From NCBI GenBank assembly GCA_016184115.1, contig JACPDH010000035.1:1-63548 (forward strand): a DNA stretch of 63,548 bases, in the 5' to 3' direction. The notes beneath the pieces are model-generated. The model had not been told where the DNA came from and searched no databases. It worked only from the letters and a program-made list of their open reading frames with translations. How positions within the stretch are numbered: the first letter of the stretch is position 1; each line of letters begins with the position of its first letter. The translations under genes and the position numbers were made by a program. Source of the stretch: Acidobacteriota bacterium. Lineage in GTDB: Bacteria > Acidobacteriota > Thermoanaerobaculia > Gp7-AA8. This document shows, one piece after another, positions 1 through 63,548 of this stretch.

Positions 1-4
1 CCAG

Positions 5-1570
5 GTGATGGAGAAACACCCGAAGGGACTCTACGTCCTCTTCATGACCGAGATGTGGGAGCGCTTCGGCTTCTACACGCTCAACGCGATGCTCGTGCTG
101 TACATGAAGAACAACGTCCAGGGCTTCGGATGGAGTGCGGCTCACGCGGCGTCGATCAACGCCTACTACCTCTTCTTCGTCTACCTCACCCCGCTGATTG
201 GTGGGTTCATCGCCGACAGACTCCTCGGCTTCCGCCGATCGGTCACGATCGGCGCGGTCTTCTTCATGCTCGGGTACGGGCTCCTCGCCGTACCGAACAA
301 CATTCCGGTCTTCTTCCTGGCGCTCGTCTTCATCGTGACGGGCAACGGATTCTTCAAGCCGAACATCTCCTCGATGGTGGGAAACCTTTACAAGGAAGGG
401 AGCCATCTCAAGGACAAGGCGTACCTGATCTTCTACATGGGGATCAACATCGGTGCGCTGCTCGCACCGATCGTCGCGGAGTTCGTGCGCAAATACTGGG
501 GATTCAATCCAGGCTTCGCCTGCGCATCGTTCGGCATGGTGATTTGCCTTGTCGTGTTCTGGAGCGGGCGGAAACATATCGAGCACGCAGACCCGAAGTT
601 CTCGAGAACGGCTCCGGTCGTCAACGGCGAAGCGGGGAGTCTGTCCGAGGACTTCCCGCCGAACGAAGCGAAGAAGTCGGCCGTGGAGGAAGTGCCAGAG
701 TGGAAACGCGTGATGGCGCTGATCGTCGTCTTCATCGTCGTCATCGTCTTCTGGATGGTCTTCCATCAAAACTCGTCGACGCTCACGCTCTGGGCTGACG
801 AGAACACGTCCTGGAATGTCACCGGGATCCTCTCGAACGCGATCAACCCCCTCTGGATCATCGTTCTCGCACCGATTCTCGCCTGGTTCTGGGGCGTGCT
901 CGACAAGAGAGGACTCGAGCCGTCGACGCCGACGAAGATTGCGATCGGGATGTTTCTCACGGCGGCTTCGTTCTTTTTCCTCTATGCGGCGGCGCGCGCA
1001 GGTGGGTTCACCAAACCGGCAGCGAAGGTTGCCGCGATTTCCGAATCGGTGCCTTACCTCGCGCTCTCTCCCGAGACCCGCGAAGCACTCGGAATCGACT
1101 GGAAAGGTAAAGAGATCGAGCTGACGTTCAACGATCCGAGCGGCCAGACAAAGACGACGATGACCGAGCTCTGGCTCGCCGAGCCGATGCAGGGCGAGTC
1201 GATTGAACAGGGCGATCTCGTCCGCCTCGAGAGGGTGGAAGGCTCCAGGATCGTCGTCGCCGAAGCGCACAAAGTCTCGCCCTGGTGGCTGATCATGGGC
1301 TACTTCATCCTCTCACTTGGCGAGCTCTGTCTCTCGCCGATGGGCCTCTCGCTCGTGTCGAAAGTTGCGCCTCCCAGGATGCGCGGCGTGATGATGGGGG
1401 GCTGGTTCGTCGCGACGGCGATCGGAAACAAGCTGACGGCGATCGGCGTCTACTGGGAGATCTGGAGCCACGCGAAGTTCTTCCTCGTCCTCGCGATGAT
1501 GGCGCTCGGGATGGCCGTACTGCTGCTGTTCCTGCTCAGGCCGCTGAAAAAGGCGATGCCAGGAGTGTAG
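5..1570 (+). CDS. POT/PTR2-family proton-dependent oligopeptide transporter
   Basis: This is an inner-membrane proton-coupled di/tripeptide symporter of the POT (PTR2) family. The family signature ExxERFxFY lies at residues 16-24 (E16, E19, R20, F21), followed by about 12-14 hydrophobic segments. An unusual soluble stretch at about residues 328-425 interrupts the membrane segments before the last helices; such a loop is longer than in Escherichia coli Dtp proteins. The reading frame opens with GTG at 5 and ATG at 8, only a few residues before the signature, so the start is probably near-complete, but the window edge prevents exclusion of a few more upstream codons. The family call is firm; the substrate is inferred. 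Confidence 0.9.
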   Translation: MMEKHPKGLYVLFMTEMWERFGFYTLNAMLVLYMKNNVQGFGWSAAHAASINAYYLFFVYLTPLIGGFIADRLLGFRRSVTIGAVFFMLGYGLLAVPNNIPVFFLALVFIVTGNGFFKPNISSMVGNLYKEGSHLKDKAYLIFYMGINIGALLAPIVAEFVRKYWGFNPGFACASFGMVICLVVFWSGRKHIEHADPKFSRTAPVVNGEAGSLSEDFPPNEAKKSAVEEVPEWKRVMALIVVFIVVIVFWMVFHQNSSTLTLWADENTSWNVTGILSNAINPLWIIVLAPILAWFWGVLDKRGLEPSTPTKIAIGMFLTAASFFFLYAAARAGGFTKPAAKVAAISESVPYLALSPETREALGIDWKGKEIELTFNDPSGQTKTTMTELWLAEPMQGESIEQGDLVRLERVEGSRIVVAEAHKVSPWWLIMGYFILSLGELCLSPMGLSLVSKVAPPRMRGVMMGGWFVATAIGNKLTAIGVYWEIWSHAKFFLVLAMMALGMAVLLLFLLRPLKKAMPGV

Positions 1571-1654
1571 GGGGCGAGAGGCGACGCGCAGGACAGAGGC
1601 CGGAAGCCAACTGTCAAGGCAAGCAGCGACTGGTGAGCTTTCACGGATGGTCGT

Positions 1655-1683
1655 AGGGGCGACGCATTGCGACGCCCCTTTTT
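1655..1683 (+). terminator. Rho-independent terminator after the POT gene
   Basis: A GGGGCG/CGCCCC stem with a short A/T-containing loop is followed directly by a run of five T. It lies between the transporter stop codon and the acetyltransferase, so the two genes are probably transcribed separately. Confidence 0.6.
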
Positions 1684-1732
1684 CGCTTTGCGGCGCTATA
1701 TTCTGAGATGCGTCGCAGGGGAAGATGAAGAG

Positions 1733-2218
1733 ATGAGCGCGACCATCGAGATCACGCCGGCCGAATCGCGCCGCGACGTCGAGATCGCGCGCGAGATCTT
1801 CCGCGAATACGAAGCGGCGATCGGGATCGACCTCTGCTTCCAGAGCTTCGAGAAGGAGCTCGCGGAGTTGCCGGGCCTCTACGCGCCTCCGAAGGGCCGG
1901 CTCTATCTCTTGCGGATCGACGGTGAGGTCGAAGGATGCATCGCGCTGCGTCCGAGCGGCGAGCATGATTGTGAGATGAAGCGCCTCTTCGTGCGACCGG
2001 CGCGCCGCGGAGCAGGTGCCGGCCGCCTGCTCGCGGAGCGCGTCATCGCCGACGCTCGCACGATCGGCTACAGCCGCATGCTTCTCGATACACTCGACTC
2101 GATGCAGTCGGCACAACGACTCTACGAGTCTTTGGGGTTCGTCGATGCAGAGCCGTACACGCACAATCCTCTCACCGGCGTGCGGTACATGCAGCTCGAC
2201 CTGCGGTCGATGTCGTGA
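1733..2218 (+). CDS. GNAT-family N-acetyltransferase
   Basis: This 161-residue protein has the GNAT fold signature: a beta-strand region ending in VRPARRGAGAGRLLAE, which carries the R/QxxGxG/A acetyl-CoA loop, and the late motif AQRLYESLGF. It should transfer an acetyl group from acetyl-CoA to an unknown small-molecule or protein amine. The ATG at 1733 was chosen because the preceding AGGGGAAGA can serve as ribosome-binding site and the earlier in-frame ATG at 1667 falls within the terminator hairpin. The substrate cannot be predicted. Confidence 0.85.
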   Translation: MSATIEITPAESRRDVEIAREIFREYEAAIGIDLCFQSFEKELAELPGLYAPPKGRLYLLRIDGEVEGCIALRPSGEHDCEMKRLFVRPARRGAGAGRLLAERVIADARTIGYSRMLLDTLDSMQSAQRLYESLGFVDAEPYTHNPLTGVRYMQLDLRSMS

Positions 2219-2302
2219 TGGAATCGCCGCATTCGCTGCCATATCGACACGCTGGCTCGGGAGTGTGCGCGGCGCGCCGCGCACGGGCTAAAGGAGGTCG
2301 CC

Positions 2303-2833
2303 ATGTCAGAGGCAGCGCAACGAACGACATCGGTCGGCATCTTCACGCGAGCGGGCTGGGTGACCGGCATGCTTCACATTGCAGCCGGCAGAGACCTCGG
2401 TTGGTATCTCGACGGTGACGATCGCTTCTTCCGCCTTACCGAAGTTCAGCTCCCGGCGGAAGCGGCGCCGCGCGAGTTCTTTGCGATGTATGCCGACGAG
2501 GCGCTCATGGTCGTCCCATTTGAGACGGGCGAGCAGTTCGTGCCGGTGACCGAGGGGGCGAAGAGGAAAGACATCGGGTGCCTTCTCGCCGAAGGAACCC
2601 TCTTCGGATCGCTCGACGTGCCACCCGATGCAAGAGTCTCCGATTACCTCATGAGCGGGAAACGGTTCATCCCGATCCGCCGCTGCCGGACACCGCTCTT
2701 CGAGCTCCCGCCTGAATTGGCGGAGCCGATCGAGATGATCTACTTGAACTCGAAGAAGATCATCGGAGTCACGGAGTCGAATCCGATCGAGTCGAATCAG
2801 GCCAGGTTGGTGAATCCATACCTCGAAGCCTGA
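2303..2833 (+). CDS. Uncharacterised protein, first of a tandem paralogous pair
   Basis: This 176-residue soluble protein follows a near-perfect ribosome-binding site (AAAGGAGGT at about 2290). It has no signal peptide or membrane segment. The two halves share a pattern: an AGWVTGMLHI-type strand followed by FFRLTEV and an FF.MYADEALMVVPFE stretch, then GTLFGSLDV, RVSDYLM, F-I-P-I and IYLNSKKIIGV. It therefore looks like two copies of one small beta-rich domain, resembling DUF6812-type domains from memory. The following gene is a paralogue of the same length. Function unknown. Confidence 0.8.
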   Translation: MSEAAQRTTSVGIFTRAGWVTGMLHIAAGRDLGWYLDGDDRFFRLTEVQLPAEAAPREFFAMYADEALMVVPFETGEQFVPVTEGAKRKDIGCLLAEGTLFGSLDVPPDARVSDYLMSGKRFIPIRRCRTPLFELPPELAEPIEMIYLNSKKIIGVTESNPIESNQARLVNPYLEA

Positions 2834-2931
2834 CCGACTCTGCCTAATCCACCGAGCGCGCCGCGACGTGATCCGTCGCGCAAATCCGCGGCGCGCGACG
2901 GACGGGCCGTTCGGGCCCGGAGGAGGTAGAT

Positions 2932-3462
2932 ATGCAGCACAACAGGAATCGTACGGTCCCCGTCGCGATTCGTTCGGTCGCCGGCTGGGTCACGGGGCGC
3001 CTTCATTTCGAAGCCGAAACGAGCATGCTCCGCCATCTCAACGAGTCGGGCGCCTTCTTCCGACTCACCGATGTGATGCTCCCGGGCGAAAAGCGACTAC
3101 GCGACTTCTTTGCGATCCATGCGCGTGAGGCGGCATTCGTCGTGCCGTTGAGCTGCGAAGAGGAGAAACACGCAAGCGAGTACGCCGCAGAGTCGCGGAG
3201 ACACGAGGTCGCCTGTCTGCTTCCGGAAGGACCGCTATTCTGCAGCTTCGACGTACTTGCCGGCATCCGCGTATCCGACTACCTGATGAACCACACGCAG
3301 TTCATTCCGGTGCGCCGCTGCTGGACTCCGTTTCGCGAGCTTCCAGGAACGCTCTCCGAACCGATCGAGTTCGGATTCCTGAATTCGTCGCGAATCGTCG
3401 GCGTCTCGGAGGCCGGCGTGCGATCTGGCCACGAGAGCAGACTCGCCGGCGTCATCGCGTAG
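2932..3462 (+). CDS. Uncharacterised protein, second of a tandem paralogous pair
   Basis: This protein is 176 residues long, exactly as its upstream neighbour, and shares AGWVTG, FFRLTDV, FFAI, VSDYLM, FIPVRRC and the closing LNSSRIVGV-E pattern. The ribosome-binding site GGAGGAGGT is also strong. The pair arose by tandem duplication that seems to include the GC-rich leader, since both are preceded by a CGCGGCGCGC-type stretch. Nothing visible indicates a catalytic site. Function unknown. Confidence 0.8.
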   Translation: MQHNRNRTVPVAIRSVAGWVTGRLHFEAETSMLRHLNESGAFFRLTDVMLPGEKRLRDFFAIHAREAAFVVPLSCEEEKHASEYAAESRRHEVACLLPEGPLFCSFDVLAGIRVSDYLMNHTQFIPVRRCWTPFRELPGTLSEPIEFGFLNSSRIVGVSEAGVRSGHESRLAGVIA

Positions 3463-3500
3463 CACGCAGTGCCATTTCGCCAGTGACGTGGGAGTCGCAA

Positions 3501-3656
3501 CCTGAGAGGTCCCACCTCGCGCTGCTCGTCAGCACGGGTCAGGTGTCATCCCGACTCGCGAAGCGAGGAGGGATCTCTCAGGCTGGTACGAGCGAGGTTC
3601 GTCTCGTCGCGTGTTCGTCCGAACCTGAGAGGTCCCTCGCTGCGCTCGGGACGACA
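3501..3656. repeat. Three degenerate copies of a small palindromic repeat
   Basis: Copies lie at 3501-3528 (CCTGAGAGGTCCCACCTCGC), 3543-3583 (inverted, with GTCATCCCGACTCGCGAAGC) and 3624-3655 (CCTGAGAGGTCCCTCGCTGC). The second and third form an inverted pair around about 40 bp. A related copy occurs at 60705-60729. The interval 3463-3723 has no convincing gene; it holds these repeats between two convergent genes. Confidence 0.7.
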
Positions 3657-3723
3657 AACCCGATGGCGTAGCGCAAACCGCCAACTTGTCAGCAGGTTCA
3701 GGCCCCTCGTCCCTAACCAGCCT

Positions 3724-5160
3724 TCAAGGTATCGTGCGGGGATCGTTCCACTCGTTGCAGAAATCGATCCGGTCACCGAGCGACGGATGGCTCGCTCGGA
3801 AGACGCGATAGAACGCTGTTGGGCGCGCGACCCCCAGGTTTTCGTCGTGCAGTCGGACGAAGGCGCGCGCGGCAGCATTCGGACTACGAGTCAGCGCCAG
3901 GCCGAAGACGTCGGCTTCGTGCTCGACGTACCGACTGTAGGCGAGGATCGCGGGACTCACGACGACGCTGCCGAGCGTGAAGATGAAGACCATCAGCGGG
4001 AGCGACGCAACGTCGGCAAGATCGGTGATCCGCAGTCTTCTGCTCCAGCGCGCGATGAGCCGCCGCGCCACACGATCGGAAACGAAAAGCCCGAAGGTGA
4101 TGCAGGGCGGAACGAGGATTACCGCGCGCGCGACGTGACCGAGCACGTAGTGCCCCATCTCGTGCCCCATCACGAACATCAGTTCGTCGCGTGAGAGCTT
4201 CGCGATGATGGTGTCCCAGAGGACGATCCGCTTCGTCGTCGCGAATCCGGTCACATAGGCGTTGACCGTCTTTGTATCCTCGCTCTTCTCGACCTCGAGA
4301 ACCCGGCTCCCTTCGATGCCGGCGCGCGACGCGAGCGAGAGCAACTCACGCTCGAGCGACTCATCTTTCACAGGGCCAAAGCGGTTGAAGAGCGGGTCGA
4401 TCCAGACGGGAGCGACGAGGAGCAGCAGCGCGGTCAACGGCAACGAGGCGAGCCCAGTCCAGAGCCACCAGCGCGCCTGCGAGCGCCGGATGAGAAAGTA
4501 CGGAATCCACGTTACGAGCGCAGCGACGACGGACGAGACCGCGATACCGACCGCCGCGTCCACTGTCCACTTCTCGAGCGTCTGTGTCGACAAGCCGTAC
4601 GCGTGTTGTCGAACGTAGCTTGCGTAGAACGCGAGCGGCAGATTTGCGATGGACGCGACGATTGTCCAGATGGCTCCATAGAGCGTGACCGCAACAAACC
4701 AGCGATCGCGTGCGAGGCGTGTCACCAGGTCGCGAAGCGTCGCGCCGAAACCGGAAAACGCGGCCATGAAGGGGACGGCAAGCGTCCAGAGTGTCGCCGC
4801 GGCAAACAAAGCATTGCCGCTAATGTGATAACGGAGCGCCTTGTCGCTAGGGGATGGCACGGGAACCGCGACCTGATCTGCCGTAGTCGCGTCCGCAGGT
4901 GCCGGCCTCACCTCCGCAGCGCGCGCGGAGGACGCGGCGACGAGTGAGGCGCCCACAACGAGCGTTGCGGCTGCCAGCAGAAGGCCAAGGAGTCTGCGCG
5001 GTAGAAACGCCCGGCAGCGAGAAAGTGGAGTGGTGGGTCCAGACTCGACCGAATTCGAGGAGCATAGTGGTTCTATGTGACGAGGATTCGGTCGAGTCTG
5101 GGCCCGCCATTCCGCTTTCGCAGCAGGGTGATTTTCTACCGCGCAGGCTCCTGGCCTCAC
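3724..5160 (-). CDS. M48-family membrane metalloprotease (Ste24/HtpX-like)
   Basis: This is a zinc endopeptidase anchored in the inner membrane. The HEMGH zinc motif is followed by a membrane helix, and YVEHEADVFGLAL supplies the third ligand, as in CAAX-prenyl protease Ste24. Several membrane helices precede the catalytic domain and a signal-like segment (LLGLLLAAATLVVGASLVAA) precedes those. The start is uncertain: GTG at 5160 overlaps the stop codon of the upstream PrcB-like gene as GTGA and has AAAGG upstream. About 70 residues before the signal segment would then be encoded by a 174-bp palindromic repeat, so the true N-terminus may be shorter. The upstream gene is probably co-transcribed. 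Confidence 0.88.
   Translation of the reverse strand: MRPGACAVENHPAAKAEWRAQTRPNPRHIEPLCSSNSVESGPTTPLSRCRAFLPRRLLGLLLAAATLVVGASLVAASSARAAEVRPAPADATTADQVAVPVPSPSDKALRYHISGNALFAAATLWTLAVPFMAAFSGFGATLRDLVTRLARDRWFVAVTLYGAIWTIVASIANLPLAFYASYVRQHAYGLSTQTLEKWTVDAAVGIAVSSVVAALVTWIPYFLIRRSQARWWLWTGLASLPLTALLLLVAPVWIDPLFNRFGPVKDESLERELLSLASRAGIEGSRVLEVEKSEDTKTVNAYVTGFATTKRIVLWDTIIAKLSRDELMFVMGHEMGHYVLGHVARAVILVPPCITFGLFVSDRVARRLIARWSRRLRITDLADVASLPLMVFIFTLGSVVVSPAILAYSRYVEHEADVFGLALTRSPNAAARAFVRLHDENLGVARPTAFYRVFRASHPSLGDRIDFCNEWNDPRTIP
4983..5156. repeat. 174-bp imperfect palindrome at the junction of the PrcB-like and M48 genes
   Basis: The sequence from 4983 reads almost as the reverse complement of the sequence ending at 5156, with its centre near 5069 at CATAG-TGGTT-CTATG. 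The arms share GGTAGAAA/TTTCTACC, the core TCGGTCGAGTCTGG and GCGCAGRCTCC. The palindrome begins just after the PrcB-like stop and ends within the codons for the M48 signal segment. A half-copy of the same element lies at 14716-14780. Confidence 0.85.
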
Positions 5161-5654
5161 TCGACGACCTTTGTTGCGAGCAGGCGACCGTCGTTGATCC
5201 ACTCAACCTTGCGGATTCCCCGCGCGCGTACCTCGATTACGGCGTAAGGCGCGGTCACCGCCTCGGTTACCGGCTCATCTCCCATCGGCTGAATCAGCTT
5301 CGCGTGCACGCGCAGAACGCCATCGGCCGGCGGCTCGACCGTAACCGGCTCGATCGCGTAGCCCCCAGTCTCCTGCGCGCCGAGAAGGAGAAAGACGACC
5401 GTCTCGGCCGTGAAGTCTGCATCGCCAGGCTTACCCGGCAGATGACTCTTCCAAATCGAGTCGAGGGTCTTTCGGTCGGCGGCAAGCTCGATCCATGGGG
5501 CGCGGCGGCGCCCTCCCTCCTCACCGCTCGACGCCGCGACACCGTCGATTCCGGCCTTCAACAGCTTCCAGATCCTCGGTGCGGGAGTGACTCCCAGGAT
5601 CGGAAGGGCCAATGAGAGCGCAAGCAGGAGAAGGAGGACGCGGCGAACATTCAT
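5157..5654 (-). CDS. Secreted protein with PrcB-like C-terminal domain
   Basis: This 165-residue protein begins with a clear signal peptide (RRVLLLLLALSLALPILG). The mature part has the pattern of the PrcB C-terminal domain: a strand TVVFLLLGAQETGGY, the IEPVTVEP stretch and a final TAPYAVIEVRARG. In spirochaetes PrcB belongs to a surface protease complex; here the next gene is an M48 protease, which fits a protease partner or regulator, although this is inference from position. The two genes overlap by 4 bp if the M48 start is GTG at 5160. Confidence 0.7.
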   Translation of the reverse strand: MNVRRVLLLLLALSLALPILGVTPAPRIWKLLKAGIDGVAASSGEEGGRRRAPWIELAADRKTLDSIWKSHLPGKPGDADFTAETVVFLLLGAQETGGYAIEPVTVEPPADGVLRVHAKLIQPMGDEPVTEAVTAPYAVIEVRARGIRKVEWINDGRLLATKVVE

Positions 5655-5730
5655 GGTGTGGGCTCCCCGGAAAGGATACGCCTGATTCGTTCCTTCGGCC
5701 GGAGCTCAAACCCTGGAGCAGCGATCCTCG

Positions 5731-5736
5731 TACAAT
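5731..5736 (+). promoter_or_regulatory. -10 box of a leaderless promoter
   Basis: TACAAT lies 5 nt before GTG 5742 and 8 nt before ATG 5745 of the phosphatase gene. Transcription would start at or next to the start codon. No convincing -35 element was identified. Confidence 0.45.
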
Positions 5737-5744
5737 CACTCGTG

Positions 5745-6857
5745 ATGGCGAAGCTGAGCGACTGGTTCAACCTCGCGGACGACACTCTCCGCACAGTGCG
5801 GACCCGCGAGATCTCCAACCTCTACACCGTCGAGTGGCAGGAAGCGCAGCGGATGCTCACCTCGGATCACCGCGACGCGCTCGAGGGGGAGCCGAAGAAG
5901 GCGAAGCGGGTCCTCTGGACGATCAACGCCGTCATGTTCGGGATGGCCAAGCGGCTCGCGCCGCAGCGCCGGTTGATTTTCGTCATCGCGCAAATCGTCT
6001 TCCTCTGGTCATTCTTCTCGATGCTCACGAGCGACGATCCGCTCGCGATTGCGAACGTCCTGGGCATCTTCGGTACCTTCGTGCTGATGACGCTCCTGCT
6101 CGGGCTGGAGCTGATCGACAAGCTGAAGATCCGCAACGAGCTCGAGCTCGCGCGCGACCTGCAGGCGAGCCTGATCCCGAAGAAGCTCCCGCGAGTGCCC
6201 GGCTACGAGCTCGGCGCGTTCAACCGAATTGCGAACACCGTCGGCGGCGACATCTATGATTTTGTACCGCTGAAGGATGGGCGGCTCGCCGTGCTTTTCG
6301 GCGACGCGTCGGGTCACGGGATGGCAGCGGGACTCGTAATGGCCGTCGCGCAGGCGGCGTTCCGCACACAGCTCGACATCGATCCGTCCCCCTTGGCGAT
6401 ATTCTCGTCGCTCAATCGGATGCTCCTTCGCGTCGGCGGGAACCGGTCGTTCTTCTCCGCGTGCTACGTGGTCCTCACACCAGGTGGCGCCTTCGAGCTG
6501 GTGCTTGCCGGTCACCCCGAGATCCTGAAGGTCGACGTTGCCGGACATGTCGTCTCTCGAATCGGACGAGGCGCGTATCCCCTGGGCATCAAGGAACAGG
6601 CGAGCTGGGAGATTCTCGAGGGGTCGCTCGGCCTAGGCGAGGCGCTCGTTCTCCATTCCGACGGACTGACCGAGTCACGCAATCCCGAAGGAAAAGAGCT
6701 GGGCGACAGCTACCTCGAAACAGTGATCAGCTGGCAGGCTGGAGCGAAGGCGTCGGAAATGCTCGAGGAGATCGTCGCGGAGTGGACGTCGTTTTGCGCC
6801 GGTGCGCCGGTGGAAGACGACGTGACGGTCGCGGTGATCCGGCGCCGCATCGACTGA
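5745..6857 (+). CDS. SpoIIE-type PP2C serine/threonine phosphatase, membrane-anchored
   Basis: The protein has 370 residues from ATG 5745; the adjacent GTG 5742 is an equally possible start directly behind a TACAAT box. Two membrane helices lie at about residues 78-97 and 103-123. The C-terminal half is a PPM/SpoIIE phosphatase: the Asp-containing motif GGDIYDF, GDASGHG for metal binding, LHSDGLTES and the closing DDVTVAVIRR. Such proteins usually dephosphorylate an anti-sigma-factor antagonist in partner-switching pathways. No antagonist or anti-sigma gene lies nearby, so the target is unknown. Confidence 0.88.
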   Translation: MAKLSDWFNLADDTLRTVRTREISNLYTVEWQEAQRMLTSDHRDALEGEPKKAKRVLWTINAVMFGMAKRLAPQRRLIFVIAQIVFLWSFFSMLTSDDPLAIANVLGIFGTFVLMTLLLGLELIDKLKIRNELELARDLQASLIPKKLPRVPGYELGAFNRIANTVGGDIYDFVPLKDGRLAVLFGDASGHGMAAGLVMAVAQAAFRTQLDIDPSPLAIFSSLNRMLLRVGGNRSFFSACYVVLTPGGAFELVLAGHPEILKVDVAGHVVSRIGRGAYPLGIKEQASWEILEGSLGLGEALVLHSDGLTESRNPEGKELGDSYLETVISWQAGAKASEMLEEIVAEWTSFCAGAPVEDDVTVAVIRRRID

Positions 6858-6964
6858 CGCGCCGGGTCAGCGCGGGCCGCTGCGCTTCCACCAGCGGGAG
6901 ATCGCGAGCTGCCGCGTCGTGACCGAGGATTCCGGGGCTCCGCAACGACTGGAGGCTGGTGGCA

Positions 6965-8263
6965 CTAAGCAGCCGGCTCGAGCCGTCGCAACAGCGCGTA
7001 GCCAACCGCGCCCGAGATCAGCGACGCCGCGAGTATCGAGAGCTTTGCCTCTTCGAAGAGAGCGCCTTCGCCGAACGAGAGTCCGGCGACGAAGAGCGAC
7101 ATCGTGAAGCCGATTCCTGCCACGAGCGAGAGCCCGTGGATCAACCGGACGTTCGCTCCGTTGAGCTCCTGGGACGAGAGGCCTAACTTTGCGAGCACGA
7201 CGAACGCGAGAACGATCCCGAGCTGTTTGCCAAAAACGAGTCCGAGGACGATGCCGTGGCTCAGCGGCGAGCGCGCAGCGTCGCCGACGATCGACGTCTC
7301 GATCGCGACACCGGCGTTCGCGAAGGCGAATAGAGGCATGATGCCGAAGGCGACGATCGGATGAAGCATGTGCTCGAGCCGGTGAAGCGGCGATTCCTGC
7401 ACGATCATTGCCGTAAGGCTGTTGAGCCGCGCCTGCTCGAGCTCGGTGCCTTCCTCCGCTTCTTGCGCTTCGACGGCATCCTCCATCGCCTCGTCGAGCT
7501 CCTCGTCGTCATCGCGCCGGCGCGCGGCGGGAATCGTCAGCCCGATCACGACGCCTGCGATCGTCGCATGCACACCCGATCCGAGTGTCGCGGTCCAGAG
7601 CGCGAAGCCGACGATCAGATACGGCGCCAGCCGCCTCACTCCAATGAAATTCATGAGAAGCAGGATCACGAGAAAGAGCGAAGCCCAGAGCAGCGCGAGG
7701 CCGTTCAGTCGCGATGTGTAGAAGAAGGCGATGACGAGCACCGCGATCAGGTCGTCGACGACCGCGAGAGCCATCAGGAAGACTTTGCCCCACGCCGGAA
7801 TCCGCGAACCGAGAATGGCGACGACACCGATCGCGAATGCGATGTCGGTGGCCATCGGGATCGCCCAGCCTCGCTGCATCGCCGTGCCATAACAGAAGGC
7901 CGTGTAGATGATCGCGGGAACGACAGCGCCACCCGTAGCCGCGACGATCGGAAGGGCCGCCGATTTCGCATCAGAGAGCTCGCCGAGCTTCAGCTCGCGT
8001 TTGATCTCGAGCCCCACCAGGAGAAAGAAGACTGCCATCAGCCCGTCGTTGATCCAATGACTGATCCCTTTCTCGATGTCGAACGTACCGATGCCGAAAC
8101 GAATCGGGATGTGGAGGAGATGCTCGTAGGCGTGATGCAGCGGCGAGTTCGCGATCACGAGCGCGGTCATCGTCGCGAGGCCGAGAATCACCCCCGACGC
8201 GGCTTCCGTCCGCATGAACTGCTGGATTGGGGTCAAAATCTTCTCGGTCGTAGCCTTGAGCAT
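6965..8263 (-). CDS. nhaA: Na+/H+ antiporter NhaA
   Basis: This inner-membrane antiporter exports Na+ in exchange for H+ and helps with pH and sodium homeostasis. The sequence matches NhaA throughout: FLLVGLEIKRE, WAIPMATDIAFAIGV, the transport-site double aspartate in ALAVVDDLIAVLVIAFFY, PLFAFANAGV and the final helix GIGFTMSLFVAGLSF. At 432 residues it is longer than the 388-residue E. coli protein. The extra length lies mostly in a highly acidic cytoplasmic loop (RRRDDDEELDEAMEDAVEAQ) after the HATIAGVVIGL helix. A GAGAGGCGG ribosome-binding site precedes the ATG. Confidence 0.95.
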   Translation of the reverse strand: MLKATTEKILTPIQQFMRTEAASGVILGLATMTALVIANSPLHHAYEHLLHIPIRFGIGTFDIEKGISHWINDGLMAVFFLLVGLEIKRELKLGELSDAKSAALPIVAATGGAVVPAIIYTAFCYGTAMQRGWAIPMATDIAFAIGVVAILGSRIPAWGKVFLMALAVVDDLIAVLVIAFFYTSRLNGLALLWASLFLVILLLMNFIGVRRLAPYLIVGFALWTATLGSGVHATIAGVVIGLTIPAARRRDDDEELDEAMEDAVEAQEAEEGTELEQARLNSLTAMIVQESPLHRLEHMLHPIVAFGIMPLFAFANAGVAIETSIVGDAARSPLSHGIVLGLVFGKQLGIVLAFVVLAKLGLSSQELNGANVRLIHGLSLVAGIGFTMSLFVAGLSFGEGALFEEAKLSILAASLISGAVGYALLRRLEPAA

Positions 8264-8316
8264 CGAATCCGCCTCTCTTCATCCTTCCGGCGCGACGGGC
8301 ATGTCGCGCACGATGT

Positions 8317-10107
8317 TCAATCGCCGAGCGCCTCATACGTCATCAGGGCGAAGCGATGCTTCTGCGAGGCACGGATTCGTTTGGCGACTGCTTCGTGCAA
8401 CCCATCATCCCACCTCATCCATTTCGCAAGGAACGCTTCGGCTCCCTTCGCGTCGCCTGCGCGCTGGATCGTGAGAATTTCTCCAAGTAGCGACGCAACC
8501 ACATCGTGGTAGCGATCGTAATGGATCGAGATCCGCGTCGTCTTCGGATCGACGGAGATGAGTCCCTTGTCGAGGAACCAGTTGAACTGGACGAGTTGCA
8601 TCGTCTGGTAAGGCTGTTCGCGGATCGGCCGGACGTTCTGAATCGTCCTCATGATTCCGCTTGCATAGACGCTGCGGACCATCGAGTCGTCGTAGTAACC
8701 CGATTTTCGCAGCAGAGGGACGGCGAAGAGCGCGACGAGATCGCTCTTCATCTCCTCGATCGGGTCGGCCGCGTTCTCGAGAGCGACGTCGAGCGGACGC
8801 CCGCGCTCGTCGCGGTCGACGCCGAGGTAGTGGCCGATCTCGTGCCAGAGCGTGCGGTGGAAGTTCCCGTCGGAGGCGAGATGCGAGGCGAGCGCCGGCG
8901 CGACCGCGGCGTCCCATGCGGCCTTCGTATTCGTGAAGAGTGCGTCGCTCTTCATGATATTGCCTCGGAGGAGGATCGTGCGCCCATAGCGGCTCGTCAT
9001 GAGCGGATCGTTAGGCAGGATCGTCGCAGTGTTCCCGCCGCGCGCCTGTCCGAAATCGGCGATGACGTGGTACACCCCGACCGGGACATTCTCGCGGACC
9101 TTTCTGTGCTGCTCGTAGGGAAGAGAATCCTCGATCGTCTGCAGGTTGCCGATTGCATTCGCAACGCGCCCGCTCGCCTCCTCGTCGCGAAGGAGGATGC
9201 TGAGCGAATGGAACGCCTTCACGCCGTAGATCGCGTCGTCGTAGGTCTCGTACGAGCCGATCTGCGCGTTGAGCCGCTTGAAGCGCCCCGTCACCCACGA
9301 CGCGTCGCCGCTCTCGTAGTCGTCCGAGACGAGGTCGCGCGCGCGGTTCCGCAGATATCGGGCGAGCTCGTCGTCGTCGGCACCGACCGCGTTCGCCGCA
9401 AGGTTGAGCAGTCGGAATAGCTCGGCGGTCTCCGGCGCATAGGCGAGCGACTGCGGGACGGCATAGAAGGCGGTGGAGCTCGCCGCGTCGAGCTGCTCGA
9501 GGAGCCGTCCGGAGAGCCCCGGATGCATCGCGTCGATGATCGGGAAGCGGGCGAGCATCGTGAGATCTCGCTTCAGGTTCTCACGCGTCGCGCGGCGGAC
9601 GACGGTTCGCTCGCCGAGGATCGTGGCGCGCGAGTCCGGATGCGCTGCGAGAAACGCGTCGAGCTCCTCACGCGTCGCGTCGCGCGGGTAGACGTTGCGA
9701 GCCGGCGACTGGGGTTTGACCGGAAGAAATGGCTCGCGCCTATTGTCGAGCGTCGCTGCGATGGGACCCTGGTAGAGACGGTAGAGCGTCAGGAGGTCCC
9801 CTGTGCGCGACGTTTTGCCCGTCGATTCGTGCAGCTCGCGGAGCGCGACCACCGATGCGGTCGCTTCGGGATGCCGCGCGTCTTCGTAGATTCCCTGCAC
9901 GATGTTGCCGGCCGCGAGCAGGTACTTCACGCACTCGCGCTCACCCTCCGTCAGCGTTGACAGGTCGGGAGCGAGCTTCACGATCTGCGTCTTCGCGAGG
10001 ATCTGCGCGACTTTTTCCGGTGCCCAGTAGCCGTCGGGGAGCTTCTGTGCGGCGAGGGGAAAGGCGAAGGAGATGAATGCGACGACGAGAGCGATCCGCG
10101 GTTTCAT
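8317..10107 (-). CDS. Secreted M49-like (dipeptidyl-peptidase III-like) zinc metallopeptidase
   Basis: This 596-residue protein has a signal peptide (MKPRIALVVAFISFAFPLAAQ). A zinc motif LWHEIGHYLG is followed about 30 residues later by IEEMKSDLVALF, matching the HExxH...EExxAD arrangement seen in bacterial relatives of dipeptidyl peptidase III, where the classical enzyme has HELLGH and EECRAE. The N-terminal TEGERECVKYLLAAGNIVQGIYEDAR stretch also fits that group. The protein is likely periplasmic. A TACCAT box 7 nt upstream of the ATG suggests a leaderless transcript. The family is moderately sure; the substrate is unknown. Confidence 0.7.
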   Translation of the reverse strand: MKPRIALVVAFISFAFPLAAQKLPDGYWAPEKVAQILAKTQIVKLAPDLSTLTEGERECVKYLLAAGNIVQGIYEDARHPEATASVVALRELHESTGKTSRTGDLLTLYRLYQGPIAATLDNRREPFLPVKPQSPARNVYPRDATREELDAFLAAHPDSRATILGERTVVRRATRENLKRDLTMLARFPIIDAMHPGLSGRLLEQLDAASSTAFYAVPQSLAYAPETAELFRLLNLAANAVGADDDELARYLRNRARDLVSDDYESGDASWVTGRFKRLNAQIGSYETYDDAIYGVKAFHSLSILLRDEEASGRVANAIGNLQTIEDSLPYEQHRKVRENVPVGVYHVIADFGQARGGNTATILPNDPLMTSRYGRTILLRGNIMKSDALFTNTKAAWDAAVAPALASHLASDGNFHRTLWHEIGHYLGVDRDERGRPLDVALENAADPIEEMKSDLVALFAVPLLRKSGYYDDSMVRSVYASGIMRTIQNVRPIREQPYQTMQLVQFNWFLDKGLISVDPKTTRISIHYDRYHDVVASLLGEILTIQRAGDAKGAEAFLAKWMRWDDGLHEAVAKRIRASQKHRFALMTYEALGD

Positions 10108-10114
10108 GCGGGGA

Positions 10115-10120
10115 ATGGTA
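10115..10120 (-). promoter_or_regulatory. -10 box of a leaderless promoter
   Basis: On the minus strand TACCAT is followed by 7 nt and then ATG 10107 of the M49-like peptidase. The spacing matches several other genes in this window. Confidence 0.4.
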
Positions 10121-10164
10121 GCAGCCGCCCGGGGTCAGCGGGCCGACGCGCTGAGGAGGGGCGT

Positions 10165-10887
10165 CTACTCCCCTTCGCGGACGATGAATCCGACGCCACG
10201 CACCGTGTGAATCAAACGCGTCTCGCCGGTGTCGATCTTCTTGCGCAGGCGCGCGATGTGAACATCGATCACGTTGTCGAGCGGCGTGCAGCGCTCCGTC
10301 TCGCCCCAGACGTCGCGTGCGAGCATCTCGCGCGAGACGAGGGTTCCCTTGTGTCGAACGAGGTATTCGAAGAGCTCGTACTCACGGGTCGTCAGATCGA
10401 CTGGCTCACCTCCGCGAGTCACGGTGCGGCCGGCGACTTCGATCACGAGATCGCCTGCCGTGAGACGTAAGAGCTGGTCGCCGCGCGATCTGCGGACCAG
10501 TGCTCGGACGCGCGCCAGAAGCTCGGCGAAGGCGAATGGCTTGACCAGGTAGTCGTCGGCGCCAGCGTCGAGCCCCGCCACGCGATCCTCGACGCCGTCG
10601 CGTGCGGTGAGCACGAGAACGGGGGTGAGAAACCCGGCCCGGCGAAGCGCAGCTAGAATCTCGAGACCGTCACGCCCAGGGAGCATCCGGTCGAGGATCA
10701 TCAGCTCGAACGGCTGGTTCGATGCCTGAAAGAAACCGTCTTCACCGGTGTGCGCCAGGCAAACGCGGTAGCCTTCAGCCTCGAGCCCTTCACGAAGGGC
10801 GCCCGCGACGTTGAACTCGTCTTCGACGACGAGAATCCGAGGCTCGTTGCCGAGCGAGGCCGCGCCAGTCATGCCCGTCTTCCGCAC
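10165..10887 (-). CDS. OmpR/PhoB-family response regulator
   Basis: The protein has 240 residues from GTG 10887; ATG 10872 is an alternative. The receiver domain has the acidic pair E22-D23, the phosphoacceptor Asp66 in LMILDRMLPGRDGL, the Thr in VLVLTARD and Lys in DDYLVKPF. The C-terminal winged helix has LTTREYELFEYLVRH and DVHIARLRKKID. It binds DNA when phosphorylated. It lies downstream of the outer-membrane conduit genes and on the same strand as a histidine kinase 4.2 kb upstream, the most likely partner. A terminator-like hairpin and its own TACAAT box indicate separate transcription. Confidence 0.93.
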   Translation of the reverse strand: MRKTGMTGAASLGNEPRILVVEDEFNVAGALREGLEAEGYRVCLAHTGEDGFFQASNQPFELMILDRMLPGRDGLEILAALRRAGFLTPVLVLTARDGVEDRVAGLDAGADDYLVKPFAFAELLARVRALVRRSRGDQLLRLTAGDLVIEVAGRTVTRGGEPVDLTTREYELFEYLVRHKGTLVSREMLARDVWGETERCTPLDNVIDVHIARLRKKIDTGETRLIHTVRGVGFIVREGE

Positions 10888-10893
10888 GAACGC

Positions 10894-10899
10894 ATTGTA
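10894..10899 (-). promoter_or_regulatory. -10 box of a leaderless promoter
   Basis: Minus-strand TACAAT is separated by 6 nt from GTG 10887, the first codon of the response regulator. Transcription would begin at the start codon, supporting GTG 10887 over ATG 10872. Confidence 0.45.
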
Positions 10900-10988
10900 C
10901 GATTCTCGAAGACGGGGCCGGCGGGCGCTGGAGTGGAGGAAGAGTCTCCGGCGCCCGTCGCGGCCTCCGCGACTATTAAGGGAAGAAG

Positions 10989-11014
10989 CGCCTGTGCGGC
11001 AAGCCGCACAGGCG
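10989..11014 (-). terminator. Terminator-like hairpin after the outer-membrane barrel gene
   Basis: A perfect 12-bp stem, CGCCTGTGCGGC and its complement, is separated by only two bases. It lies 25 bp after the stop codon of the MtrB-type gene. There is no strong T tract on the minus strand, so termination may be partial. Confidence 0.5.
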
Positions 11015-11038
11015 TAAAACTGCGAGCTGAATACTGGT

Positions 11039-13534
11039 CTACCAGCGATAGCCTAGTTTCACGAAGCCGACGCTCACCGAATACGACGGGGCGAGATAGC
11101 CGCCGAGGCGAACGAGACGATTTCCCCAACGGTTGTCGCGCGTCGAGTCGCGCACGAAGTAATCGTTGACCGACTCGACCCAGCCGCCCTTCGGTTCCTG
11201 CATCCAGTCGTCAACGTCGTAGTCCTCGAGAAGGTAACCTCCACTGATCATGAAGCCACGCGGCAACTGATACTCGAGGTTGATGTTGGTGGTCTCGGTG
11301 ACGTGCTCGACGTCCGTCGGACTGGTCCACGCGTAGTAGGTGGTCGTCAGCGGTTTGTCGCTGCCGTAGCCCGAGTAGTCGATGCCGACGGTGCCGTTCG
11401 CATACGAGTAGTCGGCAGTGAGCGTCAGCCGTTCCGGAATGAACGCGTAGCTGAAGCCGACACCGAACGTGTCGCTCTGGTCCTCGTGCTGGGCAGTCCA
11501 GATACTGCGCGCATCGGTCCACGCCTGTCCGGCGGATGCCAGCAGTGGGGTCTGCGCGTTGGTTCGAGTCGCCTCGTTGTACGCCATGCTGCGCTGCACG
11601 CTCTCGATTCTTTCGATACTCACGAATGCATTTGCCGAGAAGCGTTCCGATGGCACCCAGTTGGCGTCGAATGAATACCTCGTTACGTCCTGCTCGATGA
11701 GACCGAGCTGGATGCCGGGAGTGATGCCGCTCGCTCCGCCGAAGTTGGTGCCGGCGAGAGGCTGGACCGGTGTCACGTCGGAGTCGAAGTCGTCGCTACG
11801 ATCGGTGAATGAGGCCGAGAACGAGAGATCGGGCGTCGCGTTGAACGTCGCACGAAGATCGATCTCGTTGCGTTCGCGGTCGGATACGTCGTACCGGCGC
11901 ATGTCGGGGTGGTTTTGGAACGAGAACTTTGGGTTGTCGGGATCGGTCCCGGCGTCGGCGGCAGCGTACCAGTAGCTTCCGAGAGCTGCTGAGATGTCGT
12001 AGCCGTCCGCGTCACGCTGGCCGTACAGGTAGTGTCCGCGGACGGTCAGGCGCTTCGACGGGCGGTAGGACGCGGAGAGGCGAGCCTTCTGCTCGTCCGT
12101 ATCGGCCTCGCGGAAGTCGCGATCCATCGACTCCTGCTCGACGAGCAAACCGAGGTTGGTCGCGTTGATCTGCCACGTCCCCTCGGCGCCGATGTTCTGG
12201 CGCTCATAGCCATAGGCGAGGTTGGTGCGCTTGTTCTTGTATCCCGCGGATCCGGTCGTGCTGTTGGCCGTGTCCTGCGTGACGTACCACCAGTTGTCGG
12301 TGGCGGTGTCATTGTCGAGGATGTATGAACGGACGAACGTGCGGACTCGAACGCCTTTGGCCGGGTTGAACACGTACTGCAGGTCGGCGAGAAACGTGTC
12401 CATCGCCGCCTCCGCGCTGGTCCGCGGGAGTTTCGACGTCGAATTCCAGTTCGTCGTCAGGGTGCTGTAGCTGTAAGGCAGGAGCGTCATGTCCTGGCGC
12501 AGTTGGCCGAGCGAAACGGTCGCGGAGAGGCGGCCGTTCATTGACGTGTCCATGCCGAAGGAAAGCGTTGTGCTGGTCAGGTCGTTGTCCGGGGCGAGTG
12601 CGCGCTGTCCCACCGTCGACATCGCCCTGCGGACGATCGCGTCGCCTGCAAGGATCACGTCGTTGTTGTAGTCGAGCGCGCCATCCGCGTCCGGCCCGTA
12701 GAACATGCTCTGCCACTGCATCGTCTCGACGTCGTTGTCGAAGCTTGGAGCGTAGACCTCGAGCGTCGCGTCGAATGACTGGCCGGCCCAGGCCAGGTCG
12801 AAGGTGTACGTGTCCTCACTGTAGTCGATCGGTTCGGGGAGCTCGACGTTCAGCGATCGCGGCGGGCGGTCGCCGAGGACGCCGTACGAAATCTTCTCTC
12901 CTTCGCGCGTCTCGCGGGCGATGTAGAGCTTCGCTTCGAACGCGGGACTCGGTGCGTACTTCAGATCCACGGAGAGCGTTTCGTTCTCCGTTCCGAGCTC
13001 CGAGAGTGGATGGAGGTTCTCGTCGAGGTAACCCGCGATCCGACGGTCGTTCTCGAGCATGTCGGACGGGAGAAACGTGCTGCCGGTGGGGGTCGTCGTC
13101 AGGATACCGACGACACTCGGGACAGTGAAGAGGCCGTTACCCGCATAGCTGTATGGGCTCTGCGCGTTATTGGTGAGGCGGTGAGGAATCGCGTCGAAAG
13201 CGACGCCGGCCGACCAGACTCCGGGCCGCCCTCCCTGGAAGGAGACCGACTGGTCGTCTCCGCCGAGATTCGTACCGAATCCTTCGAATGTGAGACCGCT
13301 TGAGGGCGCGTACTGGAGCAGCCGGAAGTTGAAGATCCGGAACCCGTCGGTGATGTCGCGATACTCGTTGAACTTCGCCGATTCGTCGTCGTCCGCACCG
13401 AGAATTCCGCCGACGACAACTTCGCTGTTCGTCGAAACCTCCGTGGAGCCCTGGGCGGGCGTCAACTCGGTGCTCTGGGCGAGTGCCGAGACTGGGAGCG
13501 TGAGACTGAGACTGAGTAGGAGTCGTGTAAGCAT
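11039..13534 (-). CDS. MtrB/PioB-family outer-membrane beta-barrel of a decaheme conduit
   Basis: This 831-residue protein has a signal peptide (MLTRLLLSLSLTLPVSALAQ) and a long series of amphipathic strands ending in the outer-membrane C-terminal motif GFVKLGYRW. The N-terminal SAKFNEYRDITDGFRIFNFRL stretch is typical of MtrB/PioB barrels, which enclose a periplasmic decaheme cytochrome and carry electrons across the outer membrane. The gene directly upstream encodes that cytochrome. The start at 13534 has GAGGAGA 6 nt upstream; ATG 13549 would overlap the cytochrome stop as ATGA. The N-terminal CxxC of Shewanella MtrB is absent. No gene for an extracellular MtrC-type cytochrome lies nearby. 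Confidence 0.85.
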   Translation of the reverse strand: MLTRLLLSLSLTLPVSALAQSTELTPAQGSTEVSTNSEVVVGGILGADDDESAKFNEYRDITDGFRIFNFRLLQYAPSSGLTFEGFGTNLGGDDQSVSFQGGRPGVWSAGVAFDAIPHRLTNNAQSPYSYAGNGLFTVPSVVGILTTTPTGSTFLPSDMLENDRRIAGYLDENLHPLSELGTENETLSVDLKYAPSPAFEAKLYIARETREGEKISYGVLGDRPPRSLNVELPEPIDYSEDTYTFDLAWAGQSFDATLEVYAPSFDNDVETMQWQSMFYGPDADGALDYNNDVILAGDAIVRRAMSTVGQRALAPDNDLTSTTLSFGMDTSMNGRLSATVSLGQLRQDMTLLPYSYSTLTTNWNSTSKLPRTSAEAAMDTFLADLQYVFNPAKGVRVRTFVRSYILDNDTATDNWWYVTQDTANSTTGSAGYKNKRTNLAYGYERQNIGAEGTWQINATNLGLLVEQESMDRDFREADTDEQKARLSASYRPSKRLTVRGHYLYGQRDADGYDISAALGSYWYAAADAGTDPDNPKFSFQNHPDMRRYDVSDRERNEIDLRATFNATPDLSFSASFTDRSDDFDSDVTPVQPLAGTNFGGASGITPGIQLGLIEQDVTRYSFDANWVPSERFSANAFVSIERIESVQRSMAYNEATRTNAQTPLLASAGQAWTDARSIWTAQHEDQSDTFGVGFSYAFIPERLTLTADYSYANGTVGIDYSGYGSDKPLTTTYYAWTSPTDVEHVTETTNINLEYQLPRGFMISGGYLLEDYDVDDWMQEPKGGWVESVNDYFVRDSTRDNRWGNRLVRLGGYLAPSYSVSVGFVKLGYRW

Positions 13535-13545
13535 GGTCATTCTCC

Positions 13546-14517
13546 TCATCTCGTCAGCTTCGCGCCCGACGGATGGTTCGACCCGTGCGGAGTCACGTGG
13601 CAGTTGACGCAACCCTGCTGGGTCGGCGTGCTGGTTCGGTTGTAGCGGGGCACGTTGATGTGCCCGCCGTAGGAGTGGCACTGGAGGCAGAGCATGTGAG
13701 CCTTTGTGGTGAGCAGGCTGCGATTGTTCGAACCGTGTGCACTGTGGCACGACGCACAGTTGTCGCGCGCCGGCGGATGCTCCCAGAGGAACGGCCCGCG
13801 CTTGTCCTGGTGGCAGGACGTGCACGTCTCGGTAATCGTCGCGAACTTGACGAGCGACGGACCGGTCGAACCGTGAGGATTGTGGCAGCTGGAGCACTCC
13901 ATCTTCCCTTCGCGAACGGGGTGATGTGAGCTCTTCTGCATCGCGCCGCGGACTTCGCCGTGGCAGCCGTAGCAGGTCGCGGTCTCGTCCGCGCTCTTCA
14001 GGAGCGCTTTGTCACTCCGCCGCTCCATGACCACGTGGCAAGAGTCGCACGACTCGTTTGCCATCGCATGGGCGCTGTTCTGCCACTGCATGTGATTCTT
14101 CGATGCGCTGTGGCACTGCAGGCAGACTTGCGCCCTGCCCGCCGGAGCGATGTTCGCAAGCACGTTCGTGGGGTCTTCCACGTGCTTGCTCCGCGGTCCG
14201 TGGCACGACTCGCACTCGAGCTTCTCTGTTGTCGTGCGTCCGTTGGCCCCCAGGGCGCGAGCGTGCGTCGTGTGCGAGTAGGCGGCGAGCGCCTCTTCGT
14301 GACAACCAGCGCAGGTGCTCGCGTCGCGGACGAACTCCGCTCCCGCAAATGCCGGATTCAGTTCCGACCAGTTGACTTCCTTGGGCGCGCGCGCGGCGCC
14401 CATGAGAACGAACAGTGACGCGACCGACAGCACCACGACCGCGGCTCTTCTCGAGCTGGGGTGGTTGCCGGCGAGCGGCGTCGCTCTTCGCATGATCTGA
14501 ATGAACCGATGATTCAT
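13546..14517 (-). CDS. Decaheme c-type cytochrome, DmsE/MtrA type
   Basis: This 323-residue protein has an N-terminal signal segment (VVVLSVASLFVLMGAARA) and exactly ten CxxCH heme motifs: CAGCH, CESCH, CLQCH, CDSCH, CYGCH, CSSCH, CTSCH, CASCH, CLQCH and CVNCH, between about residues 69 and 307. Length and heme count match the periplasmic MtrA/DmsE/PioA group, which form a heme wire inserted in an MtrB-type barrel. The barrel gene follows in the same operon, apparently coupled. The ATG at 14517 has GGGAGGAA upstream. The direction of electron flow (metal reduction, DMSO-type terminal reductase or oxidation) cannot be read from these two genes. Confidence 0.93.
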   Translation of the reverse strand: MNHRFIQIMRRATPLAGNHPSSRRAAVVVLSVASLFVLMGAARAPKEVNWSELNPAFAGAEFVRDASTCAGCHEEALAAYSHTTHARALGANGRTTTEKLECESCHGPRSKHVEDPTNVLANIAPAGRAQVCLQCHSASKNHMQWQNSAHAMANESCDSCHVVMERRSDKALLKSADETATCYGCHGEVRGAMQKSSHHPVREGKMECSSCHNPHGSTGPSLVKFATITETCTSCHQDKRGPFLWEHPPARDNCASCHSAHGSNNRSLLTTKAHMLCLQCHSYGGHINVPRYNRTSTPTQQGCVNCHVTPHGSNHPSGAKLTR

Positions 14518-15086
14518 TCGTTCCTCCCTCTGCCACATTCTCCGTGGCGACCTCGTTTCGGTGATTGACGAACCCTGGATCCTATTGGCCAGTCGAACTT
14601 CCGGAGCGAATCGTCCGGCCGCCCGCGGTTTCTGCTGCCTGCCACGATAGTAAGTTCGGAGGGCGATGAAGATGAAGAGAGCCTGAAGATTCGTTAAGGA
14701 AACGAGGGCTGGGAGTGTGCGTGGCAGGAACGCCCGACGACGAGAAGGTGGAGCGGCGAGCCCAGGTTCGGTCGAGCTTGGGCCGCAGGCACCACCGGCG
14801 GCGGACGACCCCCGTTGACCAAAGCTTGTGGCGCCGTTCGAAGAGCAGCCGGGCTCGGGCGTCGTCGCGTAGCGACGAAGGATCGGTAGCACCCGGCTTC
14901 AGCCGGGTGGAGGTGGATCGTCATCAGATGCGCCGCGTAGCGGCGCAGCAGGGGCCGCTCGCGCGAGCGTCTCACGGCCGCACGGCAGGAGACCTTCGCA
15001 GCAGAAGACAGCGCTCAAACTCGTTCTTGGGCACGACAGGCATCGTTCTGCCTTTTCACATCGAGCCCTTCCGCAGGCAATCGGGG
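14518..15086. other. 569-bp interval between kinase and cytochrome genes
   Basis: No gene is supported here. The segment next to the cytochrome start (about 14518-14700) is free of repeats and probably holds its promoter. The remainder holds a half-copy of the palindromic element described at 4983-5156 and two small hairpins: ACCCGGCTTCAGCCGGGT near 14891 and GCGCCGCGTAGCGGCGC near 14931. Confidence 0.6.
14716..14780. repeat. Half-copy of the 4983-5156 palindromic repeat
   Basis: The sequence shares GGCAGGAACGCCCG, CGAGAAGGTGGAG and CCCAGGTTCGGTCGAGC with the left arm of the palindrome at the M48 gene (GGTAGAAACGCCCG, CGAGAAAGTGGAG). It also ends in a short palindrome, GCCCAG...CTTGGGC. Confidence 0.75.
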
Positions 15087-16511
15087 CTACGAGCGTGCGT
15101 GCCGCACGGGCAGGGTCAGTCGAAAGGTCGTGCCCTCGCCGATGTTCGACTCGACGTCGACCCTACCGCCATGCACTTCGGCCGCGAGCTTCACGAGCGC
15201 GAGACCGAGCCCGGAGCCTCCGAGCTCGCGCGAGCGGCTCCGGTCGACGCGATAGAAGCGCTCGAAGAGCCGAGCGTGATGTTCGGGAGCGATGCCCGGA
15301 CCGTCGTCCGACACCGCGATCTCGGCACCGCCGCCGGTGCGCGCCACCCGCACCCTGACGCTCGCTCCTTCCTGCGAGTACTTGATCGCATTGTCGACGA
15401 GGTTCACCAGCGCCTGCCGCAAGAAGACGCGATCGACCGCCGCAACGACCCGACCGCCCTCCACGACGACGCTCTGCCCGCGCTCCTCGGCGAGCACGCC
15501 TAACTGTTCGACCACGCCGTCGGCCAGTGTTCGCAGATCGAGATCCTCGAACTCGTAGTGCGTCTGTCCCGCTTCCGCGCGCGCGATCGACAACAGTCCC
15601 TCGGCGAGCCGTGCGAGGCGGTCTGACTCCTCGAGCATCGTGCCGATCACTTCGCGATACTCGGCGCCCGACTTGTTCCCTTGCAGTGCGACTTCTCCGA
15701 CGCTTCGCAGAGCGGTGAGCGGAGTCCGGATCTCGTGTGAGGCGTCGGCTGTAAAGCGTTTCAGCTGCGCGAACGACTCTTCGAGGCGAGCGAGCGTCGC
15801 GTTGAATGCGGCACCCAGCTGTTCGATCTCTTCGCCACCGCCGCGAACCTCGAGTCGTTCATGAAGCTGCTCGGCCGTAATGCGCCTCGCGTTCGCCGCA
15901 AGCCGGGAAAGCGGCCCGACGAGACGTTTCGCGAGCTCGATTCCGACGATGCCGCCGAGTACGAGCACGATGAGCGTGATCAGGCCGACTTCGACCCAGA
16001 GAGATCGGATCCGGTCGCGGGCAGCGGCTTCGGAGACGGCCGCCCTGATGATGAGTCGCCGCCCCCCAAGCTCGATCGTCTTCCACATCGTCCTGATCGG
16101 GCCGCTCGCAGTTTCATGGGAGTGCGTGATTCCTGAGGGGTGCGCGCTCGGGTGGTCGGCAATCCTTGGGTCGAACGTTCCTGCCACGAGCAGCCTTTGG
16201 CCTGACGGGTCCCAGACCTCGACCCAATGTCCGCCTCCTTCTTCCTCCTCGATCTGTTTCCCGAGGAAGCCTCCGGCCCATGCAGGGTTGCCGTCGTCGT
16301 CGATCACGAGTGCGCGGGCGGCGAGCTCGATGTCCTCATGGACTCGGTGGTCGAGATCGCGTCGAACGTGACTCGTGAACGAGATGCCGATTGTGACCGA
16401 GTACGTGAGTAGACACGCGGAGATCACGACGCCATACCAGAGCGTGATCCGCGTGCGAAGCGATGCACCGGATCGGGACGGGGTTCGGGATGCTAGGCCG
16501 TCATCGCGCAT
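15087..16511 (-). CDS. Membrane sensor histidine kinase with HAMP domain
   Basis: Two membrane helices (about residues 25-48 and 175-198) frame a periplasmic sensor region, followed by a HAMP domain, the dimerisation motif FTADASHEIRTPL with the phospho-accepting His, and an ATPase domain with the N box LVNLVDNAIKYS, the G1 box VSDDGPGIAP, FERFYRVD and the G2 box GGSGLGLALVK. The start is set at ATG 16511 because the alternatives, ATG 16517 and GTG 16532, lie at or inside the end of the neighbouring transposon. It is on the same strand as the cytochrome operon and the OmpR-type regulator, the probable partner. The periplasmic domain carries no recognised ligand motif. Confidence 0.92.
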   Translation of the reverse strand: MRDDGLASRTPSRSGASLRTRITLWYGVVISACLLTYSVTIGISFTSHVRRDLDHRVHEDIELAARALVIDDDGNPAWAGGFLGKQIEEEEGGGHWVEVWDPSGQRLLVAGTFDPRIADHPSAHPSGITHSHETASGPIRTMWKTIELGGRRLIIRAAVSEAAARDRIRSLWVEVGLITLIVLVLGGIVGIELAKRLVGPLSRLAANARRITAEQLHERLEVRGGGEEIEQLGAAFNATLARLEESFAQLKRFTADASHEIRTPLTALRSVGEVALQGNKSGAEYREVIGTMLEESDRLARLAEGLLSIARAEAGQTHYEFEDLDLRTLADGVVEQLGVLAEERGQSVVVEGGRVVAAVDRVFLRQALVNLVDNAIKYSQEGASVRVRVARTGGGAEIAVSDDGPGIAPEHHARLFERFYRVDRSRSRELGGSGLGLALVKLAAEVHGGRVDVESNIGEGTTFRLTLPVRHARS

Positions 16512-16518
16512 TGGCATT

Positions 16519-17694
16519 GGGGTCAGACCCACAGTTTAAAGTACTCGTGAATCGACAAGGGCAAGCCGAGGTACACTCCCCGTCACACACGCCGCGCCGG
16601 GACTTCGTCTCTCCTTCGCCCACGCGACATGGCACGACCTTTACGCCTCGAACATCCTGGAGCGATCTGGCATCTCACGAGTCGCGGCAACGAACGCCGA
16701 GACATTTATCGCGACCATGCGGATCGTCTCGAATTCCTCGACATTCTCGGACAATCAGTGACGCTCCACCGATGGATCGTATACGCCTGGGTATTAATGT
16801 CGAATCACTACCATGTGTTGCTCGAGACGCCCCACCCGACGCTCTCGTCGGGTGCCAAGCGCCTGAACGAGCAGTACGCTCAGCGATTCAACGCGCGACA
16901 CTCGCGGCAGGGACACCTGTTCCAGGGGCGCTTTAAATCGATCCTCGTCGAGCGGGAGTCGCACCTTCTCGAGTTGCTTCGCTACATCGTTCTCAACCCT
17001 GTTCGGTGTGGGGCGGTGCGATATGCGGGGGACTATCGTTGGAGCAGCTATCTCGCCACTGCAGGCCTATGTGCTGCGCCAGACTGGCTCGCGGTCACCG
17101 AGGTGCTCGCGGAATTCGGCTCTGGTTCGCGAACCGCGAACGCAGAGCGCTATCGACAGTTCGTGGCGGACGGCCGCGGCGCGGAGTACAAGCCATGGGA
17201 GCGACTCGTCGGGCAAGTCTATCTGGGTGGAGAGAGCTTTTGCGCACGGATGCAAACACTCGTTGGCGAGCGGCGCGAGTCGCGCGCTTACCCTGAAGCG
17301 CAACGAGCGTTCGTGCGACCCTCGCTCGAGTCGATCGTCGTCGCGGTCGAGGATAGATTTGGGGAGTCGGAGGCGAAACTGCGGAAACGTTCGAGCCACC
17401 CCGCGAGGAAGGCGATTGCGGAGCTGGCGTGGCGTGAAGCCGGCCTGTCGCTCGCTGCGATCGGTAACTGGCTGGGGATATCTCCGCAGGGAGTGAAGCA
17501 CCTGATCGATCGCGGCAGTGATCTGCAGCGGACCGACGCTGAATTCGCCGCCGAGCTCGAACGAGTACGCGCGCTACTCCAGCTACCATAATCGGAACCG
17601 GCACGGTTCGAAACGCCGCGTCCAAAATGACGACGCGTTTTCGTCCGTGGGATTCGGTGACGTCCCGTGGACTTTAAACTGTGGGTCTGACCTC
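16519..17694 (+). mobile_element. RAYT (REP-associated tyrosine transposase) element
   Basis: The left end at 16519-16542 (beginning GGGGTCAGACCCACAG) is the reverse complement of the right end at 17671-17694 (ACTTTAAACTGTGGGTCTG...) with one mismatch in 24 bp. Each end carries the palindrome GGGTCNGACCC. The element encloses one IS200/Y1-type transposase gene and abuts the N-terminal codons of the histidine kinase. A second copy of its right-hand 220 bp follows directly. Confidence 0.8.
16629..17591 (+). CDS. REP-associated tyrosine transposase (Y1/HUH)
   Basis: This 320-residue protein starts MARPLRLEHPGAIWHLTSRGN, the usual opening of RAYT transposases. The HUH metal motif is H60-Y61-H62 in SNHYHVLLE, and the catalytic Tyr is in LLRYIVLNPVR, preceded by GHLFQGRFKSILVE. 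The C-terminal part (residues about 245-320) adds a helix-turn-helix-like stretch (AAIGNWLGISPQGVKHLIDR). Such enzymes cut and join single-stranded DNA at REP hairpins. The gene appears intact, so the element may be active. Confidence 0.93.
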   Translation: MARPLRLEHPGAIWHLTSRGNERRDIYRDHADRLEFLDILGQSVTLHRWIVYAWVLMSNHYHVLLETPHPTLSSGAKRLNEQYAQRFNARHSRQGHLFQGRFKSILVERESHLLELLRYIVLNPVRCGAVRYAGDYRWSSYLATAGLCAAPDWLAVTEVLAEFGSGSRTANAERYRQFVADGRGAEYKPWERLVGQVYLGGESFCARMQTLVGERRESRAYPEAQRAFVRPSLESIVVAVEDRFGESEAKLRKRSSHPARKAIAELAWREAGLSLAAIGNWLGISPQGVKHLIDRGSDLQRTDAEFAAELERVRALLQLP

Positions 17695-17707
17695 ACGCTC
17701 CGTGCCT

Positions 17708-17928
17708 AGGGATCTCACCGCAGGGAGTGAAGCACCTGATCGATCGTGGCAGTGAGCTGCAGCGGACCGACGCTGAATTCGCCGCCGAGCTCGAACGAGT
17801 GCGGGAGCAACTCCAGCTGCCATGTGCGGAGCCGATACGGCTCGAAACGCCGCGTCCAAGATGACGACGCGTTTTCGTCCGTGGGATTCGGTGGCGTCCC
17901 GTGGACTTTAAACTGTGGGTCTGACCCC
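17708..17928 (+). pseudogene. Tandem duplicate of the 3' end of the RAYT element
   Basis: From GATCTCACCGCAGGGAGTGA onwards this segment repeats 17478-17694 at high identity: the last about 35 codons of the transposase, the same 3' untranslated stretch (AAACGCCGCGTCCAA...GACGACGCG) and the same terminal sequence ending in GGGTCTGACCCC. There is no transposase start. It is a truncated second copy; the intervening CACGCTCCGTGCCTAGG has a counterpart after the IS4 element at 19361. Confidence 0.85.
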
Positions 17929-19349
17929 AATGGCCTTAAGTTAAGCGACTGAGCGTAGACTACGCGTAAGTTACTGACTGGAGGCAGCATGGGAGCGAGG
18001 CGGGGTCCGGTCGGCGTTTCTCTTGGTTCGATCATGCGGTTCTTTCCGATCGAACCGATCCAACAGATCCTCGAGGAGCACGGGAAGCAGAGCCTGAGGC
18101 GGCGTCAGCTTCCGTCGGACACGATGATTTATGCGCTCATCGCGTTCGGCTTGTTCGTGAGTGAAGGCTGCCGCGCCGTGCTCCGGCGGGTAGTGTTGCG
18201 ACAGCGTTCGGCGTGGCTCGATGAGTGTGAGGACGTGGTCACAGAGTCGGCGATCAGTCAGGCGCGACGGCGACTCGGAAGCGGGGTCGTGCGACGGGTG
18301 TACGAGACGTTGGTCCGACCGCTCGCGACACGGACGACCAAGGGTGCGTGGTTTGGGCGGTGGCGTGTGGTATCGATGGACGGGACGGTGCTCGACGTTG
18401 CCGACACGCCGGCGAACGCGCGCGCGTTTCGTCGGCCCGGAGTGTCGAGCGGTTCCGCCGCGTATCCGCAAGTTCGCGTGGTGAGTCTGCTCGAGAACGG
18501 AACGCACATTCTTTTCGGAGCGACGATCGCGGGCTGCCGCACGAATGAGATCAAAGCGTCGCGCAAAGTGATCCCGCATCTTCCCGCGGATGCGCTTTGC
18601 CTGGCGGACCGCGCGTTCTTCAGCTATGCGCTCTGGCGTGAAGCTCTCAAGACCGGCGCCGCGTTGCTCTGGCGCGTAAAGAACAACCTGATCCTCGAGA
18701 AGCTCAGCAAGCTTCCCGATGGCTCCTACCTGACGAAGATCTACCCGTCGACCCGGGCACGCAAACTCGATATCGATGGCATCACGGTGCGGCTGATTGA
18801 GTTCCGCGTGACGACGAACAAAGAGAGTGAGCAGTACAGGCTGCTTTGTTCGATCTCCGACATCAAGAAAGCACCCGCCATCAAACTCGCGAAGCTCTAC
18901 ACGCGACGATGGACGATCGAAACAGTCTTCGACGAACTCAAGAGCAAGCTACGCGGACGTGGCGTGGTCCTGCGCAGTCAGACCCCGGAGCACGTCCGGC
19001 AGGAAATCTACGGGATGCTGATGGCTCACTTTGGCGTTCGCGCCGTCATGCACGAGGCGGCCCTCGACGAAGCGATCGAGCCAGGCGAGTTGTCATTCGT
19101 TCACGCACTCCGCGTCGCCGAACGCTACCTCCCTCTGTACGTTCCTTTTCCCCCCTCGATCGAGCTCATCGATCTACCGGTACCTGAAGCGGGAGATCCT
19201 CCACCAGCGCATTCGACAACGGCCCAATCGACACGCTCCAAGAGCGCTTAAACGCAAGACCATCAGCAATTACCCGCCGGTGCGCCGCGCTGACCGTAAG
19301 CGTCTCTCGCCAGTCATTGAAGCCACAATATGCTTAACTTAAGGCCATT
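17929..19349 (+). mobile_element. IS4-type insertion sequence
   Basis: The element has perfect 18-bp terminal inverted repeats, AATGGCCTTAAGTTAAGC at 17929-17946 and its complement at 19332-19349. Immediately outside both ends stands GGGTCTGACCCC (17917-17928 and 19350-19361), a 12-bp direct repeat that fits a target-site duplication. The total is 1421 bp with one transposase gene. The target was the palindromic end of a RAYT repeat copy. Confidence 0.85.
17989..19251 (+). CDS. IS4-family DDE transposase
   Basis: This 420-residue transposase has the catalytic aspartates in VVSMDGTVLDVADT and ALCLADRAFFSYALW, and the catalytic Glu in the IS4 YREK signature YTRRWTIETVFDELKSK (Y-x2-R-x3-E-x6-K). 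It lies inside perfect terminal inverted repeats and shows no frameshift, so it is likely functional. Confidence 0.93.
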   Translation: MGARRGPVGVSLGSIMRFFPIEPIQQILEEHGKQSLRRRQLPSDTMIYALIAFGLFVSEGCRAVLRRVVLRQRSAWLDECEDVVTESAISQARRRLGSGVVRRVYETLVRPLATRTTKGAWFGRWRVVSMDGTVLDVADTPANARAFRRPGVSSGSAAYPQVRVVSLLENGTHILFGATIAGCRTNEIKASRKVIPHLPADALCLADRAFFSYALWREALKTGAALLWRVKNNLILEKLSKLPDGSYLTKIYPSTRARKLDIDGITVRLIEFRVTTNKESEQYRLLCSISDIKKAPAIKLAKLYTRRWTIETVFDELKSKLRGRGVVLRSQTPEHVRQEIYGMLMAHFGVRAVMHEAALDEAIEPGELSFVHALRVAERYLPLYVPFPPSIELIDLPVPEAGDPPPAHSTTAQSTRSKSA

Positions 19350-19419
19350 GGGTCTGACCCCACGCTCCACGCTCAAGGATCTCAAGATTGAGACCAACGC
19401 ATCCGTGCAGCGCTCACGC

Positions 19420-22400
19420 TCATGCACCCGCTGCAACCCGTGCCACGCGAAACACGTCGAGCGGCATCGGAATGCGGAGTCGCCAGAGGATCGACATCGG
19501 CCGTTCGCCCGTATGCGAAACATAGGTCATCGGCCCGAGGAAGGTAAATGGGATGGTGACCCCTCCGAGCTTGTTGGTCCGTCGCACGAAGAGCATGACG
19601 TTCGAGCCTCGCTCGGCGTGATGTATGTAGCGTTGCCCCGTAGGACTTGCCTCGCGAGTGCGAGACTGTGATTCCCAGTGGAATTGGTCGGGCGAGATCG
19701 CGTAGTCGCGATACCGGGTCGACGGCGAGTAGTACCGCTCGCTCTTTTCGAGCGTCACGAAGAACCAGTCGGTCCTCGTTGGTTCGTGCCACAGCGGACC
19801 TTCGCGATGCGATGACCGGCCCCGCAACGACGACTGCCCGAGAGCGGTCAACACCTCTTCGCGCGTGTAGGTCGCGTGCACAGATAGAGGAACATCAGCG
19901 AACCGCTCGCGCTCCACCTCCGGCATCACATCGGAAAGTAGCGGGGTGCGATGTCGCGTCCGATCCTCGAGTACGTCGAACAGCTCGCGTAACTCCTCTC
20001 GTACGGAACGAGCAGACCAGAGCTGCTGGATCGCTGCGTCGAACGCGCACTCCTCCCTTGGGCCGATGGTCATCAACAACGATTCGAGCATGCGGCGCTT
20101 CGCAATCGAAAGCTGTGCAACCGGAGGCACCGCGCCCAACTGGAGTGCACCTCGCAGGAACTGGATCCGCGTCACGTCGTCCATGTGCAACAGCCGCCGA
20201 ACCCTTCCGAGGAGTGCTTCTTCAGTTGTGCGATCAGGTTCCCTCACGTCTGAAGCCGAAACGGAGAATGCGGAACCATCGGCTACCTGAGCCACCGAAG
20301 GTCGCCCCAATCCGGCCTCGCGCACGAGCCTTGTCCACGAGCCTCCTTGCGGCCGGTAGATGTCGTCGAGTTCGACTCCGGCTCGCTCCAGAAACTCGCC
20401 CAACGTGACCCGATGGCCAATCGAGCGTAGCTCCGCGACCATCGGACGCAGGCCGCTCCGAATCGATTCCCGCAGGTTTCGCAGAACGGTCTCGCGTGCA
20501 ACACGATCGAGTTGCATCGAACAACCTGCCGGCAGGAACGGGAAGCCGCTTTCGATCTGCTGCTCAACCTCCTTCCTTCCTCCGCCGATCACAGCGCGGT
20601 AGCGGAGGTCGAAGCGGAAGTTCCTATTCGCGTTGCCGATGAAGTCGAGCACCGTGAGACAGTCCTTGTCGCGCGCCTTGCGTAGCCCACGACCGAGCTG
20701 CTGAAGGAATACCGTCGGACTCTCAGTCGGCCGGAGAAAGAGCACCGTGTCGATACCGGGAACGTCGACTCCTTCGTTAAACACATCGACACAGAAGATC
20801 GCGTTGACCTCGCGCTGTCGCAGCTTGCGTAAAGCGTCGTCACGTACCTCTCGCTTCGACTCCCCGGTGATCGCCTCGGCGGGGATCCCTGCATCTCGGA
20901 ACTTGCGCGCCATGAATTCAGCGTGTGCCACGCTGACGCAGAAGCCGAGCGCGCGCATCTGCGCGACGTCAGCCAGCTTTCGCCCAAGCTCCCCGAGGAT
21001 TAGGCGAACACGAGCATCGTCGGCCGTATATAGACGCTCCAACGCATGCTCGTCGTACCGCCCTCGGGACCACGACACATTCGAGAGATCCGTCTCGTCG
21101 CTCACGCCGAAGTAATGGAATGGCGCGAGCAGGTTCTGCTCCAGCGCGTCCCAGAGACGAAGCTCGACCGCCATGCGTCCGTTGAACCACGCGAGCACCG
21201 ACTGTCCGTCGGCGCGTTCCGGTGTCGCCGTCAGGCCGAGCAGCACGCGCGGAGTGAGGTGCCGCAGCAGCTCTTCGTAGGTCGGCGCTGCGGAATGATG
21301 GAATTCGTCGACGATTACGACGTCGAAAGTGTCGCGTCTGAGGCGCTCCACGCCCGCGGCCGCGAGCGACTGCACCGACGCGAACACCTGCCTCCATTCG
21401 TCCGGACGCGAACCATCCACGTACAGCTCGCCAAAAGTGCCGTCGCGCATCACCTGACGGAACATCGAGCGCGACCGCTTAAGGATCTCCTTCCGATGTG
21501 CCACAAAGAGGAGCGACATTGGCCGCCCTCGGTTCAGCTCCTCGCACAGGCTACGATAGTCGAGCGCCGCGACGATCGTCTTCCCGGTGCCGGTCGCGGC
21601 GACGACGAGGTTTCTCCAACGGCCGTGGACGAACCGTTCGACCCGGAGTTGGTCGAGCATGTCGCGCTGATACTCGCGAGGCTCGACATCCAGCATTGCG
21701 AACGGCGCCTCGTCGTCTTCTTGTTCGCGCGAAGCGGTCGAGATCGACGCATCGAAGCGCTCGCGGTCGCGCGCCGGGTCATACGGCACAAACGAGGGAT
21801 CGAGCCAGTAGCTCTCGAATGTGGCGGCAAATTTCTCGACGATGGCAGGCGCCTCGACCTGCGAAAGGCGCACGTTCCACTCGAGTCCGTCGAGGAGCGC
21901 TGGCGCTGAGAGGTTCGACGAGCCGATGAACGCTGTGGAGAATCCCGAATCGCGGTGGAAGAGCCACGCCTTCGCGTGAAGCCGTGTCGACTCGGTGTCG
22001 TACGAAACGTGGATCTCTGCACCGAGCCTCGAAAGATGATCGATCGTCCTCCTTTCGGTCGCCCCCAAGTAGGTCGTCGTGATAACCCGCAGCGGCTTTC
22101 CCGCGTCGAGGTGTCTCGCAATCGCGGGCTCCACGACGCGAAAGCCGTTCCATCGAATGAACGCGACGAGCAGGTCGATCCGATCGGCCGAGCTGATTTC
22201 ACGCAACAGTACCGCGCCGACTCCAGGCTCTCCTCGGGCATTCACCAGCAGATCGCTCTCCGACAGCGGGATGAGTGGTTCGGCGAAGGCCGAATGCAAG
22301 GCCGGATCGGACGGATACACGGCCGTGAGGCGTCGGGCGGAGGGGAGTGCGATCGTATCGTCAGCGAGGTCTTCTCCCCGGCGCCTGAGGGTCTCGAGCA

Positions 22401-22623
22401 GTTCGTTGCAGAGCTGCGCCTGTAGGTCCGGACGATCGTCCTCCGGGACGGCGAGAAGAACTTGTCTGACGATCGACCTCATGTGGCGCGCGAGGCGAAT
22501 GTTCGCGTCAGTTTTTTCGAGCGGTTCGGTTTCCGCCTTGAGACCTGAGTCGAGTTCCGCGAGCGCCCTCGCGAGCCGTCGCGTGACTACCGTGTCGTAT
22601 AGCCCGGTGGGGAGCTTCGCCAC
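19420..22623 (-). CDS. PLD-like nuclease / SF2 helicase / DUF3427 protein
   Basis: This 1067-residue protein has three parts. An N-terminal phospholipase-D-like domain carries H216-x-K218 in RLHAKAWLF with IGSSNLS. An SF2 helicase core has Walker A ATGTGKT (343-349), DEFH (439-442), LTATPER and motif VI QQLGRGLRKA (641-650). The C-terminal DUF3427 region has YRDYAISPDQFHWESQS, GQRYI, FTFLGPMTYVSHTGERPM and ends in a WRLRIPMP stretch. Proteins of this architecture occur in genomic islands and are suspected anti-phage or DNA-processing enzymes; that role is inference here. It starts at GTG 22623, 7 nt after a TAGAAT box. Confidence 0.88.
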   Translation of the reverse strand: MAKLPTGLYDTVVTRRLARALAELDSGLKAETEPLEKTDANIRLARHMRSIVRQVLLAVPEDDRPDLQAQLCNELLETLRRRGEDLADDTIALPSARRLTAVYPSDPALHSAFAEPLIPLSESDLLVNARGEPGVGAVLLREISSADRIDLLVAFIRWNGFRVVEPAIARHLDAGKPLRVITTTYLGATERRTIDHLSRLGAEIHVSYDTESTRLHAKAWLFHRDSGFSTAFIGSSNLSAPALLDGLEWNVRLSQVEAPAIVEKFAATFESYWLDPSFVPYDPARDRERFDASISTASREQEDDEAPFAMLDVEPREYQRDMLDQLRVERFVHGRWRNLVVAATGTGKTIVAALDYRSLCEELNRGRPMSLLFVAHRKEILKRSRSMFRQVMRDGTFGELYVDGSRPDEWRQVFASVQSLAAAGVERLRRDTFDVVIVDEFHHSAAPTYEELLRHLTPRVLLGLTATPERADGQSVLAWFNGRMAVELRLWDALEQNLLAPFHYFGVSDETDLSNVSWSRGRYDEHALERLYTADDARVRLILGELGRKLADVAQMRALGFCVSVAHAEFMARKFRDAGIPAEAITGESKREVRDDALRKLRQREVNAIFCVDVFNEGVDVPGIDTVLFLRPTESPTVFLQQLGRGLRKARDKDCLTVLDFIGNANRNFRFDLRYRAVIGGGRKEVEQQIESGFPFLPAGCSMQLDRVARETVLRNLRESIRSGLRPMVAELRSIGHRVTLGEFLERAGVELDDIYRPQGGSWTRLVREAGLGRPSVAQVADGSAFSVSASDVREPDRTTEEALLGRVRRLLHMDDVTRIQFLRGALQLGAVPPVAQLSIAKRRMLESLLMTIGPREECAFDAAIQQLWSARSVREELRELFDVLEDRTRHRTPLLSDVMPEVERERFADVPLSVHATYTREEVLTALGQSSLRGRSSHREGPLWHEPTRTDWFFVTLEKSERYYSPSTRYRDYAISPDQFHWESQSRTREASPTGQRYIHHAERGSNVMLFVRRTNKLGGVTIPFTFLGPMTYVSHTGERPMSILWRLRIPMPLDVFRVARVAAGA

Positions 22624-22630
22624 GATCGAG

Positions 22631-22636
22631 ATTCTA
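22631..22636 (-). promoter_or_regulatory. -10 box of a leaderless promoter
   Basis: Minus-strand TAGAAT is followed by 7 nt and then GTG 22623 of the helicase gene. Confidence 0.4.
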
Positions 22637-22812
22637 CTCGACGCCTATCGCGTGCTGCGCCATCCACGACCTCTCCGCCTTGCATTCCGTCGTTTGCCGT
22701 AGGAACACACGAGAAAACTGCGCCCCACCGCGCCGTGGAAGCCTCGGAATCGCGGCGGCACCGAGGTATGCTCGATTGGCTCCGGTTCCCACTCGCGACC
22801 TTCGCGGCGCAG

Positions 22813-23059
22813 GAGGACACGACATAGCGAGCCATGGCAAGCCGATCACGAGAACGCGGGCAGACATCTATGTGGACGAGGTTGATCGGGTCTGCTATCG
22901 AGCATGCGAGACAGACATCCTCTACCACGAGACGACTTGGTGGGCCGTCTATGAGGCACATCGCGACGGAGCCTCTATGTTGATAATCACGACTTCGATG
23001 ACGGCGAATTCACGTGCGAACGCAAAGGACTGAACTGGGAGCTGATGCTCGACGAGTAG
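22813..23059 (+). pseudogene. Frameshifted remnant of a small acidic protein gene
   Basis: One frame reads ADIYVDEVDRVCYRACETD...TTWWAVYEAHRDG and then loses sense, whereas the next frame continues with SLYVDNHDFDDGEFTCERKG and stops at TAG 23057-23059. Joined, the two give a coherent acidic protein of about 80 residues with several cysteines. A single indel near 22975 would explain it. No good start codon was found. Alternatively both pieces are chance reading frames. Confidence 0.4.
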
Positions 23060-23069
23060 CAGGAGAGGT

Positions 23070-23160
23070 TCCCGCGACGATGTTCTTCGAGTCGGAGGCG
23101 GTGAGTACGACCACGTCGCCGGAGGGCATCGGCTACCCGACGTTGGGTCAAGCGAACACT
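23070..23160 (-). pseudogene. Decayed fragment homologous to the 5' part of the PQQ-like gene
   Basis: On the minus strand this 91-bp segment matches 25389-25490, the start of the mature part of the neighbouring propeller gene (PNFGEP-TSGGVIVFTSPDSK region), without gaps and at roughly 80% identity. Shared stretches include GCCGGAG, CATCGGCT and TTCGAGTCGG in plus-strand reading. It carries stop codons in the homologous frame upstream. It is the remnant of a partial duplication of the propeller gene, 2.3 kb away. Confidence 0.7.
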
Positions 23161-23231
23161 GCCAGTGTTACTGCGACTCTCGCGTATCTACATCGTGATT
23201 TCAACAATCTCACCGCGAAGGGAGAACCTCG

Positions 23232-23456
23232 ATGATCAGCTACGAGCTGTGTGGATTCGAGCCGCCTGCCGATCTCTGCTCCTGCTCGTCGCATCAGTAT
23301 CAACTACTGTCTTTTGCGGTACGCTACAACCCCGCGAAGGTGCAAAGAGAGACTGGCGAGCTCTTGGTATTGTGGGACGACGACGGGTACGACGATGCCG
23401 ATGGCGCGAGCATGTTGCGCTGTGCTGCTTGCAAGCGGGTGTGGAGACTGGACTGA
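23232..23456 (+). CDS. Small cysteine-rich protein, possible zinc-binding
   Basis: This 74-residue reading frame follows a GGGAG ribosome-binding site 8 nt before ATG. It contains CSCSSH near residue 17 and CAACKRVWRLD at the C-terminus, which could bind zinc, and an acidic stretch WDDDGYDDADG. Both are compatible with a short zinc-ribbon protein. The surroundings are decayed, so it might itself be a fragment. No homologue is recognised. Confidence 0.4.
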   Translation: MISYELCGFEPPADLCSCSSHQYQLLSFAVRYNPAKVQRETGELLVLWDDDGYDDADGASMLRCAACKRVWRLD

Positions 23457-23588
23457 GGAAAGGAATGCCGACAAGCGAACACGTGCGCCGCAGAGACTAG
23501 ATGAGCGAGTTCAGTGCCGCTCAGGCACGCTGCTCTTTCAGCTTTCGGTGTGACTCGTCGCGCTTGTCACGACGACACCCCGGTCCCC

Positions 23589-25562
23589 TCATTCCTGGGG
23601 GCGCGTCGCGAGAATTACCCTGAGCCGTGCTCTGACAGCGTTGCAACCGGCGAGCAGTTGCGTCCGCGCCGGCGAATCGAAGTCGAGCGACGAGTCGATC
23701 TCTCTCTGTACGAATGCGTCGTCGTCCGGCCATAGAAGCTGTTTGTCACACCAGAGCGGATAGCGCTCCGAGCGATAGGTGCGCAATTCGAACTGGAAGA
23801 GGTTCTGATCGCTCGATCGCAGATACCGCTGAATCTCAGCGCGCAGATCCTCGACGTCGAAGCGCGAGGCCGGCGCCCACGGATTCTCAACGTCGAAGTC
23901 CTCGAGGGGCCAGAGCATCACGCCCATGTGCTCGAGCCCGGCCACCGTGCAATGCTCGCTCCTCTCGGGCGGGCACTCGGGGAGAAGCACGGCAGCACGT
24001 TCGAGGTCCTCGCGTGAGAATTCATCCGAGCCCATCGCGAGCAACGCCTCGAGCGACATGTTGAGCTCCTCGAGCAGCGCGACACGTTCGCGGTGGCCGA
24101 CGGAGATTGAGAGTCGGCCCGCGGAGACCTCACGCATCTCGTCAGCGGCACGCAGCGCGTAGAGATTGCCTCGTCGCTCCCATGATCCGCGATCGCTCGA
24201 CCACGCGACACCGTCCTGCGAGACCGTGTGCGTATACGAGCCATCGCGCTCGAGAATGAGAAAGTCCTCCATCCCGCTCACCCCGCTGTTCAGGTGCTGA
24301 AAGCAGAGCTCCTCGCCGACGGGGAGTCTCCGCCGGCGTTCTCTCACCCTTCGAAGCTTCGAGGCGATTGCCTCCTCCGCCGCGTACATCCACTCCTCGA
24401 TTCGCTGTGAGACGCGTTGGCGCGGTTCGGCAGGCGCGGTCACCGCCTCACTATGGAGGGTGCGCTCCACTCCATCCGCAATCCGAATCTCAACGATGGC
24501 CGCGCGAGCGTTTCGTTCCTCCACGACGGCGGCCACGATCGTGTCCCCTTCCGGCGGCTCGAAAAACATCTGCCGTTCCTTCTCCCAGAGACGAATACCG
24601 GTCGCCGGGTCGAACGCTGCGGCGCTGTAGAAGCCGTGCGTGACGAGCCGCGGAGCCGTTTGCATCATCACGAGACTCTCCCGCGAGTGGATCGTCACGG
24701 AAGCATGATCGTCGAGCTCCGGCACCGTCAACGTCCGGACGACGTTCTCGTCGAGCCCTTCTCCTTTGTCCAGCAGAACCAGCATTCCGTTGACCTGGTC
24801 CATGTCTCCGGCGCCTCGGTTCAGGGCTTTCCTGCGGACCACCGTCCCGTCGCGTGCGTCGATGACCTGGAGGCTTCCGTTCCAGAAGCCGGTTCCGAGA
24901 ACGAGGTATGGACCGACAAGCTCTCCTCGCACGCCTTCGTCACTGTCGCCCAACGGAATGCTCCATCGGATGGCGCCAGTCGATCGCTCCAGCGCCAGAA
25001 CTTTCAGGTCGCGGAGCTGAAAGCTCGTCTTGCTCCAAACGAGGTTCTCGTACTCGCGCCGGCCGGACTTCACCACGATCAGCTCGGGGCTCGTGGCGAC
25101 GAGATCTTCGATGAGGTCAGATTCCCAATGCACTTCGAGCCTCTGAGGATCGCGATACCGCGCGTGCCGCACCGAAAAGCGGTCGTCGAAGCCGAGCACG
25201 ACGTTTCTTCGGACTCCGACGGAGAGAATCTCGTGTGCAGGAAGTCGCAGCACTCTTTCGGTCGTGCCGGTCGCCAGGTCGAGCACGGACACGACCCTCC
25301 CTTGCTGAATGAGGGCCGACGAGGCGTCGCGCCGCTGAAGGAAGACAGGTTTCCTGAACTTCTTCGTCCAGACCGGAGTCCCGTTTCGGTCGATCGCGAC
25401 GATGCTCTTCGAGTCGGGCGAGGTAAATACGATCACGCCGCCGGAGGTCATCGGCTCCCCGAAGTTGGGGAAGATGTAGACACTCCCCATCGCCGGCACC
25501 GTGAGAATCGCGAGCAGCAACAGGGGGGCGATTGCCGTCCATCGTCGCGGGTGTTTGTTCAA
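23589..25562 (-). CDS. Secreted PQQ-like beta-propeller protein
   Basis: This 657-residue protein starts with a signal peptide (IAPLLLLAILTVPAMG). Repeated blades of the PQQ/quinoprotein type follow: SKSIVAIDRNGTPVWTKKF, LALERSTGAIRWSIPLG, LQVIDARDGTVVRRK and AAFDPATGIRLWEKE. The last about 250 residues after the propeller (from EEWMYAAEEAI) have no recognised fold. No dehydrogenase cofactor residues were seen, so it is probably a structural or binding propeller. A fragment of a second copy lies at 23070-23160. Function unknown. Confidence 0.7.
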   Translation of the reverse strand: MNKHPRRWTAIAPLLLLAILTVPAMGSVYIFPNFGEPMTSGGVIVFTSPDSKSIVAIDRNGTPVWTKKFRKPVFLQRRDASSALIQQGRVVSVLDLATGTTERVLRLPAHEILSVGVRRNVVLGFDDRFSVRHARYRDPQRLEVHWESDLIEDLVATSPELIVVKSGRREYENLVWSKTSFQLRDLKVLALERSTGAIRWSIPLGDSDEGVRGELVGPYLVLGTGFWNGSLQVIDARDGTVVRRKALNRGAGDMDQVNGMLVLLDKGEGLDENVVRTLTVPELDDHASVTIHSRESLVMMQTAPRLVTHGFYSAAAFDPATGIRLWEKERQMFFEPPEGDTIVAAVVEERNARAAIVEIRIADGVERTLHSEAVTAPAEPRQRVSQRIEEWMYAAEEAIASKLRRVRERRRRLPVGEELCFQHLNSGVSGMEDFLILERDGSYTHTVSQDGVAWSSDRGSWERRGNLYALRAADEMREVSAGRLSISVGHRERVALLEELNMSLEALLAMGSDEFSREDLERAAVLLPECPPERSEHCTVAGLEHMGVMLWPLEDFDVENPWAPASRFDVEDLRAEIQRYLRSSDQNLFQFELRTYRSERYPLWCDKQLLWPDDDAFVQREIDSSLDFDSPARTQLLAGCNAVRARLRVILATRPQE

Positions 25563-25602
25563 GCGATCCTCATGGGCGGACGCCGTCGGGCGTCCGCGTC
25601 CC

Positions 25603-27432
25603 TCATTCCACCGTCACGCTCTTCGCGAGATTTCGAGGCTGGTCGACGTCGCAGCCGCGCCGCAGTGCGATGTAGTAGGCGAGCAGTTGCATCGGGACCA
25701 CCGTCAGGATCGGCTGTAAGGCTTCGATCGTGTGCGGGATCTCGATGACGTCGTCCGCCATTGTCCGCACCGCCTCGTCTCCCTCGTCGCAGATGACGAT
25801 GAGCTTGCCATCGCGCGCGCGCGTTTCCTGGAAGTTCGAGATGACTTTGTCGTAGACCGGCGTCTTCGTCGCGATGCCGACGACCGGCATGTTCTCGTCG
25901 ATCAGCGCAATTGGCCCGTGTTTCATCTCACCCGCTGGATAGCCTTCGGCGTGGATGTAGGAGATCTCCTTGAGCTTGAGCGCTCCCTCGAGCGCGATCG
26001 GGTAGTGGAGTCCGCGGCCGAGGAAGAGGAAGTCCTGAGACTTCGAATACTTGTAGGCGAGCTCTTCGATCTGCTTCTCGATCTTGAGAATGTCCTCGAT
26101 CTTGTGGGGGATCGTCGCGAGCTCGTGCATCGCCGTACGAAGCGACTCCCTGCTCTCTCCGCGAAGCTGCCGCACGTAGAGCGACAGAAGGTAGAACGCC
26201 GTGAGCTGCGTCGTGAACGCCTTCGTCGACGCAACGCCGATCTCCGGCCCCGCGTTCGTGTAAATCACACCATGCGCAAGGCGCGTGGCAGCGGAGCCGA
26301 TCGCGTTACAAATCGTCAGAAGCTTCGCTCCCTTCGCCTTCGCTTCCTGCATGCCGGCGATCGTGTCGGCGGTCTCGCCCGACTGCGTCACGCCGATGAC
26401 GAGCGTCTCGGCATCGACGATCGGGTCGCGGTAGCGGTATTCCGAGCCATAGTCGACTTCGACTGGCAGACGCGAGACCTGTTCGAGCAGAAACTTGCCG
26501 ACGAGGCCCGAGTGCCACGACGTGCCGCAGGCGACGATGTGGATCCGCTTGATGTTTCCCCATTCCGCCGGCGTCATCTCCAGGTCGTTGAAAAAGACTT
26601 CCCCCGACTCCTCGAACATCCGCCCGGTGAAGGTGTCGCGAACCGCGCGCGGCTGTTCGTGAATCTCCTTGAGCATGTAATGCCGGTAGCCTTCCTTCTC
26701 CGCCATCACGGCGTCCCATGTGATGCGCTTCGGCGCGCGATCGGCCGGCGCGTCGTGCTTGTCGAAGAGCTCGACCTTGTCCTTCGTGACGACTGCGTAT
26801 TCGCCGTCTTCGAAGTAGATGATGTCGCGCGTGTACTGGAGGAGCGGCGTGACGTCGGAGGCGATGATGTTCTCGCCGACTCCCTTGCCGACGACGAGCG
26901 GCGGGCCATTGCGCGCCGCGACGAGCGTTCCGGGGTCGCCTGCATCGATCATCACAAGCGCGTAGTGCCCCTCGATCTCGCGGAGCGTCGCGCGAACCGC
27001 GTCGACGAACCCCATCGATGCGAGATGCGACTCGACGAGATGCGCGACGACTTCGGTGTCGGTGTCGGTCCGGAACGTGTGCCCCGACTCGGCGAGGCGC
27101 CGCTTGAGCGCGATGAAGTTCTCGATGATCCCGTTGTGGATCACGACGATCCGCCCGGAGCAGTCGCGGTGAGGGTGCGCGTTGTTCTCGCTCGGCTTGC
27201 CATGGGTCGCCCAGCGTGTGTGCCCGATACCGAACGTCCCAGAAACGGGTGCGGCCGCGAGACGCGTCTCGAGGTTGCCGAGCTTTCCCTCGGCGCGGCG
27301 GATCTCGAGCCCGCCATTCGTCACGACCGCGATACCCGCGCTGTCGTAGCCCCGGTACTCGAGCTTCCTCAGCCCCTCAATCAGCAACGGCACGACGTCT
27401 CTCTCACCCACGTATCCGATGATTCCGCACAT
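25603..27432 (-). CDS. glmS: Glutamine-fructose-6-phosphate aminotransferase (isomerizing)
   Basis: GlmS makes glucosamine-6-phosphate from fructose-6-phosphate and glutamine, the first step to UDP-GlcNAc for peptidoglycan and lipopolysaccharide. The 609-residue protein begins MCGIIGYVGERDVVPLL, with the catalytic Cys exposed after Met removal. RWATHGKPSENNAHPH belongs to the glutaminase domain, and two SIS domains follow (GTSWHSGLVGKFLLE, GVTQSGETADT, LGRGLHYPIALEGALKLKE). It ends with the family signature DQPRNLAKSVTVE. A GAGGAGAGAG ribosome-binding site precedes the ATG. No glmS ribozyme was recognised upstream. Confidence 0.98.
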   Translation of the reverse strand: MCGIIGYVGERDVVPLLIEGLRKLEYRGYDSAGIAVVTNGGLEIRRAEGKLGNLETRLAAAPVSGTFGIGHTRWATHGKPSENNAHPHRDCSGRIVVIHNGIIENFIALKRRLAESGHTFRTDTDTEVVAHLVESHLASMGFVDAVRATLREIEGHYALVMIDAGDPGTLVAARNGPPLVVGKGVGENIIASDVTPLLQYTRDIIYFEDGEYAVVTKDKVELFDKHDAPADRAPKRITWDAVMAEKEGYRHYMLKEIHEQPRAVRDTFTGRMFEESGEVFFNDLEMTPAEWGNIKRIHIVACGTSWHSGLVGKFLLEQVSRLPVEVDYGSEYRYRDPIVDAETLVIGVTQSGETADTIAGMQEAKAKGAKLLTICNAIGSAATRLAHGVIYTNAGPEIGVASTKAFTTQLTAFYLLSLYVRQLRGESRESLRTAMHELATIPHKIEDILKIEKQIEELAYKYSKSQDFLFLGRGLHYPIALEGALKLKEISYIHAEGYPAGEMKHGPIALIDENMPVVGIATKTPVYDKVISNFQETRARDGKLIVICDEGDEAVRTMADDVIEIPHTIEALQPILTVVPMQLLAYYIALRRGCDVDQPRNLAKSVTVE

Positions 27433-27633
27433 CGTCGACTCTCTCCTCGGTTAGGCCAAATCGGCCGGATGTGGCTTGGACGCAACGCCCCTGTTGCAGG
27501 GTCGCCTCACCCGCCCGCGCCTCGTCGCGCTGTCGTGTTTCACTGCAAGTGCTGCAGAACGAGGCGTTTTCGCCGCATCTCGCGACCCGCCCGATCCGTT
27601 ACAATGCGCCAAGCTCGCCATGCGGAGAACCGA

Positions 27634-28746
27634 ATGAGCAAGAAGCTCGCCTGTTTCCTGATCGTCCTCGCGGCCGCCTGCGGAAAAGCAGGTGTGCCTC
27701 ACCCGCCCGTCCCTGAGATCCCCGCTGCGACGACCGATCTGGTTGTATCACAGCGCGCAGGGAAGGTGATTCTCCGCTGGAGCTACCCGTCACTCTCGAC
27801 GGCGGGGAAGACGCTCATGGACCTTCGCAAGATCGTCGTCTACCGCTACGTCGACGCGCTGCCTGAGTCGCTCGCCTCGAAGCTATCGGGCGACGGAGCC
27901 AAACCGGCAAGCGAGCTGTTCGACCAGGTTGCACTCCCGCTCCCACCGCAATACGTGCGAGCAGCCGAGCCCGTCGCGGAGGTCACGAAGGACGAACTGC
28001 CGGCATTCGCGGCCGGTGCGAAGATCGAGTTCGAGGATGCGCCGCCGATCATGGGGGAAGCGGGTGTGCCGCTTCGGTACGTCTACGCCGTCGTCACCGA
28101 GGGACTCGAGAAGCCGAGTGGGTTTTCGAACCTGGCCCCCATCGTCTTGTACGACGTCCCTGAGGCACCCCCCGCGCTCACCGCGCAGCTGACTCCCGAA
28201 GCTGTGGTGCTGAGTTGGGAAAAGCCGATGAAGAGCACGGCAGGCGCCGAGACTCCGCAGATTCAGGGTTATGCGGTCTATCGGACTGCGACCGGAGAAA
28301 TCGCCGGCGACGCTGTTGCGAAGGTCAATGCGAGTGCGACGCGATACGAAGATCGCCCTCCGTACGGGCGTTACAGCTATCGGGTGACTGCGGTCGCCGC
28401 GAACGAGCCGGCGCTCTCGGAGAGCGCACCCTCGACATCGGCGGAAGTCGACTTCCGCGATCTGCTCCCTCCCGGAGCTCCGAAGAACGTCGCCGCGCTC
28501 ACCGAGGAAAAACTGGTGCGCCTGATCTGGGACCCGGTGACCGCTCCTGATCTCGCGGGCTACGTGGTCTACCGCGAATCGGGGGGCACGAAGACCCGCC
28601 TAACTGCATCGCTGCTGACCGACGCGATTTTCCGTGACGAAGCGCCGCCGACAGGCGTCGGCATCGTTTACTCGGTGACGTCCGTCGACCAGAGCGGGAA
28701 CGAGAGTGCGCCGGCGAGAGCGGCGGAAGTGACAATCGCCAGGTAG
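27634..28746 (+). CDS. Lipoprotein with fibronectin type III repeats
   Basis: This 370-residue protein starts MSKKLACFLIVLAAACGKAG, a lipoprotein signal peptide with Cys16 or so as the lipid-carrying residue. Three Fn3-like modules follow: ILRWSYPSLSTAG...RYVYAVVTEG, VVLSWEKPMKS...GRYSYRVTAVA and VRLIWDPVTAPDLAGYVVYR...IVYSVTSVDQSGNES. It is likely anchored to the inner leaflet of the outer membrane or the inner membrane. A GGAGAA ribosome-binding site and the lipobox define ATG 27634, although the frame is open far upstream. It is divergent from glmS. Confidence 0.85.
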   Translation: MSKKLACFLIVLAAACGKAGVPHPPVPEIPAATTDLVVSQRAGKVILRWSYPSLSTAGKTLMDLRKIVVYRYVDALPESLASKLSGDGAKPASELFDQVALPLPPQYVRAAEPVAEVTKDELPAFAAGAKIEFEDAPPIMGEAGVPLRYVYAVVTEGLEKPSGFSNLAPIVLYDVPEAPPALTAQLTPEAVVLSWEKPMKSTAGAETPQIQGYAVYRTATGEIAGDAVAKVNASATRYEDRPPYGRYSYRVTAVAANEPALSESAPSTSAEVDFRDLLPPGAPKNVAALTEEKLVRLIWDPVTAPDLAGYVVYRESGGTKTRLTASLLTDAIFRDEAPPTGVGIVYSVTSVDQSGNESAPARAAEVTIAR

Positions 28747-28825
28747 TGGATCGCTCCCAAAACACGAAAACGCCGCATTCCTGCGGCGCTCCTGGGTTGA
28801 CCTGATTCCTGAGGCGGCGAAAGTG

Positions 28826-28915
<90 letters not shown>

Positions 28916-29040
28916 GCACATGAAATCCCCGCGAGGTGGCTCGACCGACGGGGACTGCCGCATTGTCAATGTCCGGCCCTGCAAGGACCGGGTTTCTGCG
29001 CTAACGGCGATCGGTGCCGCTTGATTCCTTTTAACACATC

Positions 29041-29162
29041 GAATGCAGAATGAGGAATGAAGAAAGTACCACCGTTAGATCCACCCTTAATTAGTTCTAT
29101 TAAGGAGATTCGCGAAATCGCGTTTTCTACATTCCTAATTCTACATTCTTAATTCTGCATTC
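29041..29162. repeat. Paired heptamer array, GAATGCA type
   Basis: The left array 29041-29068 reads GAATGCA GAATGAG GAATGAA GAAAGTA. The right array 29128-29162 reads TACATTC CTAATTC TACATTC TTAATTC TGCATTC. Outer heptamers are exact reverse complements. The 59-bp spacer is unusually AT-rich and contains a CGCGAAATCGCG hairpin. The element lies between two tRNA-Ser genes. Confidence 0.8.
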
Positions 29163-29177
29163 AATGTTTCAATTTGG

Positions 29178-29264
29178 CGGAGGGGGTGGGATTCGAACCC
29201 ACGGTACCGTTTCCGGTACGGCGGTTTTCAAGACCGCTGCCTTAAACCACTCGACCACCCCTCC
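29178..29264 (-). tRNA. tRNA-Ser (anticodon TGA)
   Basis: On the minus strand an 87-nt class II tRNA has acceptor GGAGGGG/CCCCTCC, discriminator G, T arm GTGGG-TTCGAAT-CCCAC and a long variable arm. The anticodon loop CTTGAAA gives anticodon TGA, decoding UCA. CCA is not encoded. Confidence 0.93.
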
Positions 29265-29355
29265 GCGCTCCGGGGAGACTGGCCCCGGCACGCGACGGAT
29301 CAACGCCGCGGCGGGCCGATAGATTTCGCTTGGCGATTCCGGCGCCGTCGATCGG

Positions 29356-30549
29356 TTACGGGAGGATGTTCACGTCGAGCGTGATGCGAAGGCGGAGCTT
29401 CTTGTGCCCCTTGAGCTCCGAGAGCGACAGATTCAGAGGAAGCGTCACTTCTTTGACCAGCCCGTCCGACGTGCGCCGTTCCGCCTCGACTGGCGGAGTC
29501 GGTGCCGGCACGGGTGTCGCAACGCCGGGGCTCGTCGCGATCTTCGGAAGCGAGTTCAGAATCCCCTCCGGAAGTTGCATTTCAACCGAAGCGATCGGGA
29601 CTTCTTCGGCGGAGTCGGGGAGGAACGACGGGAGATCACCAAACGGATTCTTCTCAGGCACGAACCCTCCCGGCGGAGGCGGCGTCGCTTGTGACACGAG
29701 CTCCGCGCCGACCATCGGCGCGCTCAAGTCGTCATCGTCGTCATCTTCAACGAACACCTGGCCCGATGCAGCGACCGCTGCCTTCACGGGTGCGGCCACG
29801 GGCGCGGCCGGTGTCGTCGCGGCAGGCTGATCGTCGTCGGCCCAGACTGAATCGCTCGACGCAGCGACCTTGGCCGGTTTCGCGGGTTCCGGCGGCGCCA
29901 TGTTCAGAACCTGAATCTGGTCCTTCTCCAGCGGCTCTCCACCCTCGAGGCCGTACTTCTTGATGAGGTGGGTGAGGACGTGGTGCGCGATGCCGCGGAG
30001 CGTCTCCTCGACGCCGAGCCCTGTCGTAGCAACCGATTCGTACGACGGCGCCTTCAACTTCGCGTTGAGCGACGACTCGAGCTCAGCGACCGCCATCGCG
30101 TTCGGCAGATCGCGTTTGTTGTATTGCATCACGACCGGGAGGTCGGCGATGCGGATACCCTGGCGCTTGAGGTTGTCCTCGAGGTTCTGCAGCGATTCCT
30201 GGTTTGCGTCGAGCGCAAAGTCCTGACTGTCGGCCACGAAGACGACGCCGTCGGCGCCCTTGAGCACGAGCTGGCGCGTCGAGTTGTAGTAGACCTGGCC
30301 AGGGACGGTGTAGAGCTGCAGTTTCGTGCGCATTCCTCGGATTTTGCCGAGGTCGAGCGGGAGGAAGTCGAAGAACAGCGTGCGGTCGGTCTTCGTCGCG
30401 AGCGAGAGCATCTTGCTCTTGTTGTTCGACGGGAGCGAATCGTAGATGAACTGAAGATTCGTCGTCTTCCCGCAGAGACCAGGCCCGTAGTACACGATCT
30501 TGGCCGTGATCTCCTTCGTCGCGTAGTTGAATAGGACCATGAGGCCCAT
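29356..30549 (-). CDS. MglA-like small GTPase with long C-terminal extension
   Basis: Residues 1 to about 200 match MglA of Myxococcus, a Ras-like GTPase that sets cell polarity: the P-loop GPGLCGKTT (22-30), TDRTLFFDFLPLDLG, LYTVPGQVYYNSTR and VMQYNKRDLPNA for guanine recognition. MglA is about 195 residues, whereas this protein has 397. The rest is a Pro/Ala-rich linker with an acidic patch (EDDDDDDLS) and a final structured-looking tail (KEVTLPLNLSLSELKGHKK). ATG 30549 was chosen; ATG 30540 (MVLFNYATKEI) is equally possible. No MglB/roadblock gene is adjacent. Confidence 0.88.
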   Translation of the reverse strand: MGLMVLFNYATKEITAKIVYYGPGLCGKTTNLQFIYDSLPSNNKSKMLSLATKTDRTLFFDFLPLDLGKIRGMRTKLQLYTVPGQVYYNSTRQLVLKGADGVVFVADSQDFALDANQESLQNLEDNLKRQGIRIADLPVVMQYNKRDLPNAMAVAELESSLNAKLKAPSYESVATTGLGVEETLRGIAHHVLTHLIKKYGLEGGEPLEKDQIQVLNMAPPEPAKPAKVAASSDSVWADDDQPAATTPAAPVAAPVKAAVAASGQVFVEDDDDDDLSAPMVGAELVSQATPPPPGGFVPEKNPFGDLPSFLPDSAEEVPIASVEMQLPEGILNSLPKIATSPGVATPVPAPTPPVEAERRTSDGLVKEVTLPLNLSLSELKGHKKLRLRITLDVNILP

Positions 30550-30687
30550 CAGGTTATCGTGGCCCCTTTGGGCTGTCAATTTCGCGCCGGAGGATTTCAC
30601 TCCCCCGCCGCATGCCGCTTGACGCGGGCCGCGTGCGCCACCAGAATGCCGCGCAGCCCGGCAACGGGCGCTCTTTGTCAAACCCAT

Positions 30688-30855
30688 CGTCCGCGGTGAC
30701 GGGAAGCCGGTGAAAAACCGGCGCGGCCCCCGCCACTGTGACCGGCGACAACTCGCGCGACGGCCGGCCCTTTGACGGGCCGCCCCCACTGTGAACAACG
30801 GGAAGGGAGCGCGACGAGGACGACCCGGCAGCCAGGAGACCGACCGCAGACGAGA
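30688..30855 (+). promoter_or_regulatory. Cobalamin riboswitch upstream of btuB
   Basis: The leader carries the conserved cobalamin-aptamer parts in order: GGTGACGGGAAGCCGGTG, AAAAACCGGCGCGGC, CCCGCCACTGTGACCGG and, near the 3' end, GGCAGCCAGGAGACCGACC. Adenosylcobalamin binding normally represses the gene downstream, here a TonB-dependent receptor. A second CCCACTGTG near 30784 lies in the variable region. Boundaries are approximate. Confidence 0.85.
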
Positions 30856-30955
30856 GTTCAACGTTCCTCCGGGGAGAGAGGATCGCGGCCGCCGCCTGGC
30901 TCCGCCTTCCCTTCCTCCGGATATCTGCGCTTCGGAGGGAAGCGAAAGGAGCCCC

Positions 30956-32839
30956 ATGCGTCAGCGTTCCTCTGCAGTTCCGTCCACCGTTGTATTCACG
31001 CTCATCGTCACGTTCTTGTCGATCATCGCCTTCGCGGACGATCCGCCGCGCGACGAGACCGCTGTGCCCACCGAGGGAGGTTATTCGGAGCGCCTCGTCG
31101 TGACCGCGTCCGCGATCGAGGAGCCCCTCGCGAGCGCGCCCGTCGCAATCGAGGTGATCACGCGAGAAGAGATCGAAGTGCGGCACGCTTCCTTCGTCGC
31201 CGACGTTCTCCGCGAGGTGCCTGGACTCCAGATCAGCGCTTCGGGATCGGCCGGCAAGACCGCGTCACTATTCACCCGCGGCGCGAACTCCACGCAGACG
31301 CTCGTGTTGCTCGATGGCGTCGAGCTCAACAACCCCTATTTCTCCGGATTCAACTGGGGCGCGTTCTCGACGACCGGAGTCGAGCGCGTCGAGATCGTGC
31401 GCGGCCCTTACTCCGCGCTCTACGGCTCGGACGCGATGGCGGGAGTCGTCAACGTACGGACCGATGCGAAGTGGAAGGGAATGAAGCTGAACGCAGCCGT
31501 AGGCGAAGATGGGCTTCTCGACAGCCAGTTCGAGGGTGCGCTGAGCGCGGGTCCGTGGCGCTTCGCAGGTGCGATCTCACATCGCGACGACGACGGATTC
31601 GCCGGCAACGACGACTTCTCTCAAGACGTCGCTTCCACCACTGCGCGATGGACGAGTGGCACGATGAACCTCGCGCTGCGCGCCCGTTTCGAACAGTACG
31701 ACCTCGGCATTCCTCGGAATACGAACGCGACAGGTGACGCCCTCGTCGCGAGCCCGAACCGCCGGCAGGATGGCCACAGCCTCCAGCTCACCGTGCCATT
31801 CCAGCACGACCTCGGAGGGTTCGCCTACGAGGTGACGCTCTCGCGTACGGGAAGTGAAGACAACTTCGAAGATCCCGACGATCCATTCGGGTTCAACTTC
31901 TCGGAGACTGACGCGGAGACGCGGCGGGCTCATCTACTCACCACGACGAGAACGCGCCTCGGCGCGCTTCTCATCGGTGGCGAGCTCGAGCACGCCGAGG
32001 TCGATGACGTGACGAGTTACGGCGTGAACCTCGATGACTCGACGCGAGATGCGACGTCGCTGTTTGCGGAATGGCGGAGCGGCCACGACTTCGGCGCGAA
32101 CCGCGTCGAGTTGAGCGCGGGTGTTAGGTCGGACGATTTCGATACATTCGGCCGCGAGACGTCGCCCCGCCTTTCAGTGGCCTTCATCGGAGGCCGGTAC
32201 AAACTGCGGGCGGCATGGGGCGAGGGCTTCCGCGCGCCTTCGATCGGCGAGCTCTACTTCCCGTTCTTCGGGAACGAAGCCCTCGATCCCGAGCGGAGCA
32301 CGAGTTGGGAGCTCGGAGCCGACGTCGATCTCGGCCGCGGAACGGTGACCGTGACCTGGTTCGACAACGACTTCGACAACCTGATCGTCTTCGACAACGC
32401 AACCTCGCGATTCGGAAATACCGGAGCCGCGACGACGAACGGAGTCGAACTGGGGTTCCGTGCTCCTCTAGGACGCGGGTTCTCGACGAACCTGTCGTAC
32501 ACGCGGCTCGACACCAACCAGGAGCTGACAGGTCAGGCGTTGCTCCGTCGCCCGGAGCACTCCGGATCGGCCGGCCTATGGTGGGTGGGGCGGCACATGA
32601 GCGCTGGCCTCGCGGTGACCTATGGCGGTGACCGCGACGATATTCGCCCCGTCTTTCCGTTCGACCGGATCGTGAACGAGGCGTACACCGCCGGCATACT
32701 CTCGGCCGAATGGAATCTCGGAGCATTCCGGCCCTACGTGGTGATCGAGAACGCGTGGGACGAGGAGTACGAGGAAGTCGCGGGTTTCGCGTCGCCTGGG
32801 CGGCGCGCTTTGATCGGCGTCCGCTACTCACTACAATAG
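30956..32839 (+). CDS. btuB: TonB-dependent vitamin B12 receptor
   Basis: This 627-residue protein has a signal peptide (VVFTLIVTFLSIIAFA), a TonB box (ERLVVTAS), a plug domain (FVADVLREVPGLQ, VERVEIVRGPYSALYGSDAMAGVVNV) and a beta-barrel with GEGFRAPSIGELYFPFFGN and a C-terminal IGVRYSLQ. It should import cobalamin across the outer membrane using TonB energy. The substrate is inferred mainly from the cobalamin riboswitch in the leader. ATG 30956 has AAAGGAG upstream; the longer open frame would run through the riboswitch. Confidence 0.9.
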   Translation: MRQRSSAVPSTVVFTLIVTFLSIIAFADDPPRDETAVPTEGGYSERLVVTASAIEEPLASAPVAIEVITREEIEVRHASFVADVLREVPGLQISASGSAGKTASLFTRGANSTQTLVLLDGVELNNPYFSGFNWGAFSTTGVERVEIVRGPYSALYGSDAMAGVVNVRTDAKWKGMKLNAAVGEDGLLDSQFEGALSAGPWRFAGAISHRDDDGFAGNDDFSQDVASTTARWTSGTMNLALRARFEQYDLGIPRNTNATGDALVASPNRRQDGHSLQLTVPFQHDLGGFAYEVTLSRTGSEDNFEDPDDPFGFNFSETDAETRRAHLLTTTRTRLGALLIGGELEHAEVDDVTSYGVNLDDSTRDATSLFAEWRSGHDFGANRVELSAGVRSDDFDTFGRETSPRLSVAFIGGRYKLRAAWGEGFRAPSIGELYFPFFGNEALDPERSTSWELGADVDLGRGTVTVTWFDNDFDNLIVFDNATSRFGNTGAATTNGVELGFRAPLGRGFSTNLSYTRLDTNQELTGQALLRRPEHSGSAGLWWVGRHMSAGLAVTYGGDRDDIRPVFPFDRIVNEAYTAGILSAEWNLGAFRPYVVIENAWDEEYEEVAGFASPGRRALIGVRYSLQ

Positions 32840-32890
32840 CGTGCGCGACACGACACGTCGCGCTTCCAACACGCTGAACAGGAGCCTGAT

Positions 32891-33202
32891 ATGCCCGTGA
32901 ACCCGAGCGATCCAGAGAAGGAGTACTTCCTCAAGCTCGAGCTCGAGAAACTTCGCAAACTGCAGCAAGAGAGCAGGGCGAAGATGAAAGAGGAATCCAG
33001 GAAGAAGCTGAAGGAGCTTCACTGGATGAACTGTCCGAAGTGCGGCATGGAGCTGAAAGAAGTCGAGTACCAGACGATCAAGGTCGACTACTGCGCCTCG
33101 TGCGGAGGCTCCTGGTTTGACGCCGGTGAGATCGAACAACTTCTCAAGCTCGATGAAGGGCAGGGGCTGCTCGGCAAGTTCCTCAAGGTCTTCAAGAGCT
33201 AG
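32891..33202 (+). CDS. Small TFIIB-type zinc-ribbon protein
   Basis: This 103-residue protein has an N-terminal charged coiled-coil-like helix (residues 8-45) followed by a zinc ribbon of the zf-TFIIB type: MNCPKCGMELKE and VDYCASCGGSWFDAGEIEQL, supplying four zinc-binding Cys. The ribosome-binding site is AGGAG. A strong hairpin follows the gene. The partner or target is unknown. Confidence 0.85.
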   Translation: MPVNPSDPEKEYFLKLELEKLRKLQQESRAKMKEESRKKLKELHWMNCPKCGMELKEVEYQTIKVDYCASCGGSWFDAGEIEQLLKLDEGQGLLGKFLKVFKS

Positions 33203-33232
33203 CCAGCACCATCGGTAGCACGATTCGAATTC

Positions 33233-33260
33233 GCAGGGGCACGGCAATCCGTGCCCCTGC
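33233..33260 (+). terminator. Hairpin terminator after the zinc-ribbon gene
   Basis: A perfect 12-bp stem GCAGGGGCACGG and its complement surround CAAT, 30 bp after the stop codon. The T tract is weak (GTCTT), so this might also be a REP-like hairpin. Confidence 0.5.
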
Positions 33261-33298
33261 GGCGTCTTGTGGACGAGTCGGTTACAAAGAATCGCGGT

Positions 33299-33563
33299 CC
33301 ACTATGCCAGAGGTCGATCGTGGCGGAGGCGTCCCGCCTCCGTTGGCGGCGCGCACAGCGGCGCGGGTTGTGTGCCGCTGGCGCGGCACCGTAACGGCCA
33401 GAGGCCGTTACCACTACGCCAGAGGTCGATCGTGGCAGACGCGTCTCGCCTCCGCTGGCGGCGCGCACAGCGCCGCGGGTTGTGTGCCGCTGGCGCGGCA
33501 CCGTAACGGCCAGAGGCCGTTACCACTACGCCAGCGGTCGATAGTGGCAGAGGCGTCCCGCCG
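33299..33563. repeat. 112-bp tandem repeat, about 2.4 copies
   Basis: Units begin at 33299, 33411 and 33523 with CCACTAYGCCAGMGGTCGAT. Each full unit contains CGCCTCCG-TGGCGGCGCGC, GTGTGCCGCTGGCGCGGCAC and the palindrome GTAACGGCCAGAGGCCGTTAC. The unit can fold into several strong hairpins. The third copy is cut after about 40 bp. Nothing else was seen between the zinc-ribbon and glycosylase genes. Confidence 0.85.
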
Positions 33564-33591
33564 CCGCGCGATGGTCCAAGGCCGTCGGCCA

Positions 33592-34245
33592 CTAGCCTCG
33601 CGAACGCCGCTTCTTCGACGGAACGAACGACCCCGCGGGTCGGCCTGGCGAGACGTGCGGGTTGCCGGCGAAGAAGAAGCGAAGAGGCCAGTGTGCCGCG
33701 GCAGGCGCTCCTTCGACTCCGATGCGAGCCGAGACGGAGATCTCCGACTCTGCCACGTCGCGATCGCGCGGCGTGATCCGCAGCACGTCGCTGCCGAGCG
33801 ATGCCGCGTCGAGCGCCCGATCGATCGCCATCGCCTGAGTCAACTTCGCCGGCCCGCTTGCGATGTCACGGTCGCGCGAGAAGCCTCCCCGCAGAGAGCG
33901 CATCGTCTCGATGCCGGACAGGGGCTCTCCGCCGCGCAGCAGCACAGCCTCGGGGATCCAGTCCTCCTGGGTGACCACGTTCACGCAGTAGTGCATGCCG
34001 TAGGTCATGTAGACGTAGGCGTGTCCTCCATCGAGGTACATCGACTCGTTTCGTTGCGATCGGTGTCCGCGTCGCGCGTGGCTCGCCGCGTCGTTCACGC
34101 CGAGATAGGCCTCGGTCTCGACGATTCGGACCGCGAGCCACTCACGACCGTACTTGCGCCAAAGCACGCAACCTAACAGCGCGCGCGCCACATCGACGGT
34201 ATCCTGCAAATAGAACTCGCGCGGCAGCGGCGCGGGAGGTCTCAT
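33592..34245 (-). CDS. 3-methyladenine DNA glycosylase (MPG/AAG family)
   Basis: This 217-residue enzyme excises alkylated purines in base-excision repair. It carries the AAG signature: ARALLGCVLWR, RIVETEAYLGVNDAASHA with the catalytic Glu, HAYVYMTYGMHYCVNVV and a SGPAKLTQAM motif. The length matches bacterial members. The start codon overlaps the stop of the upstream phosphatase gene by 4 bp (ATGA), so the two are a translational unit. Confidence 0.93.
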   Translation of the reverse strand: MRPPAPLPREFYLQDTVDVARALLGCVLWRKYGREWLAVRIVETEAYLGVNDAASHARRGHRSQRNESMYLDGGHAYVYMTYGMHYCVNVVTQEDWIPEAVLLRGGEPLSGIETMRSLRGGFSRDRDIASGPAKLTQAMAIDRALDAASLGSDVLRITPRDRDVAESEISVSARIGVEGAPAAAHWPLRFFFAGNPHVSPGRPAGSFVPSKKRRSRG

Positions 34246-35042
34246 CGATCGAGATCGTCCTCGCGCGTGTGCCGAGCGATCATCGCGAGCAGCTCGCGGT
34301 GCACGCCCGGCGTCGCTCCAACGATGTTTCCTCGCTCCCAGAAGCGCTCGCCGCCCGAGAAGTCGGACACGAGGCCGCCTGCCTCGCGGACGAGCAGGGC
34401 GCCTGCAGCGACGTCCCAGGGCGAGAGGTGGAGCTCGAAGAAGCCGTCGAAAACGCCGGCCGCGGTATAAGCGAGGTCGAGTGCCGCGCTTCCGGGCCGC
34501 CTCACTCCCTTACAGACGCAGATCACGTCGCGGAAGATCGAGACGTATTTCTCGACGTGCTCCATCGCGCGGAACGGGAAGCCCGTAGTGAGGAAGGAGC
34601 CGTCGACCGAGGTACGGTCGGAGACCTTCAGTCTCGTGCCGTTGAGGAACGCGCCGCTTCCGCGCTCGGCAACGAAGACGTTCTCCCGGAGCGGCTCGTA
34701 AACGACGCCGGCGGTCATCTCGCCCTTCACGCGGAGTGCGATCGAGATCGACCAGACTGGAAAGTGCTGCAGATAGTTCGAGGTGCCGTCGAGCGGATCG
34801 ATGATCCAGGTTCGGTCGCCGGCACCGCCTGTCGCCCCCGTCTCTTCGCCGAGGAATCCGTCGTTAGGGAACGCGGCGGCGAGGTGGCGGACGATCGCCT
34901 CTTCGCTCTCGCGGTCGGCCTTCGAGACCCAGTCGTGGCGCCCCTTGAGCGTGGCGTCGAGGCGGTCGAGCTGCTTCCAGTACTTCAGAAGAACTTCGGC
35001 GCCGGCTTTGGCAGCTTCGACGGCACGGTCAACAGAGCTCAC
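34242..35042 (-). CDS. Inositol monophosphatase family protein
   Basis: This 266-residue protein has the family motifs DWVSKADRESEE, GEETGATGG (metal-binding Glu), WIIDPLDGTSNYLQHFP and, towards the C-terminus, SPWDVAAGALLVREAGG. It hydrolyses inositol-1-phosphate or a related sugar phosphate such as histidinol phosphate or 3'-phosphoadenosine phosphate; the exact substrate cannot be decided. It is the first gene of a two-gene operon with the DNA glycosylase. Confidence 0.92.
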   Translation of the reverse strand: MSSVDRAVEAAKAGAEVLLKYWKQLDRLDATLKGRHDWVSKADRESEEAIVRHLAAAFPNDGFLGEETGATGGAGDRTWIIDPLDGTSNYLQHFPVWSISIALRVKGEMTAGVVYEPLRENVFVAERGSGAFLNGTRLKVSDRTSVDGSFLTTGFPFRAMEHVEKYVSIFRDVICVCKGVRRPGSAALDLAYTAAGVFDGFFELHLSPWDVAAGALLVREAGGLVSDFSGGERFWERGNIVGATPGVHRELLAMIARHTREDDLDR

Positions 35043-35184
35043 GGTCTCACCTCGGCGTTGTGGAGTCGCACGGCAGGCGCGATTCTATCCCTCTGTGGTT
35101 CCTTGCCAAGGCTGGCGGGCAGCCCTAGACTGTCTCAAAACGTCTCCACACAACGGAACCGCGGTACTCCACGGGAGGGAAATG

Positions 35185-36549
35185 ATGCGAATTAGGCTCG
35201 TCATTGCGATGACGCTGGCCGTCTGCGCGCTCGGCGCCACGGCGCAGAACACCGATATCGAGGCGCTTTCCGGCCTCAACTTCAACTTCGGCAATCCAGG
35301 TGCCCGGGCGCTTGGCATGGGCGGCGCCTTTCTCGGCATGGCCGACGACTCGTCGGCTGCCGAAGCGAACCCGGCCGGTCTCACGGCGCTCGTCCGGCCT
35401 GAAATCACGCTCGAGCTCCGGAACTCGAAGACGCTCCAGAGTCTCGCGACTGAAGGAAACTTCGATCCCGCCGTTCCCTCGAGCGTCACCTACGATGACT
35501 TCACCTCGTTCAGCCGCAACGCGGAGGTCGCCTTCGGCAGTTTCGTCCTCCCGAAAGGCAACTGGCGCATCGCCGGTTACTTCCACTCCGTACTCGAGTT
35601 CGAGAACGAAGCGAATGCGATCTTCAAACAGAACCAGTTCGGAGCGATCACGATCAACGACCTTCGCTTTTACGTCGGCCCGAACGGCTACGTGAATCTC
35701 GACGATTGCGTCGCGCTCGGATCGCAATGCAGCGGTTACCGGCTGTTTCCCTACTTCACGGGAGTCAACGTCGACCTCGAGACCTGGGGACTCGCCCTCG
35801 CGTACAAGGTGAGCGATAACTTCTCGATCGGCGCCGCCTACAAGTACCAGAAGTTCACCGAAGAAGCCGCAACACTCAGGACAACGTTCACGAATCCGAT
35901 CACCCCGCTCGCATTCATTGCGCAGACGGCGGATGACGACGACTACAGCTACAGCATCGGATTCAAGCTTGGGAGCCCGCGCAGCAAGTGGAATCTCGGC
36001 GGCGTCTACAAGACCGGTGGGTCATTCAGCACCTCGAACGTGCTTGGCCTCTACAACAATCAGGGTGAGCTCGCGACGCTCGAAGAGACCTCCCGGCCTC
36101 AGTTCAACGTACCCGACGTTTACGGTCTAGGCCTTTCCTACAACCCGGTGCCGCCGCTCCGGATCAACGTCGATGCGGTCCAGGTCAACTACTCCGATCT
36201 GGTCGATGACGTGCAGTCGATCTACACCGGGGTTCAAGCCAATCCGCAGTACGTGCGGGAAGACGTGACGGAGATTCATGTTGGGGCGGAATGGTTCTTC
36301 ATCAACAGCCGGATTCCTTGGGCGATCCGTGCCGGCTGGTGGCAGGATCCCGAGCACTCGCTCAAGTGGGCGGGTCCGATCACGAATGGCGACCAGGCCG
36401 CGGTCGGAATCGTCTTCCCGGAGGGTGAAGATCGCGATCACTACTCGATCGGAATCGGTGTGGCATTCACGAACCTGCAGGTCGACGCGGCGTACGACAC
36501 GTCGGACAAATACAAAGTCGGATCGATCTCGGCGAAGTACGTGTTCTAG
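35185..36549 (+). CDS. FadL/OmpP1-like outer-membrane transport protein
   Basis: This 454-residue protein has a signal peptide (MRIRLVIAMTLAVCALGATAQ) and then ARALGMGGAFLGMADDSSAAEANPAGL, the N-terminal signature of OmpP1/FadL/TodX porins that pass hydrophobic compounds. The rest alternates in barrel-strand fashion and ends SISAKYVF. ATG 35185 lies 6 nt after GGAGG; ATG 35182 is an alternative. A strong terminator follows, so the gene is monocistronic. Confidence 0.85.
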   Translation: MRIRLVIAMTLAVCALGATAQNTDIEALSGLNFNFGNPGARALGMGGAFLGMADDSSAAEANPAGLTALVRPEITLELRNSKTLQSLATEGNFDPAVPSSVTYDDFTSFSRNAEVAFGSFVLPKGNWRIAGYFHSVLEFENEANAIFKQNQFGAITINDLRFYVGPNGYVNLDDCVALGSQCSGYRLFPYFTGVNVDLETWGLALAYKVSDNFSIGAAYKYQKFTEEAATLRTTFTNPITPLAFIAQTADDDDYSYSIGFKLGSPRSKWNLGGVYKTGGSFSTSNVLGLYNNQGELATLEETSRPQFNVPDVYGLGLSYNPVPPLRINVDAVQVNYSDLVDDVQSIYTGVQANPQYVREDVTEIHVGAEWFFINSRIPWAIRAGWWQDPEHSLKWAGPITNGDQAAVGIVFPEGEDRDHYSIGIGVAFTNLQVDAAYDTSDKYKVGSISAKYVF

Positions 36550-36574
36550 AGATCATCACGCGAGCACGAACAAG

Positions 36575-36606
36575 CGGGCGCACCTTTGGGTGCGCCCGTT
36601 TTCTTT
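36575..36606 (+). terminator. Rho-independent terminator after the FadL-like gene
   Basis: A 10-bp perfect stem CGGGCGCACC/GGTGCGCCCG with a TTTG loop is followed by TTTTCTTTG. Confidence 0.92.
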
Positions 36607-36724
36607 GTATTCCGGTGCATGAGTGAGGGCCGAAGTTGAAAACTTCGGCCACAGGAAGGCGGACCGCAGGTGGCCGCAGATTTCATCTTCGGCGGGTTCT
36701 TGCCTGATCGGCACGCGGCGCTCC

Positions 36725-36730
36725 TATAAT
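36725..36730 (+). promoter_or_regulatory. -10 box before the luciferase-like gene
   Basis: TATAAT stands 10 nt before GTG 36741, with TTGCCT 19 bp upstream as a possible -35. The untranslated leader would be very short or absent. Confidence 0.5.
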
Positions 36731-36740
36731 TCGGCGCACC

Positions 36741-37946
36741 GTGGAATTCGACATCTTCTTCTCGATCAGTCAGACCGAGGTCGACGGGCGCATCCCGAGG
36801 GAGCGCCAGATGTGGCTCAACTTCTTCGAGCAGGTGGAGCTCGCCGACCGGCTCGGGTTCGGCACCGCCTGGATCGCGGAGAGCCACCTGTCGACCGAGG
36901 TGCAAAAGACAAACCCCGACGCGGTCATCCCTCACTTCGTCGGCGAAGTCGGGCTGAACACCGACATTCTCCAACTCGCGCACAAGATCTTCGCGAGAAC
37001 GAGCAGGATCGAAATTGGCTCCGCGATCATGAACATCCTCTGCAACGGCGGGCCGATCGCCGCCGCAGAGAGGGTCAGGACCTTCCTTTCACTTCACGGA
37101 CTCGACGAGCGGGAGGCTCGGCGGATCACGATCGGCTTCGCCGCGGGGCGCTTTCCGTTCATCAACACCCCCTATGGGATCGTGCCTCGCAGCGCCGTCG
37201 ATCGTGCCGCATGGCCGGTCGTGAAGACGAAAATCTTCCAGGAGGCCACGGAGGTTTTCCTGCGCCTTCTCAACGGAGAGACGCTCAACTCGGGCGAGAT
37301 CCGGCCGAAACTGCTTCGGCGTCGCGACTTCAGGAGCGACGCCGATTGGGAGCGCGTCGTCGAGGCGCATGGAAGCGCGGCCGAGGAGATCGAAGTCGCC
37401 TCCTGGTGGGTCTTCCCTAACCTGAAGATCGTCCCGCAGGAAGCGCCGATGCAGCTGCTGAACCTCGCCATCGGATCGCACGATGCGGAGACGCAGGAGC
37501 TCGCGAACACGATCGTCCCCTGCGGTGTCTTCAATCTCTCGATTACGCCGGGAGACGAAATCGAGAAGACGAACGAGCGAATGTCGCGCTCCTACCACCC
37601 GGCGGGTGGTGGCTGGAAGCGGCGGCTCATGCCGCGAACGGTCCTCGTCTTCATCAACGAGGAACCTGGCCTCACCCGAGAAGAAAAGAATGCCCAGGCC
37701 TCGGCGGAGGCGAAGAAGGCGCTGGAAAACTACTGGAAGGCGCTCGAGGGGACGCTCGATCCGGCGAAGGTCGAGCGCGCGACGAACAACGCGCTCGTCG
37801 GCGACGCGGAGGCGATCGTGCAACAGATGAAGCGCTTCCACCCCGAAGACCGCCTCATGCTCTGGTTCGATTTCAACAACCACGACTCCGCCCGCGTTTG
37901 CCGGAACATGACCGCGTTCATGGAAAAAATCAGTCCTGAGTCCTGA
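36741..37946 (+). CDS. Luciferase-like (LLM-class) flavin-dependent monooxygenase
   Basis: This 401-residue protein has the bacterial luciferase-like TIM barrel: MEFDIFFSI, VELADRLGFGTAWIAESHL, RIEIGSAIMNI, ITIGFAAGRFPF and a long C-terminal part. Such enzymes use FMNH2 or F420H2 on diverse organic substrates; neither cofactor nor substrate is clear. It starts with GTG just behind TATAAT. The last five codons (SPES) lie in the AGTCCTG heptamer array, so the original C-terminus was probably altered by the array. Confidence 0.85.
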   Translation: MEFDIFFSISQTEVDGRIPRERQMWLNFFEQVELADRLGFGTAWIAESHLSTEVQKTNPDAVIPHFVGEVGLNTDILQLAHKIFARTSRIEIGSAIMNILCNGGPIAAAERVRTFLSLHGLDEREARRITIGFAAGRFPFINTPYGIVPRSAVDRAAWPVVKTKIFQEATEVFLRLLNGETLNSGEIRPKLLRRRDFRSDADWERVVEAHGSAAEEIEVASWWVFPNLKIVPQEAPMQLLNLAIGSHDAETQELANTIVPCGVFNLSITPGDEIEKTNERMSRSYHPAGGGWKRRLMPRTVLVFINEEPGLTREEKNAQASAEAKKALENYWKALEGTLDPAKVERATNNALVGDAEAIVQQMKRFHPEDRLMLWFDFNNHDSARVCRNMTAFMEKISPES

Positions 37947-38043
37947 GTCCTGAGTCCTGAGTGCTGAGTGCTGAGTGCTGAGTGCTGAGTCCTAAGTGCT
38001 GAGTCCTAAGTCCTAAGTTCGAAGTCCTGAGCCGTGAGTAGTG
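37932..38043. repeat. Heptamer array AGTCCTG, 16 units
   Basis: Sixteen consecutive heptamers without an indel: four AGTCCTG, four AGTGCTG, then AGTCCTA, AGTGCTG, AGTCCTA twice, AGTTCGA, AGTCCTG, AGCCGTG, AGTAGTG and AATGAGA. Degeneration increases towards the S23-like gene. Confidence 0.95.
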
Positions 38044-38097
38044 AATGAGAAGCAGAGGAGACTGGTGTCGAAGAGCTGAACGGGAGTGAGTCGAGCA

Positions 38098-38466
38098 GTG
38101 ATTGCGAAGTTCGAAGATCTGAACGCGTGGCAGAAAGCGAGAGCGTTGACGCGGGAGGTCTATCGAGTCACTCAAGGCGATGGGTTCAGGCAGGACTTCG
38201 GCCTGAGGGATCAGGCGAGGCGTGCGGCAGTTTCGGTCATGGCAAACGTGGCGGAAGGGTTCGAAAGGCACAGGCTGGGTGAGTTCAAACAGTATTTGTC
38301 GGTGGCGAAGGCGAGCTGCGCGGAATTGCGCTCGCATCTGTATGTGGCGCTGGATGTTGGATACCTGGCGCAGCACGAGTTCGAACAGGTCTCGGCGCTG
38401 GCAAACGAAACGACTCGAGTCATCGCGGGCCTAAGGTCCTCGATCGCTCGCCCAAAACAGGGCTGA
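38098..38466 (+). CDS. Four-helix-bundle protein, S23/IVP (Avd-like) family
   Basis: This protein of about 122 residues has the typical features of the 23S-rRNA-intervening-sequence (S23) family: KFEDLNAWQKARALTREVYRV, QARRAAVSVMANVAEGFER, a FKQYLSVAKASCAELRSHL helix and a C-terminal LANETTRVIAGL. Members form pentameric four-helix bundles; related Avd proteins help reverse transcriptases in diversity-generating retroelements. GTG 38098 was chosen with GGGAG 11 nt upstream; GTG 38086 is the alternative. Heptamer arrays in opposite orientation flank the gene on both sides. No reverse transcriptase and no rRNA gene is in the window. Confidence 0.85.
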   Translation: MIAKFEDLNAWQKARALTREVYRVTQGDGFRQDFGLRDQARRAAVSVMANVAEGFERHRLGEFKQYLSVAKASCAELRSHLYVALDVGYLAQHEFEQVSALANETTRVIAGLRSSIARPKQG

Positions 38467-38469
38467 CTT

Positions 38470-39699
38470 ATGTCTACACCACCAGACCGACACGAAGCGC
38501 CGCTCACTCCGGAACTCGGACTGAAGACCGAGGACTCAGGACTGAGGACTCAGGACTCAGGGCTCACGACCGAGGACTCACGACTCCGGACCGAGGACTC
38601 ACGACTCCGGACTGAGGACTCAGGACTCCGGACTGAGGACTCAGCACTCAGCACTCAGCACTCAGCACTCAGTAATCGTCCCGATTGGCAGCCGCTCGTC
38701 GAGTACCGACGCAACGGAATCGCGGAGAACACGATCCACGGGGCAGTCGCCTGGGTGTCTGGAACGAGGCTCATCCACTCCTTTGGCGGCAACGTCGAGT
38801 GCTACGGCCGTTCGATGCTGAAGCCGCAGATGATGAAGGTCTTTGCGAAGGATCTCGATGCGGTTCTCGACCCCGAGCAGAAAGCGATCTCCGTTGCGTC
38901 GCACAATGGCGACACCGAGCATGTCCGCGTCGTGAAGTCGATCCTTTCTGACACGGAGTGGGGACTCATGCAGGCGCCGCTCGATGTGCCGCTCGTGCAG
39001 TTCGGGCGGCAGGTGCGCCGCCCTCGCCGCTGGTACCACTGCTGCTCCGGTGAGCACGCGGCGATCCTGCGCGGCTGCCGCATCCGCGGCTGGTCGCGCG
39101 TCGGCTATGTCTGGCCTCACCACCCCTTCTTCCAGGAGTTTCTCGGGTACATCGCCCGCGTCCTCGGTCCCGAGTGGAAACAGGGGACGATCGCGAAGGA
39201 TGGTTGCGGCCTGCCGACCGTGAGCATGACCGTCTCCGATCTCGCGCGTCTCTACGCCGCGATGGTCACGGAGAAGAACGACGACTGGATCTGGCGTGCG
39301 ATGGTCGAGCACCCCGACTTGATCGGAGGGTTCAACCGTCTCGACTCGACGATCCTCAAGGCGTGCGGAGGAAAGGTCATCGCGAAGGAAGGGGCCGACG
39401 GCCTGCTCGGCATGGCGGTCGAGCACCCCGAGTATCCGGAAGGGTTAGGCGTCGTGATCAAGATCGCGCACGGCTGGAACCCGCAGGCAACCTGGTACGT
39501 GGCGCGCTACGTTCTCGGCGTACTCGGCTTCGAGTTCCGCAACCCATACAAGCTGAGCCGGCAGAAGGCGTTCATCGTTCCCGACGTGATCCCGGAGACG
39601 CTGCGCGGCCGGATGGAGACTATCGTGCCGTGGGATTCGTGGGATCCCGACGTCGACCGGTGGGAGTTCAACCCAGGCGACTATGTCGGACGGAGTTGA
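38470..39699 (+). CDS. L-asparaginase II family protein with repeat-encoded N-terminus
   Basis: From about residue 70 the protein matches the Asparaginase_II family: WQPLVEYRRNGIAENTIHGAVAW, CCSGEHAAILRGCRIRGW, GYVWPHHPFFQEFL and DGCGLPTVSMTVSDLARLYAAM. It probably hydrolyses asparagine or a related amide in the cytoplasm. The first about 68 residues are encoded largely by the ACTCAGG heptamer array (EDSGLRTQDSGLTTEDSRL pattern). No ATG, GTG or TTG lies between the array and the conserved part, so either the array is translated from ATG 38470 or the original start was lost. The ribosome-binding site before 38470 is weak. Confidence 0.8.
   Translation: MSTPPDRHEAPLTPELGLKTEDSGLRTQDSGLTTEDSRLRTEDSRLRTEDSGLRTEDSALSTQHSALSNRPDWQPLVEYRRNGIAENTIHGAVAWVSGTRLIHSFGGNVECYGRSMLKPQMMKVFAKDLDAVLDPEQKAISVASHNGDTEHVRVVKSILSDTEWGLMQAPLDVPLVQFGRQVRRPRRWYHCCSGEHAAILRGCRIRGWSRVGYVWPHHPFFQEFLGYIARVLGPEWKQGTIAKDGCGLPTVSMTVSDLARLYAAMVTEKNDDWIWRAMVEHPDLIGGFNRLDSTILKACGGKVIAKEGADGLLGMAVEHPEYPEGLGVVIKIAHGWNPQATWYVARYVLGVLGFEFRNPYKLSRQKAFIVPDVIPETLRGRMETIVPWDSWDPDVDRWEFNPGDYVGRS
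38506..38673. repeat. Heptamer array ACTCAGG, 24 units, inside an open reading frame
   Basis: Twenty-four heptamers in strict phase, mostly ACTCAGG, ACTGAGG, ACTCCGG, ACCGAGG, ACTCACG and, at the end, ACTCAGC repeats. Together they are the reverse complement of the AGTCCTG array at 37932. Three heptamers equal seven codons, so the frame stays open and reads LRTEDSG-type heptapeptides. Confidence 0.95.
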
Positions 39700-39704
39700 G
39701 GAGT

Positions 39705-39841
39705 CATGTGGAGTGCGCAAGCGCAGCTTGCGCCCTTGCAGCGGGAAGCGCAGCTTCCCGCCGGTGAGCCGTCTCCGAATCGTCCGCCGAAGCTGCGCTT
39801 CGGCGTGGTACGGCGCAAGCTGCGCTTGCGCACTCCACATG
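39705..39841. repeat. 137-bp MITE-like palindrome with perfect 30-bp ends
   Basis: The 30-bp left end (CATGTGGAGTGCGCAAGCGC, then AGCTTGCGCC) is the exact reverse complement of the right end at 39812-39841. Two smaller hairpins lie inside: CGGGAAGCGCAGCTTCCCG and CCGAAGCTGCGCTTCGG. All three share the core AAGCKSMGCTT. It fills the gap between asparaginase and aldehyde dehydrogenase genes. Confidence 0.9.
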
Positions 39842-39867
39842 CGCCCAGCCGAAGGTGAAACGTCGCG

Positions 39868-41337
39868 ATGCTTGAATCTCTGAATTCTGAATTCTCAATC
39901 CGCAATTTCGTTGACGGCAAGTTCGTAGAGCCGGCGTCCAAGGCCTACCTCGACGATGTCGGTCCGGCAACCGGGTCGACGATTGCACGCGTTCCTGACA
40001 GCGACGGGCGTGATGTCGACGCAGCAGTGGCCGCGGCGTGGCGCGCGTTCCCATCATGGTCGCGCACGCCAGCGGAAGAACGTTCGCGGCTGCTCCTGCG
40101 CCTCGCGGAGCTGATCGAGCGGACCTCCGAGGAGTGTGCGCAGATCGAATCAGCCGACAACGGGAAAACGGTTAGGCTCGCGCGCTCGATGGACATCCCG
40201 CGCGCGGTCACCAACTTTCGCTTCTTCGCGACTGCGATCCTTCACGACGCCAACGAGGCGCACGTCACGAACGATGCCGCACTCAACTACACGCTTCACC
40301 AACCGCTCGGCGTCGCCGGGCTCATCTCCCCCTGGAACCTCCCCCTCTACCTCCTCACGTGGAAGATCGCGCCTGCGATCGCCTCCGGAAACTGCTGCGT
40401 CGCGAAGCCGTCAGAGTTGACGCCACTCACGGCACACCGGCTCGCAGAGCTCGTGCGTGAAGCGGGGATCCCGCCCGGCGTCGTGAACATCGTTCACGGG
40501 CTCGGCCCGAAGGTGGGCGACGCGATCACCGCGCATCCGCGCGTGCCGCTCATCTCGTTCACGGGTGGAACCGCCACGGGTGCGGCCGTGATGCGAAACG
40601 CGGGGCCATTGTTCAAGAAGGTCTCGCTGGAGCTCGGTGGGAAGAACCCAAACATCATCTTTGCAGATGCCGATCTCGACGAAGCAGTCACGACGTCGAT
40701 TCGTTCGAGTTTTGCAAACCAGGGAGAGATCTGTCTCTGCGGATCGCGCATCTTCGTCGAACGGAAGGCGTTCGATCGGTTCGTCGATGCATTCGTGGCG
40801 AAGACGTGTGCGCTGCGAGTCGGCGACCCGTCGGATGACGCGACCGACGTTGGCGCGCTCGTTAGTGCCGCGCATCTCGCAAAGGTCGAGAGCTACGTCG
40901 CGCTTGCACGCTCGGAGGGCGAAGTGCTCGCAGGCGGTACGCGGCCGTCCACGCTCCCCGAACCGCTTCGTGACGGCTTCTACCTCGAACCGGCTGTCGT
41001 CCGCACCGACCGGACTGACTGCCGCGTGATGCAGGAGGAAATCTTCGGCCCCGTCGTTACCGTGACGCCATTCGACGACGAGGCGCAGGTCGTCGAGTGG
41101 GCGAACGGCACGCGATACGGCCTTTCCGCAAGCCTCTGGACACGCGACCTCGATCGCGCGCACCGCGTCGCCTCGGCACTTCGCGCCGGCACGGTCTGGG
41201 TGAACACGTGGCTGCTGCGCGACCTTCGCGTACCGTTTGGCGGCGTCGGCGACAGCGGCGTCGGGAGGGAAGGGGGGCGCGAGTCGCTCCGATTCTTCAC
41301 GGAGGCAAAGAATGTGTGCGTAAAGATCAGGGCATAG
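39868..41337 (+). CDS. NAD(P)-dependent aldehyde dehydrogenase, hydroxymuconic-semialdehyde type
   Basis: This 489-residue enzyme oxidises an aldehyde to an acid. Motifs: PWNLPLYLLTWKIAPAIASG, SFTGGTATGAAVM (cofactor), SLELGGKNPNIIF with the general-base Glu, NQGEICLCGSRIFVE with the catalytic Cys and EEIFGPVVTVTPF. The NQGEICLC form is typical of the ALDH8 group (2-hydroxymuconic or 2-aminomuconic semialdehyde dehydrogenases), so an aromatic- or tryptophan-degradation substrate is possible. The first 12 codons (SLNSEFSIRN) derive from a five-unit TCTGAAT heptamer array at 39872-39906. Confidence 0.92.
   Translation: MLESLNSEFSIRNFVDGKFVEPASKAYLDDVGPATGSTIARVPDSDGRDVDAAVAAAWRAFPSWSRTPAEERSRLLLRLAELIERTSEECAQIESADNGKTVRLARSMDIPRAVTNFRFFATAILHDANEAHVTNDAALNYTLHQPLGVAGLISPWNLPLYLLTWKIAPAIASGNCCVAKPSELTPLTAHRLAELVREAGIPPGVVNIVHGLGPKVGDAITAHPRVPLISFTGGTATGAAVMRNAGPLFKKVSLELGGKNPNIIFADADLDEAVTTSIRSSFANQGEICLCGSRIFVERKAFDRFVDAFVAKTCALRVGDPSDDATDVGALVSAAHLAKVESYVALARSEGEVLAGGTRPSTLPEPLRDGFYLEPAVVRTDRTDCRVMQEEIFGPVVTVTPFDDEAQVVEWANGTRYGLSASLWTRDLDRAHRVASALRAGTVWVNTWLLRDLRVPFGGVGDSGVGREGGRESLRFFTEAKNVCVKIRA
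39872..39906. repeat. Heptamer array TCTGAAT in the first codons of the dehydrogenase
   Basis: Five in-phase units: TTGAATC, TCTGAAT twice, TCTCAAT and CCGCAAT. No inverted partner was found nearby. Confidence 0.7.
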
Positions 41338-41376
41338 GTCAAAGGGCATAGGCCTCTGACCTTTGACCTTTGACCT
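41336..41376. repeat. Compact paired heptamer element, GACCTTT type
   Basis: AGGTCAAAGG at 41336-41345 faces CCTCTGA CCTTTGA CCTTTGA CCT at 41353-41376 across 7 bp. It lies directly after the aldehyde dehydrogenase stop codon and can form a stem of about 10 bp. Confidence 0.75.
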
Positions 41377-41444
41377 GCTTCTGGCAACATTGACGCCGCG
41401 TCGCGCCGCGGAGTTCGCGGGCGCGGCCCAAGGAGCTCGTCCCC

Positions 41445-42959
41445 ATGTCATCGGCAGCGAAAGTCGGCGCGTTCATGCTCGTGGTCCTCGCGATCCTCGG
41501 GTTCTTCATTCTCCGGATCGAAGACATCGGGTTGGGTGGATCTGCCAAGACTCAGACGATCGACGTCATCTTTCCCTCGGTGGCCGGCCTCGACGAGAAG
41601 TCGCCGGTCCGTGTCGCAGGAGTTCGCGTTGGCAAGGTGAGGGAGATCCGCCTCGAAGGGGCGAACGCGCGCGCGACACTCGAGATCGACGCATCGATCG
41701 AAGTGCGCGACGGGGCGAGGGCCTACGTCGAGAACCTCGGACTGCTCGGCGAAAAGTACGTCGAGCTCTACCCAGGCGCCCAGGGAGCACCGCTCGCGAG
41801 CAAGGCGAAGCCGATCCTCGGCTCGACGCAGCCGACGATCGACGACGTCACCGCACAGGTGTCGAAGATTGCCGAAGACGTGAAGGCGGTGAGCGCGTCG
41901 ATGCGCAACGCGCTCGGCGGTCCCGAAGGAGAGCAGCGTCTCGAGGAGATCGTCGAGAACATCCGCGACATCACCGCGAGGATGAACATGATCCTCGCGT
42001 CGAACGAGGGGAACGTGAACGCGACCGCGGAGAACCTGCGCGCGATCACGGACGATCTCCGCGTCGAGATCCCGCGCATCGCCAACTCGCTCGACCGCTT
42101 CGCGAACAGCATCGCCGACACGGTCAACGAGAACCGCGAAGACGTGCGGACCATCGTGCAGAACTCGAAGGAGCTCGCGACCGAGCTCCGCGCGACGAAC
42201 GACAACCTCAACGCAATTACCGGACAGATCCGTTCGGGACAGGGCACGGTCGGCAAGTTGATCTACGACGACGAGGCTCTCCGGAAGCTGACCTCGAGTC
42301 TCGAGTCGGTCGAGCAAGGGGCGAACGAGCTCCGCGACACGCTCGGTAAGGCGCGCCGGATGGAAATGGCGGTCGAGGTCAAGAGCAGCTACTACGACGG
42401 TCTCGAGGAAGATCCCAATGCCGGCTTCACGGGCAACTCGCGCGGAGGAATCGGATTGCTGCTCCGACCTAACCCCGAGCACAATCGGTTCCTGAATCTC
42501 GAGCTCAATTACGACCCGCGCGGCCAGCGTTACGAGAAGCAGACGACGACGACCGTGACCGGACCCGACGGCATTCCAGCCACCACGACGACGAACACGG
42601 TGAAGTACGAAAAGGACTGGGTTTTCTCTGCGCAGGCAGCGTGGCAGGTCGACAAGACGAGGCTTCGCGTCGGTGTGTTCGACGGCACGGGCGGAATCGG
42701 CGCCGACTACTTCGTAAACGACAGGTTCTCGGTGACCGGCGAGATTTTCGACTTCAACGAACGCGTCGGGAACGAAGATCCCCACCTCCGCCTCTTCAGT
42801 AACTGGACCATCCTTCCCGAGCGGAAGAACTTTCCGACACTCTTCCTCTCGACAGGCGTCGACAACGTCCTCAATGACAACGCGGTCACGGTCGGTGGCG
42901 GCATCCGGTGGAGTGACGACGACCTCAAATACCTCTTCGGATCCGTGCCGCTTAACTAG
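41445..42959 (+). CDS. MCE/MlaD-family protein with C-terminal barrel-like domain
   Basis: This 504-residue protein has an N-terminal membrane anchor (VGAFMLVVLAILGFFIL) followed by one MCE domain (TIDVIFPSVAGLDEKSPVRVAGVRVGKV, ENLGLLGEKYVEL), then about 180 residues of coiled-coil-like helix and a C-terminal part with strand pattern and LLLRPNPEHNRFLNLELNYD and VGGGIRWSDDDLKYLFG. MCE proteins move phospholipids between membranes. The C-terminal part may contact the outer membrane. No MlaE permease or MlaF ATPase is adjacent. The ribosome-binding site is AAGGAG. Confidence 0.87.
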   Translation: MSSAAKVGAFMLVVLAILGFFILRIEDIGLGGSAKTQTIDVIFPSVAGLDEKSPVRVAGVRVGKVREIRLEGANARATLEIDASIEVRDGARAYVENLGLLGEKYVELYPGAQGAPLASKAKPILGSTQPTIDDVTAQVSKIAEDVKAVSASMRNALGGPEGEQRLEEIVENIRDITARMNMILASNEGNVNATAENLRAITDDLRVEIPRIANSLDRFANSIADTVNENREDVRTIVQNSKELATELRATNDNLNAITGQIRSGQGTVGKLIYDDEALRKLTSSLESVEQGANELRDTLGKARRMEMAVEVKSSYYDGLEEDPNAGFTGNSRGGIGLLLRPNPEHNRFLNLELNYDPRGQRYEKQTTTTVTGPDGIPATTTTNTVKYEKDWVFSAQAAWQVDKTRLRVGVFDGTGGIGADYFVNDRFSVTGEIFDFNERVGNEDPHLRLFSNWTILPERKNFPTLFLSTGVDNVLNDNAVTVGGGIRWSDDDLKYLFGSVPLN

Positions 42960-43033
42960 GCAAATCTGAGCGCGCCGCTGAGATCGCTCCTTGACAGGAT
43001 GCGAGCAGGAACACGCCGAGAGTGGGAGAGACG

Positions 43034-44131
43034 ATGAGTCACGCGAAGACGAAGGTCGCGCTGTTGTTCGGGGGGCGAAGCGCGGAGCACGAAGTATCGA
43101 TCCTATCCGCCCGATCCGTCTGGGAGGCGGCGCCTCCCGATCGGTTCGAGGTGATTCCAGTTTGCGTCGCCCGCGACGGAGCGTTCCTGAAACCGTCGGC
43201 GAGTCGCGCGGTGCTTCGCTCCAGGGGGGTCGACACGACGACGGGTGACCCCGAATTCGACTTCGTGAAGTGGTTCCGCAAGGAGAAACTCGCCATCGCC
43301 TTCCCGCTCATTCATGGAACGAACGGCGAAGATGGACGGCTCCAGGGATTTCTCGAGATCGCGGGAATTCCATACGTGGGAAGCGGCGTGACGGCATCCG
43401 CCGTCGGAATGGACAAGGCGCTGATGAAGCAGGCGTTCGTTGCGGCGAAGTTGCCGATCGTCGACTTCGTCGCCGTGACCGAGACCGAGTGGCGCGACGA
43501 ACGGCGCAGGGTGATGCAGGCGGTCGGGAACTCGCTTCGTCTTCCCTACTTTGTGAAGCCGGCAAACGCTGGATCTTCGGTCGGAGTCACGAAAGTGAGG
43601 AAACCCGACGATCTCGCCGCAGCCGTCGAACATGCGCTCCGGTTCGACGAGAAGATCCTCGTCGAGCGTGGAATCGACGCGAGGGAGCTCGAGGTCGCGG
43701 TCCTAGGCAATGATCGCCCTTCGGCGTCCGTCGTCGGGGAGATCGTTCCGGGAGGCGAGTTCTACGACTACAGCGACAAGTACATCGACGACAAATCGAG
43801 ACTTTCGATTCCGGCGCAGATCCCGGTCAGGGTGTCGGATTCGATCCGCGCCCTAGCCGTTGCCGCATTCCGCGCGATCGGAGCGTCGGGTTATGCGCGC
43901 GTCGACTTCTTCCTCGACAAAGGAACGAAGAAGATCCTCGTCAACGAGATCAATACGATCCCTGGATTTACCAGCATCTCGATGTATCCGAAGCTCTGGG
44001 GTGCAACCGAGATCAAGTATCCCGCATTGATCGCGGAGTTGATCGATCTCGGTATCGCTCGCAGCCGCGAGCGCGCCGCGCGCTACAAGTCGATGATGTC
44101 GTGGTTTGACGAAGTAGAGAAATTAGGGTGA
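43034..44131 (+). CDS. ddl: D-alanine-D-alanine ligase
   Basis: Ddl joins two D-alanines with ATP for peptidoglycan precursors. The 365-residue protein has LLFGGRSAEHEVSILSARSV, FPLIHGTNGEDGRLQGFLE, the ATP-grasp stretch YFVKPANAGSSVGVTKV, ARVDFFL and NEINTIPGFTSISMYPKLW. Ser-Tyr residues of the D-Ala type (FYDYSDKY) argue against a D-Lac ligase. ATG 43034 was chosen over GTG 43022 because GGGAGAG lies 5-10 nt upstream. Confidence 0.96.
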   Translation: MSHAKTKVALLFGGRSAEHEVSILSARSVWEAAPPDRFEVIPVCVARDGAFLKPSASRAVLRSRGVDTTTGDPEFDFVKWFRKEKLAIAFPLIHGTNGEDGRLQGFLEIAGIPYVGSGVTASAVGMDKALMKQAFVAAKLPIVDFVAVTETEWRDERRRVMQAVGNSLRLPYFVKPANAGSSVGVTKVRKPDDLAAAVEHALRFDEKILVERGIDARELEVAVLGNDRPSASVVGEIVPGGEFYDYSDKYIDDKSRLSIPAQIPVRVSDSIRALAVAAFRAIGASGYARVDFFLDKGTKKILVNEINTIPGFTSISMYPKLWGATEIKYPALIAELIDLGIARSRERAARYKSMMSWFDEVEKLG

Positions 44132-44141
44132 CCCCAGATTC

Positions 44142-44312
44142 GAGTGCTGAGTCCTCAGTCCTGAGTCCTCAGTCCTCAGTCAGTATCGTCGGATGACATG
44201 GGTGTCAGTGACGCACACGACATTGTCACGTCATCTATTCGCATTTGTTGGCACGCACCCTGCTCACTATGCTCAGCACTCAGGACTGAGGACTCAGGAC
44301 TGAGGACTCAGG
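44142..44312. repeat. Paired heptamer element, AGTCCTG type, with 87-bp spacer
   Basis: Six heptamers on the left (GAGTGCT, GAGTCCT, CAGTCCT, GAGTCCT, CAGTCCT, CAGTCAG; 44142-44183) face six of reverse-complement type on the right (GCTCAGC, ACTCAGG, ACTGAGG, ACTCAGG, ACTGAGG, ACTCAGG; 44271-44312). The spacer contains GATGACA and TGTCACGTCATC and could fold into its own hairpin. It fills the ddl-cardiolipin synthase gap. Confidence 0.88.
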
Positions 44313-44319
44313 GCCAGTC

Positions 44320-45867
44320 ATGGACCTCCACACCGCAATCGTCGTCCTCGAAGTCATCGCAATCGGCGCGTTGCACGCCGCGGTCGTCGTGTCGATCCTG
44401 ATGGGGGAGAGGCGCCAGCCGACCGCGACGCTCGCCTGGCTGCTCACCGCGACACTGATACCGTTTGCCGGAGCGCTCCTCTACTTGCTGATTGGCCGCA
44501 CGCGAACGCTTGGCATCGTGCGACGCACCAAGCGTGCAGCGACCCTTCTGCACGACATCTTCGAGGCGCGCGGTTCACGCCACTGGCAGCCGCGGCCCGA
44601 CGGCGCCGACCTCGAACCGCGAACGAAGACGATGCTCGAGCTCTCCGAGCGCCTCGTCTCGACTCCAGCCGACGATTCCCGGTCGGGAAGGCGAAGACGT
44701 GCGTGTCTTGCGCATGCGAGCTATGGGAACAAGGTCGAGATGCTGGTGAACGGTGCAGCTTTTTACCGCTCGCTCTTCGAGTCGATCGCCGCGGCGGAGC
44801 GGCAGCTCCATGTCCAGTTCTACATCATCCAGCCCGATGAGTCGGGGGTGTCGCTTCGTGACCGCCTCACCGAAGCGGCGCGGAACGGACTCGAAGTGCG
44901 AGTGCTCTACGACGCGGTCGGGAGCTCGAGGCTCGGCAGCGCGTTCTGGAAACCGCTCGTTGACGCCGGCGGAATCGTCTCCGCATTCAACCCGGTCTCA
45001 TTCCTCACCTCGCGACTGCGCCGCCGCGACCGGATCGACTTCCGCAACCACCGCAAGCTCGTCATCGTCGACGGCAAGGTCGGCTTCACCGGCGGAATCA
45101 ACATCGGACGCGAGTACCTCGGACTCGATCCCGAAGTCGGCCACTGGCGCGATACGCATCTGCGTATCGAGGGGCCCGCAGTTCTCAGCCTGCAGGAAGT
45201 TTTTGCGCTCGATTGGAACGTCGCGTGCGGCGAGAGCTGCGAGTATGCAAGCTGGTTCGCGCTTCCATCGGTGCACCCCGAGGGTGCGCTCGTTCAGGTC
45301 GTCGACTCGGGTCCCGACAGCGAGTGGGCGCCAGTCGAGCAGATCTACTTTCAGGCGATCTCGTGTGCGGAGGAGAAGCTCTGGCTCTCGACGCCCTACT
45401 TCGTTCCGAGCGCACCGATCGAAGCCGCGCTGATCGCAGCGGCGATGCGAGGGGTCGACGTTCGTCTGCTCGTGCCGCACCGCCCCGACTCGCTCGTCGT
45501 CGGGCTCGCTTCGCACAGCTACTTCGAGACACTGCTTCGGGCCGGCGCGCGCGTCTTCCTCTACGAAGGGTTCCGACGGCGCAGATTCGGGCGCCGCGTG
45601 CGCCGCGGCTTCCTTCATGCGAAGACGATGGTGGTCGATTCGTGGATGGCCACGGTCGGTTCGGCGAACATGGACATGCGCTCGTTCCGGCTCAACTTCG
45701 AGCTCAACGCCTTCATTTACGACACCGCATTCTGCGACGAAATGGCCGCGCAGTTCGAGCTCGACCTGAACCAAGCCTCGGAGCTTACGGCCGAAGCGGC
45801 AAGAACGACTCCCTACCCCCGGAGGATGGCCCAGCAGGCAGCGCGCGTCATGTCGCCGCTGCTGTAA
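44320..45867 (+). CDS. cls: Cardiolipin synthase (phospholipase D superfamily)
   Basis: This 515-residue enzyme joins two phosphatidylglycerols into cardiolipin at the inner membrane. Two membrane helices (about residues 7-28 and 38-59) precede two HKD motifs: FRNHRKLVIVDGKVGFTGG and FLHAKTMVVDSWMATVGSANMD. The FYIIQPDESG and WLSTPYFVPS stretches are typical. The start codon lies only 7 bp after the right end of a heptamer element, so the native promoter may be inside or upstream of that element. Confidence 0.94.
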   Translation: MDLHTAIVVLEVIAIGALHAAVVVSILMGERRQPTATLAWLLTATLIPFAGALLYLLIGRTRTLGIVRRTKRAATLLHDIFEARGSRHWQPRPDGADLEPRTKTMLELSERLVSTPADDSRSGRRRRACLAHASYGNKVEMLVNGAAFYRSLFESIAAAERQLHVQFYIIQPDESGVSLRDRLTEAARNGLEVRVLYDAVGSSRLGSAFWKPLVDAGGIVSAFNPVSFLTSRLRRRDRIDFRNHRKLVIVDGKVGFTGGINIGREYLGLDPEVGHWRDTHLRIEGPAVLSLQEVFALDWNVACGESCEYASWFALPSVHPEGALVQVVDSGPDSEWAPVEQIYFQAISCAEEKLWLSTPYFVPSAPIEAALIAAAMRGVDVRLLVPHRPDSLVVGLASHSYFETLLRAGARVFLYEGFRRRRFGRRVRRGFLHAKTMVVDSWMATVGSANMDMRSFRLNFELNAFIYDTAFCDEMAAQFELDLNQASELTAEAARTTPYPRRMAQQAARVMSPLL

Positions 45868-45893
45868 TTGGACCTTTGACCTCGCCTTCCCCC

Positions 45894-46286
45894 TCAACGG
45901 ATCCCGTACAGCCTAACCACAGCCTGACGCCTTCCCTTCGGTGACGCCCTGTAGGTGAAGACGACCTTTTCGATACGGCGCTCGCCGCCGTTGAGGTCGA
46001 TCTCGCGACTCCAGCTGCCGGGCTCGATGAACGACTTGACCTCGATGTCCTGCACGCCGCCACCCTCGTAATGAACCTTGAGGTCGAAGATCTCGACGCC
46101 CGCGCGTCTGGTCTCGAACTGGATCTTTCGGAACCAGTCATTCCCCTTCACGACGAAAACGTCTTTCTCTCCCCGATTGGTTACGGTCCGTTCGCCGAGA
46201 AAGACGCGCTTATCCGCCTGAAGTGACAGCCCGCCTGCGAGGAAGATGAAACAGAACACGAGTGACACGAGCGATCGTTTCGCCAT
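45894..46286 (-). CDS. Secreted protein of unknown function, DUF2541-like
   Basis: This 130-residue protein has a signal peptide (SLVSLVFCFIFLAGGLSLQA). The mature part is a short beta-sandwich-like sequence: LGERTVTNRGEKDVFVV, WFRKIQFETRRAGVEIFDLKV, GGGVQDIEVKSFIEPGSWSREIDLNGGERRIEKVVFTYR. This pattern resembles DUF2541-type periplasmic proteins, from memory. Function unknown. Confidence 0.7.
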   Translation of the reverse strand: MAKRSLVSLVFCFIFLAGGLSLQADKRVFLGERTVTNRGEKDVFVVKGNDWFRKIQFETRRAGVEIFDLKVHYEGGGVQDIEVKSFIEPGSWSREIDLNGGERRIEKVVFTYRASPKGRRQAVVRLYGIR

Positions 46287-46374
46287 GGATATCCTCTCCG
46301 TCTCCGATTCGGTAGCGCCGCATTATGCGACACTTCGTCTCCGATCGAACAGACGTGAGCGGAGGCTCGCGCGT

Positions 46375-46968
46375 TTACTTCGGGCCCCAGAGCTCCCCGA
46401 GGCGCGCGTCGCGGCCGCATCCGCCGCGGTAGTACTTGTAGCGAATCGGGTTTTTCAGGTAGTAGTCCTGGTGATACTCCTCAGCAGCATAGAACGCGCC
46501 CGCCTGCACGATCTCGGTCTGTACCTTCCACCCCTTCTCCTTCTCGATTCGGGCCTTCGATTCGAGCGCGAGCTTTCTTTGCGTCTCGTCGTGGACGAAG
46601 ATCGCAGTCCGGTACTGACTCCCCGAATCACAGAACTGCCGGTTCTTCACCGTCGGATCGACGTTGTGCCAGAAGACATCGAGGAGCGTCGCGAACGACA
46701 CTTTGTTCGGGTCGTAACGGATTTCGACCGATTCTGCGTGGCCCGTGCCACCGTCTGACACCTGTTCGTATGTTGGATTCGCCACGCGGCCGCCGGTGTA
46801 CCCCGACGTCGTCGAGATGACCCCCGGAAGCTTGTCGAAGGGCGGCTCCATGCACCAGAAGCAGCCGCCGGCGAAGGTAGCCACAGCGACCGATGCGGGG
46901 CGCGGAGCTTGCGCCGAAGCGGTAGCCGCGAGGAGAACGATGAGTGTCAGTTGAATGAGCCTGCGCAT
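46375..46968 (-). CDS. msrA: Peptide-methionine (S)-S-oxide reductase MsrA, secreted
   Basis: MsrA reduces the S-epimer of methionine sulfoxide. The 197-residue protein has a signal peptide (LIQLTLIVLLAATASAQ), so it probably repairs periplasmic proteins. The catalytic motif GGCFWCMEPPF (C36, C39) is followed by SGYTGG, GHAESVEIRYDP, FWHNVDPT and QYRTAIF. It starts at ATG 46968, 7 nt after GGAGG. A periplasmic electron donor is not evident nearby. Confidence 0.95.
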   Translation of the reverse strand: MRRLIQLTLIVLLAATASAQAPRPASVAVATFAGGCFWCMEPPFDKLPGVISTTSGYTGGRVANPTYEQVSDGGTGHAESVEIRYDPNKVSFATLLDVFWHNVDPTVKNRQFCDSGSQYRTAIFVHDETQRKLALESKARIEKEKGWKVQTEIVQAGAFYAAEEYHQDYYLKNPIRYKYYRGGCGRDARLGELWGPK

Positions 46969-47098
46969 GGGATGGCCTCCGGAGCGAAAAACGCGGAAAG
47001 CACATCGGTGATTGCGGCGCGGGATGCCGGTTACAAGATGGTAAAGGCCGGGAGCTCGGGGCAGAAGAGGAGAGCTGTGAGAAATGCGAGTTAGTTCC

Positions 47099-47249
47099 AA
47101 TGGCCTGAACTCAGGGGCGAAAGTCTCGAAGTTAGAACGTAGAAGGGTGAATGTTGAACCCTGAAACCCCCGCCCGGGGCCCTTTTCTGGGTTCAAACTT
47201 CATCGTTCATCGTTCCAACTTCACCTCTTCCGCTTAAGTTCAGGCCATT
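47099..47249. repeat. 151-bp MITE-like element with internal heptamer arrays
   Basis: Perfect 13-bp ends AATGGCCTGAACT and AGTTCAGGCCATT resemble the first bases of the IS4-type ends at 17929 (AATGGCCTTAAG). Inside, GAAGTTA GAACGTA GAAGGGT GAATGTT GAACCCT GAAACCC (47128-47169) faces GGGTTCA AACTTCA TCGTTCA TCGTTCC AACTTCA (47189-47223). The 19-bp middle is a GGGCCC-containing core. No target duplication is clear. Confidence 0.75.
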
Positions 47250-47326
47250 GGGCTAGTTCGTCACGCGGCAGGAGTTCGTCGCATATTTGATTTCTAAAAC
47301 CTCCGGTTTCGATTCACGATGTACCG

Positions 47327-48985
47327 ATGCTCTGGCCAATTCGCATCGCCTTCGCACGTCTGCGTCCGTTCGACGCGACGGCGGTCGTGCGTATCGTCGT
47401 CGTCGCGGCGATCTTCGGCGGGTTTCTGTACGGCGACTTTCGCGTGTTTCAGCGGCTCTTCGACCTCACGGGTCAGATTGAGGCGCTCACACCGTTCTTC
47501 GCGATCGGCCTCGTACGGAATCTACTCGGCCTCGTGTTTCTGATCGCGATGTTCGTTCTCTTCTTCTCGGCGATGACGAGCTCGATCGGCGCGTTCTTTA
47601 CCGACCTCGATCTGGAGACCTACCTCGCGGCGCCGGTCTCGCGCGTAAGAGTCGTCGCCACGCGCTGGGCGAAAACGTTCGTGCAGAGCAGCTACCTCGT
47701 GATCGCGTTTTTGCTGCCGATGTTCTTTGCGCTTGGACGGCAGTACGGGCGCGGCCCCGAGGTCCTGACGCTCGGGCTCCTGAACCTGCTGTTGTTTCTC
47801 GCGACGCCGGTGAGTATCAGTGCGCTCGCGATCATCGTACTCGTCCGCCATTTTCCGGTTAGGCAGGTTCACCAGATCGCGGCAACCCTTGCGATCGTCG
47901 CGGGCACGGCGGCGATCGTGGGGCTTCGCCTGTCGCGCCCCGAGAGGCTCTTTCAGAACGTGACGACCGACGACCTGACGACGGTGCTTCAGGCGATCGA
48001 GCTGCCGTCGGCCGAGCTTTACCCGAGCAGCTGGCTCGCCGATGCCGTTACCGCGGGAATCGATGGTGCGGGCGACCTGGCGGCGACGGGAAGACTCACC
48101 GCACTCGCCCTCGCGAGTTTCGTCCTTTTCCTCGGTGTCGCAGCGGCGAGCCACTTTAAGGCGTGGGTACGTGCGCGGGAAACGTCGGCTCCTGTCGCGC
48201 TCGGGTCGGGTCTCGTCACGAACTTGCTCGACCGCGCGACGGCTCGGCTCGATCCACAAGTCCACGCGATCCTCGGAAAGGAAGTGCGGATTCTGACGCG
48301 CGATGCCGCGCAGTGGTCGCAGCTCTTCATGATGATCGCGCTGCTGTTTCTCTACATGTACAACATCAGGATGCTTCCGCTGCAAGGGGACTTCCGCGCC
48401 GTATTCGTCGCGTATCTGAATCTCGGAATGACCGGCTTCGTGATTGCGGCGACCTGCCTCCGCTTCGCCTATCCGTCGATCTCCGCCGAGGGGAAACAGT
48501 ACTGGATCCTCGAGTCGGCGCCGGTGTCGTTCAGGCTGCTGCTTTGGGTCAAAGTGCTCGTCTACCTCGTACCGCTTCTCGTCGTCGGGCTGGTGTTGAC
48601 GTCGCTCGGGAACGCGATCCTCTCCGCGCCGCCGATCGTCTGGGGCTACACGACGCTCGGAGCCGTGCTGGTCAGCGTGACGCTCGTCGCGATGGGCGTC
48701 GGGATGGGTGCCGCGAGCCCTGACTTCAAGCTCGAGAATCCGATCGAGCTCGCGATGTCACTCGGCGGGTTCGCATACATGGCGCTCTCGCTCCTCTACG
48801 TGGGCCTGATGATGTTCCTGATGGCGAAACCGATGCACGGATTCATGCTGCGCGTCTGGTTCGGAATTGAGAACACGCAGACACCACTCGCATCGGTGGC
48901 ACCCATCGCAATCGCCGTCGCGGTCTCGCTCGCGCTGTCGATCGGTCCGGTCGAGATCGCAAACTGGAGGCTGGTGAGGCGATGA
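47327..48985 (+). CDS. ABC-2-type exporter permease
   Basis: This 552-residue protein has about 12 hydrophobic helices and the layout of large putative ABC exporter permeases: a paired half with TDLDLETYLAAPVSRVRVVATRW, the middle stretch ILGKEVRILTRDAAQWSQL and a second half with EGKQYWILESAPVSFR. Such proteins work with a separate ATPase, and none lies adjacent. The substrate is unknown. The gene is preceded by the MITE-like element at 47099. Confidence 0.75.
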   Translation: MLWPIRIAFARLRPFDATAVVRIVVVAAIFGGFLYGDFRVFQRLFDLTGQIEALTPFFAIGLVRNLLGLVFLIAMFVLFFSAMTSSIGAFFTDLDLETYLAAPVSRVRVVATRWAKTFVQSSYLVIAFLLPMFFALGRQYGRGPEVLTLGLLNLLLFLATPVSISALAIIVLVRHFPVRQVHQIAATLAIVAGTAAIVGLRLSRPERLFQNVTTDDLTTVLQAIELPSAELYPSSWLADAVTAGIDGAGDLAATGRLTALALASFVLFLGVAAASHFKAWVRARETSAPVALGSGLVTNLLDRATARLDPQVHAILGKEVRILTRDAAQWSQLFMMIALLFLYMYNIRMLPLQGDFRAVFVAYLNLGMTGFVIAATCLRFAYPSISAEGKQYWILESAPVSFRLLLWVKVLVYLVPLLVVGLVLTSLGNAILSAPPIVWGYTTLGAVLVSVTLVAMGVGMGAASPDFKLENPIELAMSLGGFAYMALSLLYVGLMMFLMAKPMHGFMLRVWFGIENTQTPLASVAPIAIAVAVSLALSIGPVEIANWRLVRR

Positions 48986-48988
48986 GGC

Positions 48989-49196
48989 AGGCCAAAGGTC
49001 GAAGATCAAAGACCAAAGCAGGCGAACCATCGTGGCGGCTTCGCGGAAATCGATGAACCGCACGGGCGCTGCGTTGCGTTAAGCGTTCTCGCGCGTTGTG
49101 ACGTAGGCACGGGAAATCTCGATGGCTGGCTCGGTTGCCGTCGCTAGCTTTGACCTTTGACCTTTCGCCTCTTGCCTTCGCCTTCGACCTTTGGCC
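48989..49196. repeat. Paired heptamer element, AGGTCAA/GACCTTT type, 208 bp
   Basis: Outer ends are AGGCCAAAGGTCGAAG and CTTCGACCTTTGGCC, matching at 15 positions. The left array has four heptamers (AGGCCAA AGGTCGA AGATCAA AGACCAA). The right array (49148-49195) has CTTTGAC twice, CTTTCGC, CTCTTGC, one 6-mer, CTTCGAC and CTTTGGC. The spacer of about 130 bp has no gene. It starts 4 bp after the permease stop codon. Confidence 0.85.
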
Positions 49197-49257
49197 GCTG
49201 GTCTGGCTATCTGCTGATAGAATCGCCCGATCAAATTGACCTGAACAGGAGTCTTCA

Positions 49258-50070
49258 ATGACTGAGATGCCTCCTCCTCCACCGCCGCCACCGCCGTACG
49301 GTGGCTCTGTGACTCCGCCCACTCCGCCGCCCCCTCGTCCTCCCTCGTCGGGCGGCGTGAGGATCGGTGATTGGTTCAATGAAGCGTTCGACCGCGTGAA
49401 ACCGGCCTGGGTCGAGTACTTCATCGCGGGAATCGTCGTTGTGCTCTGCATGGCGGTTGCCGCGGCCCTTTGCTACATCCCCTACTTCATCGTCGGGGGG
49501 CCGCTGCTCGCCGGTCTCGTCATCTTCGTTGCGAAGAAGATGCTCGGAGTGCAGGCAGAGGTCGGCGATGTGTTCAAGGGTTTCCGCAAGTTCACGGACA
49601 CGATGCTGCTCTGGCTCATCCTGGTCGGACCGCCGGTGCTCGTGATGGCGATCGTGTACGCGGGACAGTTCGCGGCTGCCATGGGCCTCGGTAAGGTTGG
49701 CGAAGCGCTCGGAGCGGTGATGGGGTGCGTCGGCTGCGTCGGTGTCCCGGTTTTCGGGATCATCTACCCGATCGTCGTCGGTACGCTTTTCTACTTCGCG
49801 TTCCCACTGGTGCTGTTCCGCGATATGGACGCGATGAGCGCGCTGAAGGAGAGCATGGCGAAGGTCAAGCCCAACTTCATGAACTTCCTACTGCTCTGGC
49901 TAGCGAGTGCTGCGCTGTTCCTGGTTGCCGAGATCGTCGGTCTGCTTCTCTGTCTCATCGGCATTCTCGTCACGATTCCGGTGGCGATGTGCGTGATGGT
50001 GATGGTGCAGCTCGAGGCGTATCGCGACCACTACGGACTCAGCCCGGAGAACCTCGACCAGTACCGCTGA
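49258..50070 (+). CDS. Integral membrane protein with proline-rich N-terminus
   Basis: This 270-residue protein starts with about 35 residues very rich in proline (nine consecutive) and glycine, followed by about six membrane helices in a DUF975/glycerophosphoryl-membrane-domain-like layout (EAFDRVKPAWVEYFIAGIVVV ... FPLVLFRDMDAMSALKESM). Proline-rich tails of this kind often lie in the cytoplasm. The function is unknown. AGGAG lies before ATG, and a strong terminator follows. Confidence 0.75.
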   Translation: MTEMPPPPPPPPPYGGSVTPPTPPPPRPPSSGGVRIGDWFNEAFDRVKPAWVEYFIAGIVVVLCMAVAAALCYIPYFIVGGPLLAGLVIFVAKKMLGVQAEVGDVFKGFRKFTDTMLLWLILVGPPVLVMAIVYAGQFAAAMGLGKVGEALGAVMGCVGCVGVPVFGIIYPIVVGTLFYFAFPLVLFRDMDAMSALKESMAKVKPNFMNFLLLWLASAALFLVAEIVGLLLCLIGILVTIPVAMCVMVMVQLEAYRDHYGLSPENLDQYR

Positions 50071-50083
50071 TCGTTTCCCATTG

Positions 50084-50126
50084 ACGCCGCGTCGCGGGGA
50101 GTCGTAGACCCGCGACGCGGCGTTTT
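50084..50126 (+). terminator. Rho-independent terminator
   Basis: A perfect 15-bp stem ACGCCGCGTCGCGGG and its complement with a 10-nt loop, followed by TTTT, lies 13 bp after the stop codon of the proline-rich membrane protein. Confidence 0.93.
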
Positions 50127-50133
50127 CGCGTTC

Positions 50134-50556
50134 ATGGACTCTCCGTCGCAGGCAACCACGCCTCCTGGCTCGAGCCCGGCGACCGCCCTGGTTGTCTGGT
50201 TAGGCGGAGCGCTCCTCGCGGTTGCGGTCGTCGCCTGGCTCGCGGCGCTGGGTCCCGGCGAGACGACGATCTGTCTCTTCCGTCACTGGACTGGAGTCCC
50301 CTGTCCCGGCTGTGGCGTCACGCGCTCGATCGCGGCGCTCGTCCGCGGTGACGTCAGTCGGGCGTTTCACTTGCACCCGTTGGCCCCGATCGCAGCGGCT
50401 GAAGCGGGGATCCTCTGGGTGGGGTGGGGCGTCTCGCTGTTTAGTCGTCGCCGAGGACTCGACGAGTCGCGCCTCGCCCTCGTACTGCTGGCAAACTTCG
50501 CCGCGTTCGTCGCGCTTTGGGTCGTGAGGGTGGCGACGGGGACGTTGCCGGAGTAG
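50134..50556 (+). CDS. DUF2752 family membrane protein
   Basis: This 140-residue protein has three hydrophobic helices and the DUF2752 signature FRHWTGVPCPGCGVTRSIAAL followed by HPLAPIAAAEAG. The CPGCG motif may bind a metal or be redox-active; the function is not established. The gene starts 8 bp after a strong terminator, so its own promoter must overlap the terminator or lie inside the preceding gene. Confidence 0.82.
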   Translation: MDSPSQATTPPGSSPATALVVWLGGALLAVAVVAWLAALGPGETTICLFRHWTGVPCPGCGVTRSIAALVRGDVSRAFHLHPLAPIAAAEAGILWVGWGVSLFSRRRGLDESRLALVLLANFAAFVALWVVRVATGTLPE

Positions 50557-50736
50557 CCAGGTTTGAGGTCAAAGGTCAAGGCTGGCATGGATTCGCGAAA
50601 CGCGAAAGATTACGGCACGTGAGGGCGCGGGCAAGGTTTCAGCGCGGAAGAAGGCGATCGCTTGACTATGGTAGATCGCCGGGGATTCTGCCTGCTTTGA
50701 CCTTTGACGTTTGACCTTGGCCTCTGGCCCTTGGCC
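50557..50736. repeat. Paired heptamer element, AGGTCAA/CTTTGAC type, 180 bp
   Basis: The left part AGGTTTG AGGTCAA AGGTCAA (50559-50579) faces CTTTGAC CTTTGAC GTTTGAC CTTGGCC TCTGGCC CTTGGCC (50695-50736). The 115-bp spacer contains CGCGAAACGCG and GATCGCTTGACTATGGTAGATC hairpins. It sits exactly between the stop codons of two convergent genes. Confidence 0.85.
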
Positions 50737-50740
50737 CGCC

Positions 50741-51679
50741 TCACTCCCGCAGCTTCATCCAGGTCTCGAGGTGGTGAATCGCGAAGCCGGCGAAGGCGCG
50801 GTTGCCCGAGAAGGCAGTCGCAGTCTTTGCGAGCTCGCGCACGAGCGAAGCGTTCCCTTCCTGGAGGAACGTGACTTTCGACGGCTCGCTGTCGCCCGTC
50901 TCGACGCCCACCGTGACCAGCTTTCCGTTCGCTGCGGCCCACTCGATCTCATTGCGCGCATGGCGGATGAGACCGTCACGCCCTTCCGCTTTGTCGCGGT
51001 AGTCCATCAGAACGACGGTGTCGAGGACCGATTGCACGTGTTCGTTCATGGGGCGCAGCTTTCCGCGCCATTCGACCTCGTATCCGTCGAGCCAGAATGG
51101 AATCGCGGCGCTCACCTCGAGCCCTGATCCGTGGGCGATCGTCATCCATTCGTCGAGTCGATCGAGAAAAAGGGCCGAGAGGCCGAGCCTGTCGGTCGAC
51201 CATGCCTCGAGCATGTGGGGCTCGATGTCGAAGTGCACGCCGGTGAATCGCTCGCCTTTCTTCGACGTGTCGTTGTAGTTCAGCACGCGGCGAAGCATTG
51301 CGCGCGCGGCCTGCTTCTTTTCCGGCAACACGTAGGTCTGCGTGCTGAGAAAGTACGAGCCGAGGAGGGCATGAACGTCGATTCCGTCCGCACGGAGCTC
51401 GCGCACGAGCGCGCGGTAGAGCTCCGGATTCTCTCTGATGACGCTCCGCCCCTTGTACTCGTCGGCGTAGAGAAAAACCCGGCTGACGTGGCGCTCGTGA
51501 AGGAAGCTCTTGACCTGCGCCTTGTATGCCGCATCGTCGAGCATTCGAAACGTCTCCTTCTCCCATACCCAGACGGAGATCGGAGCGGGAGCGGGGACGG
51601 CGTAGATTGCGGGAGCGATCGCAACGACGATCGCGACCGCCGCGGCGCGTGCGCAGTTCCGGAGAAGGATCGAGCTCAC
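50741..51679 (-). CDS. Secreted TIM-barrel-like protein of unknown function
   Basis: This 312-residue protein has a signal peptide (AAAVAIVVAIAPAIYA). ISVWVWEKET, VSRVFLYADEYKG, ALVRELRADGIDVHALLG, FTGVHFDIEPHMLEAW and VVLMDYRDKAEG follow each other in the order of a glycosidase-type TIM barrel. The DIEPH stretch resembles the acidic active-site strand of GH18-like proteins, but the full DxxDxDxE motif is missing. Start at GTG 51679. Enzymatic activity is not certain. Confidence 0.65.
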   Translation of the reverse strand: MSSILLRNCARAAAVAIVVAIAPAIYAVPAPAPISVWVWEKETFRMLDDAAYKAQVKSFLHERHVSRVFLYADEYKGRSVIRENPELYRALVRELRADGIDVHALLGSYFLSTQTYVLPEKKQAARAMLRRVLNYNDTSKKGERFTGVHFDIEPHMLEAWSTDRLGLSALFLDRLDEWMTIAHGSGLEVSAAIPFWLDGYEVEWRGKLRPMNEHVQSVLDTVVLMDYRDKAEGRDGLIRHARNEIEWAAANGKLVTVGVETGDSEPSKVTFLQEGNASLVRELAKTATAFSGNRAFAGFAIHHLETWMKLRE

Positions 51680-51723
51680 TCCCGATGCGTAACCCTCATC
51701 GAGAAGTCGTCAATTTCAGCGGA

Positions 51724-52839
51724 TCAGCGCTCGACGGGGAAGCCTTCCTGAGCCCAGCGACGAATGCCGCCGCCGAGGTTGCGGACCGACTGGAAGCCGG
51801 CATCGCGAAGCAGCGTCGCCGCGTGGGCGCTGCGCATCCCTGAGGCGCAATAGCAGACGATGTCGCGCCCCTGCTCGATCTCGTCGAGCCGAGCCGGGAG
51901 ATCGCGAAGTGGCATCAGGTCAGCGGTGGCGATATGCCCACCATTCCATTCGATCGGCTCGCGGACGTCGATGAGGAGCGGTGCCGAAGGGCTCTCGAGA
52001 AGTGCCGCGAGTTCGCGCGGCGCAATCTCCGCTTCGCCGGCGGGCGTCATTCCGCAGAATGCCTCGTAGTCGACGAGCTCGCGGATCGTCGGATTCGCAC
52101 CGCAGACGACACAGTCGGGGTTTCGTGGAACACGCAGCTCGCGGAACGACATCCGCATCAGGTCGACGAGCAACATCCGGCCGACGAGCAGGTCGCCGCG
52201 ACCGAGGATGAATTTCATCGCCTCGGTTGCCTGGATCACGCCGACGAGTCCTGGCACCACGCCGAGCACTCCTCCTTCTTCGCACGACGGCACGAGCCCT
52301 GGAGGCGGCGGTTCCGAGTACATGCAGCGGTAGCAGGGGCCTTGCGGCGGATGGAAGACCGAAGCCTGTCCGACGAAACGGAAGATCGAGCCATAGACGT
52401 TAGGCTTCCCGAGGAGTACGCAGGCGTCATTGACGAGATAGCGTGTTGGAAAATTGTCAGACGCGTCGAGCACGACGTCGTAAGTCCGGAGCACGTCGAA
52501 CGCATTGGAGGAGGTGAGGCGAAGCTCGTGCGCAACGATCTCGACCGTGGGGTTGAGCTCGCGAAGCCGCCGCGCCGCCGTCTCGATCTTCGGTTTTCCG
52601 ACGGAAGGAGTGTCGAAGAGGATCTGACGCTGCAGGTTCGAGATGTCGAGCCGGTCGAACTCGACGAGCCCGATCCGTCCTACTCCTGCCGCGGCGAGGT
52701 AAAGGGCCGAGGGGCTTCCGAGGCCGCCGGCGCCGACGACGAGCACGGAGCCGTTGCGGAGCCGTGTCTGTCCTTCCACGCCCATCTCGGGAAGCGAAAT
52801 ATGACGCGAATAACGCTGGAGCTCGTCGTTCGAGAGCAT
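51724..52839 (-). CDS. moeB: ThiF/MoeB-type adenylyltransferase with rhodanese domain
   Basis: This 371-residue enzyme adenylates the C-terminus of a ubiquitin-like sulfur carrier (MoaD or ThiS). The E1-like domain has VLVVGAGGLGSPSALYLAAAGVG, DRLDISNLQRQILF, DASDNFPTRYLVND, the catalytic-Cys region VPSCEEGGVLGVVPG and zinc ligands CYRC and CVVC. A C-terminal rhodanese domain has the active site VCYCASGMRSA and supplies sulfur. Such fusions are called MoeB, MoeBR or ThiF; the choice depends on the carrier, which is not in the window. Confidence 0.93.
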   Translation of the reverse strand: MLSNDELQRYSRHISLPEMGVEGQTRLRNGSVLVVGAGGLGSPSALYLAAAGVGRIGLVEFDRLDISNLQRQILFDTPSVGKPKIETAARRLRELNPTVEIVAHELRLTSSNAFDVLRTYDVVLDASDNFPTRYLVNDACVLLGKPNVYGSIFRFVGQASVFHPPQGPCYRCMYSEPPPPGLVPSCEEGGVLGVVPGLVGVIQATEAMKFILGRGDLLVGRMLLVDLMRMSFRELRVPRNPDCVVCGANPTIRELVDYEAFCGMTPAGEAEIAPRELAALLESPSAPLLIDVREPIEWNGGHIATADLMPLRDLPARLDEIEQGRDIVCYCASGMRSAHAATLLRDAGFQSVRNLGGGIRRWAQEGFPVER

Positions 52840-52875
52840 GGAGATCCTGAGAGCAGCGAGACGCCGCGGGAATCG

Positions 52876-53580
52876 CTACTTCTTTCGTTTGACGAGTTGC
52901 TTCACCTCGTCGTTACCGAGAGGACTGTGCGCGGCAATGATGACCGCCGCGGTGCCCTCATTGAAAAGAGGAATGTTGAACCGGATCGGGAGCGTGCCGT
53001 CGCCGGTCGTAAGCCCGCGAAAGAGGACGCGCGGCGGCTCCACCGTGGAGATCATCTTGACCTCGATCTGCGCCGCTTCGATCGCCGTCTGCGACAAACT
53101 CTTCCGCGCGGCGATCCGCATCTCGACCGATTGGCCGCTCACGAAGTCACAGGGGCTGAGGATCGAGAGCTCGAGATGCTCGCTCTCGGCCTCGGCCGCG
53201 AGGTAGTCGAGGATCACCTGATCGAGCGTCTTGTCTTCTGAGGGCTGTTCGACCGTCGCCTGCGCGACGGAGCTCGCCTCGACCGTCTTCCCGGTCTGCG
53301 TGATCGTCTTCTTGCCTGGCGCGACGACGAGCGAGTCGAACTTGCCTCGCTTGATCGCCGCGATCATCGTGCGATGCTGGTGCTCCATCAGCGTGCCGAT
53401 TTCAGTCTCGCTGATGCCTTCCTTCACCTTGTCGAGATACGAGGTTTTTTTCGACGCGAGGATCTCGCCGCCAACGTAAACGAGCGACTCGATGTAAGGA
53501 TTGGCCAGACCCTTATCCTCGGTCTGAATGTGATAGACCTTCTCGTTGTGCTTGATGTCGGTATTGAAGCCGGTGATCAC
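52876..53580 (-). CDS. Conserved protein with GFNTD-type N-terminal domain, unknown function
   Basis: This 234-residue cytoplasmic protein begins MITGFNTDIKHNEKVYHIQTEDKG...ESLVYVGGEILASKKTSY, a pattern known from uncharacterised proteins of Acidobacteriota and Deltaproteobacteria. The second half, about residues 135-230, looks like a single beta-sandwich domain (LELSILSPCDFVSGQSVEMRI ... LPIRFNIPLFNEGTAAVIIAA). The start is GTG 53580. Function unknown. Confidence 0.75.
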   Translation of the reverse strand: MITGFNTDIKHNEKVYHIQTEDKGLANPYIESLVYVGGEILASKKTSYLDKVKEGISETEIGTLMEHQHRTMIAAIKRGKFDSLVVAPGKKTITQTGKTVEASSVAQATVEQPSEDKTLDQVILDYLAAEAESEHLELSILSPCDFVSGQSVEMRIAARKSLSQTAIEAAQIEVKMISTVEPPRVLFRGLTTGDGTLPIRFNIPLFNEGTAAVIIAAHSPLGNDEVKQLVKRKK

Positions 53581-53658
53581 GGGTCGAGCGCCTTCGAATC
53601 GTCTGAGCCGTCACAGCTTAGCAAAAAAAAGGGGGCAAAGGCGAAGCGTCGCTGAGCC

Positions 53659-54105
53659 TCACCGCGCCTCGCCTTGGAATGCGCCGACGCGGGCGCGGAG
53701 CTCGTCGGAAATCGCGATCTTGCGACGCTCTTGCCACGAGAAGAGAACGACCACGACCTTGCCGGTTGCGGCGATCTCGCCGCTCGCTGCCTTCACGACC
53801 TCGTAGACGAAGTCGAGCGAGGAGCTGCGCATCTCGCTGATGCGGACCCGGATGTGTACGAGCTCCATCATGTTGAGCTCGCGACGAAAGTCGCACTCGG
53901 CGCGGGCCACGATGAAGGTCAGAGACGACGGCTCGGTCGCTCCGACCATCTCCATCCAGTATTTCGTCCGTGCCCATTCGAAGTAGGCGAAGTAGACGGC
54001 GTTGTTGACGTGGCCCATCGCGTCGAGATCCTGCCAGGTGACCTCGTGCGGGACGACGTACCAGCCGTCTTCGAATCCGGCGACGCTCGGTGATGGCTTT
54101 CCCAT
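53659..54105 (-). CDS. Acyl-CoA thioesterase, hotdog fold (4HBT/YbgC-like)
   Basis: This 148-residue protein has the 4HBT motif VTWQDLDAMGHVNNAVYFAYFEWAR, in which the Asp after Gln is catalytic, then RAECDFRRELNMMELVHIRVRI and KVVVVLFSWQ. It hydrolyses an acyl-CoA. The length matches YbgC-type enzymes. No fatty-acid operon is adjacent, so the substrate is unknown. Confidence 0.9.
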   Translation of the reverse strand: MGKPSPSVAGFEDGWYVVPHEVTWQDLDAMGHVNNAVYFAYFEWARTKYWMEMVGATEPSSLTFIVARAECDFRRELNMMELVHIRVRISEMRSSSLDFVYEVVKAASGEIAATGKVVVVLFSWQERRKIAISDELRARVGAFQGEAR

Positions 54106-54167
54106 GAGGTCGATCGCGAGGATTATGCACTATCGCGACGGTGATTCTCGCGTGCATCGAGTAGTGC

Positions 54168-54173
54168 TACTCT
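54168..54173 (+). promoter_or_regulatory. -10 box of a leaderless promoter
   Basis: TACTCT is followed by 7 nt and then ATG 54181. Confidence 0.35.
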
Positions 54174-54180
54174 GGCCGAA

Positions 54181-54552
54181 ATGGGCCACACCCGCTTCAT
54201 CGAGCACGAGGGTGTTCGCATCCTCGAGATCGACTTCTCCGCCTGCCGAGGCCAGGAGTACGTGCGGCGGATCGAGGAAGCCGCGGTGGTCATTCGGGCA
54301 CAGCCCGAGAATTCGCTCCTGACCCTTACGATCGTCACCGGCGCCGAGTACAGCGCGGCGATGATGGATGTGCTCCGCCCCTACGTCGCGGGGAACAAGC
54401 CTTACGTGATCGCGGGCGCGGTCGTCACCCACGACCACCTGCAAAAGGTCGTGGCGCCGGTGAATCGGCTCACGGGGCGCGATCTCGAGACGTTCGACGA
54501 CGTCGAGAGCGCGAAGGCGTGGCTCGTGGAGCGAGCGCGCCAGCGCGACTGA
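54181..54552 (+). CDS. Small STAS/SpoIIAA-like protein of unknown function
   Basis: This 123-residue protein has the pattern of small uncharacterised STAS-like proteins: MGHTRFIEHEGVRILEIDFS, LLTLTIVTGAEYSAAMMDVLRPYVAGNKPYVIAGAVV and TGRDLETFDDVESAKAWL. It has no signal or membrane segment. It probably binds a partner rather than catalysing a reaction. It is divergent from the thioesterase. Confidence 0.7.
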   Translation: MGHTRFIEHEGVRILEIDFSACRGQEYVRRIEEAAVVIRAQPENSLLTLTIVTGAEYSAAMMDVLRPYVAGNKPYVIAGAVVTHDHLQKVVAPVNRLTGRDLETFDDVESAKAWLVERARQRD

Positions 54553-54591
54553 GGCACCACCAGGCGGGCGCCCCGCCGGCCTTGGCCATGC

Positions 54592-54597
54592 TATCGT
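54592..54597 (+). promoter_or_regulatory. -10 box of a leaderless promoter
   Basis: TATCGT is followed by 7 nt and then ATG 54605. Confidence 0.3.
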
Positions 54598-54604
54598 TTC
54601 GTGC

Positions 54605-55414
54605 ATGAGGCGCTTCATCGCCGCCGCGGTCCAGATGACGTCGACCGACGATCGCGCGCGCAACCTCGAACAGGCGTTCGCACTCGTCGATCGCGCGGTC
54701 GAACGCGGTGCGGAGCTCGTCGCGCTTCCGGAGAACGTCGACATGATCGGGCCGCACGGGCCCAAGGTCTCGTCCGCCGAACCGCTCGACGGACCGACCT
54801 TCATGGCCTTCAAGGCGAAGGCGAAAGAGAAGAAGATCTGGCTTCTCGCAGGATCGATTGCCGAAGTCTCGCCGGAGGCGGGGAAGGCCCGCAATACCTC
54901 CGCGCTCTTCGGCCCCGACGGCAAACGCATCGCGATCTACCGCAAGATCCACTTGTTCGATGTCGACCTTCCCGATGGCACGCGCTTCCGTGAGAGCGAC
55001 GTCGTCGAGCCGGGGAGCGACGTCGTCATCGCGAAAACGAAGATCGCAACGTTCGGGATGTCGATCTGCTACGACCTCCGATTCCCCGAGCTCTATCGCG
55101 CACTTGCCGCGAACAAGGCCGAAGTGCTCCTCGTCCCGTCGGCGTTCACGATGCAGACGGGGAAAGACCATTGGGAGGTACTGTTGCGCGCGCGCGCGAT
55201 CGAGAACACGGCGTGGCTCATCGCCCCCGCACAGACGGGAGAGCACGGTCGCGGTCGGCGCAGCTACGGCAACGCGATGATCGTCGATCCATGGGGCACC
55301 GTCGTCGCGCGTTGCTCGGACGGCCCGGGAATCTGCATCGCAGAGATCGACCCCGCGGTGTTGGAGGCGACGCGGAAGGCGATACCGTCGCTCAGGCACA
55401 GGAAACTGAGCTAG
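54605..55414 (+). CDS. Carbon-nitrogen hydrolase (Nit1-like amidase)
   Basis: This 269-residue nitrilase-superfamily enzyme has the triad Glu43 (LPEN), Lys114 (YRKIHLFDVD) and Cys155 (SICYDLRFPEL). The KIHLFDVDLP stretch is typical of Nit1/NitA, which hydrolyses deaminated glutathione as metabolite repair. The activity is assigned from similarity only. It is followed by a short heptamer element and the HerA-like ATPase gene. Confidence 0.9.
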   Translation: MRRFIAAAVQMTSTDDRARNLEQAFALVDRAVERGAELVALPENVDMIGPHGPKVSSAEPLDGPTFMAFKAKAKEKKIWLLAGSIAEVSPEAGKARNTSALFGPDGKRIAIYRKIHLFDVDLPDGTRFRESDVVEPGSDVVIAKTKIATFGMSICYDLRFPELYRALAANKAEVLLVPSAFTMQTGKDHWEVLLRARAIENTAWLIAPAQTGEHGRGRRSYGNAMIVDPWGTVVARCSDGPGICIAEIDPAVLEATRKAIPSLRHRKLS

Positions 55415-55423
55415 TTGAAAACT

Positions 55424-55454
55424 AGTGCTGAGCACTCAGGACTCAGCACTCAGG
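55424..55454. repeat. Minimal heptamer element, AGTCCTG type
   Basis: AGTGCTG at 55424-55430 is followed immediately by AGC ACTCAGG ACTCAGC ACTCAGG. The two halves form the palindrome AGTGCTGAGCACT. There is no spacer, in contrast to the other paired elements. It ends 13 bp before the start of the ATPase gene. Confidence 0.8.
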
Positions 55455-55467
55455 ACTCTAAACTTCC

Positions 55468-57903
55468 ATGCTCGACTACGACAAGCTCGGATCCTTTTAC
55501 CTCGGCAAGACGTTCGATCTCGCCTCGGGTGCGCGCGACGCGGCGCCTCTGCTCTACGACTCGAAGGACCTGACGACGCACGCCGTCATCGTCGGAATGA
55601 CCGGAAGCGGCAAGACGGGACTCGGGATCTCGCTTCTCGAAGAAGCACTCATCGACAACATTCCGGTGATCGCCGTAGACCCGAAGGGAGATCTCGGCAA
55701 CCTGTTGCTGACGTTTCCCGAGCTTCGACCCGAGGACTTCCGTCCCTGGATCAACGAACAGGATGCGGCGACGCGCGGCGTGAGCGCGGATGAGTTCGCG
55801 AGGCAGCAGGCGGCGCTCTGGACGAAGGGGCTCGGCGAATGGGAGCAGAGTGGGGAACGGATTGCGAAGCTGCGCGAAGCGGTCACGTTCGGGATCTATA
55901 CGCCAGGCTCCAGCACTGGGCGGCCGCTCAGCGTGCTTCGATCACTCACGCCTCCGCCGGCCGGGACGCGCGACGACGCCGACCTTTGGCGCGAGGCGGT
56001 GCAGAGCACGACGACGGGACTGCTGTCGCTCCTCGGCATCGAGGGTGATGCCCTTTCGAGCCGCGACCACATCCTGATCGGGAACATCATCGAGAGCTCG
56101 TGGCGGCGGGGCGAGAGCCTCGACCTCGCTGGCTTGATTCACGCAATTCAGGCGCCGCCATTCGATCGGTTAGGCGTGCTCGACCTCGAGTCGTTCTACC
56201 CGTCGAAGGAGCGGTTCGGTCTCGCGATGCGGGTGAACAACCTGCTCGCATCACCCGGGTTCGCGGCGTGGCTCGAAGGAGAGCCGCTAGACGCCGGCGC
56301 GCTGCTCCATGGCCCTGGAGGCCGGCCGCGAGCATCGGTGATCAACATCGCGCACCTCGGTGACCAGGAGCGGATGTTCTTCATCACGATGCTGCTCAAC
56401 CGGATCATCGCCTGGATGCGGGCGCAGCCTGGAACGACGAGTCTGCGCGCGATCCTCTACATCGACGAGATCTTCGGCTATTTCCCGCCGGTCGCGAACC
56501 CGCCTTCGAAGGCGCCGCTCATGTTGTTGCTCAAGCAGGCGCGTGCATTTGGGCTCGGCGTCGTGCTCGCGACGCAAAACCCGGTCGACCTCGATTACAA
56601 AGGTCTCGCGAATTGCGGTACCTGGTTCGTCGGGCGGCTGCAGACCGAGCGCGACAAGGAGCGGCTTCTCGAGGGACTCGAGGGCGTGTCATTAGGCGAA
56701 AAGTTCGATCGCGCCGCGACGGAACGCACGATCGCGGGGCTCGGTAAGCGGGTCTTCCTTCTGCACAACGTCCACGAGGACGCGCCGGTCGTCTTCGAGA
56801 CGCGTTGGGCGATGTCGTATCTCGCAGGGCCGATGAGCCGGGAACAGATTCGTAAGCTCGCTGCGGCCGCGGACGATCCATCGGCCGCGACTCCGCAGCC
56901 GCAGAGCGTCACGCTGCCTCCCGTTGGCGGAGTGCTCGTTGCAACGGTCGCTGCCCCGTCGACCGCGCCTCCGGTCATTCCACCTGAGATCGAGCGCTGG
57001 TATCTGCGCGCATCGGGTGCTGGTACGGATGTGTCGTATGAGCCGGCGGTGCTCGGCGTTGCGGATGTTCACTACATGAGCGCGAAGCATGGGATCGATC
57101 ACGCGGAGCGCATCGCACTCATGGCAGGGATATTCGACGTGCCAGGAGGCGTCGAGTGGGAATCAGCCGGAACGCTCGACCTCGAGCGATCGAAGCTCGA
57201 CACCACGCCGTTGCCCGGCGCGATTTACGGCGAGCTCGCCGCGGAAGGACGCGATCCGAAGTGCCTCGAGAGGTGGAAGAAGTCGCTCCTCGTATCGTTG
57301 CGACAGGATCGGGCGCTCACACTATTTCAGAGCGCGACATTCAAAGAGACGAGCAAGCCGGGTGAGAGCGAGATCGCGTTTCGCGGCCGCCTCGCGCAGC
57401 GGGCCCGCGAAAGACGCGACCTCGAAGCGGCGAAGCTTCGAAAGAAGTACGAGCCGAAATTCACGGCGCTGGAGAACAGGATACGGTCGGCGCAGCAGTC
57501 GGTGCGGCGCGAGCTCGAACAGGCGAAGTCGCGCAAGCTCGACGCGACCGTCTCCGTGGGCACGGCGATCCTCGGGTCGCTCTTCGGACGCAAGAAACTC
57601 TCGATGTCGACCGCGTCGCGCGTCGGCTCCGCGATCGGCCGCGTATCGCGCGCAGGAGAAGAGGCGAGCGACGTCGATCGCGCACAGGAAACCTACGAAG
57701 CTCTGCAGCAGCAACTCGACGCACTCCATATGCAAATGGACGAGGAGATCACGGCGCTCGCGTCGACGTTCGATCCCGCGTCGGAACCGCTCGAAGCGCT
57801 GATCCTCAAACCGAAATCGACCGACATCGAGCTACGGCTCTTCGGTATCGTCTTCCGCCCGATGCGCAAGCAGCCGGGAGGCGGGCTCACGAAAGACTGG
57901 TAG
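55468..57903 (+). CDS. HerA/FtsK-like ATPase (DUF87-type)
   Basis: This 811-residue protein has an N-terminal HerA-like ATPase domain: Walker A GMTGSGKT (43-50), AVDPKGDLGNLLL, Walker B ILYIDEIFGYFPP and FGLGVVLATQNPVDLDYKGLANCGTWFVG. Later parts contain a coiled coil (about residues 635-690) and a small glycine-rich GTAILGSLFGRKK hairpin. HerA proteins usually act as hexameric DNA translocases with a NurA nuclease, which is not present here. The DNA-processing or defence role is inferred from the fold. It probably starts the operon that continues with three downstream genes. Confidence 0.85.
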   Translation: MLDYDKLGSFYLGKTFDLASGARDAAPLLYDSKDLTTHAVIVGMTGSGKTGLGISLLEEALIDNIPVIAVDPKGDLGNLLLTFPELRPEDFRPWINEQDAATRGVSADEFARQQAALWTKGLGEWEQSGERIAKLREAVTFGIYTPGSSTGRPLSVLRSLTPPPAGTRDDADLWREAVQSTTTGLLSLLGIEGDALSSRDHILIGNIIESSWRRGESLDLAGLIHAIQAPPFDRLGVLDLESFYPSKERFGLAMRVNNLLASPGFAAWLEGEPLDAGALLHGPGGRPRASVINIAHLGDQERMFFITMLLNRIIAWMRAQPGTTSLRAILYIDEIFGYFPPVANPPSKAPLMLLLKQARAFGLGVVLATQNPVDLDYKGLANCGTWFVGRLQTERDKERLLEGLEGVSLGEKFDRAATERTIAGLGKRVFLLHNVHEDAPVVFETRWAMSYLAGPMSREQIRKLAAAADDPSAATPQPQSVTLPPVGGVLVATVAAPSTAPPVIPPEIERWYLRASGAGTDVSYEPAVLGVADVHYMSAKHGIDHAERIALMAGIFDVPGGVEWESAGTLDLERSKLDTTPLPGAIYGELAAEGRDPKCLERWKKSLLVSLRQDRALTLFQSATFKETSKPGESEIAFRGRLAQRARERRDLEAAKLRKKYEPKFTALENRIRSAQQSVRRELEQAKSRKLDATVSVGTAILGSLFGRKKLSMSTASRVGSAIGRVSRAGEEASDVDRAQETYEALQQQLDALHMQMDEEITALASTFDPASEPLEALILKPKSTDIELRLFGIVFRPMRKQPGGGLTKDW

Positions 57904-57910
57904 CGGCGTC

Positions 57911-58534
57911 ATGACATCGCACCAGTGGCTTCAGCTTCTCGGCTACGCCGCATCTCTGCTCATCGCGATCTCGCTGATGCAGCGCTCGGTGATGCGGCTC
58001 CGCATCATCAACCTTCTCGGCGCGTCGACCTTCGCGATTTACGGATACCTCATCGGGGCCTATCCGGTTGGAATCCTCAACACGATGACGGCGTCGATCA
58101 ACGTCTACCAGCTGATCCGCCTCCGGCGACGCAAGGAGATTTTCCGATTGCTCGAGGTGCGGGCGGAGTCGCAGTACCTCAACTACTTCCTCGAATTCGA
58201 GCGAAAGGACATCCGACGGTTCATCCCGGAGTTCGGCTTCAACCCCGAGGCGGCGAACATGGCGATCTTCGTACTGCGCGATCTCGTGCCTGCGGGTGTG
58301 CTGTTGGGGGAGCTGCGCGACGAGAAGTTTCATGTTCATCTCGACTATGCGATCGCGCAGTACCGCGACCAGAAGATTGGCCACTTCCTCTTCGTCGAGC
58401 AGGCCGATTTCTTCCGGGCGCACGGTGTTAGGGAATTCATCAGCCCCGCGGGTGTCGATGCCCATCCGAAGTACCTCGAGCGAATGGGATTCACGCCCGC
58501 GGGGGACGGCGTGAACTACCACCTCAGTTTGTAG
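57911..58534 (+). CDS. YgjV-like membrane protein fused to a GNAT-like domain
   Basis: This 207-residue protein has three N-terminal helices resembling the YgjV inner-membrane family (WLQLLGYAASLLIAISLMQ, INLLGASTFAIYGYLIGAYPV) followed by a cytoplasmic GNAT-like domain (GFNPEAANMAIFVLRDLVPAGVLLGEL, DYAIAQYRDQKIGHFLF, HPKYLERMGF). The classical acetyl-CoA loop is not obvious, so catalysis is doubtful. It starts 7 bp after the ATPase stop and is probably co-transcribed. Confidence 0.7.
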   Translation: MTSHQWLQLLGYAASLLIAISLMQRSVMRLRIINLLGASTFAIYGYLIGAYPVGILNTMTASINVYQLIRLRRRKEIFRLLEVRAESQYLNYFLEFERKDIRRFIPEFGFNPEAANMAIFVLRDLVPAGVLLGELRDEKFHVHLDYAIAQYRDQKIGHFLFVEQADFFRAHGVREFISPAGVDAHPKYLERMGFTPAGDGVNYHLSL

Positions 58535-58549
58535 GGGGCACTCGCGCGC

Positions 58550-59068
58550 ATGCACGTTCGGAACATTCACTCACGCGATTTCGACGCCGAGCCGGAGATG
58601 CTCGGGACATTGCTCGATACGCTCGCGGGCCCCGACGATCGCATCTGGCCGGCGACGAACTGGCCGAAGATGCGGTTCGATCGCCCACTGAGCGTCGGCG
58701 CAAGAGGCGGTCACGGGCCGATCCGATACGATGTCGAATCGTACGAGTCGGGGAGGTCGATCGTATTTCGATTCACCGCGCCTCGCGGCTTCGACGGCAC
58801 CCACTCGTTCTTCGTCGAGCGACTGACGAAGGGGGCGCGCCTCACGCACCTTCTCGTCATGGAGACGTCGGGGCGTGCGATGTTCTCGTGGGCGTTCATT
58901 TTTCGTCCGCTGCACGATGCGCTCGTCGAGGAAGCACTCGATCGCGCCGCGGAGGCAGTGGGCGAGGCGCTCGCTGCGCCACCATGGTCTCTCTATGTTC
59001 GGATGCTTCGCGCGATCGTCACGCGCCGGCGCGCAAGGGGAGAGGGAAGCCGGGGAACGCGGCGATGA
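58550..59068 (+). CDS. SRPBCC-like (START-fold) protein
   Basis: This 172-residue protein reads as a small START/SRPBCC-fold domain: MHVRNIHSRDFDAEPEMLGTLLDTL, WPATNWPKMRFDRP, GHGPIRYDVESYESGRSIVFRF and a C-terminal helix FIFRPLHDALVEEALDRAAEAV. Such proteins bind hydrophobic ligands. Its stop codon overlaps the ATG of the following diiron-like gene (ATGA at 59065), so the two are translationally coupled. Confidence 0.65.
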   Translation: MHVRNIHSRDFDAEPEMLGTLLDTLAGPDDRIWPATNWPKMRFDRPLSVGARGGHGPIRYDVESYESGRSIVFRFTAPRGFDGTHSFFVERLTKGARLTHLLVMETSGRAMFSWAFIFRPLHDALVEEALDRAAEAVGEALAAPPWSLYVRMLRAIVTRRRARGEGSRGTRR

Positions 59069-59601
59069 TGGCAGCCGCTGCACGGGAGAAGCTTCTGAAG
59101 ACCCTGCAGTTTGCCTGTTCCGGCGAGCTTGCGGCGGGTTTGGCCTACCGCGGGCACTGGCGGTCGGTCTCTGATCCTGGCGAGCGCGAACGGATTCGCG
59201 CGATCGAAAACGACGAGTGGCATCACCGCGAGCTCGTGAGCACGATGCTGAGGGAACTTGGCTCGGGTCCCGACCCTCGCCGCGAGCGGCGCGCGACGAT
59301 CATTGGAAGGACGTTAGGCGCGCTCTGCCACATCGCAACATGGTTTCCGCCGATGTACGGCGCGGGGAAGCTCGAGAGTCGGAACATCCGGGAGTACGAA
59401 GCCGCGGCACGATTCGCCAACGACTCCGGCAACGAACGGTTCGTCGATTGCCTGCTCACGATGGCCGAGGTGGAGTGGGAGCACGAAGCGTACTTCCGCG
59501 CGCGGGTGGAGAGTCACTGGTTGAGCCGGATCGTGAAGGTCTGGTCCCAGCCACCGGCGAAGGAAGAGATCAGGAAGTCATTCAGTTCCGTTTCGTCCTG
59601 A
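59065..59601 (+). CDS. Ferritin-like diiron protein, COQ7-like
   Basis: This 178-residue helical protein has the spaced carboxylate and histidine ligands of a diiron ferritin-like fold: SGELAAGLAYRGHWR, IENDEWHHRELV and LTMAEVEWEHEAYFRARV. The arrangement resembles demethoxyubiquinone hydroxylase COQ7, but no ubiquinone genes are nearby, so the substrate is open. ATG 59065 was chosen because it overlaps the upstream stop codon; ATG 59068 is next. Its 3' end overlaps the convergent esterase gene by 20 bp. Confidence 0.7.
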   Translation: MMAAAAREKLLKTLQFACSGELAAGLAYRGHWRSVSDPGERERIRAIENDEWHHRELVSTMLRELGSGPDPRRERRATIIGRTLGALCHIATWFPPMYGAGKLESRNIREYEAAARFANDSGNERFVDCLLTMAEVEWEHEAYFRARVESHWLSRIVKVWSQPPAKEEIRKSFSSVSS

Positions 59602-60520
59602 AGAACTCCCAGATCTCACGGTTCGCGTCGATCACGCGCGTCGACGGGCCGGTGAGTCGCTCCCGTCGCGTTGGCTCGCCTCCCGGCCATACGTGGCCTG
59701 GCCCGTGGAGCCTCCAGTGGACGAGCTCGGCGCCAGAGGCGCAAGGGTTGAACGAGATCTTCTCCGCGGTGTGCTCCTCCCACGATCGCGTCTCGACGGT
59801 GTGCCCCGTGGGCACGCATCCGTTCGCCTTCGTCCAGCGGGCGAGGCTCGCCTCGACGGGAGGATGCTCGACCCGGTTGTTCGTACCGGGGAACGGCGGG
59901 CCTAACCCGCCGGCGTAGAGCGCCCGCGGGTCGTCGACGCTGTGGACGTGCATGAGGGGAACCGGCTTCCTCGGCTCGCGACGCTCGAGCACCATCGCGC
60001 CTCCGACCGGAGCGATCGCCGCGACGAGGTCGGGGCGCTCGGCCGCGAGGCGGTGCGCCATCATCGCGCCGTTGGAGAATCCGGTCGCGTAGACGCGCGA
60101 GCGATCGACCCTCGTGCGCGAGCCGAGATCGTCGAGGAGCGCCGCGACGAAGCCGACGTCGTCAACCAGCTCCGCCGCCGAGTACCCGCAGCAGCTCCCG
60201 GCGTTCCATGTGAGGAGCTTTGACTCGAGCCGCCCCCCTCCGTTTGGGTAGACGACGATGAACCCCTCCTTTGCACCGAGCTCGTGCATTCGGGTCGCGC
60301 GCTGCTGATGCGCGGCCGACCCGCCGCCGCCGTGGAACGAGAGCACGACAGGAAGTGCCGCGCGGTCACGCGCGGCGGGTGGGACGTGGACGACGTAGCT
60401 TCGTTCGCGCCCTTCGTACTGCAACCGAATCGTGTGCTCGCCTGGGGAGAGCGGCAAGGAGACGCCAGGAGCGGTGGCGGGCAAAAGCAGGACGAGAGCG
60501 GTGACGATCGTGCGGATCAT
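59582..60520 (-). CDS. Secreted PHB-depolymerase/LpqC-like esterase
   Basis: This 312-residue alpha/beta hydrolase has a signal peptide (MIRTIVTALVLLLPATAPGVS). The HGGGGSAAHQQ oxyanion region is followed by WNAGSCCGYSAAELVDDVGF, typical of the poly(3-hydroxybutyrate) depolymerase/feruloyl-esterase family, and by the nucleophile motif GFSNG with Ser149. GHVWPGG near the C-terminus carries the catalytic His. The substrate could be a polyester or a plant-cell-wall ester. ATG 60520 was preferred because it starts the signal peptide; the open frame continues upstream without coding character. Confidence 0.85.
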   Translation of the reverse strand: MIRTIVTALVLLLPATAPGVSLPLSPGEHTIRLQYEGRERSYVVHVPPAARDRAALPVVLSFHGGGGSAAHQQRATRMHELGAKEGFIVVYPNGGGRLESKLLTWNAGSCCGYSAAELVDDVGFVAALLDDLGSRTRVDRSRVYATGFSNGAMMAHRLAAERPDLVAAIAPVGGAMVLERREPRKPVPLMHVHSVDDPRALYAGGLGPPFPGTNNRVEHPPVEASLARWTKANGCVPTGHTVETRSWEEHTAEKISFNPCASGAELVHWRLHGPGHVWPGGEPTRRERLTGPSTRVIDANREIWEFFRTKRN

Positions 60521-60833
60521 GTTCGAGTTCGGCTCCTCGACAGACTCTACGACCGGGATGCCGGAATTGTTGAACTCCAGCCAGGATGGACGTAACGCCG
60601 GGATCAGGATGGAACGGGAGACGAAAGGCCGGGCGCGGGCTCGTTCACGTGGAAGCGGCAGTGTGTTAAGCCCAGTGATGGAAGCGCCCGATCGGGTCGT
60701 CTGGCAGATTCCTCGCTTCGCTCGGATGACGGTCTGTCGGCCTTGCACCTCCGTGAACGCGCCCGAGCCCGGTTTTTGACTTCCGTGCGGCAGCTACACC
60801 CTTCGCCACGTTCGAAACTCGCTCAGCCTCACC
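60521..60833. other. 313-bp interval between two genes on the minus strand
   Basis: Apart from the esterase promoter side, this stretch holds one recognisable feature, a repeat copy at 60705-60729. No gene was recognised. Confidence 0.5.
60705..60729. repeat. Single copy of the small palindromic repeat found at 3501-3656
   Basis: The segment reads AGATTCCTCGCTTCGCTCGG then ATGAC; its complement GTCATCCGAGCGAAGCGAGG matches the copy at 3543 (GTCATCCCGACTCGCGAAGC). The repeat is therefore dispersed over at least 57 kb. Confidence 0.65.
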
Positions 60834-61703
60834 TCACAGCTTCACGATTCCGCCATACGTTTCCGGGCGCCTGTCGCGGTAGAACTGCCAGACGTTGCGC
60901 ACCTCGCGGATCTTGTCGAGGTCGAGCTCGGCAGTAATGAGCTCGTCGTTGTCGCGCGAAGCCTGAGCGAGGAACTGGCCGCGCGGGTCGCAGAAGTAGC
61001 TCTGGCCGTAGAACTCGCCAATGTTCCATGGCGCCTCGACGCCGACGCGGTTGATTGCGCCTACGAAGTAGGTGTTCGCAACGGCGTGCGCCGGCTGTTC
61101 GAGCTTCCAGAGGTACTCCGAAAGCCCCGCCACGGTTGCCGAGGGGTTGAACACGATCTCCGCGCCGTTCAAGCCTAACTCTCGTGCCCCCTCGGGGAAG
61201 TGCCGGTCGTAGCAGATGTAGACGCCGACCTTCGCGTACATCGTGTCGAACACCGGGTATCCAAGGTTACCTGGGCGGAAGTAGAACTTCTCCCAAAAGC
61301 CCGGAGCGCAGTGAGGAATGTGGTTCTTGCGGTACTTGCCAAGGTACTTGCCGTCGCCGTCGATGACGGCAGCAGTGTTGTAGTAGATCCCGGTGCCATC
61401 CTCTTCGTAGATCGGTACGACGATCACCATCCGATGCTTCTTCGCGACGTCCTGGAGCAGCTTCACCGTCGGTCCATCGGGGATCGGCTCGACCGCCTCG
61501 TACCAGCGGGTCGACTGCTCGGCGCAGAAGTACGGCCCGGTGAAGATCTCCTGCATGCAGAGGATCTGCACGCCCTCCTTTGCCGCGCGCTCGATGAAGC
61601 CGAGCGTCTTTTCGAGGTTCGCCGAGCGAATCGTCGCGATCGTTTCGTCGGCCTTACAAGCCATCGAGGTCTGGATCAGTCCGCATTTGACGGTACGTGG
61701 CAT
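60834..61703 (-). CDS. Beta-ureidopropionase / N-carbamoyl-beta-alanine amidohydrolase-like nitrilase
   Basis: This 289-residue nitrilase-superfamily enzyme has the triad Glu52 (MQEIFTGPYFC), Lys126 (YRKNHIPHC) and Cys164 (VYICYDRHFPEGAREL). The FTGPYFCAEQ and YRKNHIPH stretches are typical of beta-ureidopropionase, the last step of reductive pyrimidine degradation, and of N-carbamoylputrescine amidase. The divergently spaced upstream gene on the same strand encodes an NCS1 nucleobase permease, which supports pyrimidine use. Dihydropyrimidine dehydrogenase and dihydropyrimidinase genes were not seen in the window. Confidence 0.87.
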   Translation of the reverse strand: MPRTVKCGLIQTSMACKADETIATIRSANLEKTLGFIERAAKEGVQILCMQEIFTGPYFCAEQSTRWYEAVEPIPDGPTVKLLQDVAKKHRMVIVVPIYEEDGTGIYYNTAAVIDGDGKYLGKYRKNHIPHCAPGFWEKFYFRPGNLGYPVFDTMYAKVGVYICYDRHFPEGARELGLNGAEIVFNPSATVAGLSEYLWKLEQPAHAVANTYFVGAINRVGVEAPWNIGEFYGQSYFCDPRGQFLAQASRDNDELITAELDLDKIREVRNVWQFYRDRRPETYGGIVKL

Positions 61704-61735
61704 CGTGAGTCTCCCAATTCAAGGTCGAAGGTCAG

Positions 61736-61995
61736 CGCACGCCGGAGGCGTGCGAAAAGGTAGCCCCGGGTCGTCCCGCGAAGCGGGGCAACCCGGGGTC
61801 CGAGACGCGAGATTCGATTGCACCCCGGTAGGGGTGCCAGGGTGTGCGGGTCGCATCAATCGCTGGCACCCCTCGCGGGGTGCGAACTCGGCTTCCGTTC
61901 CCGTCCGGGGATCGCCTTTGGCGACCCCCGACTACCGGCTGGAATCCCTCCGGGATGTTTGTGGGGCGAGCGCCGACAGCGTGCCGGATGTGAGG
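61736..61995. repeat. Cluster of three strong hairpins between permease and amidohydrolase genes
   Basis: At 61764-61798 CCCCGGGTCGTCCCGC pairs with GCGGGGCAACCCGGGG. At 61820-61840 GCACCCCGGTAGGGGTGCCA pairs with its near-complement at 61863-61883. At about 61901-61929 GGGGATCGCCTTTGGCGACCCC folds on itself. A short AAGGTCG AAGGTCA pair stands just before at 61721-61734. No gene was seen between 61704 and 62003. Confidence 0.75.
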
Positions 61996-62003
61996 CGGCT
62001 TCG

Positions 62004-63506
62004 TCATTCCGCACTCCGCGTTCCGTGTTCCGCATTCTCCACGCGCCCCCGCATCAGCACCGCGTACACCACGAAGCTGATCGTGAAGGTCACGAACCAC
62101 GCGTACGTGTAGAGAGTGTCGAAAAGGCTCGGGTTCGCGACCTGGCCTCCCGGGGTCGCTGCGGCGTGGAGGAAGCCGGGGATCACGGGGAGCATTCCGA
62201 CGACGAGCGCGGCGATTGCTGCAGGGTTGAAGCCGCTGCCGTAGCTATAGCGTCCACGGGGCTCGAAGAGATCGCGAAGCTCGAGCTCGCGATTGCGGAG
62301 CAGCCAGTAATCAGCAATGAGGACGCCACCGATCGCTCCCATCATTCCGGAATAGCCTATCAGCCACGTGAAGATGTACGCGCCAGCGTCGGAGTAGAGC
62401 TTCCACGGCATCATCACGATGCCGATGACCGCGGTGATGACGCCGCCGGTCACATAGCTAATCCGCCGAGGGTTGAGGTTCGAGAAGTCGTTCGAGGGCG
62501 AGACGACGTTCGCCGCCATATTCGTCGTCAGCTGCGCGAGGAGGATCACGATCGCCGAGACGATGATTACCGGGGGCGAGCCGATACGTGCGACGAGCGC
62601 GACCGGATCCCAGATCGCCTCACCGTAGATGATGAGAGTCGCGCTCGTTACGGCGACGCCGATGAACGCGAATGCCGTCATCGTCGTCGGAAGCCCGAGC
62701 GCCTGACCGAGCAGCTGCGATCGCTGGCTCTTCGCGTAGCGTGTGAAGTCGGGGATGTTGAGGCTGAGCGTTGCCCAGTAACCGACGCTCGCGGTCAGCG
62801 CCGGCGGAAAGAGAGTCCAGAACGAGGTCGCACTTTGTTGCAGGTGCTCCGACTCGGTGAGGATGTTCCCGAGCCCGCCCGCGTTCCTCATGGCCCAGAC
62901 GAGCAGCGCGAGCCCGCCGAGAAGCAGAAGAGGCGCGGACCAGCTCTCGAGATGTTTGATCGCCTCGATGCCGCGGATGATGATCACCAACTGGATGCCC
63001 CAGAAGGCGAAGAAGGAGATCCAAAGGTGCGGACCAATCGAGCTCCATCCGCTCCATGTGGCCGTCATCAACGCATCGAGCGCGAGCCCGCCGATCCAGG
63101 TCTGAATGCCGAACCAGCCGCATGCGACGATCGCGCGAAGCACGGCAGGGATGTTCGCGCCGCGCGTTCCGAAGCTCGCGCGACAGAGCACGGGAAACGA
63201 GATGCCGTACTTCGTCCCCGCGTGTGCGTTGAGCACCATGGGCACGAGCACGATGACATTGCCAAGCAGGATCGTGACGATCGCCTGCCACCAGATCATC
63301 CCCTGGCCGATGAGTCCGGAGGCGAGGGTATAGGTGGTGATGACGACGCTCATGCCGATCCAGAGCGCAGCGATGTTCCAGGTCGACCAGGTTCGGCGAT
63401 CGACGCGCGTCGGCGCGAGGTCTCGATTCCAGAGTGGACTGTCCGGAAGCTCTTCGGTGAGCTCGAGAAAGTCGGGTTGCTCGGTCTTGCCGGTTATGCC
63501 TTGCAT
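62004..63506 (-). CDS. NCS1-family nucleobase:cation symporter
   Basis: This 500-residue inner-membrane permease has 12 helices and NCS1 family stretches: SPLWNRDLAPTRVDRRTWSTWNIAALWIGMSV, GTKYGISFPVLCRASFG, LRAIVACGWFGIQTWIGG and NIPDFTRYAKSQRSQLLGQ. It imports a nucleobase or hydantoin with a cation. With the neighbouring beta-ureidopropionase a uracil- or hydantoin-type substrate is likely. The last 11 codons (ENAEHGTRSAE) are written by a five-unit heptamer array at 62006-62040. Confidence 0.93.
   Translation of the reverse strand: MQGITGKTEQPDFLELTEELPDSPLWNRDLAPTRVDRRTWSTWNIAALWIGMSVVITTYTLASGLIGQGMIWWQAIVTILLGNVIVLVPMVLNAHAGTKYGISFPVLCRASFGTRGANIPAVLRAIVACGWFGIQTWIGGLALDALMTATWSGWSSIGPHLWISFFAFWGIQLVIIIRGIEAIKHLESWSAPLLLLGGLALLVWAMRNAGGLGNILTESEHLQQSATSFWTLFPPALTASVGYWATLSLNIPDFTRYAKSQRSQLLGQALGLPTTMTAFAFIGVAVTSATLIIYGEAIWDPVALVARIGSPPVIIVSAIVILLAQLTTNMAANVVSPSNDFSNLNPRRISYVTGGVITAVIGIVMMPWKLYSDAGAYIFTWLIGYSGMMGAIGGVLIADYWLLRNRELELRDLFEPRGRYSYGSGFNPAAIAALVVGMLPVIPGFLHAAATPGGQVANPSLFDTLYTYAWFVTFTISFVVYAVLMRGRVENAEHGTRSAE
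62006..62040. repeat. Heptamer array ATTCCGC in the last codons of the permease
   Basis: Five in-phase heptamers: ATTCCGC, ACTCCGC, GTTCCGT, GTTCCGC and ATTCTCC. On the coding strand they encode ENAEHGTRSAE and the stop codon. No partner of opposite orientation was seen nearby. Confidence 0.75.
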
Positions 63507-63548
63507 CCAGAAGCTTCACCGCATCGAGTGCGGGTCCCACCGGCGCTC

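Follow-up and report, generated by a model that had tools for sequence, protein, structure and literature searches.

The S23 locus and its repeat arrays

The window, by which we mean the whole 63,548-nt stretch of DNA that was analyzed, carries a short gene of the S23 family placed between two tandem heptamer arrays of opposite orientation (Table 1). The encoded protein matches PF05635 with 111 bits (cut-off 33.8) and is also recognized by TIGR02436, "four helix bundle protein". The left array has a period of 7 and 15.4 copies of the consensus AGTCCTG, the consensus of the right array is the reverse complement of this heptamer, and neither array contains a single indel, while individual units vary within the pattern AGTSCTN. 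S23 is the sole gene between the two arms, where no transposase gene is found, and the site lies between an LLM oxidoreductase gene and an asparaginase gene, not inside a 23S rRNA gene. Both neighbors are touched by the arrays: the left one overlaps the 3' end of the LLM oxidoreductase ORF, whose TGA stop lies inside it, and the asparaginase-II ORF is open from 38470, with the right arm read in frame into it.

Table 1. Genes and repeat features of the window that bear on the S23 element.
Feature	Position	Strand	Basis
LLM-class (luciferase-like) oxidoreductase, host gene left of the insertion	36741..37946	+	profile match
Left arm, ~15 AGTSCTN heptamers	37932..38039	+	tandem-repeat detection
S23 / four-helix-bundle gene, 126 aa	38086..38466	+	PF05635, TIGR02436
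Right arm, ~22 units, reverse complement of the left arm	38514..38672	-	tandem-repeat detection
Asparaginase II, host gene right of the insertion	38680..39699	+	PF06089
Gene-less derivative, arrays 44142-44181 and 44272-44312 in opposite orientation, 90-bp spacer	44142..44312	.	
Minimal remnant, a single left-type unit followed by a right-type array of four units	55424..55457	.	

An initial annotation of this DNA had described an intact S23-family gene enclosed by inverted AGTCCTG arrays, and the profile matches together with the array detection confirm this description. The unbroken 7-bp phase reported for the two arrays also holds, but they comprise 15–16 and 22–23 units rather than the 16 and 24 originally counted. 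Of the two further copies proposed, the gene-less counterpart is genuine, and its inverted arrays fold into a long and almost perfect hairpin (−91.3 kcal/mol, z −8.1). The supposed spacer-free form likewise exists, but contains just one left-type unit ahead of its right-type array.

Arrays of this kind are rare by chance, with four in the window and none in 20 shuffles of it. In a 438-kb sample of the window's genome, picked so as to include S23 loci, we found 40 arrays of period 7 and none with periods of 4–6 or 8–11; in three inverted pairs of this sample the arrays were separated by more than 200 bp, and each of these pairs enclosed an S23 gene.

Pairing and co-variation of S23 genes and arms

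PF05635 is present in all 19 genomes of the window's order, at 1–8 copies each, and the flanks of nearly all of these genes were surveyed (69 S23 genes). Under strict period-7 detection, arrays flank both sides of 41/69 genes, and in 38 of these 41 cases the same heptamer stands in opposite orientation on the left and on the right, with direct orientation never observed. The left and right heptamers match exactly in 32 cases, compared to 1.4 expected when partners are re-paired (at most 8 in 5000 re-pairings), and the match extends over about 30 different heptamers (29 under strict detection). Of 4181 intervals of the same geometry taken elsewhere in the genomes, 3 contain paired arrays. A relaxed survey was also carried out, in which periods of 5–12 were allowed, the right flank was taken from where the conserved domain ends, and the threshold was set at the 99.9% level of shuffled flanks. 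In the order, it yielded inverted flanks above threshold for 62/69 genes and two-sided arrays of reverse-complementary units for 49/69; the corresponding counts for named genomes of many phyla, using XCC0516 as the query, were 63/79 and 44/79. The arm counts vary with the thresholds chosen, and several of the surveyed genomes are MAGs, with assemblies that break at arrays.

Arms were seen around S23 genes in Xanthomonas, Stenotrophomonas, Luteimonas, Halomonas and Nitrospira, among others, as well as in Flavobacteriia, Saprospiraceae, Aminicenantes and Cloacimonadota, in Riemerella and Azospirillum, and on cyanobacterial plasmids; a search of phages returned no S23 match. Two apparent exceptions were rejected. 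One S23 clade that had seemed devoid of arrays in fact has octamers, and the right arm that many Xanthomonadaceae S23 genes appeared to lack was, in most cases inspected, missed because the search began at the stop codon, the arm seemingly lying within the coding end, where it appears to encode the C-terminus of the protein.

The arms most often measure 28–31.5 nt, corresponding to 4.0–4.5 heptamers, with expansions of up to 25 units. Where units vary within an array, the order of the variants tends to be kept between the two arms (55 better, 14 worse, p 7e-7), and because of this shared order the arms look like true inverted copies rather than two independent expansions. The unit also follows the protein. 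The distance between heptamers correlates with the distance between proteins with a Mantel r of 0.38, the maximum over 2000 permutations of the 127 heptamer elements being 0.17, and an identical heptamer is shared by 41% of pairs whose proteins are less than 30% apart, but almost never at more than 50%. Unit length (6, 7 or 8) clusters on the protein tree, with 9 changes compared to 16.7 after shuffling and none of 200 shuffles as low; octamers fall in the clade with GEWRQFLSQARGSL and hexamers in the clade EKLDVY, on a tree that is short (112 columns) and has many open forks. Both the Mantel and the unit-length tests include ancestry common to close relatives, but the contrast with the permutations is still large. 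The arms and the S23 protein thus belong together and co-vary. That the heptamer differs between elements, following the protein, goes beyond the initial annotation, as does the observation of units of 6, 7, 8 or 9 nt.

Slippage has been proposed as the origin of bacterial heptamers (PMC4692102), and both the expansions and the location between genes would suit ordinary slippage repeats, the small S23 genes just occupying the same permissive intergenic DNA. However, the two sides match in inversion across some 30 units and never directly, the order of variant units is preserved between the arms, the units co-vary with the protein, and gene and arms insert cleanly together, as described below. 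Inverted matching, kept unit order and co-variation led us to reject generic slippage, which we regard as hardly credible.

Filled sites, empty sites and gene-less arrays

The clearest insertions are found on cyanobacterial plasmids. An S23 element is present on plasmid C of Trichormus variabilis and on a Scytonema plasmid, and is absent from plasmids of Aulosira, Nostoc linckia and Microchaete. Compared with these empty plasmids, which are 97–98% identical, the element is a clean insertion of 428/414 bp with GTAAT at both ends, where the empty site has a single GTAAT, i.e., a 5-bp duplication. A Nostoc plasmid provides a second case, a 417-bp insertion with a 5-bp duplication of TTCTA. Because the GTAAT and TTCTA elements are closely related, the duplication may be a sub-family trait; among flanks without empty sites, direct repeats of at least 5 bp outside the arms showed no bulk excess (11.5% compared to 14.6% for the null). 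Presence and absence of elements was also seen at cas10-cmr3, TraM, nrdB-nrdA, cas6-cas4 and a further site (site 6), but with messy junctions.

The window's own junction is free of any element in three relatives (G009, G017 and G002), in which the LLM oxidoreductase gene adjoins the asparaginase gene, whereas G011 has a different S23 element there and G004 and G016 have gene-less elements with other units. On this comparison of sequences, the junction is a permissive site that appears to have been hit repeatedly by insertions. Gene and arms are either both there or both missing at gene junctions. 23S_rRNA_IVP genes have been reported in cas loci before (PMC3936711), and elements inserted into cas operons could account for them.

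Arrays without a gene were surveyed over 1.24 Mb in three genomes. The free arrays lie within one mismatch of the S23 units of their own genome in 24/34, 86/106 and 29/64 cases, a signal that is partly common to G000 and G013 because both have one unit family. Free octamers are present in both genomes that have octamer S23 elements, whereas G000 has neither. Many of the free arrays are inverted pairs with a spacer of 10–200 bp. In Xanthomonadaceae, at least 30 matches to the array pattern GNGANTN were found in 46 of 64 genomes with S23 compared to 7 of 85 without (Fisher p 2e-16, uncorrected for relatedness), those seven being rich in arrays despite having no S23 gene, and the S23 gene of Xanthomonas itself has arms of the GGGAATC type. 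The expectations raised by the initial annotation are hence supported: arrays are strongly enriched around S23 homologues in the order, in Xanthomonadaceae and across many phyla; relatives provide both filled and empty sites, on the cyanobacterial plasmids as well as at the window's junction; and the gene-less copies, which had been suggested to be derivatives, have units that mostly match the S23 elements of their own genome.

Tandem intergenic heptamers have been described several times. GGGAATC and GGGGA(C/T)T repeats are known from Xanthomonas and Nostoc (Rehm et al. 2015, PMC4692102), the former being quadruplex-forming, mostly of four units and present as ~70 convergent pairs per Xanthomonas genome, and TAACTGA repeats are known from Beggiatoaceae (MacGregor 2015, PMC4679880). 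The window's arrays fit the description by Rehm et al. in being intergenic with a period of 7, and the surveyed arms are often convergent and of four units, just as the Xanthomonas repeats often form convergent pairs. In neither the Rehm nor the MacGregor paper are the repeats connected with S23 genes or with mobile elements. The STRR repeats of cyanobacteria and the TAACTGA repeats resemble the S23 arms in their description as tandem intergenic heptamers, the Xanthomonas GGGAATC repeats also through the arms of the S23 gene there. Most Xanthomonas heptamer repeats occupy the same positions in two species (PMC4692102), so their movement would be old.

The S23 protein and a model for the element

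The AlphaFold2 model of the window's S23 protein has a pLDDT of 92 and matches XCC0516 (2GSC) and BT_0352 (2RLD), each with five chains. It also matches Avd, both alone (4DWL) and in the RNP of a DGR reverse transcriptase (8UB7), a likeness of PF05635 that has been noted elsewhere (PMC10053308). Invariant S23 residues include Q, S, N, E, S and E, and profile searches with the window's protein found no match to a nuclease or recombinase family.

The lack of such a match would fit a mobile element in which S23 is cargo or a regulator, with the arrays as operator or ribosome-binding sites, and in which a transposase encoded elsewhere (Y1/RAYT or DDE) moves anything bounded by the arms. Y1 transposases are indeed present in 18 of the 19 genomes of the order, including one within the window (16668–16988, more than 20 kb from the S23 element and neither inside nor adjoining it). 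Furthermore, the left arm is located at the point where S23 translation starts and has a gene strand rich in purines (G>C in 126/144 units), and the 5-bp duplications at the clean sites are of the kind that DDE enzymes make. However, HUH enzymes make no target duplication, which argues against the Y1/RAYT version, and G017, the one genome with no Y1 match, has an S23 gene. The units, moreover, are diverse within one genome and yet track S23, which is hard to reconcile with one trans-acting transposase. We consider this arrangement possible but unlikely.

The fold shared with Avd raises the question of an RNA-borne element, in which the arms would form an RNase III stem in transcripts and copies would arise by reverse transcription, with S23 acting like Avd. 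The likeness to DGR Avd includes both the four-helix-bundle fold and the five-chain assemblies. For a cyanobacterial element with known empty sites, moreover, RNA folding predicts that the arms pair with each other on either side of the ORF (−106.7 kcal/mol, z −3.4), and RNase III cleaves in vitro the intervening sequence (IVS) of Coxiella, which has inverted termini, GACAGAT heptamers and an S23 ORF (PMC4990558). Against this stands the absence of any PF00078 reverse transcriptase from the window's genome, which is 97% complete, and from 12 of the 18 other genomes of the order, all of which carry S23. The window's protein is also distinct from Avd in the DGR sense, scoring 19.6 bits with the Avd equivalog model NF033474, below the cut-off of 80. 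Movement dependent on reverse transcriptase was rejected for the window's genome, where none was found, and we judge the retroelement reading as a whole to be quite improbable.

In Coxiella, the 23S rRNA harbors a selfish IVS of 428 nt, which contains an S23 ORF, is closed by a terminal stem of 28 bp and has three tandem GACAGAT heptamers ahead of the start codon (PMC4990558). It had been suggested before that IVSs are mobile elements and that their ORF has a role in mobility (PMC4990558). The IVSs of Coxiella and Leptospira resemble the elements described here in having an S23-family ORF, a length of ~430 bp and inverted termini forming a stem, and the Coxiella IVS fits the same plan as the array-framed S23 elements. 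However, IVSs lie inside 23S rRNA genes, whereas the S23 elements studied here lie between protein genes, are multi-copy, have gene-less derivatives, and carry a varied repeat that matches the protein. If one prefers, they may alternatively be classified as rRNA intervening sequences living outside rRNA genes. REP/REPIN-RAYT systems and MITEs offer another parallel, in that short derivatives with inverted arms are seemingly spread in trans by a full element, but here each arm is built from tandem copies of a unit specific to the protein, and the gene does not encode a transposase. The reach of the class to the Xanthomonas GGGAATC repeats and, from its published sequence, to the Coxiella IVS is a further point beyond the initial annotation.

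We propose, with a probability of roughly 0.7, that the S23 gene and its inverted repeat arms constitute a small insertion element whose ring protein would read its own repeat. Such an element would span ~400–740 bp, with two inverted short-repeat arms tightly flanking one S23-family gene, each arm typically being of 4–4.5 units (~30 nt) and often expanded. S23, a ring of five four-helix bundles in solved relatives, would recognize its own repeat on a strand wrapped around it, each subunit taking up about one unit, much as TRAP binds its repeats; the S23 pentamer probably binds its own arrays. It is from the fold, the arm length and the co-variation that we infer this one-to-one reading, in which the spacing of subunits in the ring would set the length of the unit. 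Bound S23 would then bring the two arms together and mark them for mobilization. Gene-less array pairs would have been moved in trans or would be internal deletions of full elements, and elements of this same kind lodged in rRNA genes would account for the 23S rRNA intervening sequences that have S23 genes.

The class is new in combining protein-matched tandem-repeat arms with a gene that encodes a four-helix bundle instead of a transposase; we call it so because, to our knowledge, no described element type has such arms together with such a gene. In the open-access literature (subscription papers and preprints lay outside the scope), we found no earlier report of a general association between S23 genes and inverted repeat arrays. 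Only tentatively, at somewhat less than even odds, do we extend the proposal to a very widespread class of mobile elements in which pentameric S23, devoid of any known transposase domain, directs movement via tandem repeats, one unit per subunit, the repeat co-evolves with the protein in both sequence and length, and many bacterial heptamers as well as rRNA intervening sequences are the products.

Members of the widespread family PF05635 have been met in rRNA intervening sequences and in cas loci, and the family is known for its likeness to the Avd fold. An insertion-element context, with elements landing at gene junctions, would explain its presence in rRNA and cas operons. It also offers an origin for the unexplained GGGAATC heptamer of Xanthomonas and links several bacterial repeats to one probable selfish element. 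The S23 elements form a natural set of protein–repeat pairs of varied unit length, with which to test in what way the subunits of a small ring could recognize tandem repeats, and they present a case for studying movement without a recognizable transposase.

Other repeats and a transposase in the genome of the window

The window's genome holds a second gene-less family, an inverted pair of ATTTCGG and AAATCCG heptamer arrays (Table), for which no S23 parent was seen in the sequence read from this genome. The window also carries two long-unit tandem arrays, to which the heptamers are unrelated, and a Y1 transposase gene; such genes are present in 18 of the 19 genomes of the window's order.

Coordinates of the features discussed
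Feature	Location	Strand	Details
Y1 transposase gene	window 16668-16988	+	PF01797, 38 bits
Tandem array	window 33299-33567		112-bp unit
Tandem array	window 17475-17926		234-bp unit
Inverted ATTTCGG/AAATCCG pair	locus L083 9680-9859		103-bp spacer
Truncated S23 remnant	locus L265 1530-1700		Nostoc sp. C052 plasmid pC052_E
S23 element in CRISPR operon	locus L135 1486-1842		cyanobacterial plasmid
S23 element in CRISPR operon	locus L138 1492-1851		cyanobacterial plasmid
S23 element in CRISPR operon	locus L348 1495-1863		cyanobacterial plasmid

Arms and arrays in Xanthomonadaceae

In many Xanthomonadaceae, the C-terminus of the S23 protein (..SPIPNPESHAR) is apparently encoded by the right arm (loci L151, L152, L153, L156, L161-L164, L176, and L182), and where the arm seems to be translated, the S23 stop codon adjoins or overlaps the start of the next gene. 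Seven genomes of this family (G041, G077, G086, G133, G141, G150, and G151) have at least 30 matches to the array pattern GNGANTN with no S23 gene detected; their arrays could reflect loss of the S23 parent, a different source, or a gap in the assembly.

Interrupted and truncated copies, and CRISPR operons

In Sphingobacterium sp. xlx-96 (genome G038; C15 and C17), intact S23 genes are accompanied by several copies with internal stop codons, the pattern that elements in decay would be expected to show. The pC052_E site that holds a truncated remnant is occupied by the full element or empty in other plasmids. S23 elements are also found within CRISPR operons of cyanobacterial plasmids, in the gene orders cas10-S23-cmr3 and cas6-S23-cas4, which may be why 23S_rRNA_IVP has been reported as a cas-associated gene.
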